Assembly: GCA_001798855.1 (NCBI GenBank)
Contig: MGQQ01000049.1
Location: 1-40,880 of the forward strand
Direction: 5' to 3'
DNA length: 40,880 bases
Origin: Deltaproteobacteria bacterium RBG_16_49_23
GTDB taxonomy: Bacteria > Desulfobacterota > BSN033 > UBA1163
This document shows positions 1 through 40,880 of this stretch, one piece after another. Position 1 is the first letter of the stretch; each line of letters starts with the position of its first letter. The position numbers and the translations under genes are program-made. The notes beneath the pieces are model-generated. The model saw only the letters and a program-made list of their open reading frames with translations, was not told where the DNA came from and searched no databases.

Positions 1-59
1 AAAGATTTACCCATAAAATTGTCTCACACCCAAATTAAATCTTTCCGACGGAATGATCT

Positions 60-271
60 TGTGATATGATAATTTTGGTTTTGCAACATTTTAGCTTTTC
101 GAAAAAACTTCATAAAATCCCTCCCCTCCTCCCTTTGCCAAAGGGAGGGGAAATACTTCCCCCTTTGTAATCTTTTTCCTGTCAAAGACATGCAAAAGGG
201 GGATTGAGGGGGATTTAGGATATGACGATATCTTGATCAGACTTCTTTTTCAAAAAACTAAAGGGTTATCG
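60..271. repeat. MITE-like double-hairpin repeat, copy 1
   Basis: This 302-base gene-free leader is mostly a non-coding element. It has two back-to-back hairpins: a CCCTTTG/CAAAGGG pair near 119-151 and a CCCCCTTT/AAAGGGGG pair near 160-216. Imperfect terminal inverted repeats flank them (TTTTAGC..TTCGAAAAA on the left near 90-108, TTTTTCAAAAAACTAAA on the right near 245-262). The same architecture recurs at 13682-13811 and, reversed, near 32565-32745. No ORF of its own is seen, so it would be a non-autonomous element. The exact ends are uncertain. Confidence 0.6.
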
Positions 272-302
272 GTTTTCCAATTTTTATGAAAGGAGATTTC
301 GA

Positions 303-1763
303 ATGGCACTCATCACAGCGGAGCAATATGAAGAAAGTTTGAAGAAAAGAAGACCAAGGATTTTTATGAATGGAAAGAGGGTGGAAGATTATCTCAACAA
401 TCCGAATATCCGCACGGTGATTGAAGCCAACAAGGCGAGTTATCGCTGGGCGCTTGATCCGGCATTCCAGGAAATCATGACGACCATCTCCCCTCTGACA
501 AACGACCGCGTAAACCGTTATGTCTATGTCTGCCGTAGCAGAGAGGATCTGACCGCCAAGGCCATTGCAGGAACGTTTGCCTCTGAAAGGCTGGGAACCT
601 GTATCTACCGATGTCCCGGGCTGGATGCCTTTCATAGCCTTGCCAGCACGACCTGGGAGATGGACAAGAACCTCGGCACAGAATATCACAGCCGGTTTAC
701 GAAATATCTCAAGTGGGTCCAGGAGAACGACCTCGCTGTCTCAGGCGCTTTGACTGAACCAAGGGGAGACCGTAAAAAGCGGGCCATTGACTGGCCGGAT
801 CCCTTTCTATCTCTTAAGGTTGTGGAGAAAAAACCGGATGGGATCGTTGTCCGGGGAGCAAAGATCAATATCAGCGGGGCCTTTGTCAGTCATGAACTGG
901 TTGTCCTTCCCCAGTCCGCAAAGAAAAAAGACGAAGGGGACTACGCTCTTGCCTTTGCCATTCCTTCTGATGCGAAGGGGCTCACCTATATCTGTCAGTA
1001 CTCCCCTTATTCAGCCGAAAGAGAGATGGCTGAGGACATCTTCGAGCTGGGAAATCCCCTGTTCGGCCAGAGAGAGACCGCGATGGTCGTTTTTGACAAT
1101 GTCTTTGTGCCCTATGAGCGGGTGTTTCACCTCGGAGAGACCGACTATTCCACGAAATTCGTCGAACGCTTTGCCAAGACTCACCGGATGACCTGCGGAG
1201 GAACCTGCAAGGTTGGCTTTATGAATCTCATCATCGGAGCCTGCAAGCTTCTTCAGGAGTATAAAGGTCTTGAAAAAGCACAGCATATCAATGATGAATT
1301 GACGGAGATGGTCGTTCTCAGGGAGACTGGAAGGGCCTGCGGACTATCTTCAGCCAATCTCGGAAAGGAGGAACCCAAGGGTTCGGGTGTCTTCCTTCCT
1401 GATGAGTTGATGGGGAACGTGGCAAAACTCAATATCTGTGATGCCTTCTGGCGGGTCATGGCCCTGGCAGGAGATATCGGCGGAGGCCTCATCGTCACCC
1501 TGCCTTCTTTGAAGGAACTAAAAAATCCCGAGACGAAAAAATATGTCGAGGAGTTTTTGGGTTTTGGCAGTGAGGTGCCGACCGAATATATCATGAAAGT
1601 GACAAAACTTCTTCAGAACTGGACAGCCGGTCAGCACGGAGTCGGCACCTGGCATGGAGCAGGCCCGGTGATGGCCCAGAAGATCATGATCCAGAGGATG
1701 ACGGATTATGAGCATGAGAAAAACCTTGTAAAAGAAGCCCTTGGTATCTTGGATAAGAAATAA
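303..1763 (+). CDS. 4-hydroxybutyryl-CoA dehydratase / 4-hydroxyphenylacetate 3-hydroxylase family protein
   Basis: This 486-residue flavoprotein of the HpaB/AbfD family matches the length of AbfD (about 490). The AbfD [4Fe-4S] ligands can be located. C100 and C104 lie in GTCIYRCPG, and H294 and C302 lie in HRMTCGGTCKVG. There is one extra residue between the His and the last Cys compared with AbfD, and an extra Cys at 298. Iron-sulfur ligands argue for a dehydratase or isomerase acting on a CoA thioester rather than a flavin monooxygenase, since HpaB lacks the cluster. The start follows a clear AAAGGAG site. It lies upstream of activase and ferredoxin genes, so a role in anaerobic acyl-CoA metabolism is likely. 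The substrate cannot be read from sequence; 4-hydroxybutyryl-CoA is the family default. Confidence 0.8.
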   Translation: MALITAEQYEESLKKRRPRIFMNGKRVEDYLNNPNIRTVIEANKASYRWALDPAFQEIMTTISPLTNDRVNRYVYVCRSREDLTAKAIAGTFASERLGTCIYRCPGLDAFHSLASTTWEMDKNLGTEYHSRFTKYLKWVQENDLAVSGALTEPRGDRKKRAIDWPDPFLSLKVVEKKPDGIVVRGAKINISGAFVSHELVVLPQSAKKKDEGDYALAFAIPSDAKGLTYICQYSPYSAEREMAEDIFELGNPLFGQRETAMVVFDNVFVPYERVFHLGETDYSTKFVERFAKTHRMTCGGTCKVGFMNLIIGACKLLQEYKGLEKAQHINDELTEMVVLRETGRACGLSSANLGKEEPKGSGVFLPDELMGNVAKLNICDAFWRVMALAGDIGGGLIVTLPSLKELKNPETKKYVEEFLGFGSEVPTEYIMKVTKLLQNWTAGQHGVGTWHGAGPVMAQKIMIQRMTDYEHEKNLVKEALGILDKK

Positions 1764-1794
1764 CTTTGAATCACCCCCACAATTCGGGTCAGGA

Positions 1795-1840
1795 GACCCC
1801 TGCCTACCGGCAGGCAGGCGAATCTACCCGGGTAGAAGCA
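1795..1840. repeat. Short palindromic intergenic repeat
   Basis: CCTGCCTACCGGCAGGCAGG (1799-1818) is a near-perfect hairpin, followed by a second small palindrome CTACCCGGGTAG. Related CCTGCC..GGCAGG palindromes occur near 8956-9003 and 32508-32541. It is a dispersed repeat rather than a gene, and it could also weaken transcription between the two flanking genes. Confidence 0.5.
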
Positions 1841-1937
1841 AGTCTCCCGACCTGCGAAAATTGAAATTTTCATTTCTTGTGGGTGACAAACCCGTCATAA
1901 CAAACTTTAAAGAAATTAAGGGAAGAATGAGGGGATT

Positions 1938-2771
1938 ATGAAGATAACCATTCTTTGCGAAAACACCGTAGGGAAGTTAATCGGTTCTGGAGAGCATGGA
2001 TTCTCTGCATTCATTGAAACGGGAGAAGGAAACTTCCTCTTTGACACCGGAAGCGGCCATTCGGTTGTTGCAAACTCTCTTGTCCTCAACAAGGATTTAA
2101 GAAATATTAAGAAAATTTTTTTGAGCCATGGACACTATGATCATAGCGGAGGTCTGCCCGAAGTCCTGAAACTGAGAGGTCAAATAGATATACATGTCCA
2201 TCCCAACGTCTTTCTGGATCGGATTGCTATCTTCAAAGAAAATGAGAAGGAAACGAGACGATTTGTAGGCATTCCATACAAGAAGAGATATTTAGAAACC
2301 CTCGGTGCAAATTTCATCTTGAATAACATTTTTGTAGAGGTGGATAAGGGAATTTTTTTAACCGGAGAGGTTCCCAGAAAAACCCTATTTGAGAAACCGG
2401 ACCCAAGACTCTTTGTCGAGGGGAATGAAAAACCAGCTCCCGACATCCTGTTGGATGACCAATCCCTTATCCTCGATACGGAAAAAGGACTCATTCTGAT
2501 CCTTGGATGCGCCCATTCCGGAATGATTAACATCATTCAGCATGTGATCCATAAGACCGGAAAAGACAAGTTTTATGCGATCATGGGGGGAACCCACCTG
2601 GACTTCTTAACCCCGGAGCAACTCGAAGAATCCATCAAGGCTCTCAAGAAGATGACGATTGATAAGATCGGTGTCTCTCATTGCACCGGCATGAGGGCAG
2701 CATTCCGGCTCCAGCAGGAATTTGGAGACAGGTTCTCCTATGGGTGTGTGGGTAGTTTTTTAGAGTTTTGA
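1938..2771 (+). CDS. MBL-fold metallohydrolase (COG1237-like)
   Basis: This 277-residue metallo-beta-lactamase-fold protein belongs to the group annotated as 7,8-dihydropterin-6-yl-methyl-4-(beta-D-ribofuranosyl)aminobenzene-5'-phosphate synthase-like. The signature LSHGHYDHSGG is near residue 62. Further metal-site motifs follow in order: GCAHSGMIN, MGGTHL and SHCTG, all typical of this subgroup. A GAGGGG site precedes the ATG. The usual annotation is over-specific, and the true substrate of the subgroup in bacteria is generally unknown. It sits between the dehydratase-like gene and the activase genes on the same strand, so co-expression is likely. Whether it acts on CoA thioesters is unknown. 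Confidence 0.8.
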   Translation: MKITILCENTVGKLIGSGEHGFSAFIETGEGNFLFDTGSGHSVVANSLVLNKDLRNIKKIFLSHGHYDHSGGLPEVLKLRGQIDIHVHPNVFLDRIAIFKENEKETRRFVGIPYKKRYLETLGANFILNNIFVEVDKGIFLTGEVPRKTLFEKPDPRLFVEGNEKPAPDILLDDQSLILDTEKGLILILGCAHSGMINIIQHVIHKTGKDKFYAIMGGTHLDFLTPEQLEESIKALKKMTIDKIGVSHCTGMRAAFRLQQEFGDRFSYGCVGSFLEF

Positions 2772-2943
2772 GAAAACATAATATATACAATATCAATCAG
2801 TTATACCATTTAAAGACCACGACTATGCCCTCCGGCTATTGGCAGAAGGAGAACTGAACGGGAAGATGATGTGGGCGGCTTTGTGCGTGAGACATTAGGG
2901 CTCAAGAAAGTGACCTGAAGATAAATCAGGAAAGGATGCAGAA
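2772..2943 (+). pseudogene. Possible short coding remnant between genes
   Basis: From about 2817 the + strand reads DHDYALRLLAEGELNGKMMWAALC in one frame. With one frame change it continues as VRETLGLKKV to a stop at about 2922. It has no start codon and is too short for a gene. It looks like the eroded 3' end of a coding sequence, but I cannot name the family. The rest of the gap is AT-rich and holds only the ribosome-binding region of the next gene (AGGAAAGGATGCAGAA). Confidence 0.25.
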
Positions 2944-3720
2944 ATGATAGTTGCAGGCATTGATGTCGGTGGTAAGAATGTACATATCGTGATCAAGAAA
3001 GATGGTCAGATTATAGGAAAGGGAACCTCGCCTACCGGAATCAAAAAGGCAGAGGCGGTCGAGGCCTTGTATGAGCAGGTGCTCAAGCAGGCGGGCCTGA
3101 CGAGAAAAGATGTGGAGTGTGTGGTAGCAACGGGAAGCGCGGCCAAACGGGTTGCTTTTGCCAATGGTTCCATCGCAGATGCGGCCGCGGATGCCCGGGG
3201 GGTGATCAAATTGTTCCCCAATGCGAGGACGGTGATCAATGTGGGAGCTGAGGAAGGTCGTTCCATCAAGGTGAGTCCTGAAGGAAAGGTTTTAGATTTT
3301 GCCGTCAATGACAAGTGCGCCGCCGGGACCGGGACATTTGTCGAAGCCATGTCACGGGCCCTGGAGGTTTCGGTCGAAGAAATGTCAAAGATAGCGCTCG
3401 ATTCCACAAAGTCCATTCCGATGAACGCTCAGTGCGCTGTCTTTGGGGAATCGGAGGTGGTCTCCCTCATCCATCAGAAAACCTCCAAACCCGATATCTC
3501 CAGAGCTGTGATGGACGCTGTTGCGGGTAGAGTCGGCTCGGTCGCCCGGATCGTGGGCCTGGAAAAGGATGTGGTGGTTGTCGGCGGCATGGCTAAAAAT
3601 GCCGGCTTTGTGGACTCTCTCCAAAACAATATCGAGATGCCGGTCACCGTTCCGGAGGATCCCGATTACATAGGAGCAATCGGTGCGGCAGATGCCGCTC
3701 TCTCCGGCGTTATCGAATAA
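2944..3720 (+). CDS. BadF/BadG/BcrA/BcrD-type activating ATPase, BcrD/BzdQ-like subunit
   Basis: This 258-residue ASKHA-fold ATPase is of the 2-hydroxyacyl-CoA dehydratase activator / benzoyl-CoA reductase type. The phosphate-binding motif GIDVGG is at residues 5-10. The two cysteines that share a [4Fe-4S] cluster across a dimer are C125 (NDKCAAGTG) and C164 (NAQCAVFGES). The second nucleotide motif reads NVGAEEG instead of the DIGGQD of homodimeric activators, whereas the next gene keeps MGGQD. This is what is expected of the two unequal subunits of an ATP-driven benzoyl-CoA-reductase electron-activation module. The module hydrolyses ATP to push a low-potential electron from ferredoxin into a catalytic BcrBC/BzdNO-type dimer, which is not in this window. 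Confidence 0.85.
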   Translation: MIVAGIDVGGKNVHIVIKKDGQIIGKGTSPTGIKKAEAVEALYEQVLKQAGLTRKDVECVVATGSAAKRVAFANGSIADAAADARGVIKLFPNARTVINVGAEEGRSIKVSPEGKVLDFAVNDKCAAGTGTFVEAMSRALEVSVEEMSKIALDSTKSIPMNAQCAVFGESEVVSLIHQKTSKPDISRAVMDAVAGRVGSVARIVGLEKDVVVVGGMAKNAGFVDSLQNNIEMPVTVPEDPDYIGAIGAADAALSGVIE

Positions 3721-3723
3721 GAG

Positions 3724-3807
3724 GAATAACTCCCCCCCTCCCCCCTCTTAATCTAAGAGGGGTGTACTCCTCCCCTTGAGGTAAGGGGAGGTTGGGAGGG
3801 GTTATGT
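3724..3807. repeat. Palindromic C-rich/G-rich repeat between activase genes
   Basis: Two hairpins (CCTCTTAATCTAAGAGG and CCTCCCCTTGAGGTAAGGGGAGG) are enclosed by TAACTCCCCCC and GGGAGGGGTTA arms. The layout is the same as the double-hairpin elements elsewhere in the window, but the sequence differs. It lies in the gap between the two activase subunit genes, so it could act as a processing or attenuation site on their shared mRNA. Confidence 0.5.
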
Positions 3808-3850
3808 ATTGACTTTTTTGGAACTGCTCATAATAAAAGAGGAGAATTAA

Positions 3851-4798
3851 ATGGTTCAGCAAGGAAAACCCGTTGAGTTCTGGAGATGGCCTGAAACCAA
3901 CTGGGTAAATCCGGATATCGATTGGAAAAAAGGTAAATTTGTCACCGCCGGAGTCGACGTAGGCTCTGTCAGCACTCAGGCGGTGATCATGGTGGATGGT
4001 GAATTTTATGCCTTCGGCAATACGCGCACGGGCTCGGACAGTCCGAACAGCGCCATCAAGGGAATGGGCTATACCTTAGAGAAGACCGATATGAAAATCG
4101 ATAATATCGACTACTGCATTGGGACCGGCTATGGCAGGGTCAATGTGCCCATGGCTCAGCAGGCGGTCACCGAGATTTCCTGCCATGCTCGTGGAGCCAA
4201 TTTCATGTATGGCCCCGAAGTCAGGACGGTCATGGATATGGGAGGCCAGGACTGCAAGGCCATTAATGTCGATGACCGCGGGAAGGTTCTCAACTTCATA
4301 ATGAATGACAAGTGCGCTGCCGGAACCGGACGTGGCATGGAGGTTTTTGCAGATCTTATCCATGTCCCTGTCTGGGAGGTCGGTCCCCGCTCTTTCCAGA
4401 TATCGAAAGAACCTCCCATGATCAGCAGCACCTGCGTCGTCTTCGCTAAGAGCGAGGTGGTAGGACTTCTTGAACAGGGTGTTCCGGAAAACGAGATCAT
4501 GGCCGCTTACTGTTCTGCAATGGCCCACCGGATTATGGAGCTTCTCAAGCGACTGGGCGTGAAAGAAAAGTTCGTCATCACCGGCGGAATCGCTAAGAAT
4601 GAGGGAGTGGTTAAGCGGCTCGAAAAGGAGCTCGGTATCAAGACTGCCGAACAGGCTTGGGCGAATTTACAGTATCGCAAGAAGAACTATCCCTTCGATA
4701 CCCAGCTCGCTGGCGCCATGGGGGCAGCCCTCTTTGGACAGGCGTTGCTGAAGATGGGAAAAGCCAAAAGCGCAAGAAAACCTGGAATAGTGGAATAA
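3851..4798 (+). CDS. BadF/BadG/BcrA/BcrD-type activating ATPase, BcrA/BzdP-like subunit
   Basis: This 315-residue ASKHA ATPase pairs with the preceding gene. Phosphate motifs are GVDVGS (residues 34-39) and MDMGGQD (128-134). The cluster cysteines are C155 (NDKCAAGTGRG) and C195 (SSTCVVFAKSE). A 30-residue Trp-rich N-terminal extension (FWRWPETNWV) precedes the fold. It lacks the large extra segment that makes Thauera BcrA about 49 kDa, so the pair resembles the shorter Azoarcus Bzd-type or 2-hydroxyacyl-CoA dehydratase activators. Two unequal activators plus a dedicated ferredoxin favour a dearomatising reductase over a simple dehydratase, but the substrate is inferred. An AGAGGAG site precedes the ATG. 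Confidence 0.85.
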   Translation: MVQQGKPVEFWRWPETNWVNPDIDWKKGKFVTAGVDVGSVSTQAVIMVDGEFYAFGNTRTGSDSPNSAIKGMGYTLEKTDMKIDNIDYCIGTGYGRVNVPMAQQAVTEISCHARGANFMYGPEVRTVMDMGGQDCKAINVDDRGKVLNFIMNDKCAAGTGRGMEVFADLIHVPVWEVGPRSFQISKEPPMISSTCVVFAKSEVVGLLEQGVPENEIMAAYCSAMAHRIMELLKRLGVKEKFVITGGIAKNEGVVKRLEKELGIKTAEQAWANLQYRKKNYPFDTQLAGAMGAALFGQALLKMGKAKSARKPGIVE

Positions 4799-4926
4799 TG
4801 GAACATTGGAATGTTGGGTAAAACCCATTCTATATAAACCTTAGGGTTAACCCGATTTTCCACCATTCCATTTTTCTGTGATTCACTCATTATTCCATCA
4901 TTCCAGTATTCCATTATTCCATCAAG
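4786..4926. repeat. ATTCCA-type palindromic repeat
   Basis: TGGAATAGTGGAATAATGGA at 4786-4802 is the inverted counterpart of the TATTCCATTATTCCATCA arm ending near 4924. Together they can form a long imperfect stem around an AT-rich centre. The last residues and stop of the upstream activase gene lie in the left arm, so the element overlaps the coding end. A related ATTCCAGTATTCCATCATTCC run occurs at about 31503-31535. Confidence 0.5.
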
Positions 4927-4949
4927 GTGGCGGGGGAAAAGGAAATCAC

Positions 4950-5270
4950 ATGATTGCTAATTACGGTTTTAAGGATGGTTCAGGCGACTGGTACGTCACT
5001 ATCGACACCGATAAGTGTAACGGTTGCGGGAAGTGCGTGGAGGTATGCCCTGAAAAGATTCTTGAAGTCGGTCCGGATGAAATTGACATTTTTCGCGAAG
5101 AACCCGTGGCCTTTGTGAAACACGAGGAACGAAAGAAGATCCGCTACCATTGCGCTCCCTGCAAGCCCGGCTACGGTTCGGAACCACCTCCCTGTGCCGC
5201 CGCCTGCGAACCCAGGGCCATCTCTCACTCCGACGGTTGGAAGGCCTGTTTTAAGGATAGTCACCAGTAA
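4950..5270 (+). CDS. 2[4Fe-4S] ferredoxin, Alvin-like, for the reductase activator
   Basis: This 106-residue ferredoxin has a first cluster with C23, C26, C29 and C33 in a classical CxxCxxCxxxCP motif. The second is C68, C71, C82 and C86 in a stretched CxxC-x10-CxxxC motif, plus a C-terminal C100. The insertion in one cluster motif and the C-terminal tail recall Allochromatium (Alvin)-type ferredoxins, which include the very-low-potential donor to benzoyl-CoA reductase in Thauera. I chose the ATG at 4950 (GGAAATCAC upstream) because the longer frame from 4878 is encoded by the repeat. It most likely feeds electrons to the two activating ATPases just upstream. Confidence 0.85.
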   Translation: MIANYGFKDGSGDWYVTIDTDKCNGCGKCVEVCPEKILEVGPDEIDIFREEPVAFVKHEERKKIRYHCAPCKPGYGSEPPPCAAACEPRAISHSDGWKACFKDSHQ

Positions 5271-5279
5271 TCAGTTATC

Positions 5280-5341
5280 CGTGGCTCGTAGTTCATAGTT
5301 CATAGTCCATAGTTCATTGTTCATCGTTTACTGTTCATCGT
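5280..5341. repeat. GTTCATAGTTCAT-type tandem repeat
   Basis: About six imperfect copies of a 9-10-base unit (TAGTTCATAGTTCATAG...) fill the gap between the ferredoxin and the next small gene. No coding or obvious regulatory signal is seen. Similar low-complexity repeats lie near 29985-30060 and 31365-31400. Confidence 0.5.
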
Positions 5342-5551
5342 ATGAGTAGGGAAGAAGAATTAAAAAAAGAAGGCTGGGAGAAACGCTTCACCATCGATGA
5401 ACCGCGCCTCTCGGAGATGGTGGAACAATATAAAGAACTCGGTTTTGAGGTCCTTCTTGAGCCTGTCGATCTCTCTTCCGAAGAATGCACCAATTGTATC
5501 GCCGCAGACCCCCAGCGCTACAAAACCATCTACACCCGCCAAAAAAGTTAG
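5342..5551 (+). CDS. Small CxxC protein downstream of the ferredoxin
   Basis: This is a 69-residue acidic N-terminal helix followed by a short C-terminal motif EECTNCIAAD with C49 and C52. There is no family I can name with certainty. The high content of charged residues, the single CxxC and the position directly after the activase-ferredoxin genes suggest an accessory or electron-transfer/maturation factor. Its ATG lies directly behind the tandem repeat without a good Shine-Dalgarno sequence (only GTATGAG), so translation may be weak or coupled. Confidence 0.55.
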   Translation: MSREEELKKEGWEKRFTIDEPRLSEMVEQYKELGFEVLLEPVDLSSEECTNCIAADPQRYKTIYTRQKS

Positions 5552-5616
5552 GCATCCTAAAACCATCTTCTCTCATTCCCTATAAAAAGATTATTTTTAT
5601 CTTTTCCCCGGGAAAT

Positions 5617-6321
5617 CTAAATCCCCAAATAGGCTTCCTTTACCTTAGGGTTTCTGAGAAGCTCTTGCCCTGAATTTTCCATGATGACCCTACCATTCTC
5701 TATCACATAAGCCCGGCTGGCGATCCTCAAGGCTTGGAGGACATCCTGGGAGACCAGAAGGAGAGACATCCCGCCTTGATGTAACTTCGCCAAGATGGCG
5801 TAGATTTCGGAGGCGACCTTTGGGGATAATCCGAGCGTTGGCTCATCGAGCATCAAAAGCCTGGGTCCGGCCATCAGCGCACGTCCGATAGCGAGCATTT
5901 GCTGTTCCCCTCCACTCAAGGTCCCTGCAAATTGCTTTAATCGTTCCTCAAGAACGGAAAAGATCTGAAATACCCCTTGGAATCGGTCCGCCAACGTGCC
6001 CCTGGCTGTTGACAAATACGCTCCCATCTCAAGATTCTCACGGACCGTCATCTGTGGAAAGAGTTTCCTCCCTTCTGGAACCTGCACGATCCCTCGCATG
6101 CAAATCCGGTCAGTGGGTTCCTCCTCAATTGCTTCTCCTTGAAAAAAAATCTTTCCTTCGCGTGGACGAAGAAGTCCGGAGATCGTTCTAAGAAGAGTGG
6201 TCTTTCCTGCGCCGTTTGACCCGATGATCACGAGAAGGTCTTCTGCATGCACCTCGATCGAGACCTCAATCAGGGCCTGGAGCTCATCATAAAAAACATT
6301 GAGTCCCTCAGTCCGTAACAT
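5617..6321 (-). CDS. livF: Branched-chain amino acid-type ABC transporter ATPase LivF
   Basis: This 234-residue ATPase has Walker A GSNGAGKTT, signature LSGGEQQ, Walker B LLMLDEP and an H-loop replaced by SQD (LLLVSQD). LivF ATPases commonly carry Q at this point. The start at 6321 (MLRTEGL) overlaps the end of livG by 14 bases, so the two are translationally coupled. It is the last gene of the leftward operon. With LivG, LivM, LivH and LivK it forms a hydrophobic amino acid/aromatic-acid importer. The reductase genes nearby make an aromatic acid or other carboxylate plausible, but this is inferred. Confidence 0.9.
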   Translation of the reverse strand: MLRTEGLNVFYDELQALIEVSIEVHAEDLLVIIGSNGAGKTTLLRTISGLLRPREGKIFFQGEAIEEEPTDRICMRGIVQVPEGRKLFPQMTVRENLEMGAYLSTARGTLADRFQGVFQIFSVLEERLKQFAGTLSGGEQQMLAIGRALMAGPRLLMLDEPTLGLSPKVASEIYAILAKLHQGGMSLLLVSQDVLQALRIASRAYVIENGRVIMENSGQELLRNPKVKEAYLGI

Positions 6322-7036
6322 ATCCTGTTCCCAGATAAGCCTCAATCACTTTGGGTGCATTTGCCACCTCATCGGGAGGCCCATCTGCCACCTTGATGCC
6401 GAAATGGACGGCAATGATCCGATCGCAGGCCTTCATGATCGCTTTCATCACATGCTCGATCATAAAGATTGTGATTCCCATTTCTCTTCTGATCCGGAAG
6501 ATAAGCTGGATCGCTTCATCGATCTCTTTCTGGTTAAGCCCGGCGAAGACTTCATCGAGAAGAAGGAGTTGCGGCCTTATTCCGAGCGCTCGGGTGACCT
6601 CAAGACGCTTCCGGTCTGCAAGCTTTAGAAGGCCCGCATGCGTATCCTTTTTAGATTCCAGCCCGGTAAAACGAAGGAGGTCCAGTGAATCACTTCTCGC
6701 CTCCTTAATATCTGCCGTTCCTCTTCCATAAAGGACCCCTGTCGCTACATTGTCGAGCACAGTCAACTCTTTGAGAGGCCGCACAATCTGGAATGTTCGG
6801 GCGATCCCAAAACGGGCAATTTGATAAGGCTTTAGGTGTGTAATCTCATCACCGTTGAAGCTGATCTTCCCTTCCTCTGGTCGGAGGAACCCTGAGATGA
6901 GATTAAAGAGGGTGGTCTTTCCAGACCCGTTTGGGCCGATGAGCCCGACGATCGAACTCTTCTCTACTTCAAAATCAAGCTTGGAGATAGCAATAAGTCC
7001 CCCAAATATTTTGGTGATGTTTGTTCCCTTCAACAT
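6308..7036 (-). CDS. livG: Branched-chain amino acid-type ABC transporter ATPase LivG
   Basis: This 242-residue ATPase has Walker A GPNGSGKTT, Walker B LLLLDE and the H-loop in MIEHVM. The signature is degenerate: LKLADRKRLEVTRAL, where LivG normally has LSYGxQRRLEIARAL. The loss of the LSxGQ glycine is unusual, because this residue contacts ATP across the dimer. The C-terminal PKVIEAYLG tail is typical of LivG. It partners with LivF in the next frame. Confidence 0.88.
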   Translation of the reverse strand: MLKGTNITKIFGGLIAISKLDFEVEKSSIVGLIGPNGSGKTTLFNLISGFLRPEEGKISFNGDEITHLKPYQIARFGIARTFQIVRPLKELTVLDNVATGVLYGRGTADIKEARSDSLDLLRFTGLESKKDTHAGLLKLADRKRLEVTRALGIRPQLLLLDEVFAGLNQKEIDEAIQLIFRIRREMGITIFMIEHVMKAIMKACDRIIAVHFGIKVADGPPDEVANAPKVIEAYLGTGYVTD

Positions 7037-7072
7037 AGAAAGGCCCCGGATGATACTTTCAATCTTCTCTCT

Positions 7073-8047
7073 CTACTTTTCTTTGTCAACGGGAGAAGTG
7101 TAAGAATGTTGAATTTTTCGAATTCCCATCCATTTTTTAAAAAAAGTCACGATCCCATCCGGCATGAAAATAATCACAGCTATGAACATGGCCCCATAGA
7201 TGATCCGTGCAAATTCCGGCCGGATAAAAATTGAAAGAAACTCATTGACAATTGAAAGAAACACGGCGCCGACCAGAGGCCCTGCCCATGATCCACCTCC
7301 TCCAAAAAGGGCCATGAGGACGATGAGGATGGAAATGTTGATATCAAAGACGATGTCCGGATGTATGTAGGAGATATAATAAGCGTAGATCCCACCGGCC
7401 ACTCCTGGAATGAAGGCGCTCAGAATAAAGGCTTTTATCTTTAGATCCGCGGTATGAATACATAGGGTTTGGGCGACCTCCTCGTCTTCCCGGATGGAGG
7501 CCAGACCTAAACCGAATTTGGTATGCTGTACCCACCGAGCTACGAGAACCGAAGCAACAGCGAGTCCAAGAAAGGTTTCGTAAAAGATGGACCGGGAGAG
7601 TTGAATATCCATTGGGAGCAGTTTCAAGTGGATTCCTTCGGATCCTCCCAAAAAAGTCCAGTTCTTCACAACGAGGTCAATAATGAAAACAAAACAAAGG
7701 GTCACGACAGCAAAATAGGGTCCTCGAAGTTTTAAACAGGGATAGCCGATGATCCAGGCCGCAGCTGAGGATAAAAGGCCTGAAGGAATGGCGCCGATAA
7801 AGGGTGAGAGGCCGAAATGCTGGAATAACATCGCAGAGGTATAGACACCGATGCCAAAGAAGGCGACATGACCAAAGCTGAGATACCCTGTGAAACCTCC
7901 GATCAGATTCCAACTCTCAGCGAGGATGATATAGAGAAAGACCTTGAAGATAAAAGAGAGGAAGTAAGCAGGAGGTTGAAGGATGGGAAGGAAGGCCAAT
8001 AAAAAAATAAACGAAACAGGAACAATGGATTTAATGATCTTTTGCAT
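7073..8047 (-). CDS. livM: Branched-chain amino acid-type ABC transporter permease LivM
   Basis: This 324-residue membrane permease has about nine to ten hydrophobic segments. It has the LivM hallmarks SFGHVAFFGIGVY near residue 57 and a C-terminal GGGGSWAGPLVGA coupling-helix region. It lies 36 bases upstream of livG and 5 bases downstream of livH on the same strand. The C-terminal 20 residues are hydrophilic. It forms the translocation path with LivH. Confidence 0.9.
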   Translation of the reverse strand: MQKIIKSIVPVSFIFLLAFLPILQPPAYFLSFIFKVFLYIILAESWNLIGGFTGYLSFGHVAFFGIGVYTSAMLFQHFGLSPFIGAIPSGLLSSAAAWIIGYPCLKLRGPYFAVVTLCFVFIIDLVVKNWTFLGGSEGIHLKLLPMDIQLSRSIFYETFLGLAVASVLVARWVQHTKFGLGLASIREDEEVAQTLCIHTADLKIKAFILSAFIPGVAGGIYAYYISYIHPDIVFDINISILIVLMALFGGGGSWAGPLVGAVFLSIVNEFLSIFIRPEFARIIYGAMFIAVIIFMPDGIVTFFKKWMGIRKIQHSYTSPVDKEK

Positions 8048-8052
8048 CGCTT

Positions 8053-8925
8053 TTATTTCTTAAACAGCCCTTCGGGTTTAATCAGCAGGATACCCATCAA
8101 TAAACCAAAAAGGAGCACATTGACCCATTGCATCGGGAAAAAGGCTCCACTCAGTCCAGTGATCAACCCGATCATAAGCCCGGCAATCGCTGAACCGATG
8201 ACACTCCCCACTCCGCCTACAATGACCACCAGAAAAAGGAAGATCAACCAGAGATTGTGGACAGGTGGATTGAACGAATACATATAGGCCATCGCTACCC
8301 CACCCGCTCCGGCTGAGGCGATGGCTATCCCAAAGGTAATCATTGAGACCCTCCGGAGGTTGATCCCCTGAAGAGCTGCCCCTTCTGGATCCTGCCATGT
8401 TGCGCGAACCGCCTTGCCGGTGCATGTACGGTAGAGGAAAAGATAGATGGCCAAAATGCCCATCAAGGAAAGGATAAAACCGATGAGATTAGAGACTTTG
8501 ATGATGATATCTCCGATGAAAATCACCTGGCTTGAATAAGCAGTTGTAATCAACCGCTCATCCGGCGACCAGGCGAAGAGCATGATGTTCTCCAATACAA
8601 TCGCCAGACCAAAAGTAAGGATCATGGAGGCGACGACCACATCCCTGGAGCGGGTAATGGGCTGAATGAGAAACCGGTGAATGAGAAGGCCCGTAACGAA
8701 CAGGAGTGGAAGGCTCAAGCAAAGAGACAAGACGGGATCAATCCCGTAGAGGGTCAACCCCCAGTAAGCAATGTAGGAAGCCATTATTCCGAAGGCAGCA
8801 TGGGCAATATTGATCACTTTCATGACTCCCCAGGTCAGGCTGAACCCCACACCGAAGAGTGCGAAGATGCCCCCCATGAGAAGGCCGCTCACGATGGACT
8901 GTAAAATCACGATGGGATTCAGCAT
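8053..8925 (-). CDS. livH: Branched-chain amino acid-type ABC transporter permease LivH
   Basis: This 290-residue permease starts at MLNPIVILQSI (8925), the usual LivH length. Family motifs are LTWGVMKVINIAHAAFGIM near residue 32 and VVIVGGVGSVIGSAIAG near 230. The open frame continues 17 codons upstream through the palindromic repeat at 8956-9003, which is unlikely to be coding. No strong ribosome-binding site precedes 8925, so the repeat may have displaced the original leader. It is part of the same operon as LivK and LivM. Confidence 0.88.
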   Translation of the reverse strand: MLNPIVILQSIVSGLLMGGIFALFGVGFSLTWGVMKVINIAHAAFGIMASYIAYWGLTLYGIDPVLSLCLSLPLLFVTGLLIHRFLIQPITRSRDVVVASMILTFGLAIVLENIMLFAWSPDERLITTAYSSQVIFIGDIIIKVSNLIGFILSLMGILAIYLFLYRTCTGKAVRATWQDPEGAALQGINLRRVSMITFGIAIASAGAGGVAMAYMYSFNPPVHNLWLIFLFLVVIVGGVGSVIGSAIAGLMIGLITGLSGAFFPMQWVNVLLFGLLMGILLIKPEGLFKK

Positions 8926-8953
8926 ATTCAATGGAGGTCGAATTTTGACCAGA

Positions 8954-9004
8954 AGCTGCCTGCCCTGCATGTGCAAAGGCCAAGCACAGGCAGGGGTAGG
9001 CAGA
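8954..9004. repeat. CTGCCTGCC palindromic repeat in the livK-livH gap
   Basis: CTGCCTGCCCTGC and GCACAGGCAGGGGTAGGCAG form an imperfect stem. In an operon mRNA this structure between the binding-protein and permease genes could stabilise the upstream livK message, a common arrangement in binding-protein-dependent transporters. It belongs to the same loose family as the palindromes at 1799-1818 and 32508-32541. Confidence 0.5.
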
Positions 9005-9082
9005 AAGGAATCTCTTTAAAAATTTCTATGGGTTTGAGGGAAATAGTCTAAAAGTTTAATAGATTCATCGTATCATCCTCGT

Positions 9083-10285
9083 CTATTTCCATGCAGGCTT
9101 TGGATAAACCGGCTCATGAGTTCGCATATCGGGAGGCCAGATTAATTCCACATTTCCGCCGATCACTTGAGTCAGGTAGACATACGGTTTCGGCAATCCC
9201 TTCTCGTCAAACTTGAAATTGCCTGCAATAGTCTTCACCTCATTCGTTTTGAGCCAATCGCGTATCTTCGTCTGATCCAACGATTTGGCTCCCCCCACCC
9301 CCTGTTGGAGAGTTTGCATCCAGGCATAACCGAATCCGAAATAGAGGGGAGGTTCGTCCTCTTTGAATTTGTCTTTGGCTGCCTTGATGATTTTATCGTT
9401 GCCCGGGTACATGAGTTTGTAGTGCCAGCTTGTCCCGGAAAAGACAAAGTCCCCGTCCTTCCCAAGCTCTTTGGTCCACTCTGGAATCACACTCCCGATC
9501 CCCTGGACGATCGCCTTCGGGGAGTAATCGAAGGCTTTGCAGGCCCGCAGGGTCATCACGCCGTCAGGAAACATCCCATTAGCGAAAAGAATGTCTGCTT
9601 TCATTTGCTTTGCCTTGGTGATCATGGTGTCTGCTGTCGTCAAAGGAAGGTTGTATTTTTCATCAATCACAATCTCGATTCCAAGCTCCTTACATCCCTT
9701 ATAGAGACTATCCATAAGGGCCATCCCGATGGGGTTATTCATCGTAAATACGGCAGCTTTCTTCGGATACTTATCCACTGGGACTGTCTTCATCCATTCA
9801 AAAAACCCGAGGTACCACCATTCGCCCATGAGGGGTGGACTTCCGAAGGAATAAGTGTAACCCTGAGAAAATGATCTCATGTGTCCGCCCATGGAGACAT
9901 AAACCATTTTATACTTCTCGACCACAGGCATGACCGCTGTGCAGGCGGTACCCGGATATCCACCCAGAAGAAGGTCAACTTTATCTACCGTGATCACCTT
10001 TTCTGCCAAACTCACGGCCTCCTTGGCATCGCTTTTGTCATCATAAATGACAAGCTTGACAGGCCTGCCCAGTATCCCTCCTTTCGCATTCACTTCATCC
10101 GCCCAATACTGATAGCCCTTCTCAACCCATTTGCCCGTGGCAGAAAAAGTTCCGGTAAGAGGCAAGGAACCACCAATGACAATGGGTTTTTCAGCGGCCA
10201 GGGATGGAGAGCGCTGGCCCACCACCAAACCGATGGAAAGGCATAAGCCCAGAACCAAAATTTTTTTAAAAAATCTCTTTCTCAT
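9083..10285 (-). CDS. ABC transporter periplasmic substrate-binding protein (LivK-like)
   Basis: This 400-residue periplasmic binding protein of the type-1 (Leu/Ile/Val) class has a signal peptide MRKRFFKKILVLGLCLSIGL with likely cleavage after SLAA. Mature IVIGGSLPLTGTFSATG is the usual N-terminal lobe. DKVDLLLGGYPGTACTAVMPV is the loop that contacts the ligand carboxylate. It is longer than amino-acid-specific LivJ/K (about 345-370), as seen in homologues that bind aromatic or hydrocarbon-derived acids. It is the first transporter gene in the leftward operon and determines substrate specificity, which cannot be read here. Confidence 0.88.
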   Translation of the reverse strand: MRKRFFKKILVLGLCLSIGLVVGQRSPSLAAEKPIVIGGSLPLTGTFSATGKWVEKGYQYWADEVNAKGGILGRPVKLVIYDDKSDAKEAVSLAEKVITVDKVDLLLGGYPGTACTAVMPVVEKYKMVYVSMGGHMRSFSQGYTYSFGSPPLMGEWWYLGFFEWMKTVPVDKYPKKAAVFTMNNPIGMALMDSLYKGCKELGIEIVIDEKYNLPLTTADTMITKAKQMKADILFANGMFPDGVMTLRACKAFDYSPKAIVQGIGSVIPEWTKELGKDGDFVFSGTSWHYKLMYPGNDKIIKAAKDKFKEDEPPLYFGFGYAWMQTLQQGVGGAKSLDQTKIRDWLKTNEVKTIAGNFKFDEKGLPKPYVYLTQVIGGNVELIWPPDMRTHEPVYPKPAWK

Positions 10286-10342
10286 CTCTTTCCCTCCTTT
10301 AGATGGACTTGGTTCAAGCCTAATTTTTGAAGATTCGTTTTC

Positions 10343-11269
10343 CTAAAAATTAACTTTGTCCTTACCTTTCAGGCCAAGGATACGTCTGGCCTCTTCAGGG
10401 GTGGCAGGTTCTCGGTCTAATTCTTTAGCTAATCGAATGGCTTTCTCCACCAGTTCGGCGTTCGACTTTGCCAAGACGCCCTTTCTGATATAGATATTGT
10501 CTTCCAAACCAACCCTCACATGACCGCCCATCTGAAGTGAAATGGCTGCCAGATTGAATTGGGCAATGCCAACGCCAACCTCGCTCCAGGTGAAGTTCTT
10601 AGGACCGAAGAGGATGTCGGCTTTATGTTTCAAGAATGTCAGGTCCTCTGCCATGGTTCCGATACCTCCCAGAACACCCATAACGAATTGCAGGTGCATA
10701 GGGAAATCCACCATCTTCTCCTGAACCAGGAAATTTAAGTTATAAAGATGTCCAACATCGTAGATTTCCAACTCTGGCTTTACATTATTTTCTTTCGTCA
10801 CCTTACAGAGGTGTTCAAAGTCCAAGAAGGTGTTCTTGAAGACGAAGTCCTTGCTCATCTCTAAGTAACGGGGCTCCCATGGGTACTTCCAATCCCCGTG
10901 GCGTTTTAAGGCCGGATGGAGAGCGAAGTTTATCGACCCTAGATTGAAGGAACACATCTCTGGTTTGAACTCCGGAACATTGGCCGCTCGCTCTTTAACT
11001 GTCATGGTTGGAGACCCGCCTGTTGTGATACAGATCACTGCATCGCTTCTCGACTTGATCTCAGTGAGGATGGTCCGAAAATGCTCAGGATCGGCCGATG
11101 GAGCGCCGTGGTCTGGATGGCGGGCATGGATGTGGACGATGGCCGCTCCTGCCTTTGCTGCTTCCACAGCGGAGCCAGCAATTTCTTCGGGGGTAAGGGG
11201 TAGATGAGGCGTCAATGTTGGAATCGTGGCCGCACCTGTGATGGCCGCCGAAATGATGACCTTTCCCAT
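10343..11269 (-). CDS. Beta-keto acid cleavage enzyme (BKACE, DUF849)
   Basis: This 308-residue TIM-barrel protein of the 3-keto-5-aminohexanoate cleavage enzyme family condenses a beta-keto acid with acetyl-CoA to give acetoacetate and a new CoA ester. The metal ligands are visible as VHIHAR (H46 and H48) and a late GLEDN glutamate. Length and motifs are complete. AGAGGAATCTCC precedes the ATG. Sitting between a cyclase-family hydrolase and a carboxylate importer, it probably works on the acid brought in by that transporter. BKACE subgroups differ in the residues around the substrate side chain, so the actual beta-keto acid is unknown. Confidence 0.85.
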   Translation of the reverse strand: MGKVIISAAITGAATIPTLTPHLPLTPEEIAGSAVEAAKAGAAIVHIHARHPDHGAPSADPEHFRTILTEIKSRSDAVICITTGGSPTMTVKERAANVPEFKPEMCSFNLGSINFALHPALKRHGDWKYPWEPRYLEMSKDFVFKNTFLDFEHLCKVTKENNVKPELEIYDVGHLYNLNFLVQEKMVDFPMHLQFVMGVLGGIGTMAEDLTFLKHKADILFGPKNFTWSEVGVGIAQFNLAAISLQMGGHVRVGLEDNIYIRKGVLAKSNAELVEKAIRLAKELDREPATPEEARRILGLKGKDKVNF

Positions 11270-11328
11270 GGAGATTCCTCTGACAATGTTTAATAGTTAG
11301 CCCGACATCGGGAGAAAAACTCGTTTGC

Positions 11329-12129
11329 TTAATCTTCGTCAACGATGGCCACAGGTCGAACCCAAGCGGCGCTGGCCCGTTTGATTTTGATTGGGAAACA
11401 ACAGACGGTAAATCCGTGGGGTCGACCGATGGCCGAAAGATTAGCCATCTTTTCCATGTGGCAATATCCGATCTCTATCCCGGCAAAATGGGCTTCCCAA
11501 ATGACCTTTGGATTTCCTGTCTCCTTAAACTCTTTGGCCAAAAAGGGTAGAGGTCTGTCCCAACTCCATGCATCGATGCCCACAACCCTGACACCCTTCT
11601 CGGTAAGGAAGAGTGTGCTCTCTCTGTTCATTCCGGCGCCCTTGACCAGGTACTGAGGCGATCCCCAGGCTGAATCGGCTCCTGTCTGAATGAGAACGAT
11701 ATCTAATGGTTTGATCTCATATTTTATCCGTTTAAGTTCCTTCTTTACATCCTCCGCAGTTATCCGATCACCATCTGCCTTGTTCCGGAAATCAAGGACC
11801 ACCCCATCGTTTAAGCACCATTCCAAAGGGATCTCGTCGATGGTCAAAGAGGGTTTGCCCCGGTCCATAGTGGGGTGGTAATGATATGGCGCATCCAGAT
11901 GCGTCCCTGAGTGGGTGGTCAGGGTTAAAAACTCCAGGGCCCAACCCAGACCCTTAGGTAGTTGATCTTTGGTCACTCCGGGGAAAAACTCCTTCATCTG
12001 TTCGGCTCCCCGTCCGTGATCAATATAGTCGATCTTAGGAATCATCATGGCGGGATCACTTGGAAGATCCGGCTCGATAACAATGCTCAAGTCGATAAAA
12101 CGTCGGCGTCTTGAACTCAATTTTCTCAT
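11329..12129 (-). CDS. Cyclase-family metal-dependent hydrolase (kynurenine formamidase-like)
   Basis: This 266-residue protein has the metal-binding signature HSGTHLDAPYH (H73, H77, D79, H83), the family hallmark. A later WEAHFAGIEIGYCHMEK segment supplies the remaining active-site residues. Members hydrolyse N-formylkynurenine, isatin or cyclic amides/lactones. It is longer than KynB (about 210 residues), with an extra N-terminal part. Its ATG overlaps the stop of the TetR gene (ATGA), so the two are coupled. Next to BKACE and an importer it likely performs an early ring- or amide-opening hydrolysis; this is inference. Confidence 0.82.
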   Translation of the reverse strand: MRKLSSRRRRFIDLSIVIEPDLPSDPAMMIPKIDYIDHGRGAEQMKEFFPGVTKDQLPKGLGWALEFLTLTTHSGTHLDAPYHYHPTMDRGKPSLTIDEIPLEWCLNDGVVLDFRNKADGDRITAEDVKKELKRIKYEIKPLDIVLIQTGADSAWGSPQYLVKGAGMNRESTLFLTEKGVRVVGIDAWSWDRPLPFLAKEFKETGNPKVIWEAHFAGIEIGYCHMEKMANLSAIGRPHGFTVCCFPIKIKRASAAWVRPVAIVDED

Positions 12130-12773
12130 TTCCTGGTCCTTAGAGACCCTCGGCTCCGTTCGCTTATGATCCCTTCGAGAAAGATACAGGCACAGTCCTG
12201 GCTGAGTTCTTCAATACTTAGAAAATCCATCTTTTTCATGACATTCTTGTACACTGCCAGGTTCGAAATCATAGCCTGGTAGGCAAAGATAATGGTTCGA
12301 GGATCGATCTTTTTAAAAACCCCCTGTTTGACACGACTGGAAACATAATCCGTGAGGCGACTGATCATGAGAGTATCCTGCTTGTGGAAATGAACCCGGT
12401 GAAAATTGTCCTCCCTCAACCGAGCAACCATCAGGATCTTGAAAATTTCGCGGTCCTTGCGGTTTGCCGTATGGCGAAGGATATGGTAGGCGAATGTATA
12501 GAAGACGCCAAAGTCGTCCCCCCGAAGGATGGGCTCAGCGAGATCTTTGTCCAGGGGATGGGTGCGGTAGGCGGTCTCTGCAATGTTTTGATAGATATCC
12601 TTCTTGGATCCGAAAAGCTGAATGACTCGGGGACGGCTCAAGCCGATACGGGCGGCAATTTCGTCCAGAGTCGTTGCAGAAAAACCCTGCTTTGCAAAAA
12701 GGGATTGGGCGGCGTCTAATACCTGAGCCCTTCGATCTTCTGAGGAAAGCCTCTTGGGTTTTAATCTCGCCAT
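12126..12773 (-). CDS. TetR/AcrR-family transcriptional regulator
   Basis: This 215-residue regulator has an N-terminal helix-turn-helix (LDEIAARIGLSRPRVIQLFGSKKDIY, residues 37-62) and an all-helical ligand domain typical of the family. The C-terminus is basic. It is the first gene of an operon with the cyclase, BKACE and the importer. It is therefore likely to be autoregulated and to sense the transported compound or its CoA ester. A promoter and an 18-base palindrome lie just upstream (12804-12858). Confidence 0.87.
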   Translation of the reverse strand: MARLKPKRLSSEDRRAQVLDAAQSLFAKQGFSATTLDEIAARIGLSRPRVIQLFGSKKDIYQNIAETAYRTHPLDKDLAEPILRGDDFGVFYTFAYHILRHTANRKDREIFKILMVARLREDNFHRVHFHKQDTLMISRLTDYVSSRVKQGVFKKIDPRTIIFAYQAMISNLAVYKNVMKKMDFLSIEELSQDCACIFLEGIISERSRGSLRTRK

Positions 12774-12803
12774 ATCTGGTGGTCGGATTATTTCGTTTTT
12801 CGG

Positions 12804-12832
12804 TAAATATCACAGGAAGTTTTAGTTGTCAA
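12804..12832 (-). promoter_or_regulatory. Sigma-70-type promoter of the TetR-led operon
   Basis: On the - strand TTGACA (12832-12827) is followed by a 17-base spacer and TATTTA (12809-12804), preceded by TG to give an extended -10 (TGATATTTA). The predicted start of transcription is about 12797, some 24 bases before the TetR ATG. It drives the whole leftward transporter operon. Confidence 0.6.
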
Positions 12833-12840
12833 GTATTTTT

Positions 12841-12858
12841 TTACTAACATGTAAGTAA
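12841..12858. promoter_or_regulatory. Operator-like palindrome (candidate TetR site)
   Basis: TTACTAACATGTAAGTAA is an 18-base sequence that is palindromic at 16 of 18 positions. It ends 9 bases upstream of the -35 box of the TetR-led operon. Size, symmetry and position fit a TetR dimer site that controls its own operon. A single site is seen, so activation rather than simple occlusion is also possible. Confidence 0.55.
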
Positions 12859-13013
12859 TTTCGTTAATTAACCTATTTCTAATCGATGAAAGAATTTCCT
12901 TTTTCCTTAGCTTGTGAAGTGCCGGGCTAAGACTCCACAATCTTCTAACCTTTCGAAAGTCAAAATATTTAAATGTATTTCCATTCCATACAGATTTGAC
13001 TTGACAATAAATG

Positions 13014-13418
13014 CTAATCAAGGGTCTTCAGTTTCTCCCAGAAAGCTCTTGGAGAGACAATTTCCATATTCCCTATCCTTTTTAGCCCGAGAAGTTCTTT
13101 GTCCCCGGTGATAAAAAGGTCTGGTTTCCCATTTAAGGCACATGATAGAATGGTTAGGTCGTCTTTATCCTTAATTTCTATATCAGGGAGAGAAGAAGGA
13201 GTTGAAAAAACCGATTCCTTTTGCAGGACCTCCACTAATTCGGAGGTCAAATTTTCCGGCACGCCAAGCTTATTACAAAGCGCTTTTTCCAATTCTTTGA
13301 TCAGTGAGTCTGAGATAACCAATTGGTGATGAATCAGGCTATTCCTCAATACATCCGCGCTTAGTCCCCGGGTGGCCACTGCGCTGACTAACACATTGGT
13401 GTCAAGAAATATCCTCAT
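13014..13418 (-). CDS. PIN-domain toxin (VapC-like)
   Basis: This 134-residue PIN-domain ribonuclease has the acidic metal site LDTNVLVSA (D6), a middle glutamate in KELEKAL, KDKDDLTIL and FITGDKELL. This is the pattern of the toxin component, PIN family (PIN_3-like). It overlaps its antitoxin by 4 bases, the standard TA layout. A second, truncated copy of its last 54 residues, 46 of them identical, lies at 20128-20322. This copy appears intact and therefore the functional one. Confidence 0.88.
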   Translation of the reverse strand: MRIFLDTNVLVSAVATRGLSADVLRNSLIHHQLVISDSLIKELEKALCNKLGVPENLTSELVEVLQKESVFSTPSSLPDIEIKDKDDLTILSCALNGKPDLFITGDKELLGLKRIGNMEIVSPRAFWEKLKTLD

Positions 13419-13636
13419 GAGATCTGGGAGAAAATATCCTCGTCGGTCAGTAAGCCTCGGGCTTCAGCAAAAGGCATGATCCTCTTCCTTAATTCCTCAA
13501 ATTGCTCAAGCCGCAGTTGACGTTTCAATGCCTCCCGGGCAATTTCGCTCCGATTTTTCCTTGACTTTTTGCTTGCTTTTGTCAACAGGCGATCGAGATC
13601 CTTATCCAGCCTGATGGTTAATGTGGCGGTTTTCAT
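13415..13636 (-). CDS. Ribbon-helix-helix antitoxin partner of the PIN toxin
   Basis: This 73-residue protein has an N-terminal RHH DNA-binding fold (TATLTIRLDKDLDRLL, then KKSRKNRSEIAREALKR). The C-terminal part is acidic and probably wraps the toxin. The ATG at 13636 was chosen over an upstream TTG. The overlapping toxin start implies coupling, and autorepression by the RHH domain is usual. Codons 1-42 are duplicated at 23453-23577. Confidence 0.85.
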   Translation of the reverse strand: MKTATLTIRLDKDLDRLLTKASKKSRKNRSEIAREALKRQLRLEQFEELRKRIMPFAEARGLLTDEDIFSQIS

Positions 13637-13681
13637 GTAAAACAATGTAAGACATTTCCGCAGGGAATGTCGATATGAATT

Positions 13682-13811
13682 ATCGTATCAATTTAGCGGT
13701 TTGAAATAAACTTTTTAAAATCCCTCCCTACCTCCCTTTGCCAAAGGGAGGTAAAATATTTCCCCCTTTTGACAAAGGGGGATTAGATACCCTTTTTCAA
13801 AGAGCTAAAAT
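13682..13811. mobile_element. MITE-like element with target duplication, copy 2
   Basis: This 130-base non-coding insert is flanked by a perfect direct repeat GATATGAATT (13672-13681 and 13812-13821). Its ends are imperfect inverted repeats: left TATCAATTTAGCGGTTTGAAA, right (reverse complement) TATCATTTTAGCTCTTTGAAA. The interior has the CCCTTTGCCAAAGGG and CCCCCTTTTGACAAAGGGGG hairpins. The homologous stretch near 23597-23625 lacks the element and keeps a single target-like sequence, so this is an insertion event rather than ancient structure. The exact split between target duplication and terminal repeat is uncertain. Confidence 0.7.
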
Positions 13812-13913
13812 GATATGAATTTTCTTAACCGATCCCATCTTTTTCATGTATTATATTTTGTGTGACAAAGGTAGGCTGTGCAGATGACAAAAGTCTCTAA
13901 AAATAGAACAGGA

Positions 13914-14038
13914 TCAGAGGCCGTTGGCTATTTTTCCATCCCGGGGATGGATCTTGCGGGAGGAGTAGGCGGCATTTTCCGGATTGTGGGTGACCCTGAT
14001 GATCGTCCGGCCTTCTGCGTTGAGCGATTTGAATAACG
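13914..14038 (-). pseudogene. 3' fragment of a LolD/MacB-type ABC ATPase gene
   Basis: On the - strand the segment reads LFKSLNAEGRTIIRVTHN...DGKIANGL and a stop. This matches the last 40 residues of the intact ATPase at 23705-24382 with few changes. The 5' part of the gene is absent. Together with the toxin-antitoxin genes it forms a duplicated block from the 20-24 kb region. Homology stops abruptly at about 14038, next to the mla operon leader. Confidence 0.8.
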
Positions 14039-14158
14039 TTTGGTGAAAAATTATTAGTCTATGCAGTTAAAATTGTGTATAATTGTGTTAAAAAGGACCA
14101 GCTTTTCCGGTCGTCTTGGGCGCTGATAGCTGATCGATGGGGGGGGAGAATTATAGGA

Positions 14159-14974
14159 ATGGAGAAAAGAGTTCAACCATCAGGGATCTCGTTTATTGTA
14201 TTTTTCAACGTCTTTGGCAAATTAGCCATTGATCTGGTAAACGATCTCGGTGCAGCGGCAATCTTTTTTAGCAAAGCCTTTCGGATGATATTTCGATCCA
14301 AACAGCTTCCGGAAATTGTTCAACAGGTTTATCATATTGGCGCCAGATCATCGAGCATTGTAATGCTTGTCGGCCTATTTACCGGAATGGTTCTAGGACT
14401 GCAACTTTACTATACCCTCGCGAAATTTGGATCCGAAGGCATGCTCGGTTCGGTCATCTCCCTCTCTCTCATCAGAGAGCTTGGGCCTGTTCTAACAGCA
14501 ATCATGATTACTGCCCGGGCAGGTTCTTCCATGGCTGCAGAGATCGGCATCTTACGCATTTCGGAGCAGATCGACGCCCTCTATACCATGCGGATTGATC
14601 CCGTACGTTATCTTGTCAGCCCGAGGATCGCTGCCTCCATCATCAGTTTTCCTTTATTAACAGCTTTTTTTGACCTCATTGGGATCCTGGGTGGATACCT
14701 CACAGGGGTTGTGCTCCTGAGTGCCAGCGGGGGGGTATACTTTGCCCGCGTCCTGTCCTCCGTTGATATCGTTGATATTAGGGGAGGATTTATCAAATCG
14801 CTTGTCTTTGCGGTCATTGTTTCAACCATTTGCTGCTTTCAGGGTTATTTCACCCATATGCGGTCTGACAGTTCCGGAGCCAAAAGCGTCAGTCTCTCCA
14901 CCACATCGGCGGTTGTAGTGTCCTGTGTGATGATTCTTATAGCAGACTACGTGGTGACTTCTTTTCTGATGTAG
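14159..14974 (+). CDS. mlaE: MlaE-type phospholipid ABC transporter permease
   Basis: This 271-residue permease starts at the ATG at 14159 (GGGGGAGAA upstream), since the longer frame adds 28 residues with no homology-like character. It has five to six hydrophobic segments. The MlaE motif ISLSLIRELGPVLTAIM and the following ARAGSSMAAEIG are diagnostic. With MlaF, MlaD and MlaC it moves phospholipids between the inner membrane and the periplasm or outer membrane. No STAS-domain MlaB is encoded in the operon. Confidence 0.9.
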   Translation: MEKRVQPSGISFIVFFNVFGKLAIDLVNDLGAAAIFFSKAFRMIFRSKQLPEIVQQVYHIGARSSSIVMLVGLFTGMVLGLQLYYTLAKFGSEGMLGSVISLSLIRELGPVLTAIMITARAGSSMAAEIGILRISEQIDALYTMRIDPVRYLVSPRIAASIISFPLLTAFFDLIGILGGYLTGVVLLSASGGVYFARVLSSVDIVDIRGGFIKSLVFAVIVSTICCFQGYFTHMRSDSSGAKSVSLSTTSAVVVSCVMILIADYVVTSFLM

Positions 14975-14983
14975 AGGAGGCCT

Positions 14984-16234
14984 ATGGAAACGCCACTCAT
15001 AGAATTTAGAGATGTTACCAAGCGCTTTGGCGGCCTCACCGTCCTCGACCGGGTCAATCTGAAGATTTATGAGAATCAGATCACCACGATCATGGGTAAA
15101 AGCGGTGCGGGCAAGAGTGTGATGCTCAAACACATCATCGGTTTGCTTTCGCCTGATGCAGGCACCATCTTGTTCTCAGGAAGACCCATTAACAAGATGA
15201 AAATGGGAGAATGGGATCAATACAGAAGTCAGATCAGTTACCTGTTTCAACACAACGCCCTTTTCGACTCCCTGACAGTCTTTGACAATATCGCCCTGCC
15301 ACTGAGACAAACCACCGTCATGAGCCCCAAGGAAATTGAGAAAAAGGTGATGGCTCGAATTGAGCAGACCGAACTCACGGAAGCAGCAGGTAAATATCCG
15401 ACAGAACTCTCGGGCGGCATGCAGAAACGTGTTGCCTTGGCACGGGCTCTCGTGACCGACCCAAAGATCGTGCTCTTTGATGAGCCGACAACCGGACAAG
15501 ACCCGATCCGGAAAAATGCGATCCTGAGCACAACTGCCCATTACAGGAAAAAGTTCGGTTTTACTGCAGTCCTCGTCAGCCACGACATTCCCGATGTTTT
15601 TTTCATCTCCGACCGGATCATTCTCCTCTGGGAAGGGGGGGTGGCCTTTCAGGGGCCCTATGAGGAATCCACTCGGTTGGATCATCCCATGGCAGAGGAG
15701 TTTCTCCGGAGCCTTGAAGGGTTTCAGGATGAATTGACGGGTCTCCTTTCGAAACAAATGTTCAGGGCCAGGTACGCCTCGACGTTAAATCAGGGGCAGG
15801 CAGAAAAAGCCGTGACTGCTCTCCTGTTCAGCGTGGAATTCGATCTCCTAACCGAAGCACTCGGACCCTTGGCAGCAACGGAGGTTCTCAAGGCATTAGG
15901 AGAATACATCCATACAAACCTTGGTTCCGTGGGAGGGTTCTCGGCCAGGCATAGCATCGGGCAAATTCTGGCGATCCTCCCCTATACCGATATTCATGAG
16001 GCGAAGCAATTGGTAGAAAATTTTGGCAAGGGACTTCAGAAAGAAGTATTGTCAAATATTCAGGCCCTGACAAAGGCGAACATCGGTGCCACTGCCTGTT
16101 TTGAAATTTATGTTTATGCGGGTATGACGGAAGCTCACTCCAATGATGACATTGACAGGATTATTGAAAAGGCGAGAGCGAACCAAGAAATCATTGCAAC
16201 CCATCGGTGCGATTCAAAGGGCGGAGAGATATGA
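14984..16234 (+). CDS. mlaF: MlaF-type ATPase fused to a degenerate GGDEF-like domain
   Basis: Residues 1-245 are a standard MlaF ATPase: Walker A GKSGAGKS, signature LSGGMQKR, Walker B VLFDEPTTGQDP and SHD. MlaF is normally about 250-270 residues; this protein has 416. Residues 249-410 follow the GGDEF-domain pattern: DELTGLLSKQMF at the start, ALLFSVEFDLLTEALGP in place of the DiDhFKriND strand, then ARHSIGQILAILP where RyGGDEFailLP is expected. The signature itself is SIGQI (324-328), so diguanylate cyclase activity is excluded. The tail may replace MlaB as a regulatory partner or bind a nucleotide. The domain call is by eye and is an inference. The stop overlaps the MlaD start (ATGA). Confidence 0.85.
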   Translation: METPLIEFRDVTKRFGGLTVLDRVNLKIYENQITTIMGKSGAGKSVMLKHIIGLLSPDAGTILFSGRPINKMKMGEWDQYRSQISYLFQHNALFDSLTVFDNIALPLRQTTVMSPKEIEKKVMARIEQTELTEAAGKYPTELSGGMQKRVALARALVTDPKIVLFDEPTTGQDPIRKNAILSTTAHYRKKFGFTAVLVSHDIPDVFFISDRIILLWEGGVAFQGPYEESTRLDHPMAEEFLRSLEGFQDELTGLLSKQMFRARYASTLNQGQAEKAVTALLFSVEFDLLTEALGPLAATEVLKALGEYIHTNLGSVGGFSARHSIGQILAILPYTDIHEAKQLVENFGKGLQKEVLSNIQALTKANIGATACFEIYVYAGMTEAHSNDDIDRIIEKARANQEIIATHRCDSKGGEI

Positions 16235-16713
16235 AAAAATACTCTATGGAAACGATCGTTGGCATTTTTGTTGTAATCGGCCTTCTATGCGTGGGATACA
16301 TGTCTGTGAAACTCGGTAAAATTTCTCTTTTCGGAGATGACACGGTTGTGCTCTATGCCAGGTTCATCTCCGTATCGGGACTGAAAGTCGGCAGTCCCGT
16401 TGAAATCCTTGGCATCCCGGCAGGGAAGGTTGAGAAGCTGGAAATCGATTCTGAAAAACAGATGGCTTTGGTCCGATTGCAGATCAAGAAAGGCATCGAG
16501 GTTTATGACGATGCTGCTGCCTCTGTCAAGACGGCAGGGTTGATTGGCGACAAATTTATAAAGATTGATCCCGGAGGATCGGGGAATTTGCTCAAACCTG
16601 AAGGGATCATTACTGAGACTTCATCTGCTCTCGATCTTGAAGATCTGATCGGCAGATATGCGTTTGGCGAGATCAAAAAGGATTCTCAAGGGAAGAAAGA
16701 GGATCAGAAATGA
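16231..16713 (+). CDS. mlaD: MlaD-type MCE domain lipid-binding protein
   Basis: This 160-residue protein has one N-terminal membrane anchor (METIVGIFVVIGLLCVGYMS) and one MCE domain (about residues 40-115; FISVSGLKVGSPVEILGIPAGKV is the core). It ends in a lysine-rich tail. The ATG at 16231 overlaps the MlaF stop, which fixes the start over the longer frame at 16207. It is predicted to form the periplasmic hexameric ring on the MlaE/F complex that carries lipids. Confidence 0.9.
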   Translation: MKKYSMETIVGIFVVIGLLCVGYMSVKLGKISLFGDDTVVLYARFISVSGLKVGSPVEILGIPAGKVEKLEIDSEKQMALVRLQIKKGIEVYDDAAASVKTAGLIGDKFIKIDPGGSGNLLKPEGIITETSSALDLEDLIGRYAFGEIKKDSQGKKEDQK

Positions 16714-16729
16714 TTTGCAGGAGGGGGTC

Positions 16730-17323
16730 ATGAAGAAACAACTTGTAGGGTTCTTGCTTATCCTCGGGCTGATGTTTCCTCTTGGTGTCTATTCGGGCGT
16801 GCCTCTTGAAACGGTGAAAGGGCAAATTAACCGTGTTTTTGAAGTCCTTCGCAATCCTACTCTTAAGGGAGAAGCGGGTAAGAGGGCCAAGAAAGGAAAG
16901 ATTCGATCTATTTCAGAGGAGATATTCGACTTTACCGAACTTTCGAGAAGGTCCCTCGGTCAGAACTGGAACAAGTTCAGTCCTGATCAGCAAAAAGAAT
17001 TTACTAAACTTTACAAATCGCTCCTTGAAGAGGCATATGCCGACAAGATCACATCATACACAGATGAAAAGGTAATTTTTAAAAGAGAAATCGCCCTTTC
17101 GGAAAAAACGGTTGAGGTAGAAACTACGATTGTCACAAAAACTTCAGAGGTCCCGATTAACTACAGGGTGATTGAGAAGGAGGGTCAATGGAAGGTGTAT
17201 GATGTGGTGATTGAAGGGGTTAGCCTGGTAAGCAACTACCGCACTCAATTCAGGGAGATCCTCGCAAATAAGAAACCCGAAGATCTGCTCGAAACCCTGC
17301 GAAAAAAGGTTGCCCAGCCGTAA
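16730..17323 (+). CDS. mlaC: MlaC-type periplasmic phospholipid carrier
   Basis: This 197-residue MlaC/Ttg2D family protein has a signal peptide (KKQLVGFLLILGLMFPLGVYSG). The family core follows: FTELSRRSLGQNWNKFSPDQQKEF and a VYDVVIEGVSLVSNYRTQF segment near the C-terminus. An AGGAGGGGG site precedes the ATG at 16730. It is the soluble shuttle between MlaD and the outer membrane. Its position as last mla gene and the spacing of 16 bases support a single transcript. Confidence 0.9.
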   Translation: MKKQLVGFLLILGLMFPLGVYSGVPLETVKGQINRVFEVLRNPTLKGEAGKRAKKGKIRSISEEIFDFTELSRRSLGQNWNKFSPDQQKEFTKLYKSLLEEAYADKITSYTDEKVIFKREIALSEKTVEVETTIVTKTSEVPINYRVIEKEGQWKVYDVVIEGVSLVSNYRTQFREILANKKPEDLLETLRKKVAQP

Positions 17324-17351
17324 GTAAATGGACACCGATGCATCATGAGAA

Positions 17352-17408
17352 AGGAGAATATCTATTTAACCAAATATCCTCTTTCATCTTGGTCATAGTT
17401 CTTTTTTT
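17352..17408 (+). terminator. Weak terminator-like hairpin after mlaC
   Basis: An imperfect stem AAAGGAGAATAT / ATATCCTCTTT is followed about 20 bases later by a run of eight T (17402-17409). It could end the mla transcript just before the MerB-like gene. The T-run is distant, so readthrough into the next gene is possible. Confidence 0.35.
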
Positions 17409-17422
17409 TAGGAGGGAATCTC

Positions 17423-18127
17423 ATGAGTGAACCGATCAATGTTGACAGAACCTTCCATTTCATCATGAGGCGGATGGTAGAGACCGGCCAGGCTCCCCAT
17501 TACACCGAAATTGCATCCGAGTTTGGAATCCCGGTAGAAGAAGGGCGAAAGGCTCTCCATGACCTTTTCGCCGCCGGGATCCCTGGATGGCTCTTCCCCA
17601 ACACAGACCTTGTCGCTTCTTTCGCTCCCTTTAACAACCTCCCTACGCAGTACCGTATTACCATTGAGGGTAAGCAGAAATGGTTCGGCCAATGAGGATT
17701 TGAATCGCTGGCGGTCTGCTGGCTTTTTCCCGGGCAAACGGTTCATATTAACGCCCCTTGCCTGGATTGCGGGGAGTCAATCCATGTGGAAATCCGGGAT
17801 GGGGTCATCCTGAAGACAGAACCCGGGGACGTGATTGGTTACGTGGCTGTTCCCTTCTGGAAGTGGTTCCAGGACACCCCGTATTCATGAAGCACCATGA
17901 ACCTCTTCCGGTCGGAAGAGCATGTCCGCAATTGGCCCCGTTTTGATCCTGCCAGTGTCGAGGGAATCATCCCGCTCCCCGATTTGGTGAAGCTTTTTTC
18001 AGGGCCTTATTTCCGCAAGCGGATGGATCAAGATTGGGTCTCTCGAAGCCGGAAATACGTCCGTGAAATGGTAGCCACTATGGTAGAGATCGGCAAGACG
18101 GGCCCTTTCTGGCAAAGACCCAAATAG
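17423..18127 (+). CDS. MerB-like protein with two in-frame TGA (selenocysteine) codons
   Basis: Read through two TGA codons (17693-17695 and 17888-17890), one frame gives 234 residues, close to MerB (about 212). It has an N-terminal helix-turn-helix-like segment (YTEIASEFGIPVEEGRKALHDLF), as MerB has. Sec91 lies in WFGQ-U-GFESL, which aligns without gaps to WCALD around catalytic C96; the +3 acid is E instead of D99. Sec156 lies in PYS-U-STMNLF, which aligns to the segment at C159, with the Trp 15 residues later also conserved. The Sec-Sec spacing is 65 residues against 63 in MerB. Each TGA has a SECIS-like hairpin at the expected distance. AGGAGGG precedes the ATG. No other mer gene is near. 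Substrate unproven; two nonsense mutations are the alternative, but the frame is otherwise intact. Confidence 0.82.
17693..17729 (+). promoter_or_regulatory. First SECIS-like element
   Basis: After the TGA come 17 bases and then the loop GGTCT, closed by GCTGGC (17707-17712) on each side. The six-pair stem has two G-U pairs and can extend by three further weak pairs. The hairpin is GCTGGC-GGTCT-GCTGGC. E. coli fdhF has the same GGTCT loop 18 bases after its TGA, so this has the size, loop and spacing of a bacterial SelB-binding element. Confidence 0.75.
17888..17920 (+). promoter_or_regulatory. Second SECIS-like element
   Basis: After the second TGA come 19 bases and then the loop GGTC, closed by a perfect seven-pair stem CTCTTCC (17903-17909) / GGAAGAG (17914-17920). 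Loop sequence and spacing match the first element. The stem is inside the reading frame, where it encodes LFRSEE. Confidence 0.75.
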
Positions 18128-18137
18128 TGTCGCTTCA

Positions 18138-18198
18138 CAAGTGTTTAAGGGAAATTTATAACCAGACGGTCAAGCCGTTTGACAGTAACATCCCTTAA
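18138..18198. repeat. Palindrome after the MerB-like gene
   Basis: TTTAAGGGA and TCCCTTAAA form a nine-pair outer stem around a smaller ACGG/CCGT hairpin. There is no T-run, so it is a weak terminator candidate or a repeat. It closes the transcript region of the MerB-like gene. Confidence 0.4.
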
Positions 18199-18572
18199 AT
18201 GCCAAAAAAGAGATTAGAGACGTTCCGATATTTTCTTGAAATACGAAGTTCTGAAATCAACAACCGGGCATTTTACCGAAGGATGCTTGGTTTGAATCGG
18301 TGATCCTCAGTGTTTTTTTTCTTGACATTCCTGCCCCCTGAACCTGCGGGCTTTGTTGTGTTGTGCCAACTCGCCCAGGGGCTAAGCCTTGTATGCGGTT
18401 TCTGTCCGTCGGCTCGCACGTTTGCGCTCCGGCTTCCTGCAGACGGTCGGTCGCCCTCCCGCCCTTGCCTTCGGCTCGTACTTTTGATAGTATTCATGAA
18501 CATGAACACCATAGGTTCTCGTACAGGAGACTTACACTCCATAAGTTCACGCCCATGCCGGGCGTACACAAC
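18199..18572. other. Gene-free, GC-rich structured stretch
   Basis: No supported gene is present. A 34-codon frame (18199-18303, MPKKRLETFRYF...) is too short to call. From about 18330 to 18480 the sequence is GC-rich with many small inverted repeats (CCCCCTG/CAGGGGC, CCGTC/GACGG). It lies directly before the first attC-like site, so it may be a non-coding cassette or cassette remnant. Confidence 0.4.
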
Positions 18573-18641
18573 TGCATCAACCTGACGCGGAATAGCCGCG
18601 TCAGGTTTTGAGATTTGGTGATTGCCCGCGCAGGTTATGCT
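18573..18641 (+). repeat. attC-like site 1 with strong inner hairpin
   Basis: GCATCAACCTG at the left can pair, with one bulged base, to CAGGTTATGC ending at 18640. A perfect 12-pair hairpin (AACCTGACGCGG / CCGCGTCAGGTT, 18579-18607) lies inside. The right end GTTATGC is the same heptamer that ends site 3; a perfect GTTAAGC follows at 18646-18652. The left core deviates from RYYYAAC, so this is the weakest of the three sites. The hairpin alone could also be a terminator. Confidence 0.4.
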
Positions 18642-18679
18642 AAACGTTAAGCGTAGAAATAAAATTATTCATAGGATAG

Positions 18680-19208
<529 letters not shown>

Positions 19209-19249
19209 CTTCGTGTTGGGTGGCACAAAAACGCGAGGATATCAGTCAC

Positions 19250-19897
19250 ATGCCTATTCCGAACCTCGTCATAGAGCGAACATCTCGAGAGAATGAGGCG
19301 GTTGCCGAGAAGTGTCTCAAGAAGATGGGGTTTCGAGTCAAGCGCCTCGACCGACAGGGGCCGCGCAGACGCCCTGAGTTCTTAGTCTTAGACAGCAGTG
19401 GTCCAATACTTCTCTGCGAGGTGAAGACTATCTTCTCTGGTGGCTACCTCCATGATCGGAATGTCCATGTATCGACGGAGGATTCCGCGCTTCTCGATAC
19501 GGGCACCTTTCAAAACGAGATCAACTTCAGTCGTATCGACGAGTGCTTGTGTAACGCTATCGGTAAGTGTAGGACACTCGGTGAAGATGTACCAGCCCTT
19601 GTTAATCTACCCCTGCTCGTCGTCTTTTTCTTCGATTTTTTCGCTGATTATTTCGACTTCTACCCTTGCCGAATGGAACGATTTCCGGAGGTGAGTGGCG
19701 TCGCGACGATAGAAGTGGACCATGAGATTCGAAAGAGAGCCAAGAGTATGAGCCTCCAAGACCTCAAGGCTACAATCGAAAGTGGGTCAATGAAAGGGTG
19801 GCCTCCGAACAGCAAAGGCTTCGTTGTGGTACCGAACGAGTGTGCAGCGTCGCCCTTGCCTTCTCACTTTCTCCATCGGTGTCTCACAAGGCCATGA
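19250..19897 (+). CDS. Predicted PD-(D/E)XK nuclease-like cassette protein
   Basis: This 215-residue protein has no close family that I recognise. The N-terminal half has the restriction-endonuclease-like layout: a helix with ENEAVAEKCLKKMGF, then RRPEFLVLD and LLCEVKTIF. The E..(D/E)..ExK pattern is an inferred active site. The second half has a hydrophobic stretch (VNLPLLVVFFFDFF). I chose the ATG at 19250; a GTG at 19220 lies inside the attC-like site. Flanking 63-base attC-like sites mark it as a gene cassette. A defence or DNA-processing role is a guess from fold only. Confidence 0.6.
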   Translation: MPIPNLVIERTSRENEAVAEKCLKKMGFRVKRLDRQGPRRRPEFLVLDSSGPILLCEVKTIFSGGYLHDRNVHVSTEDSALLDTGTFQNEINFSRIDECLCNAIGKCRTLGEDVPALVNLPLLVVFFFDFFADYFDFYPCRMERFPEVSGVATIEVDHEIRKRAKSMSLQDLKATIESGSMKGWPPNSKGFVVVPNECAASPLPSHFLHRCLTRP

Positions 19898-19908
19898 CGA
19901 AATGTGCC

Positions 19909-19971
19909 GTCCAACTGCATGGAACTGATGGGTGGAAAAACGCCCACCCCCTGCTCATGCTGGCGTTATGC
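19909..19971 (+). repeat. attC-like site 3
   Basis: This 63-base site, the same length as site 2, begins with GTCCAAC (RYYYAAC) and ends with GTTATGC. It has an inner GGGTGG / CCCACC stem. It follows the nuclease-like gene by 12 bases, the usual position of an attC. GTTATGC also ends site 1. Confidence 0.55.
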
Positions 19972-20127
19972 TTGATTTTAATCGTTAATCTTCAGATCAG
20001 GCAGAAAACCCATCTACAACCTTTATAGGTGAAGTCAACTAAAACAAAAACATTTTAGGGGGGGGATGGGGATAGTGGGTTTTCGGAGAACGGAATCGAG
20101 AATTTGAAAGGCTGATTGAAATATCAC

Positions 20128-20311
20128 TTATTGTTCATCTTTCTGTTGGGTCTTCAGTTTCTCCCAGAAGGCTCTGGAAGAAACAATTTCCATATCCCCT
20201 ATCCTTTTTAACCTGAGAAGTTCTTTATCTCCGGTGATAAAAAGATCTGCCTTTCCATTTAATGCCTGTGCCAAAATGGTTAGGTTATCTTTATCTTCAA
20301 TTTCAATATCG
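20128..20311 (-). pseudogene. Truncated second copy of the PIN toxin
   Basis: The frame encodes the last 54 residues of the toxin at 13014-13418 (46 of 54 identical) plus a short new tail QQKDEQ. The first catalytic aspartate region is missing, so it is inactive. Homology ends at about 20311, and the antitoxin part of this copy resumes only at 23453. The two halves are separated by the SLH genes. Confidence 0.8.
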
Positions 20312-20506
20312 AGAAACCTCATTTTTCTATTGACACTTCAGAAACAACGCAGTAAGTTATCCCATGATTTAACCTCAATCTTGGGTTCCTCTCAAGAGGC
20401 ACCTATGAACATAACCTTTAACCTTTCCTATCCATTTTGTTATTTGCCTCGGGTGTAAGGGGTGGTGCAGAACTGCGGGCAATTCTCACTTAAAGGGGGG
20501 CGTGTC

Positions 20507-22471
20507 ATGATGAAAAAAGGTTCTTTGTTATTGGTGCTCCTTTCATGTCTGGTGGTGATGGGATTGCCGGGAGTTGGCTTTTCTGCAGTGGCCATCGGCT
20601 ATGACTATGCTATCGCCCCAGGCGACCCGAATTTCGCTGCCTTCATACTTCCCGAGGGTATCGGGGATAACCTGTACGATCTATACCTATTCAACGGAAC
20701 GGAGTACTACTTCAAGGCACATGTTACCGGGGGAATTCCGGGGTACATCTTCGATCCGGGCGGTGTTGACCGTTTTCGGATTCTCGGCATCGAGGCCTCC
20801 GCAGGAATCGATCCCAACGATCCGGCCGCTTTCGGGACGTTGCTTGCGTGGGTCGAAGAATGTGATTGCACAGAAATCGAGCACGCCATCATCCAAACTG
20901 TTTTCAGTGATCTCCCCATCGGATACTGGGCAGATGACTCTATCATGGCAATTTATGATGCCGGAATTACGCTGGGTTGTTCCCAGAATCCCTTAATGTA
21001 TTGCCCTGAAAGTAAAGTCACAAGGGAGCAGATGGCAGCTTTCATTATAAGGGCCATGGAGGGAGATCCTGCCGGAGTCTGTATTGCACCGCCATTTACT
21101 GATGTGCCAGTGGATAGCCCGTTCTGCATGCACATCCAGAGGGCAGTTGCCCTTGGCATCACCCAAGGGATCGGTGTAGGTCTCTTTGGTCCCAGTCAAA
21201 ACGTGACGAGAGAGCAGATGGCGGCGTTTTTGACTCGGGCGCTGGACATAGTCCCCGCAGATGGATACTGTCGCGTGACGGATCCCTTCACCGATGTGGC
21301 CTGTGACAGGTGGAGCTGCAAGTATATAAAAAGACTTTACGAGTCAAGAATTACTGTAGGGATTGGGGTTGGCCGATTTGGACCGGACGATTATGTGACC
21401 AGGGCTCAGATGGCCGTCTTTCTAACAAGAGCATTAACATTTCTGGAAAAATGGAGCGAGTGCAGCGCTACCGGTTACTGCGGTCCCGAGGGCGGCGAGT
21501 TGATGGTCACCGACCCCGTTAGCTATGTATATGGAGTGAGGATCGTGATTCCCCCGGGCGCTTTGGATTCCGTGCGCTCTTTAACGATCGAGGAGGCGTA
21601 TGGAGTTGCCCCTTCCCTCCCCGCAGGATTCATTGCCTATCCCAACGGTCTGAACAGCCGGGCCGTCTTCCAGCTCGATACTGCCGGCGATAAGCCCTAT
21701 GACCTGGGTCTGGAGTTCTACTTGCCCGTACAGGGCATGACGATCGGGCCCGGGGAGATCGCTTGCGCATTCGCGTACGACGGACGGACGGGCAAGTGGC
21801 GCATCGTCCTGCCCGATACCATCGATGGCACCACCATGACCTTCAAAACCACCTATCGGGAGATGTGGATGTGGGGAAAGATCGTCATCGATCAGGTGAC
21901 AGAGGAGTATCTCGTTCAGTTGATTGAGGAGAAGTACGGCGCTGACACCTGGAGTGCCATACTCGATAGGATCAATCAATTTTACAACGAGCCCGAAGTT
22001 CAGCAGCTCCAAACAGACTGCGCAAGCCTCAGAGCCTTTCGTGACGGCTACCTTGAGTCGATGAGCCAGACGTTCCGGCAGCGCCTGGAAACCTGGCAGG
22101 GCCAATTCGGCGATTGCGTCATTTGCAAATACAGCTCTTGCGGCACCTGCAACGTGCTCTCGGAGGAATTCTTGAGCGAAGTTTTCACCTACCTCAAAGC
22201 CAAGATCGAATACGAATTTATTCAGCTCCTTATGGGCACTTACCATATTTTATTTTTAACCAATGAGCCAAGTTGGATCGTTGACTATGTCCTCTTTTGG
22301 AGAATGGAGCTTCTCTACGCGGAAATGAACTCGCTGGGTTGCGCCTATGAGTGCGTCACGGATAAGGGCGGCCAGGTCTTTTGGATGGACTTTGCAGCCT
22401 ATTACGCGTCCAAAATGGGGCAGGCGATGATTACCCTGGCCATCAATGAGGGATGGGTCACCTGCCCCTGA
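20507..22471 (+). CDS. SLH-domain secreted surface protein
   Basis: This 654-residue exported protein has a signal peptide (KKGSLLLVLLSCLVVMGLPGVGFSA). Three S-layer-homology repeats follow, each ending in a T-R-E/A-Q-M-A-x-F motif (near residues 175, 235 and 300). The C-terminal 330 residues hold a propeptide-like beta segment (EGGELMVTDPVSYVYGVRIVIPPGAL) and a helical, Cys-rich end. SLH domains dock proteins to cell-wall polymer or pyruvylated polysaccharide. The start at ATG 20507 follows GGGGGG. The base composition is less AT-rich than the flanks. It interrupts a toxin-antitoxin copy, so it probably arrived later. Confidence 0.82.
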   Translation: MMKKGSLLLVLLSCLVVMGLPGVGFSAVAIGYDYAIAPGDPNFAAFILPEGIGDNLYDLYLFNGTEYYFKAHVTGGIPGYIFDPGGVDRFRILGIEASAGIDPNDPAAFGTLLAWVEECDCTEIEHAIIQTVFSDLPIGYWADDSIMAIYDAGITLGCSQNPLMYCPESKVTREQMAAFIIRAMEGDPAGVCIAPPFTDVPVDSPFCMHIQRAVALGITQGIGVGLFGPSQNVTREQMAAFLTRALDIVPADGYCRVTDPFTDVACDRWSCKYIKRLYESRITVGIGVGRFGPDDYVTRAQMAVFLTRALTFLEKWSECSATGYCGPEGGELMVTDPVSYVYGVRIVIPPGALDSVRSLTIEEAYGVAPSLPAGFIAYPNGLNSRAVFQLDTAGDKPYDLGLEFYLPVQGMTIGPGEIACAFAYDGRTGKWRIVLPDTIDGTTMTFKTTYREMWMWGKIVIDQVTEEYLVQLIEEKYGADTWSAILDRINQFYNEPEVQQLQTDCASLRAFRDGYLESMSQTFRQRLETWQGQFGDCVICKYSSCGTCNVLSEEFLSEVFTYLKAKIEYEFIQLLMGTYHILFLTNEPSWIVDYVLFWRMELLYAEMNSLGCAYECVTDKGGQVFWMDFAAYYASKMGQAMITLAINEGWVTCP

Positions 22472-22643
22472 AAAGGGGCGGTTGACCCGCTTCATTCCCG
22501 GAGAGTCGGCCGGCCGCATGGTCACTCACGTTGATTGCTTCATTGTTAAAATATCTATAGAGCTTCAGCCGAAGATTATCTGCCACCTTAATAATGCCGG
22601 TTGATAAGAGATCGAGGCATAGAAGCGAAGAAAGGGGGATGCG

Positions 22644-23198
22644 ATGAAAAAGAACTTGGTCGTTTTATTAATCCTGATGAGTCTGTTAATGGTTAACCAT
22701 GCGCAGGCATTATGCACAGGAGGGGTGTTTAGTGATGTGAACATAAACACTGTGGGAGAATTTTTCTGTGATTTTATCGAGAGGTTTCGAGACCTCGGGA
22801 TCACAAGTGGGTGCGTGGCAGATAATCCGCAGACTCCGGAGAATGAGGCACAGTATTGTCCGGGGTTTAATGTTCCCCGCGATCAGATGGCGGTCTTTGT
22901 GACCCGTGCGATTGAGAAGGTGACAGCGAAGACTCCCGAGCAGATAGCGCTTCTGAAGTGGTATGGGGTGAATCAGACTGCCCAGTTCGGTGTGGGCCCC
23001 ACGCCGATGGCAATAGCCTTCGATGGGGCCAACATCTGGGTGTCGAGGGCGAGCGGCTTAGCCACAAAGTTGCGGGCCAGTGACGGGGCCAGCCTCGGCG
23101 ACTTTATTGGGGGGGGCTCAAATTCAAGAGGAATAGCCTTCGACGGGGCCAATATCTGGATGACAAACGAGGGCAGCAACTTCGTTTCAAAACTTTAG
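22644..23198 (+). CDS. Short SLH-domain protein with truncated beta-propeller tail
   Basis: This 184-residue protein has a signal peptide (KKNLVVLLILMSLLMVNHAQA) and one SLH repeat (residues 25-90, ending NVPRDQMAVFVTRAI). Two beta-propeller-like units follow, spaced about 40 residues apart (AIAFDGANIW twice). Full propellers need several such units, so the gene looks 3'-truncated; the frame ends at TNEGSNFVSKL. A terminator hairpin lies at 23396-23437. Confidence 0.7.
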   Translation: MKKNLVVLLILMSLLMVNHAQALCTGGVFSDVNINTVGEFFCDFIERFRDLGITSGCVADNPQTPENEAQYCPGFNVPRDQMAVFVTRAIEKVTAKTPEQIALLKWYGVNQTAQFGVGPTPMAIAFDGANIWVSRASGLATKLRASDGASLGDFIGGGSNSRGIAFDGANIWMTNEGSNFVSKL

Positions 23199-23395
23199 GA
23201 GGCTCCAGGAAAGTTTCCCTGATGAGATAAGTACTATCCACATGGCTCCCTTTGTTGTGGAGAGGGCTCGTAATCGAAGCCCGCAATGCCTGGGAATACG
23301 CAGGAGAGTGGATGAGGCTTGTCTTTGGTCAATCGGATCTTTGAAGATTGAGAAAGAAGCTGGCGAACTAAATCTCTATCCAGTTCTCAGTAAAT

Positions 23396-23437
23396 GAAGG
23401 CAGGGTTCCCATGTGGCTCTGCCTTCTTTATTTATTT
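23396..23437 (+). terminator. Rho-independent terminator
   Basis: GAAGGCAG (23396-23403) and CTGCCTTC (23419-23426) form an eight-pair stem around a 15-base loop, followed by TTTATTTATTT. It would end the transcript of the short SLH gene. Confidence 0.65.
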
Positions 23438-23452
23438 CTTCGGTAATCATAG

Positions 23453-23577
23453 ACGTTTCAATGCCTCCCGGGCAATTTCGCTCCGATTTTTCCTTGACTT
23501 CTTGCTTGCCTTTGTCAACAGGCGATCGAGATCTTTATCCAGCCGGATGGTTATGGTCGCAGTTTTTATGCAAAATA
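23453..23577 (-). pseudogene. Truncated second copy of the RHH antitoxin
   Basis: On the - strand the frame reads KTATITIRLDKDLDRLLTKA and on to EALKR, the first 41 residues of the antitoxin at 13415-13636. The start codon has become ATA (complement of 23567-23569), and the C-terminal half is gone. Together with the toxin fragment at 20128 this marks a TA copy destroyed by an insertion. Confidence 0.75.
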
Positions 23578-23704
23578 ATGTAAGACATCTCCACAGGGGG
23601 GTCAATATAATCTTCTTACCCGATCCCGTCTTATTTATGTTTTATATTTTATGCGACGAAGGTAGGCTGTTCAGGTGACAATTGTCTCTCAAAATATGAC
23701 ACGA

Positions 23705-24382
23705 TCAGAGGCCGTTGGCTATTTTTCCGTCGCGGAGGTGGACCTTACGGGAGGAGTAACCGGCATTTTCCGGGTTGTGGGTGACCATGATGATCGTCTG
23801 CCCCTCACTGTTGAGCGATTTGAATAACTCCATGATCTCCTTTCCGGTTTTGGTGTCCAGATTTCCGGTGGGCTCGTCCGCAAGCAGGATGGGCGGCGCA
23901 TTGACCAGGGCCCGTGCGATGGCCACCCTTTCCTGTTCTCCTCCCGACAATTGATCCGGGAGTCTCTTCTCCTTTTTTTTCAAACCCGTTCTCTCCAGGA
24001 TCTCCTCCGCCATTTTAATCTGTTCCCGGTTCGATCTTTCAGTGATCGACAGAGGAAGCATCACGTTTTCGATGACGGTGAGGTAGGGGATCAATTGAAA
24101 GGATTGGAAGATGAAGCCCAGATACTCTCTTCGGAAATCGGCCAGTCTCTCGAGTGGCAGTTTATAGATGGGAATATCGTCCACCACCACTTCGCCCGTG
24201 GTGGGATGGTTGAGTCCGCCGAGAATGGTGAGGAGGGTTGACTTCCCTGACCCGGAGGGACCCATCACCGATATGAATTCTCCCCTATCGATACGGAGAT
24301 CCACATCAACAAGGGCGCCAACCTTCTCTTCCCCGCTCTCATAAATCTTGGACAGGTTTTTAATCTCAATCAAGCCCATCAT
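23705..24382 (-). CDS. LolD/MacB-type ABC ATPase
   Basis: This 225-residue ATPase has Walker A GPSGSGKST, signature LSGGEQERVAIARAL, Walker B ILLADEPTGNLD and the H-loop VTHNP. This is the type that works with FtsX-like permeases. The start is uncertain: ATGATG at 24382 is used, while a GTG at 24424 adds 14 residues. It lies directly behind a permease and a DUF2318 gene. A fragment of its 3' end was copied to 13914-14038. Confidence 0.85.
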   Translation of the reverse strand: MMGLIEIKNLSKIYESGEEKVGALVDVDLRIDRGEFISVMGPSGSGKSTLLTILGGLNHPTTGEVVVDDIPIYKLPLERLADFRREYLGFIFQSFQLIPYLTVIENVMLPLSITERSNREQIKMAEEILERTGLKKKEKRLPDQLSGGEQERVAIARALVNAPPILLADEPTGNLDTKTGKEIMELFKSLNSEGQTIIMVTHNPENAGYSSRKVHLRDGKIANGL

Positions 24383-24520
24383 AAAACCGTTGGAGGACCG
24401 TTTCACCTGAGGTTTGAGGATCACCTCCCCCGGCCTCCCGGCAGGTGGGTTTAAGGCAGAATCTCTTTTGCCTTTAGCCTAAAGTCCACGGGAGTGGACG
24501 CTCCTCCAACCTCTACCCTT

Positions 24521-25681
24521 TTAGAGCGCTCTCAATGCCTCTGTCGGGTCCATCTTCGAGGCATGAATGGCCGGATAGATGCTCGACAGAATCCCGGTCA
24601 GGGCTGAAAGAAAGATGGCTCCAATCGCCAAAGCCGGATCGATCACCCATTTGACGCTCTTCATTCCAAGGAACATCGGCCCGATGAAATGGGAGATGCC
24701 CAGCCCCAGGAGATATCCCGTCACTCCCGCGATCAATCCCACAATCAGAGCCTCCAAAAAGATGATCCTCACAATATGGGATTTCCGGAACCCGATGGCC
24801 CGGAAGATCCCGATCTCCTTCTTCCGTTCATTGACCGATGCCATCATATTGGTAAAGACGATCAGGGCTCCGATGACAAGGACGATGATCGAAATCCCGA
24901 TAGAAAATTTCTTGAAATGATCCAGCGCCTCCATTTTGGTCTGCAGCGTCTGTTTGATGGCCGTCACCTTGGCATGGGGCAACTTCTTTGAAATCTGATT
25001 TACGATCTCTTCGATCGGGCAGGTGTTGCAATAGGCGGATACTTCGATCAGGCTTACCGCCCGAGGCTTATTGAGCGCCTCTTGCACAAAACCCAGATCG
25101 GCAAAGATGAGAAAGTCGTCCTGAGAACCCGTCTCTCCAAGTACTCCTGAAATTCTGACCTTCTTCCCGTTAATCGTTAAGGGATCGTTCGTGCTCTTAA
25201 AAAGCTTTACGGCCAACTCGTTCCCGAGAAGCACCTCCTCATTGTTCTTCGGAATCTCCCCATGGACCTTCCACCATTTCTTCAGTCGGGTCTCTTCTTG
25301 AAAATGAACGCCCATCAGAGGAACTTTTTTCCCCTCGATCTCCACCGTCCCGATGAATTTCGGTGAAATGGCGCTGATGTTCTCCTGGACCTCGATCTGG
25401 CGGATCTTCGCAATATCGGAATCCTTCAGGGCATAGGCATCCATCGTCACCCCTCCGATATTCATCCCGCCATAAGAGAGGGAAAGGTCATCCGATCGGG
25501 GAATGATGAGGATGTTTGCTCCAAATTCATCCAATTTGTTCGAAATATCCTCGTTCATCAAACGGGAAATCGAAACAAGGGAGATCACCGTCGTAATGCC
25601 AATGGTGAGTCCCAGAATGAGAAAAAAGACCTTTCCCTTCCGCCTCCGGAGATTATTGATCGAGATATCTTTCAGTTTCAT
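24521..25681 (-). CDS. FtsX-like ABC transporter permease
   Basis: This 386-residue permease starts at MKLKDISINNLRRRKGK (25681). It has one N-terminal TM helix, a large periplasmic MacB-type domain and three C-terminal TM helices, with ERKKEIGIFRAIGFRKSHI as the coupling region. A CNTC pair sits in the periplasmic domain. The start is 5 bases after the DUF2318 stop, so the genes are coupled. The ATPase-permease-DUF2318 trio resembles the P19/FTR1-associated iron-uptake genes of Campylobacter (Cj1660-1663), but FTR1 and P19 are not in view. Confidence 0.85.
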   Translation of the reverse strand: MKLKDISINNLRRRKGKVFFLILGLTIGITTVISLVSISRLMNEDISNKLDEFGANILIIPRSDDLSLSYGGMNIGGVTMDAYALKDSDIAKIRQIEVQENISAISPKFIGTVEIEGKKVPLMGVHFQEETRLKKWWKVHGEIPKNNEEVLLGNELAVKLFKSTNDPLTINGKKVRISGVLGETGSQDDFLIFADLGFVQEALNKPRAVSLIEVSAYCNTCPIEEIVNQISKKLPHAKVTAIKQTLQTKMEALDHFKKFSIGISIIVLVIGALIVFTNMMASVNERKKEIGIFRAIGFRKSHIVRIIFLEALIVGLIAGVTGYLLGLGISHFIGPMFLGMKSVKWVIDPALAIGAIFLSALTGILSSIYPAIHASKMDPTEALRAL

Positions 25682-25685
25682 ACGT

Positions 25686-26273
25686 TTAAACTCTTGGCTT
25701 CCAATCCAGAACAACCTTCTCGTCGATGACAATCGAATCCTTCTCCAGCGTGTTCGGGATCACCTCCGGAGGGTAATTCATGCATCCACCGCTGATCCCT
25801 TTGAGCGTCTCAAGATTCCATTCGGTATAGCAGGCATTGCACACCATGGATTTGTCCTTGATATGGAAGCGGGTCGATTTGCAGGGCTCGCACATGCTGA
25901 TCGCCGTAACCACTCTTCCTGCCATGGTCAGATAGGCTAACAGCGGTATCTTAAGCCCCTTCCCTTCATATTCGAACCGGACGATCTTCTTCTCCTTGAC
26001 CACATGGACAGGAATCATAATCTTCCCGTTCTCCACCTTTGCCTGGACATCGGTCATCCGGACCGTCTGCCCGCTGTAATCGACCTTGTCGCTCACCTTC
26101 GGTTGTGAGGAAACTTTTGGATTGGCCCCGGTCTTTCCCTGAACAAGCCAGTAGGCAATCCCTCCGAGAGCGATTGCAACGACAACCAGAAGGATGAGCG
26201 ACCATGAAGGTCTCCCCTTCTTTCCTCCTAATACCTTCTCTTTCTTATCTTGAAATGATGAACCTGACTCCAT
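25686..26273 (-). CDS. DUF2318 membrane-anchored metal/heme-type protein
   Basis: This 195-residue protein has a cytoplasmic N-terminus, one TM helix (SLILLVVVAIALGGIAYWL) and a periplasmic domain. The DUF2318 motif is present: CEPCKS, then 16 residues on VCNACYTEW, and a GISGGCMNYPP tail. The paired CxxC suggests a redox or metal site. It is co-transcribed with an FtsX-like permease and ATPase. The family is linked to iron transport by gene neighbourhood; function is unproven. Confidence 0.8.
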   Translation of the reverse strand: MESGSSFQDKKEKVLGGKKGRPSWSLILLVVVAIALGGIAYWLVQGKTGANPKVSSQPKVSDKVDYSGQTVRMTDVQAKVENGKIMIPVHVVKEKKIVRFEYEGKGLKIPLLAYLTMAGRVVTAISMCEPCKSTRFHIKDKSMVCNACYTEWNLETLKGISGGCMNYPPEVIPNTLEKDSIVIDEKVVLDWKPRV

Positions 26274-26346
26274 CTAACCTTCCTTCCTTTCTCCCCCCAA
26301 CCCTCTTTTCCCTCGCCGCCCCCTCAGGGTGGAAGGCAAGGGTAAA

Positions 26347-27351
26347 TTATTCACTCACCATTAATCTCTTGATATCACTTTCTGAGACAGGTGAAACAAA
26401 TAGAGACTGATTCTGATCTTCTTCAAATTTCCTGTAATTTACTTCGACTTTCTCCATTCCTTTGGCCTTGCTGTAGCGGGCTGTAATGGAGGCCCCCCGA
26501 TCTATCTCCGTCACGTCGGCCTCTCCTCTTAGAAGAGAGAGGGGACCGGGATAACGAACTGTTTTCAGCAGGATATCTCCCGCCTGCGAGAAGGTTTCGA
26601 TCTTCTGATTCTCCTCCTCGTTTCTCCCGACCACCAGTTTCGCCTTCGGAGAGAGGCGGAAATGCCTTCCGAACTTCAAAAGATGGACGTCATTGAGAGA
26701 AAATCCGTATCCATGGTCCATCAGATCTCTGATCCGGCGTCCAAAACCCGGATCGGTCAGCAGGCACCCTCCTGCCGGACAGGGATAGTCATGGAGATTG
26801 AACTGTTCGGCCAATTTGATCTGCGGTTTTCTTGATCGTCCCTGGATATTCAGAAGTCTCTTGCGATCTATCCATCCTTCCCTCTCCGGAAGAGTAACCG
26901 GAAGGAATTGAGCCGAGAGGGGGCGCAGAATAAGTCCTTCCAGCCCGGCCTCCTTTTCGATCAGGCGCATGGCATCCCTTCTCTGGGACATGGGCCTCTG
27001 CCCCAATACTTCGCCGGTGACGATGAAAGAGGCTCCTGACTCCTCCATATAAGCTTTCGCTTTCTTCAGCATGAAGATCCGGCAATCGATGCAGGGGTTC
27101 ATGTTCCTTCCGTATCCGTGTCTCGGATTTCTGACCACATCGAGATATTCTTCGGAGACATTGAATACCTTTAACGGGATGCCCAACGTCTCCACCGCCT
27201 TCTGGGAGGCCAGACAGGCGGCTCCCCGGTTCGTGCAGGTGCAGAAGACCGTTATGAAATTGAGGGCCTCCAGCTCAATGCCTTGATCGAGGACCAGCCT
27301 GGCTGCAAGCGTGCTGTCAAGACCTCCGGAAAGGAGTCCGAGCGCCTTCAT
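26347..27351 (-). CDS. PP-loop thiouridylase-like protein with NFACT-R-like C-terminus
   Basis: This 334-residue protein has the PP-loop SGGLDST near residue 8. Cysteines sit in FCTCTN, PCIDCR and CPAGGC, like tRNA-thiolation enzymes of the MnmA/ThiI group. From about residue 230 (HFRLSPKAKLVVGRNEEENQKI...DILLKT...PGPLSLLRG) it resembles the NFACT-R RNA-binding domain, known in fusion with PP-loop proteins. It overlaps larE by 4 bases and is in one operon with mnmA. It probably adenylates and thiolates an RNA base; target unknown. Confidence 0.75.
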   Translation of the reverse strand: MKALGLLSGGLDSTLAARLVLDQGIELEALNFITVFCTCTNRGAACLASQKAVETLGIPLKVFNVSEEYLDVVRNPRHGYGRNMNPCIDCRIFMLKKAKAYMEESGASFIVTGEVLGQRPMSQRRDAMRLIEKEAGLEGLILRPLSAQFLPVTLPEREGWIDRKRLLNIQGRSRKPQIKLAEQFNLHDYPCPAGGCLLTDPGFGRRIRDLMDHGYGFSLNDVHLLKFGRHFRLSPKAKLVVGRNEEENQKIETFSQAGDILLKTVRYPGPLSLLRGEADVTEIDRGASITARYSKAKGMEKVEVNYRKFEEDQNQSLFVSPVSESDIKRLMVSE

Positions 27352-28166
27352 CTCAAAACCTCATTCATCGATCCCGAGCGGAATCCCTGAAGGTCCAGGG
27401 TGATGTAGTGGTAGCCAATCTTCTTCAGATGGGCAACCACTCTCTCCCTGATTTCCTCGTCCAGTAATCTTCCGAACTCTTCCTTGAAGATCTCGATTCT
27501 TGCAAGGTCCTGATAGTGCCGGACCCGGACCTGCTTAAAACCCAATCCGATCAGGAAATCTTCCGCTTCATTCACTCTCTTCAATCCATCTGCCGTAATC
27601 TCCTCCCGGTATGGAAAACGGGAGGCCAGGCAGGCAAACGAAGGCTTATCCCAGGTGGGAAGCCCCAATTTTTTCGAGGCTTCTCTCACATCTTTTTTGG
27701 AAAAGGAGGCTTCGGCAAGAGGGCTCCGGATCCCCAGCTCTCTCACCGCCTTCTTCCCTGGTCGGTAATCCTTCTCATCATCGACGGTTGAACCTTCAAC
27801 GATCGAAGATATGTTCTCCTTCCGGGCCACCGTTTTTAACTCACCGAAGAGCTCTCTTTTGCATAAGTAGCAACGATCAGGTGGATTCTTTGAGAATCCG
27901 TCGATCTCCAATTCGTTTGATTCGATCAGGCGATGGTTCACGCCTATCTCCCGGGCCATCTTCTCCGCTCCCTTTAATTCCCTTTCGGGATAGAGGGGAG
28001 AGAGGGCAGTCACCGCAAGGACATTTTCTGCTCCGAGGGTATCTCTGGCCATCTTGAGAAGGAAGGTGCTATCGACTCCGCCGGAAAATGCCACCAGCAC
28101 CTTTCCCATGGATTGGAAAATTTCTTTTAGTTTTTCAATTTTGGTTTTTAACTCCGAATTCATCAT
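27348..28166 (-). CDS. larE: LarE, ATP-dependent sacrificial sulfur transferase
   Basis: This 272-residue PP-loop protein has SGGVDST near residue 30, DRCYLCKRELF and the sulfur-donating cysteine in SFACLASRFPY. Only one Cys is at this site, as in the sacrificial type, and not the three-Cys [4Fe-4S] type. LarE turns the nicotinic acid mononucleotide derivative into the thiocarboxylate that binds nickel in the NPN cofactor. LarC is encoded 8 kb away on the same strand; LarA and LarB are not seen. Confidence 0.88.
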   Translation of the reverse strand: MMNSELKTKIEKLKEIFQSMGKVLVAFSGGVDSTFLLKMARDTLGAENVLAVTALSPLYPERELKGAEKMAREIGVNHRLIESNELEIDGFSKNPPDRCYLCKRELFGELKTVARKENISSIVEGSTVDDEKDYRPGKKAVRELGIRSPLAEASFSKKDVREASKKLGLPTWDKPSFACLASRFPYREEITADGLKRVNEAEDFLIGLGFKQVRVRHYQDLARIEIFKEEFGRLLDEEIRERVVAHLKKIGYHYITLDLQGFRSGSMNEVLR

Positions 28167-28242
28167 TACAACCTCTTTATACCATATCCGTGTCCGTTCT
28201 TTTTGTCTGCAATTGAAAATTTATTTTATCGTGCATTGCTAA

Positions 28243-28392
28243 TGTAGTGTCTCTAACACTTCTTTACATACTCCGTTCGCCCTGAGCTTGTCGAAGGGTG
28301 AACTATATCGAGGGGTTCCGTTCATGGTTCGATCCCGCGCTTCGCGGGATCGAACCATGAACGGATTGTAAAGCGATTATTGAGACACTACA
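28243..28392. mobile_element. 150-base nested palindrome element (MITE-like)
   Basis: Outer TGTAGTGTCTC (28243-28253) and GAGACACTACA (28382-28392) are perfect inverted repeats, and CTTTACA/TGTAAAG lies inside. The centre (28318-28364) is a 47-base palindrome with 22-base arms and a 3-base loop. A second common repeat (CGCCCTGAGCTTGTCGAAGG) sits in the left half. It lies in the mnmA-larE gap. No ORF. Confidence 0.65.
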
Positions 28393-28420
28393 CTAACTGC
28401 TAATTGACAATTGCTCATTG

Positions 28421-29503
28421 TTAATTGATCACTTCCTTAATCCACCCTCCTCCGAGAACCGTCTCCCCAGCATAAAAGACAGCGGCCTGCCCGGGAGTGA
28501 TGGCTTTCTGCGGGGTTCTAAGATTCACCTCCAGTGCGTCTTCTCCTGTGGGAGAAAGGACGGCTTCTACGCCGGGGTGGCTATATCGGATCTTCACCTT
28601 GCAGGAAACAGGTGAATCATTTTCCTGAGGACGGATCCAGTTGATCGAATGGGCGATGAAGGCATCCCCGTAAACCTCTCTCTCTTCTCCCACAATGACC
28701 GCATCCCTTTCACGGTCTATTCCGATCACATAGAGGGGTTTTCCTTTTGCGAGCCGGAGTCCTCTTCTCTGCCCTATCGTGTAAAAAGGGATCCCCTTAT
28801 GTCTTCCCAGGACATTTCCTTCCCTATCAAGGATGGGTCCTGATGTAATCTCTCCTTTTAACCTCTCGGATAAAAAATAGTGATAGGAGGCTTCGGGAAT
28901 AAAACAGACTTCCTGACTTTCGGGCTTGTCATGGACTCGAAGGCCTGCTTCAAATGCCATCTTCCTCACTTCTTCTTTTCGAAATTCCCCCAGCGGGAAC
29001 AGGGTATGTCTGAGTTGATCCTGTCTGAGGGAGAATAAGACATAAGACTGGTCTTTCTTCCGGTCTGCCCCTCTCTTCAAAAGATACCGGCCGCTCTCCC
29101 CATCGAGTTCCAGCCGTGCATAATGACCGGTGGCGACATGGTCGGCTCCCAATTTCATGGCTCTCTTTAAAAATGATCCGAACTTCAACTTCTCGTTGCA
29201 GAGGATACAGGGATTGGGGGTTCTTCCCTCCCTGTATTCCTTGCAGAAATAATCAATGACCTCCTTCTCAAACTCCTCTTTAAACTGAAAGACATAAAAG
29301 GGGATTTCGAGTTGAAGGGCAACGCGTCTCGCATCCTCCATATCCGAAAAACCGCAACACCGGGTAGAACCGGTCTGGCTGAGGTCCTGTGTTCCGATGC
29401 ACATCGTCGCCCCGACCACTTCGTAGCCCTCTTCCTTGAGAAGCCAGGCCGCAGTGCTTGAATCGACTCCGCCGCTCATCGCCACCACCACTCTTTTCTT
29501 CAT
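28421..29503 (-). CDS. mnmA: MnmA tRNA-specific 2-thiouridylase
   Basis: This is 360 residues, the family length. The PP-loop is AMSGGVDSS, the catalytic cysteines are in NPCILCN and QEVCFIP, and the C-terminal beta-barrel contains TPGQAAVFY. It installs sulfur at position 2 of U34 in Glu, Gln and Lys tRNAs. It is in line with the NIL-ferredoxin and LarE genes, which fits the theme of sulfur transfer. Confidence 0.95.
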   Translation of the reverse strand: MKKRVVVAMSGGVDSSTAAWLLKEEGYEVVGATMCIGTQDLSQTGSTRCCGFSDMEDARRVALQLEIPFYVFQFKEEFEKEVIDYFCKEYREGRTPNPCILCNEKLKFGSFLKRAMKLGADHVATGHYARLELDGESGRYLLKRGADRKKDQSYVLFSLRQDQLRHTLFPLGEFRKEEVRKMAFEAGLRVHDKPESQEVCFIPEASYHYFLSERLKGEITSGPILDREGNVLGRHKGIPFYTIGQRRGLRLAKGKPLYVIGIDRERDAVIVGEEREVYGDAFIAHSINWIRPQENDSPVSCKVKIRYSHPGVEAVLSPTGEDALEVNLRTPQKAITPGQAAVFYAGETVLGGGWIKEVIN

Positions 29504-29554
29504 GCCCGCTCTTTATGACAGAAGCTCGACCCCTTGAATCCTTGAACCCTTCTC

Positions 29555-29962
29555 TTAAAACAGAATCTCCATCGCCTGATAGGGGCAGACCGGAATGCAG
29601 AGCTCGCAGGCAATGCACTTGTCCCGGTTGAAGGAGACCTCCATCGTTTTTCTATTGACGTCCAATGCCTGTGGGTGACAGACGGAAATACAAGCCGTAC
29701 AATGGGTGCAGCGATCCTCATGCCATTTGACATCCTGAGCCAAGGGTTGAGTCTCTATCCCTAGATTTCTCAGATATTGGAATCCAGCTTCCAGCCCTGC
29801 CCTCTTACCAACGATCTCCAGAACAAGCCTTCCCTCCTCTTTAGGTGTGATTCGGGCTCTCAGAATATTGACCGTCAAATCATAATCTTTGACCAGTTTG
29901 GAAATCACCGGTTGATCGACCAGATGGGACGGGTAATTAAAAACCACTCTTTTCTTCTGCAT
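29555..29962 (-). CDS. NIL-domain ferredoxin (homocysteine-forming system partner)
   Basis: This 135-residue protein starts at MQKKRVVFNYPS. An N-terminal NIL domain (about 1-75) is followed by two [4Fe-4S] motifs, CTHCTACISVCHP and CIACELCIPVCP. The longer frame from 29992 adds 10 residues of repeat-derived sequence. In methanogens and sulfate reducers this protein partners the COG1900 (DUF39) sulfurtransferase that makes homocysteine from aspartate semialdehyde. The partner gene is next door. Confidence 0.9.
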   Translation of the reverse strand: MQKKRVVFNYPSHLVDQPVISKLVKDYDLTVNILRARITPKEEGRLVLEIVGKRAGLEAGFQYLRNLGIETQPLAQDVKWHEDRCTHCTACISVCHPQALDVNRKTMEVSFNRDKCIACELCIPVCPYQAMEILF

Positions 29963-29983
29963 GACAACCCCCTTTCCAAAATC

Positions 29984-30062
29984 AATGATCAATGTTCAAT
30001 GGTCAATGGGCAATGGTCATTGATTATTGATAATTGATAATTGACCATTGATCAATGAAAAT
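29984..30062. repeat. CAATGGTCAAT-type repeat
   Basis: Imperfect copies of CAATGGTCAATGG and TTGATTATTGATAATTGA fill the gap between the NIL-ferredoxin and the COG1900 gene. Inverted copies can form an AT-rich stem. No coding signal. Confidence 0.5.
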
Positions 30063-30065
30063 TGG

Positions 30066-31280
30066 TTATTTACTCTTTTTAATGGGTCTCTCCTTCAAGG
30101 GTTTAAAGACAATCCCCGAATCAACGGAGGGGAGCAATTCAACCGGTTGGGTTAAAAAGAACTTTCCTGCCTCGATCCATTCTTTCAGGATCCGGGCAAT
30201 CTCTCCCGCCCTAAGATAGCTGGAAAGACCGGAGGTGGGGACCTCCTTTCCCTGAACCGTTATTTTCCCGCTCTTGAGTTGTCTGTAATTGGCCTCCCCC
30301 AGACTTCCCGGAATGCACTGGGGATAGGATTCGCTGTAGTCCACGATCTGTGCCCAGATCTCCTCATCCTTGACCATCGAATGCCGTAGAATTTCTTCAT
30401 TCAGGATAGGAATGGGAACGCCAATTCCTACGGTGAGCGTGACTCCGTACCCTGTGAATGAAGTCCCTCTGAGCCATTTCGGACTCATCATCTTGAGGTC
30501 TCCTTTGACAGCGAGCGTCCCAGCCGTCATTTTAGGGACGCCGTTTTCCGTCCTTGCCACTCCGGGATTATGTTGCGTGCCGCTTCCCACAACGTATCCG
30601 ACACCTCCGCCCAGAAAGATCCTCGTGCCGATGCCGATCGTTTTATAATAGGGATCATTGAGAAGAGGGCTTAACTGACCTGCGTTGCAGTAATTGGCAT
30701 TTCCCAGTTTGGGCTGGATAACCCCCATATAGGTGTAGATCATCCGGTCTGAAAGATTGACCGCCACATTATAATTTTGATAGGCATTCCTCATATTGAA
30801 CAGAACAGCTTCATTCATATCCTTCAGGGAGATATCCGTTTCCAGCGTTTTCCGTGGATAGCAGTCCGTCCCATAAGCCGTTGCGCTCAGACGGACATCC
30901 TTTCCCGCAACCAGTTCCTCGATGACATGGGCTCCTCCGTAAGAAAACTTCCCCGGGTAGATCTTATTTCTGGGGTCATCCTCAGCCATCGCCGTTGCCC
31001 CCAGGAAAAAGTCGACTGCGGCGAATCCCGTATAGACCGGAATATCATTGAGGAAGGTCTTTCCTCCCCCCAGTTTAATCCTCGGTTTCGAGTGGCCGAC
31101 ATTGAAATAGGCCCCTGAGGAGCACATCGGGCCGAAGGTCCCTGTGGTCACTACATCCACCTCTTGTGCTGTCTTTTTGGCTCCCTTTTCAGCGGCATAA
31201 TCGATAATCTCTTCAGCTGTAAGAACAACCGCCTTTCCTTTCCTGATCTTCTCGTTTATCTCCTCAATGGTTTTAACCAT
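30066..31280 (-). CDS. L-aspartate-semialdehyde sulfurtransferase (COG1900/DUF39, homocysteine biosynthesis)
   Basis: This 404-residue HcyBio family protein has the conserved FGPMCSSGAYFN (with the family cysteine) near residue 50, TAYGTDCYPRK near 140 and IFLGGGVGYVVGSGTQHNPG near 220. The ATG at 31280 has GGAGGGAAGA at the right distance; an upstream TTG would use this site as code. It replaces the O-acyl-homoserine route in anaerobes. It lies between CysK and the ferredoxin partner, so cysteine and homocysteine synthesis are encoded together. Confidence 0.9.
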   Translation of the reverse strand: MVKTIEEINEKIRKGKAVVLTAEEIIDYAAEKGAKKTAQEVDVVTTGTFGPMCSSGAYFNVGHSKPRIKLGGGKTFLNDIPVYTGFAAVDFFLGATAMAEDDPRNKIYPGKFSYGGAHVIEELVAGKDVRLSATAYGTDCYPRKTLETDISLKDMNEAVLFNMRNAYQNYNVAVNLSDRMIYTYMGVIQPKLGNANYCNAGQLSPLLNDPYYKTIGIGTRIFLGGGVGYVVGSGTQHNPGVARTENGVPKMTAGTLAVKGDLKMMSPKWLRGTSFTGYGVTLTVGIGVPIPILNEEILRHSMVKDEEIWAQIVDYSESYPQCIPGSLGEANYRQLKSGKITVQGKEVPTSGLSSYLRAGEIARILKEWIEAGKFFLTQPVELLPSVDSGIVFKPLKERPIKKSK

Positions 31281-31364
31281 TTCTTCCCTCCTCAAATTAG
31301 CTTATGGCATATCGCGTATAGCCTATTGTTAGTAGTGTCTTGTTTTATAGAGGATAGCTCATGA

Positions 31365-31540
31365 TTTTTAACCATCAGCTATCAGCTATCTGCTAATTGT
31401 TCCCCTCACGGGGTGATACATGATCCATAACATATCACCACCCCCTCTGATTCATTTCAGATTGCGGATTTCAGATTGCAGATTGAAAAACCATTTTCCC
31501 ATCGTTCCAGTATTCCATCATTCCAATATTCCAGAATCTT
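31365..31540. repeat. Repeat-rich gap between cysK and the homocysteine gene
   Basis: The gap from 31281 to 31540 holds an AACCATCAGCTATCAGCTATC run, a hairpin GGTGAT...ATCACC near 31410-31433, a CAGATTGC repeat and an ATTCCAGTATTCCATC tract related to 4860-4924. The GGGGTGAT hairpin may end the cysK transcript. No gene or known riboswitch is apparent. Confidence 0.45.
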
Positions 31541-32473
31541 CTATTTCAGTTCATTAAACGGCCAGGCGCTGATGTATCGCTCCCCGGTATCGGGAAGGAT
31601 GACGACGATCATCTTGCCCTTGCTCTCAGGCCTCTTGGCCACCTCGACCGCCGTCCAGGCTGCTGCACCGGAGGAGATCCCTGCAAGCACACCTTCTTCC
31701 TGGGCCAATCTTTTTGTAAACGATCCGGCGTTCTCATTCGATACTCTGATCACTTCATCCACCAGATCCATCCGGAGCACCTCCGGAATGAAACCTGCTC
31801 CAATCCCCTGTATCTTGTGCGGTCCGGGTCTTCCTCCGGAGAGCACGGGAGAGCTTTCCGGCTCAACGGCAATGGTCCTCAATTCCGGTTTTTTCCCCTT
31901 GATGAACTCTGAAATTCCCGTGATCGTTCCACCGGTTCCAACGCCTGCCACCAGAATGTCGATCTTTCCATCCGTATCCTCCCAGATCTCCACGGCTGTT
32001 GTCTTCTTATGGACCTCCGGGTTGGCAGGATTCCTGAACTGCTGGGGGATAAAATACCGGGATTCCGTACGGGCCATCTCCTCCGCCTTTTTCACCGCTC
32101 CGGTCATTCCCTCATTCCCCGGGGTCAGGATGACCTCAGCACCGAACATCCTGAGGAGATGGACCCTCTCCTCGGACATGGTGTCAGGCATCGTCAAAAC
32201 CAACGGGTATCCCTTTGATGCACAGACAAAGGCTAAGGCAATCCCCGTATTCCCGCTGGTGGGTTCCAAAATAATGGTCTCCTTCCGGATCAGTCCGGCT
32301 CTCTCTGCGGCATCAATCATTGAAACACCGATGCGGTCCTTGACGCTACTGCATGGATTGAACGACTCCAGCTTTGCCACGACCTCCCCCTGACAGCCTT
32401 CTGTCATCCGGTTCAATCTTAATAAAGGAGTGTGACCTACCAGTTCGGAAATAGAGCGAGCTATTTTAGCCAC
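31541..32473 (-). CDS. cysK: Cysteine synthase A (O-acetylserine sulfhydrylase)
   Basis: This 310-residue PLP enzyme has the PLP lysine in [11 protein letters not shown], the [13 protein letters not shown] substrate loop and the phosphate-binding [10 protein letters not shown]. It starts at GTG with AGGAG upstream. It converts O-acetylserine and sulfide to cysteine, and feeds the sulfur used by the downstream thiolation genes. Confidence 0.93.
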
Positions 32474-32507
32474 TTTATTCTCCTATAAAAATACGAGCTT
32501 CTGATTT

Positions 32508-32745
32508 CGCCTGCCTTCGCCGAAGCGGCTACGCGCAGGCAGGTGCTTCGGATTTAATATTTTGTATCAATTTTTCACTTTTAAAAAGGTTATCTAATCC
32601 CCCTTCATCCCCCTTTGTCAAAAGGGGGAAATATTTTCTCCTCCCTTTGGTCTCCGACCCAGAGCGGTCTCCGACCCGGAGGGCAAAGGGAGGTGGGGAG
32701 GGATTTTATAAGATTTATTTCATACCGATAATTTGATAAAATATT
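32508..32745. repeat. Double-hairpin repeat, copy 3 (reversed) plus CCTGCC palindrome
   Basis: This 278-base gap holds a GCCTGCC..GGCAGG palindrome (32508-32541) and then a reversed copy of the MITE-like element. It has TCATCCCCCTTTG/CAAAAGGGGG hairpins and GGCAAAGGGAGG near the end. It contains an additional tandem TCTCCGACCC repeat (32650-32680) absent in the other copies. Confidence 0.55.
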
Positions 32746-32751
32746 TTAAAA

Positions 32752-33195
32752 TTATATTTGGTACATTGGAGGGGTCTTCCCCTCTTTCTCCCTTTTTCGA
32801 TTCACCATCTCTTCAAAGGTGACAGAACTGAAAATCTTATGGATCGCCTCAGAAGCCTCCTTCCAGATTTCCCGGGTTACACATAAATCAGCTTTTCGGC
32901 ATTCTTTCGGATCTCTTAAGCATTCAAGCAATTGGATTGCTCCATCCAGGATTTCGACCACATCATTGAGACAGATTTCCGAAGGCGGTTTGGCTAAGGA
33001 ATAGCCTCCCTTCGAACCACGTATCGATTTCACCAGGCCGGCTGTCCTCAGCGGGATGATGACCTGCTCGAGATACTTCAAAGAGATATCCTCCTTCCCT
33101 GCAATCTCTTTCAAATCAACAGGCCCCTCTCCATAACGGGACGCAAGCTCGAGCATAGCCCTTGCCCCATATCTAATTTTAGTTGAAATTCTCAT
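32752..33195 (-). CDS. Rrf2-family regulator with IscR-like cysteines
   Basis: This 147-residue winged-helix regulator has an RGSKGGYSLAKPP wing and a DISLKYLEQVIIPLR recognition helix. C92, C99 and C105 (LLECLRDPKECRKADLC) match the IscR cluster ligands C92, C98 and C104, with one extra residue in the first spacing. It likely carries a [2Fe-2S] cluster and senses iron-sulfur or cysteine status. It precedes cysK, as in the CymR/IscR-type sulfur regulons. A promoter with an internal palindrome lies upstream. Confidence 0.88.
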   Translation of the reverse strand: MRISTKIRYGARAMLELASRYGEGPVDLKEIAGKEDISLKYLEQVIIPLRTAGLVKSIRGSKGGYSLAKPPSEICLNDVVEILDGAIQLLECLRDPKECRKADLCVTREIWKEASEAIHKIFSSVTFEEMVNRKREKEGKTPPMYQI

Positions 33196-33233
33196 GGGTT
33201 ATAAATCTATACTTTTTCGATAGGAATTTGCAT

Positions 33234-33263
33234 TTTATAACTTACCCAATTGTGGGCTGTCAA
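33234..33263 (-). promoter_or_regulatory. Promoter with palindrome for the Rrf2 regulator
   Basis: On the - strand TTGACA (33263-33258), an 18-base spacer and TATAAA (33239-33234) lie about 40 bases before the ATG. The spacer holds CCCACAATTGGG (33256-33245), with CCCA/TGGG half-sites. A dimer bound there would block the promoter, so autoregulation is likely. Confidence 0.6.
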
Positions 33264-33362
33264 GGGATGACAGGAAAAATCATTAAAACCCCGGAAAATC
33301 TTGCTGAAGGATTACGGATAGGCAGGGCTATGAAAAACCGTGGATAATAGCTGAAGCAAACT

Positions 33363-34751
33363 TTAGAGAATCTCCACCCTTAAAACCCTTCTGGTATTGG
33401 GCGTGATTTTGACCCGCTCATCGATTCTGTATCCGGCGACCCAGGCGATGATCTCGCCCGAGATGAGAAGAGGAATGTATTCTCTCTCAAACTTTGGTAT
33501 TTTGTGGTCAATAAAAAATTCCTTCAACTTCTGTGTCCCCCCAGTTCCCATGGGTTGAAACCGGTCGCCGGGTCTGAAATTTCTGATCCTTAACGGAAAC
33601 CGGAGGCTCTGGTAATCGATGAGGGCGACATTTGGGGAATCATCAAGCCGTCCGGATTTGTCCCACCCTCTCTCCTCAGTCACCACCTCCCTTCCAATCT
33701 CCTGGATATAGGTCCGGCCGGGTATAGGAAGCTCTACTTCAAAGGGTGGAATCGTTTTGGGCCTCTCCTTCCTTAACAAGATCATATCATATCGCTTCTC
33801 CAGACAGAGGCCATGGGATAACTCCAGGAAAAAGCTTGCGGAAGGTCGATCGAGTCTCCTGTAAATCAAATTTGCGTCCGACCATTCCCCGTCGTCCATT
33901 GTCGACCCGCCATCCATCTTCTCCAGCATCTTTTGAATGAATCTCCACTGGATGGCTTGATGAAGGGAGCTGTAGGATGAGAATTTAAAGGCAACACCAT
34001 TCTCCTCTTCCCGGGTGATTTTTTGATAGACCTCTCCTGCTTCCTTTTCAATAAAATTATTCTCCTCCCTCAGGAGGATTGATGTCCTGACGACGGCTCG
34101 CCGGAAACCGGGCTGGAACTCCTGTTCAATGAGAGGAATAAGGTTGAGCCGGAGACGGTTCCGGAGATACTCTTTTTTCAGATTGGATGAATCGATGAGA
34201 TAGGGGATGGCGTTTTCCCGGGCAAAAGCCTCGATCTCCTCTTTCCAAACATCAAGGAGGGGCCGGATTACCCTGTTCTCCCGGATGGGAAGCATCCCCT
34301 TGAGGCCCTTTAACCCGGATCCTCTGAAGAGTCTTAACAGGACAGTCTCTACCTGATCGTCGGCATGGTGACCCAGGGCGATCTTGCCTCCGCCATACTT
34401 CTTAAGGAGACGGTGAAAGAATTGGAAACGGACTTTCCTGGCCGCATCCTGCAAGGAAAAGCCCCCTGCCTCCTTGAACTCCTTCACATTGAACGTTCCG
34501 TATTCGAAAGGAAGGCCAAGCCGGACGGATACCTGCTGAACGAGCTCGGCCTCTCTTTCTGATTCAACAGGCCGAAGCCCATGATGAATGTGGGCAATAA
34601 TAAGAGAGAGTTCAAATTCCTGGCGGAAACCATTCAGGAGGTGCAGGAGGACCATTGAATCCACTCCGGCCGATACACCCACGATCACCCGGTCGCCTCT
34701 CTCCAGCAGACGGTAGCGATCAATGGCCCTTCTGACTTGTTCGACCAGCAT
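33363..34751 (-). CDS. tilS: TilS tRNA(Ile)-lysidine synthase
   Basis: This 462-residue protein has an N-terminal PP-loop (VGVSAGVDSM; the first glycine of the usual SGG is Ala), GHHADDQVETVLLRLFRGSG and a C-terminal tRNA-binding domain (FRPGDRFQPMG...KLKEFFIDHKIP). It modifies C34 of the CAU isoleucine tRNA to lysidine. A CAU tRNA is encoded at 38714. It lies 9 bases after the exported lipoprotein gene. Confidence 0.93.
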   Translation of the reverse strand: MLVEQVRRAIDRYRLLERGDRVIVGVSAGVDSMVLLHLLNGFRQEFELSLIIAHIHHGLRPVESEREAELVQQVSVRLGLPFEYGTFNVKEFKEAGGFSLQDAARKVRFQFFHRLLKKYGGGKIALGHHADDQVETVLLRLFRGSGLKGLKGMLPIRENRVIRPLLDVWKEEIEAFARENAIPYLIDSSNLKKEYLRNRLRLNLIPLIEQEFQPGFRRAVVRTSILLREENNFIEKEAGEVYQKITREEENGVAFKFSSYSSLHQAIQWRFIQKMLEKMDGGSTMDDGEWSDANLIYRRLDRPSASFFLELSHGLCLEKRYDMILLRKERPKTIPPFEVELPIPGRTYIQEIGREVVTEERGWDKSGRLDDSPNVALIDYQSLRFPLRIRNFRPGDRFQPMGTGGTQKLKEFFIDHKIPKFEREYIPLLISGEIIAWVAGYRIDERVKITPNTRRVLRVEIL

Positions 34752-34760
34752 AGAACATTC

Positions 34761-35225
34761 TCACATCTTTTTTTCTCCCAGGGGGCCCACCCGGATCTGA
34801 ACCTCTGTGGTTCCAGACCATTTCTCTGTAATCTTGATCGTGCAGGTCTTATCGGGTTTTGAAAAATTGAGGATCGATTCCTTCCCCTTAAAACTGTTCA
34901 CCAGTTTCCAGTTGTCTTTCTCCATGTGGTAATGGAAAAAATCGATCAGGGAGTCCACATCGAGTCTCCATTTGGTGAAGAGCAGGACGCCTGTTTTAAA
35001 ACGGGGGGTCTCGTAGACAAAAGATTTATTCTGTTTATAATTTAAATCTTTCGGAATACGAACATCCTCAAAATGGTAATATTTACTTGTGGTCTCGACT
35101 CCCCTTTTCTCAGGTTCCTCTCTCCTCTCCCTCACTGTGGAAGAACATCCAGTCCAGGCCAGACCGATGAAAAGAACCGCAAACAAAAAACAGGCAACCT
35201 TGGTTCTTGAAATCATCCCTCTCAT
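34761..35225 (-). CDS. Predicted lipoprotein of unknown function
   Basis: This is 154 residues from the ATG at 35225, chosen because AGGAGG lies 6 bases upstream. A signal with a lipobox-like LAWTGC (about residue 27) is followed by a charged linker. The C-terminal half FHYHMEKDNWKLVNSFKGKES resembles small envelope proteins in Desulfobacterota, but I cannot name a family. It is co-directional with tilS. Confidence 0.65.
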   Translation of the reverse strand: MRGMISRTKVACFLFAVLFIGLAWTGCSSTVRERREEPEKRGVETTSKYYHFEDVRIPKDLNYKQNKSFVYETPRFKTGVLLFTKWRLDVDSLIDFFHYHMEKDNWKLVNSFKGKESILNFSKPDKTCTIKITEKWSGTTEVQIRVGPLGEKKM

Positions 35226-35261
35226 AACTTTCCTCCTTTTTAATCGCATGATTATCTGTGT

Positions 35262-35289
35262 AATCAGAGATTTCGGGGTTTTTCAGAAA
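35262..35289. repeat. GAGATTTC inverted repeat (also at 38633)
   Basis: GAGATTTC and GAAATCTC form a stem around GGGGTTTTTCA. A very similar copy (GAGATTTCTGAACTTTTCAGATATCTC) occurs at 38633-38659 before the tRNA. They form a short dispersed repeat of unknown role. Confidence 0.45.
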
Positions 35290-35329
35290 TCTCACAAAAG
35301 ATGTTTATCACCCTGTTACGAGAAAAGCA

Positions 35330-35363
35330 AGAAAAAAGCAAAAGGCTCCTTCATCGGAGCCTT
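35330..35363 (-). terminator. Rho-independent terminator for the secreted protein gene
   Basis: AAGGCTCC (35342-35349) and GGAGCCTT (35356-35363) form a perfect eight-pair stem. Read leftwards it is followed by TTTTGCTTTTTTC. It ends transcription from the 35504-36055 gene. Confidence 0.75.
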
Positions 35364-35403
35364 GATAATGTCTGTTCCTAAAGAAATAGCCGCATAATGT
35401 TTC

Positions 35404-35476
35404 GTCATTCCAGCAAAAGCCGGAATCCAGTTTATTCAGAAGGTTCTGGATGCCGGATCAAGTCCGGCATGACGGC
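35404..35476. repeat. GTCATTCC-type inverted repeat
   Basis: CGTCATTCCAGCAAAAGCCGG and, inverted, GCCGGATCAAGTCCGGCATGACGG form a long imperfect hairpin. This kind of repeat is widespread between genes in deltaproteobacterial genomes. It lies between the terminator and the end of the secreted protein gene. Confidence 0.55.
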
Positions 35477-35503
35477 GAGAAGAGATTGACGAAAAAGCCT
35501 GCC

Positions 35504-36055
35504 CTACCTGTTCCGATCGTGACCGTTCCCCATCTGGGTGGGTTCGAAGAGATCAGTATGGATGTATCCAAGCCTCCGGACGTCTCCGCTATTAAAAGGA
35601 GCGGGAAGCTTGTATTGATGTTGACCTTTCCCCCCTGAAACAAACTCAAAGGGAAAAACAACCTCATTGCTCTCATTCCCGGCTTTATCGAAAACGGACA
35701 GCCTCAGGCGGATATTGGTCCATTCTTTCAGATAGGAGGTCCGGCTGCTGAAGGTATTCCATTGGAGATACCCTTTTAAATGCTTTCGATTAGGGCCCTT
35801 AATAATCGTCCAATCGGCTGGATAATATCCATAACCCAGTTGGTCGACTTGAATTGCAATTTTCGACATATCCCCATCCGGGTCTTCCGCTTCAATATAG
35901 ATCTTCAAGACATATCCGTAATATCCTTTTTCAACAGCAAAACTATTTGTAATCACAGGGGGATTCCCTGCAGGGTTGGCCTCTGACCAAACCAGAGACG
36001 GAGCGATCAGAACGACCAAAGCCAATACCATTAAAAAATATGATATTTTTTTCAT
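35504..36055 (-). CDS. Secreted protein with an Ig-like fold, unknown function
   Basis: This 183-residue protein has a signal peptide (KKISYFLMVLALVVLIAPSLVWS). The body has PPVITN...IYIEAEDPDGDMSKI and NIRLRLSVFDKAGNESNEV, both typical of Ig-like or cadherin-like beta domains that bind calcium or sugars. The last 30 residues look disordered. I cannot name a family; it may be a surface or periplasmic protein. Confidence 0.65.
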   Translation of the reverse strand: MKKISYFLMVLALVVLIAPSLVWSEANPAGNPPVITNSFAVEKGYYGYVLKIYIEAEDPDGDMSKIAIQVDQLGYGYYPADWTIIKGPNRKHLKGYLQWNTFSSRTSYLKEWTNIRLRLSVFDKAGNESNEVVFPFEFVSGGKGQHQYKLPAPFNSGDVRRLGYIHTDLFEPTQMGNGHDRNR

Positions 36056-36111
36056 CTTCGATCCCTCCTTCTTACTAAAATATAAGATTGATTGGCCTGG
36101 TTTTCAAGGAG

Positions 36112-37335
36112 TCAGGGGGAGGGCCTGTTTTGCCTGCGTCTGGGCTTTTGATTTTTATATCGACCTTCCCGAAATATCATCCCCGTCCTTTTCGCCTCTT
36201 CGAAGACCTCTTTGATGGAGATCCCCTGGTTTAAGGCCAGTCTTTTACAATCCTCATATTCCGGAGAGAGGTTGGCCATCTTCCCCTCCCATTTGGCAAG
36301 CTTAAACCGGAGCTTTCCGTATCTTGTCCGGAGAGAAAGAATCTCCCGGTCCGCACAACTCCTCTCCTCCTCCCGCCATCTCAAACCGAGCGTGGTCGTT
36401 TCGCTGATCAGAAAATCGATGACCGATGAGAGCTTCTCGCCCGGGCAGATGGTGGTGAGCAGGGTTGCAGGGCGGTTCTTCTTCATCAGAATGGGGGTGA
36501 GAAAAACCTCCTGCACCTCCATCCCAAAAAGCCTCTCCATGACATAGTCATAGAACTGGGGATTCATATCGTCGATGTTCGTTTCAACAACCATCACCTT
36601 CTCTTTTCCTGCAACCGCCTCTTCCCTTCCGATGATCAGTCTGAGAAGGTTCGGATGGGGAAGGTCGTCCCGGCCCGCTCCATACCCGATCTTTTCCACT
36701 CTCATCCCGGGCATCTTCCCGAACTCGGACCCCAATGAAGTAAGCAGCGCCGCACCCGTGGGAGTGAGGAGCTCCTTTTCCACCCCTGAGGAATAGATGG
36801 GTTTCCCTTTCATCAGGGAGAGCGTGGCAGGTGCGGGAACGGGAAGGATGCCGTGCTCGCATCTGACAAAACCCGTTCCCACATTGACTCTCGAAACATA
36901 AAGCTTATCAATCTCCAGTTGACGAAAACCCCAGACGGCTCCAACGATATCGACGACAGAATCGAGCCCTCCGATCTCATGGAAATGGATCTCCTCCGGC
37001 GGTCTCCGGTGAATCTTCGCCTCGACAGAGGCGATCCTTTCGAAGACCTCCCTGCTCTTCTCTTTCACTTCGGATTCGAGTCGGCCCCGGTCAAGGATCT
37101 GAAAGATCTCCTTCAGACTCCGGGAGTGTCTCTTCTCATCCTGACCTTCCACAATGACCTGAGTGGCGGAGATCCCCCCTTTCAGGACTTTCCTAACCTT
37201 CAGGAAAACATGCGGAAGCCGGAGTTTTTTCAGTTCCTCTCTCAATCCCCGGGAACTTAGCCCCGCATCGATCATGGACCCGAGGATCATGTCACCGCTT
37301 GCTCCAGAGAAACAGTCGAAATAAGCCACCTTCAT
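36112..37335 (-). CDS. larC: LarC nickel-insertion protein for the NPN cofactor
   Basis: This 407-residue protein begins MKVAYFDCFSGASGDMILG, the family signature. EIHFHEIGGLDSVVDIVGA is in the middle and VVETNIDDMNPQFYDYVME near residue 270. Single-ORF form, unlike the frameshifted LarC1/LarC2 of Lactobacillus. It inserts nickel into the pincer cofactor prepared by LarB and LarE. Only larE is found in this window. Confidence 0.93.
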   Translation of the reverse strand: MKVAYFDCFSGASGDMILGSMIDAGLSSRGLREELKKLRLPHVFLKVRKVLKGGISATQVIVEGQDEKRHSRSLKEIFQILDRGRLESEVKEKSREVFERIASVEAKIHRRPPEEIHFHEIGGLDSVVDIVGAVWGFRQLEIDKLYVSRVNVGTGFVRCEHGILPVPAPATLSLMKGKPIYSSGVEKELLTPTGAALLTSLGSEFGKMPGMRVEKIGYGAGRDDLPHPNLLRLIIGREEAVAGKEKVMVVETNIDDMNPQFYDYVMERLFGMEVQEVFLTPILMKKNRPATLLTTICPGEKLSSVIDFLISETTTLGLRWREEERSCADREILSLRTRYGKLRFKLAKWEGKMANLSPEYEDCKRLALNQGISIKEVFEEAKRTGMIFREGRYKNQKPRRRQNRPSP

Positions 37336-37554
37336 GTTCAGCTCCAGTTTTCTATGTTTTGTACATTATCCAAAAACCCGAGAAGAAAATCAATACCCCA
37401 TCCCTCCTCCCTTATGACTGAGAAAAGAAAAGAAATTTGATTTCTCATACGATCTACGGTATAAAATTCATTATTTTTAACTCCCATTTCTTGAAACAAA
37501 GGATAAAAGACGATTTCTCTAAAATCCTTTTTTCCCTCTCTCCCGGGCTGGCTC

Positions 37555-38559
37555 ATGATGACCGGGATATCCATCCTTTCAATCGTTCTTTCCCGGCAGA
37601 TCGTTATCGGAAATCGAAATCCGCTGGAGAGCGTTACGATTGCCATCCTCCTCGGTCTGTTCTTTAGAAATATTCTTCCTTTACCTTCCTTCGTTCATCG
37701 GGGGATATCAAACTATGAGGTTCCTCTCAAGTTTGGAATCATCCTCTTAGGCATCGGTCTCAGTTTCATGGCCATCCTCGAAATAGGGGCAAAGGCCATC
37801 ACAGTGATCTTGCTCTGCCTCCTGATCGCGCCGGCTCTTCTTTTCATGATTGGCAAAAAGGCCGGCCTCTCTGAAAAACTGAGCCTCCTCATCGGGATTG
37901 GAACAACCATCTGCGGAAGCACCGCGATTGCGATTACCGCGCCTGTCATCGAAGCGGAAGGGGATGATGTCTCCTATGCTGTGGCTACGATTTCTCTCTT
38001 TGGAATCGGGGCCATGTTTCTCTTGCCGGTGGCGGCAAGGCTGTTGGAACTGAATGAAACGATGTTTGGCATCTGGGCTGGAACGGCCATTCACGCCACG
38101 CCTCAAGTCGTTGCTGCAGGCTATATGTACGGGGAGGTGGCTGGGCAGGTCTCCACCGTGGCGAAGCTGACACGAAATATCTTCATGGCTCCAGCCGTCT
38201 TTCTCATCGGGTTATGGTACATGAAGAAGAAATTGATAAAGGCCGGGGACCTCACGAAAAAGACAAGGTATTCGAAAGCCATCCCCCTCTTTCTTTTTGG
38301 ATTCCTGGCGTTCGCTGTGATCCGAACGATCGGAGATGGAATGTCGATTCTTCCTGCCCCTCAATGGCGATGGACCGTCCAGCAGGTGAGTGAGCTGGGA
38401 AAATTTCTTGTCCTGATCGCCATGGCCGGAATCGGTCTCAATACGAAGCTGAACACCCTCAGGCAGATTGGACCAAAACCTTTCTTCGTTGGTCTGGTAG
38501 CCTCTATCCTCCTTGCCATCATCAGCCTGCTTCTCGTTCACATCCTGGGGATATCCTGA
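37555..38559 (+). CDS. YeiH/UPF0324-family membrane transporter
   Basis: This 334-residue protein has about ten hydrophobic segments. The family motifs are IGAGSSICG-like GTTICGSTAIAITAPVIEAE, GTAIHATPQVVAAG and MAGIGLNTKL. E. coli YeiH is predicted to export sulfate. The frame stays open to 37507 upstream (FFPSLPGWLM...), which resembles the missing start of the first TM helix. No AUG or ribosome-binding site lies there, so the true start may be a rare codon such as ATT 37513. It fits the sulfur theme of the neighbouring genes. Confidence 0.8.
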   Translation: MMTGISILSIVLSRQIVIGNRNPLESVTIAILLGLFFRNILPLPSFVHRGISNYEVPLKFGIILLGIGLSFMAILEIGAKAITVILLCLLIAPALLFMIGKKAGLSEKLSLLIGIGTTICGSTAIAITAPVIEAEGDDVSYAVATISLFGIGAMFLLPVAARLLELNETMFGIWAGTAIHATPQVVAAGYMYGEVAGQVSTVAKLTRNIFMAPAVFLIGLWYMKKKLIKAGDLTKKTRYSKAIPLFLFGFLAFAVIRTIGDGMSILPAPQWRWTVQQVSELGKFLVLIAMAGIGLNTKLNTLRQIGPKPFFVGLVASILLAIISLLLVHILGIS

Positions 38560-38672
38560 GAGCTCTGAAAAACTACTTTTCGCTCTCTTAATGGGTTTCT
38601 AATCTGCGTAATCGGTTCCTAATCGATGTAATCAGAGATTTCTGAACTTTTCAGATATCTCACCCTGAATGC

Positions 38673-38701
38673 TTGACAATTGATAAACGAATGAGTAAAA
38701 A
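38673..38701 (+). promoter_or_regulatory. tRNA promoter
   Basis: TTGACA (38673-38678), a 17-base spacer and TAAAAA (38696-38701) lie 12 bases before the tRNA. Position and spacing are typical of a sigma-70 promoter. Confidence 0.6.
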
Positions 38702-38713
38702 TGAATCACATTT

Positions 38714-38790
38714 GGCGGTGTAGCTCAGTCGGTCAGAGCATGCGGCTCATATCCGCAGTGTCCGGGGTTCAAATCCCTGCACCGCCACCA
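38714..38790 (+). tRNA. tRNA with anticodon CAU (Met elongator or Ile2)
   Basis: 77 bases including the encoded CCA. The acceptor GGCGGTG pairs with CACCGCC, the anticodon stem TGCGG/CCGCA encloses CTCATAT, and the T-arm is CCGGGGTTCAAATCCCTG-like. Position 1 is G paired to C72, so it is not an initiator. TilS modifies CAU tRNA(Ile), so Ile2 is possible; sequence alone does not decide between Met and Ile2. Confidence 0.92.
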
Positions 38791-38943
38791 TTTTATCTTT
38801 AGATTTAAATAACTTATCTCCAGAAACCTCTGTAAAAAAAGTGAGAACAAGGGGAACTGTCTTTCCTTTCATTACGTCAACTAATTTACTCCAAGATCAA
38901 TTGGAATATTAAGCATAATACTTACCTTCTTGGCTCATTTAGA

Positions 38944-39219
38944 TTATGGTCTTCCTTTCCAGTACTGTTCATCAAGTTTTCGATAAAGTTCTTCTCTATC
39001 AATTGGATGATATTCTTTCTTTCTCATGCATTCTGCTAAACCCTTTTTTCTATCCTCATATAAAATCTTATTCTCTGAAATCAAAAGATTAACTTGCATT
39101 TTACAGGCAGCAACATCATTCTTAATCTGTTTCTTAGTTGCATTCTCTTTGTACCAGGCTGTAGCACAATTACTGGACAATAACCCAATTAATACAGTTA
39201 GCATTAGAATCTTTTTCAT
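38944..39219 (-). CDS. Small predicted lipoprotein
   Basis: This 91-residue protein has a signal (KKILMLTVLIGLLSSNCAT) with a lipobox LSSNC. It is a charged, helix-rich small protein with further cysteines in AACKMQVN and ECMRKKEYH. There is no family I can name. Its neighbours 39237 and 39684 are also small exported proteins on the same strand. Confidence 0.6.
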   Translation of the reverse strand: MKKILMLTVLIGLLSSNCATAWYKENATKKQIKNDVAACKMQVNLLISENKILYEDRKKGLAECMRKKEYHPIDREELYRKLDEQYWKGRP

Positions 39220-39236
39220 CTCATTACCTCTTTCTT

Positions 39237-39665
39237 TTATTGTTGAGATTGAAGTAATTCTATTAGTTTTATTTTTTGTTGTCTTGAATATAACAGATCC
39301 TGTTCTGTAAACCAGCCAGACTCAATAGTGTTTATACTTACACAAAAGGAAAATATGCGACTAATTTTACCAATTTGCTTTGTAAGAGGAAAACAAATTT
39401 CAAATGGAATATCCCAACCAAAATCAAATAATAGAAAATTTTTATCGAGCATCCTTGATAAAAATGCAGCCATTTCAGCCCTGGTTACTGGTTGGTCGGG
39501 GCAATAAAGATTTTCAGCACATCCTTTAGTAATTCCCTCCATAGAAATATGGTCGACGTATTCCTTAGCCCAATGATTAGGTCCAATATCTAAAAATTGA
39601 GCATATGCATATGATGGGAGGGAAAGAACAAGAACTGTAACTAATATCATTAACATCTTTTTCAT
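39237..39665 (-). CDS. Small SLH-domain exported protein
   Basis: This 142-residue protein has a signal peptide ending SYAYA and one SLH repeat (FLDIGPNHWAKEYVDHI...CPDQPVTRAEMAAFLSRML, residues 24-72). The last 70 residues are unassigned. The SLH repeat shares the GC-x-N-x-YCP pattern with the proteins at 20507 and 22644, pointing to a paralogous family in this genome. Confidence 0.7.
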   Translation of the reverse strand: MKKMLMILVTVLVLSLPSYAYAQFLDIGPNHWAKEYVDHISMEGITKGCAENLYCPDQPVTRAEMAAFLSRMLDKNFLLFDFGWDIPFEICFPLTKQIGKISRIFSFCVSINTIESGWFTEQDLLYSRQQKIKLIELLQSQQ

Positions 39666-39683
39666 CTCAATATCCTCCTTTTT

Positions 39684-40094
39684 TTACTTCCATTGATACC
39701 CTTTTTCTTTCATACATTGTGAAGGAGTAAAGAAAAGGTGACCTTTTGCTCTCATACATCGACGATAATAATCATCTTTCATTAAAGTCTCGTGTGCTAT
39801 AGAAAAACCAAGCCCCACAAATGGAATAAGGGTTGTGGCATTTGCGGCATTTCCCATAGCTTCTCTTTTACTTTCCCTACTCTCAGCTTCTGATTTACAA
39901 TAACTTTTATCTTCTTGATATTTTTCTAAAGTAGTGTCGTTTTTTGAACTCATTGGGTGAAGATATTGACTATAGCACTCTTTATAATCTTCTCCGAGTT
40001 TCTCAGGACTTCCTTCTTTTACCCAGCCTCTCTGAGCACACCCGATTACTTCAGATAATAAAAGATAAAGCAAAATTATTAATATCTTTTTCAT
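39684..40094 (-). CDS. Small predicted lipoprotein with a glycine-zipper-like helix
   Basis: This 136-residue protein has a signal with lipobox EVIGC. A Lys/Glu-rich middle follows (SKREAMGNAANATTLIPFVGLGFSIA contains a short hydrophobic helix with small residues), then a C-terminal YYRRCMRAKGHLFF...CMKEKGY. It resembles small envelope proteins of unknown function. It is co-directional with two other exported proteins. Confidence 0.6.
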   Translation of the reverse strand: MKKILIILLYLLLSEVIGCAQRGWVKEGSPEKLGEDYKECYSQYLHPMSSKNDTTLEKYQEDKSYCKSEAESRESKREAMGNAANATTLIPFVGLGFSIAHETLMKDDYYRRCMRAKGHLFFTPSQCMKEKGYQWK

Positions 40095-40279
40095 CTCCCT
40101 GACCTCCTTTTTAGTGGTCTTTATAAGATTAAATCAAGAATTTTTTAAAAATGCAACATTAATCCATTCCGGTTGGTCTAATCATTCGCAAATGTGTAAA
40201 CGGGAGATTGTCAAGTATTTAGTTGAAATTTTCTGTGGCCCCCTGGTGTGTACATCTTCAAATATTCCTATGCCGCTTT

Positions 40280-40880
40280 CTACATGACATATTTTTCTTC
40301 TTGTATCTGTTCAATCGTTGCTGTCACTTCTGCGATGCCTAAATATCCTTTGACTCTTCGAAACCCCTTCTCACAATGAAGGAGAATAGTTGCAAGCCAT
40401 CTCTGGGACATAGCGCTGTTCCGGTACCGTTTGATATTTCCCTCGCAGTCCCGCACAGTAGAAAACATGCTCTCGATGGGATTCGTACAAGTCAAGGTCT
40501 TTCTTAGTAAGCCAGGGACCTTGAGCCGATGAAGCGTTAGGATGTCCTCAAAAGCTTCCAGGAGGGAATCGGCAGCCGATTCATTGATTCCCCTGAGCCA
40601 TTTCTCAAACTCCTGGAGCATTCGCTTTGCATCTTCATAACTGTTCTGCTCCAGAGCGATCTTAAACCGTCGGTGAGCTACCTTCCGGTACTTCTTTGCC
40701 AGATGGCTCTGAATGTTGCGATCCTTATGGATCGTACACCTCTGGTGGATCAGCTTCTTCCCAAATCGGTCTCGGAGTGCCTTGAGAATCCCTTTGCCCC
40801 CATCGGTGACCCAGAGGATCTTCTTTGATAACCGAAGCCCTCTCCGTTCCATATCCATGAAAAGTTCTTCACAAATCTCA
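40280..40880 (-). mobile_element. IS256-family transposase, C-terminal part (window edge)
   Basis: The 192 residues of the C-terminal half (VTDGGKGILKAL...QRCTIHKDRNIQSHL) and TCTNPIESMFSTVRDCEGNIKR, the conserved mutator-type E region, are seen. The frame stays open to the right window edge (EICEELF precedes the M at 40858), so the 5' part lies outside. The end of the element near 40190-40280 is not resolved. Confidence 0.88.

Follow-up and report, generated by a model that had tools for sequence, protein, structure and literature searches.

One gene in contig MGQQ01000049.1 of Deltaproteobacteria bacterium RBG_16_49_23 (40,880 nucleotides, the whole of which is called the window here) almost certainly encodes, judging from sequence comparison, a genuine MerB-superfamily selenoprotein in which selenocysteine (Sec, U) replaces both catalytic cysteines of MerB: U91 at the position of C96 and U156 at the position of C159. 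Incorporation of selenium at both UGA codons is strongly inferred. We put at about 0.6 the probability that the product is a double-Sec protein of the MerB family, translated from hairpin-decoded UGAs, that acts as an organometal or organometalloid lyase with MerB-type selenolate chemistry.

From its ATG to its TAG the frame contains no in-frame stop other than the two TGAs (see the table for coordinates), and standard gene calling would end the gene at residue 90. The initial annotation had read this stretch as a single frame with two TGA codons encoding a MerB-type protein, and the read-through protein indeed matches the Pfam MerB family (PF03243) with 67.3 bits, the cut-off being 27; with the two NCBIfam MerB models it scores 26.9 and 20.8 bits, below their cut-offs of 193 and 200. 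When the genome (an assembly of 171 contigs, 93% complete) was searched for the MerB domain, one match only was found, with the two TGAs inside it. Recoding of TGA to an amino acid throughout the genome was ruled out, since nine out of 24 long open reading frames (ORFs) in the window terminate with TGA.

Table. Features of the window gene and of related loci (rows with an L number give positions in the locus named).
Feature	Position	Strand	Basis or remark
MerB-family double-selenoprotein gene, 234 residues	17423..18127, TAG included	+	frame, Pfam, relatives
AGGAGG, Shine-Dalgarno-like	17410..17415	+	sequence
TGA codon 91 (predicted Sec), MerB C96 position	17693..17695	+	frame, profile alignment
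TGA codon 156 (predicted Sec), MerB C159 position	17888..17890	+	frame, profile alignment
Glu94 codon, MerB Asp99 position	17702..17704	+	profile alignment, row counts
Cys113 codon, structural MerB C117 position	17759..17761	+	profile alignment, row counts
SECIS-like hairpin 1: 6-bp stem with G-U pairs, loop GGUCU	17707..17723	+	folding, conservation
SECIS-like hairpin 2: 7-bp perfect stem, loop GGUC	17903..17920	+	folding, conservation, covariation
Family B member L173	770-1873	-	open frame including upstream part
Family B member L174	429-1181	+	open frame including upstream part
Family B member L175	746-1498	-	open frame including upstream part
Family B member L176	184-1215	+	open frame including upstream part
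Family B member L178	339-1139	+	open frame including upstream part
Family B member L179	682-1467	-	open frame including upstream part
Family B member L180	694-1656	-	open frame including upstream part
Family B member L182	366-1145	+	open frame including upstream part
Family B member L183	710-1483	-	open frame including upstream part
Single-TGA (C159 position) MerB-like L030 (= L135)	1399-2013	+	not SaoL, not family A; below all cut-offs
Single-TGA (C159 position) MerB-like L136	1483-1971	-	not SaoL, not family A; below all cut-offs
Single-TGA (C159 position) L171	471-1175	+	not SaoL, not family A; in an otherwise all-Cys C-x-x-E family

A scan of contigs with peptide patterns yielded 242 relatives, and the 80 best of them were retained; the sample is therefore tilted to near relatives, and because the patterns were searched in all codons, codon use was unselected. 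In 70 of these best 80 loci both positions are TGA in an open frame with no further in-frame stop (one of them, L093, is cut off at a contig end), nine have TGC at the first position and TGA at the second, and the last one (L081) carries a frameshift near codon 38, with both TGAs present in the second frame. Cys at position 156 is found in none of the best 80. We refer to this group as family A. Its records, nearly all of them metagenome bins, are named as Deltaproteobacteria, Syntrophaceae, other Desulfobacterota-type bacteria, Chloroflexi/SAR202, Nitrospirae, Nitrospinae, Rokubacteria, Tectomicrobia, Alphaproteobacteria and others. A separate set of 148 genomes (the window's included) contains 16 two-TGA matches over most of the protein, in 12 genomes, but the two sets are not independent, because several records coincide. 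Some copies are broken: L081, G015 (L022/L034) and G393 (L181) have frame breaks, and G040 (L023) and G005 (L029) hold only remnants. One scan of viral contigs gave 26 pattern matches with no relative among them, and plasmids gave 51 records, none of which reaches 60% identity; the 12 that were listed are MerB or alkylmercury lyase, at 24–25%.

Exchanges between Sec and Cys in homologues, which had been suggested as a check on the gene, were found at position 91: five U/C changes are needed within family A on a thinned 57-row tree, and four are forced by well-supported branches of a larger tree. Cys homologues for position 91 are provided by nine of the 80 loci and by all-Cys families (see below), those for position 156 by these other families only. 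Purifying selection is seen in all three segments into which the TGAs divide the gene (pN/pS 0.07–0.35, window versus 11 of the family loci). With both TGAs shared by 70 of 80 loci that have no other stop, these values rule out chance and uphold the original judgement that decay is unlikely.

A profile was built from 54 sequences, family members together with relatives, and aligned to MerB (1s6l); residues counted along the alignment place U91 on C96, E94 on D99, C113 on C117 and U156 on C159. C96, D99 and C159 have roles at the mercury site of MerB, according to PMC4525700. In the PDB the profile finds five different MerB chain sequences (four alignments are shown), and a single-sequence phmmer match to MerB2 agrees with it on both Cys positions. 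A gap-free alignment to C96 and C159 had been claimed from the sequence; it holds around both sites, but not over the whole protein. The homologues were checked for Cys or Sec at the two sites, and positions 91 and 156 turned out to be invariant among the 54 sequences, as is residue G22 and no other column. The positions of the MerB signature Cys96 and Cys159 are kept, with residues that are encoded by TGA and read here as Sec.

Further active-site positions were counted in 80 rows, namely the window plus all of the 80 loci except L081, which comprise 71 TGA/TGA (UU) and nine TGC/TGA (CU) rows. The Asp99 position is acidic in all 80 rows: Glu in 68 and Asp in three of the UU rows, and Glu in all nine CU rows. 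The proposed contrast of U-x-x-E in the window protein with C-x-x-D in MerB agrees with the profile alignment, in which E94 falls on D99 of 1s6l. Cys is kept at the C117 position in 71/71 UU and 9/9 CU rows (it is lost in the distant member L033), and the Trp 15 residues past codon 156, described as conserved from the sequence alone, is present in 67 of the 71 UU rows and in all nine CU rows.

An AlphaFold2 model based on the 54-row alignment, in which Sec was treated as Cys, reached a pLDDT of 95.5 and a pTM of 0.90. Foldseek found 11 matches in the PDB with E ≤ 0.001, all of them MerB, with moderate TM-scores (0.47–0.61 by query length) and 13–21% identity. No thioredoxin-like domain or fold is found among the Pfam hits and PDB structural matches of the window protein. 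Compared with MerB (PF03243; 1s6l, 3f0o, 5c17), the window protein has the same predicted fold, both metal-binding positions, the C117 position and an acid by the first site; it differs from MerB in that catalytic Cys is replaced twice, by what we read as Sec, and Asp99 is replaced by Glu.

Each TGA is followed by a SECIS-like hairpin within the coding sequence, which begins 14 bases (hairpin 1) or 15 bases (hairpin 2) past the first base of the TGA codon. Among the same 80 rows, full pairing of hairpin 1 is possible in 69 of the 71 UU rows versus four of the nine CU rows, and full pairing of hairpin 2 is possible in 75 of 80; in the five exceptions the outermost pair is C-A. At site 2, 75 of the 80 rows have the loop GGUC. 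At site 1 this loop occurs in 46 of the 71 UU rows, and most others have AGUU or AGUC; a bacterial SECIS is a hairpin close behind the TGA whose apical loop contains G-U. Energy folding gives a less clear picture: when the 48 bases that follow the TGA are folded, the minimum-energy structure contains hairpin 1 in 51/71 UU and 3/9 CU rows, and hairpin 2 in 62/70 UU and 7/9 CU rows. Hairpin 1 is often lost along with Sec codon 91 while hairpin 2 stays, which is the behaviour expected of SECIS elements.

Covariation in hairpin 2 was analysed in 35 of the 80 rows, picked for diversity: 99.2% of the cells are paired, against 46–59% when the partner is slid by one to three columns. Three pairs are changed on both sides, which was matched in one out of 500 shuffles; a measure of further pair types was not unusual (48 out of 500 shuffles). 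In L065 and L067, L161 is changed to C together with E166 to A, a compensatory change in hairpin 2 that alters the protein. Synonymous codon choice is also constrained, with a mean normalised synonymous codon entropy of 0.24 for the 11 hairpin codons versus 0.86 for the 149 others (p = 7e-8).

The initial annotation had also pointed to the sel genes, whose absence from the genome would have told against it. In the window's genome, selA (623 bits), selB (354 bits) and the gene for tRNA-Sec (selC, 82.9 bits) were found over their cut-offs; the exception is selD, with a best score of 86 bits and a cut-off of 125. Since a selD over the cut-off, with one in-frame TGA, is present in eight genomes of the genus set (10 in all, among them the window's), an assembly gap is a likely, though not demonstrated, explanation for the window's genome. 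Among 47 genomes with UU or CU loci (these represent 50 of the 80 loci; one is absent, and two pairs share a genome), selA is over the cut-off in 41 and below it in six. The selB gene is over the cut-off in 11 of the 12 UU genomes (G030 has none above it), and in 131 of all 148 genomes, so finding it is uninformative in this phylum.

TGA codons at catalytic positions are not limited to family A. A survey of 395 genomes of the phylum found a MerB-domain match in 49; among the 59 matches listed, 35 (in 27 genomes) have two TGAs, seven have one, 16 have none and one has a TAA. The 35 two-TGA matches have TGAs in both catalytic motifs each, and they comprise 26 members of family A and nine of a second family, here called family B. 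Out of the seven one-TGA matches, two (G015 and G393) are frame-broken family A members, and five have a TGA at the C159 position only: two SaoL proteins (L132 and L137), L030/L135, L136 and L171. In L143, which is closely related to L171, the C159 position holds Cys. The all-Cys C-x-x-E families (L024, L026, L131, L143 and L148) resemble the window's family in having Glu at the Asp99 position and the motif G-E-C-x-V-E; they differ from it in having Cys at both positions (L171 excepted) and longer N- and C-terminal parts. On the trees they adjoin family A without firm support (92/75 and 84/17).

Family B has a U-x-x-D motif, TGA at both catalytic positions in 9/9 members and the motif PFVQGQ/R in 8/9. 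Its hairpin 1 is of its own type, with six pairs that are standard in 9/9; its hairpin 2 has the loop GGUC in 9/9, with one row each unpaired at two outer pairs, and an innermost pair that exchanges C-G for U-A, tracking Arg/Trp in the protein. Families A and B are alike in their two catalytic TGAs, in having hairpins at fixed offsets and in the GGUC loop and offset of hairpin 2, and unlike in that family B keeps Asp (U-x-x-D), has a different first hairpin and forms a separate clade. In the 57-row tree each family lies on one side of a branch with 100/100 support; a single clade of A and B was rejected marginally (p-AU 0.022), and the deep branching order is unsure because of long branches.

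Among known systems the nearest is SaoL, a single-Sec MerB relative with the motif CU, which is the only MerB-like entry in Table 1 of a 2026 review (PMC13188914). Like the predicted window protein, SaoL is a MerB-superfamily selenoprotein with Sec at the C159 position; unlike it, SaoL has one Sec, in a C-U motif, and its C96 position is occupied by Cys. The residue preceding U156 in the window protein is Ser, unlike the C-U of SaoL. The SaoL model (NF040728, cut-off 140) gives 175 bits for L132 and 148 bits for L137, but 42 bits for the window protein, and identity with SaoL was ruled out by this score, the separate clade and the two Sec. The NF040728 profile (159 positions) stops one residue before the TGA of L132 and L137, as if it had been built on cut proteins. 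MbdU (NF045648), listed as a 'metal-binding double selenoprotein' in PMC13188914, was also considered, and it is not among the three NCBIfam hits. No cut-off in NCBIfam release 20 was reached by the proteins scanned, which are the window protein, three further members of family A (L033, L118 and L170) and three members of family B (L174, L178 and L183). A double-Sec MerB is absent from the 119 selenoprotein families and subfamilies in Table 1 of PMC13188914, although papers on SAO or on selenoprotein neighbourhoods might mention one. The claim that no organomercurial lyase with both cysteines as Sec has been described stands as far as that table and a search of open-access literature go, with the qualification that single-Sec SaoL was already known.

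The window gene lies after an Mla lipid-transport operon. ORFs around the 80 loci and the window were clustered by BLAST; no cluster occurs in more than 11 loci, there is no conserved partner among them, and many of the recurrent neighbour clusters come from five Chloroflexi/SAR202 loci that share a single block of synteny. The 80 loci and the window thus offer no conserved neighbour of any kind for comparison with the SAO gene neighbourhood of SaoL. Of the 71 close neighbours on the same strand, 60 were scanned with Pfam; the 25 families shown, out of 86, include no mer family and none that occurs in more than four neighbours, and mer families are likewise absent from ten nearby window proteins scanned. 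A function assigned from the operon was ruled out by these two analyses, as no fixed partner was found. The best MerA model hit in the window's genome has 323 bits (cut-off 454). HgcA is over its cut-off in 6/12 UU genomes versus 37/136 others (p = 0.11; G015, G040 and G005, which hold broken copies, were placed in the second group), so that a link with mercury methylation is unsupported.

Several other genes in these neighbourhoods may be mentioned. The ABC ATPase of the Mla operon (window 14984-16231, + strand) has a weak C-terminal GGDEF match (30.2 bits vs 23.8), and this ABC/GGDEF-like fusion adjoins MlaE, MlaD and MlaC. A BrnT-type ribonuclease toxin of a type II toxin–antitoxin system is encoded at 18689-18961 of the window (+ strand; PF04365, 97 bits). 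A YbaK/EbsC-type tRNA-editing-like gene was seen by eye downstream of the family A gene in L012, L013 and L034; the corresponding tRNA_edit family (PF04073) is found in two of the 60 neighbours, and none was seen directly behind the window gene.

Selenolates, compared with thiolates, are ionised at neutral pH and are stronger ligands for soft metals. In the mechanism that we propose, decoding of each UGA would be aided by a separate hairpin in the coding sequence, 14–15 bases downstream; the two selenolates would take R-Hg (or another soft metal-alkyl) into a bis-selenolate complex, Glu94, which replaces Asp99, would protonate the leaving carbon so that R-H is released, and small thiols or selenols would then take over the metal, as happens in MerB. 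The presence of Glu for Asp99 in nearly all members was counted against the lyase reading, as were the lack of a conserved operon partner and of mer families among the neighbour families shown, the MerA hit below the cut-off and the non-significant HgcA association. Its weak point is the slow release of the metal: by chemical reasoning, release of Hg(II) from two selenolates would be hard. This is the main argument for a rival explanation, in which the protein is a trap, chaperone or sensor for soft metals on the MerB scaffold that holds a soft ion such as Hg(II) or MeHg+ tightly, with no turnover. Two selenolates should hold Hg(II) tightly and release it slowly (again by chemical reasoning), the window's genome has no MerA over the cut-off to receive a product, and the gene has no fixed partners, all of which would suit such a trap. 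But the acid at the Asp99 position and the Cys at the C117 position, both kept in 80/80 rows, would be superfluous for a mere trap, and the fold and pocket positions belong to an enzyme family; we therefore regard a trap as unlikely.

A redox or other non-metal enzyme on the MerB fold, with a U91–U156 diselenide and a selenide, an arsenical or another C-X compound as substrate, appears more doubtful still. Uncharacterised Sec proteins are mostly thought to be redox enzymes, according to PMC13188914, and Cys is tolerated at position 91; the acid by U91, however, fits protonolysis and has no obvious redox role, and a thioredoxin-like domain or fold is absent among the hits. That the gene is a pseudogene, an assembly error or a product of genome-wide recoding is scarcely credible. 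Two in-frame stops, an assembly in 171 contigs and the existence of broken relatives (the frame breaks and remnants described above) would be compatible with it, but the same two codons recur in 70 of 80 loci without other stops, in records whose names point to several phyla, purifying selection continues downstream of both TGAs, the hairpins are conserved, and TGA still serves as a terminator in the window. Decay and sequencing error were accordingly ruled out by the shared TGAs, the frozen hairpin codons, the hairpin pairing and the pN/pS values. The lyase reading remains the one that we prefer.

If that reading applies generally, these proteins may form a widespread, uncatalogued group of bis-selenolate organometal lyases in which two Sec share one metal site, two MerB lineages having each gained a double Sec; they would probably act on mercurials or other metal- and metalloid-alkyls in anaerobic sediments and aquifers, and surveys would have missed them. 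We consider this wider picture evenly poised between true and false. On the same reading, the double-Sec lineages would have escaped MerB surveys because their genes look truncated. PMC8261052 describes screening of MerB homologues by C96, D99, C159 and C117, and surveys of methylmercury demethylation that screen for C96, D99 and C159 would therefore miss this group; the scale of the oversight is indicated by the two TGAs in 35 of the 59 MerB-domain matches listed for the phylum. MerB is the model enzyme for methylmercury cleavage, and a natural two-selenium MerB would test whether selenolates improve the cleavage of carbon–metal bonds or block product release, with the relatives that have Cys at position 91 as natural controls.
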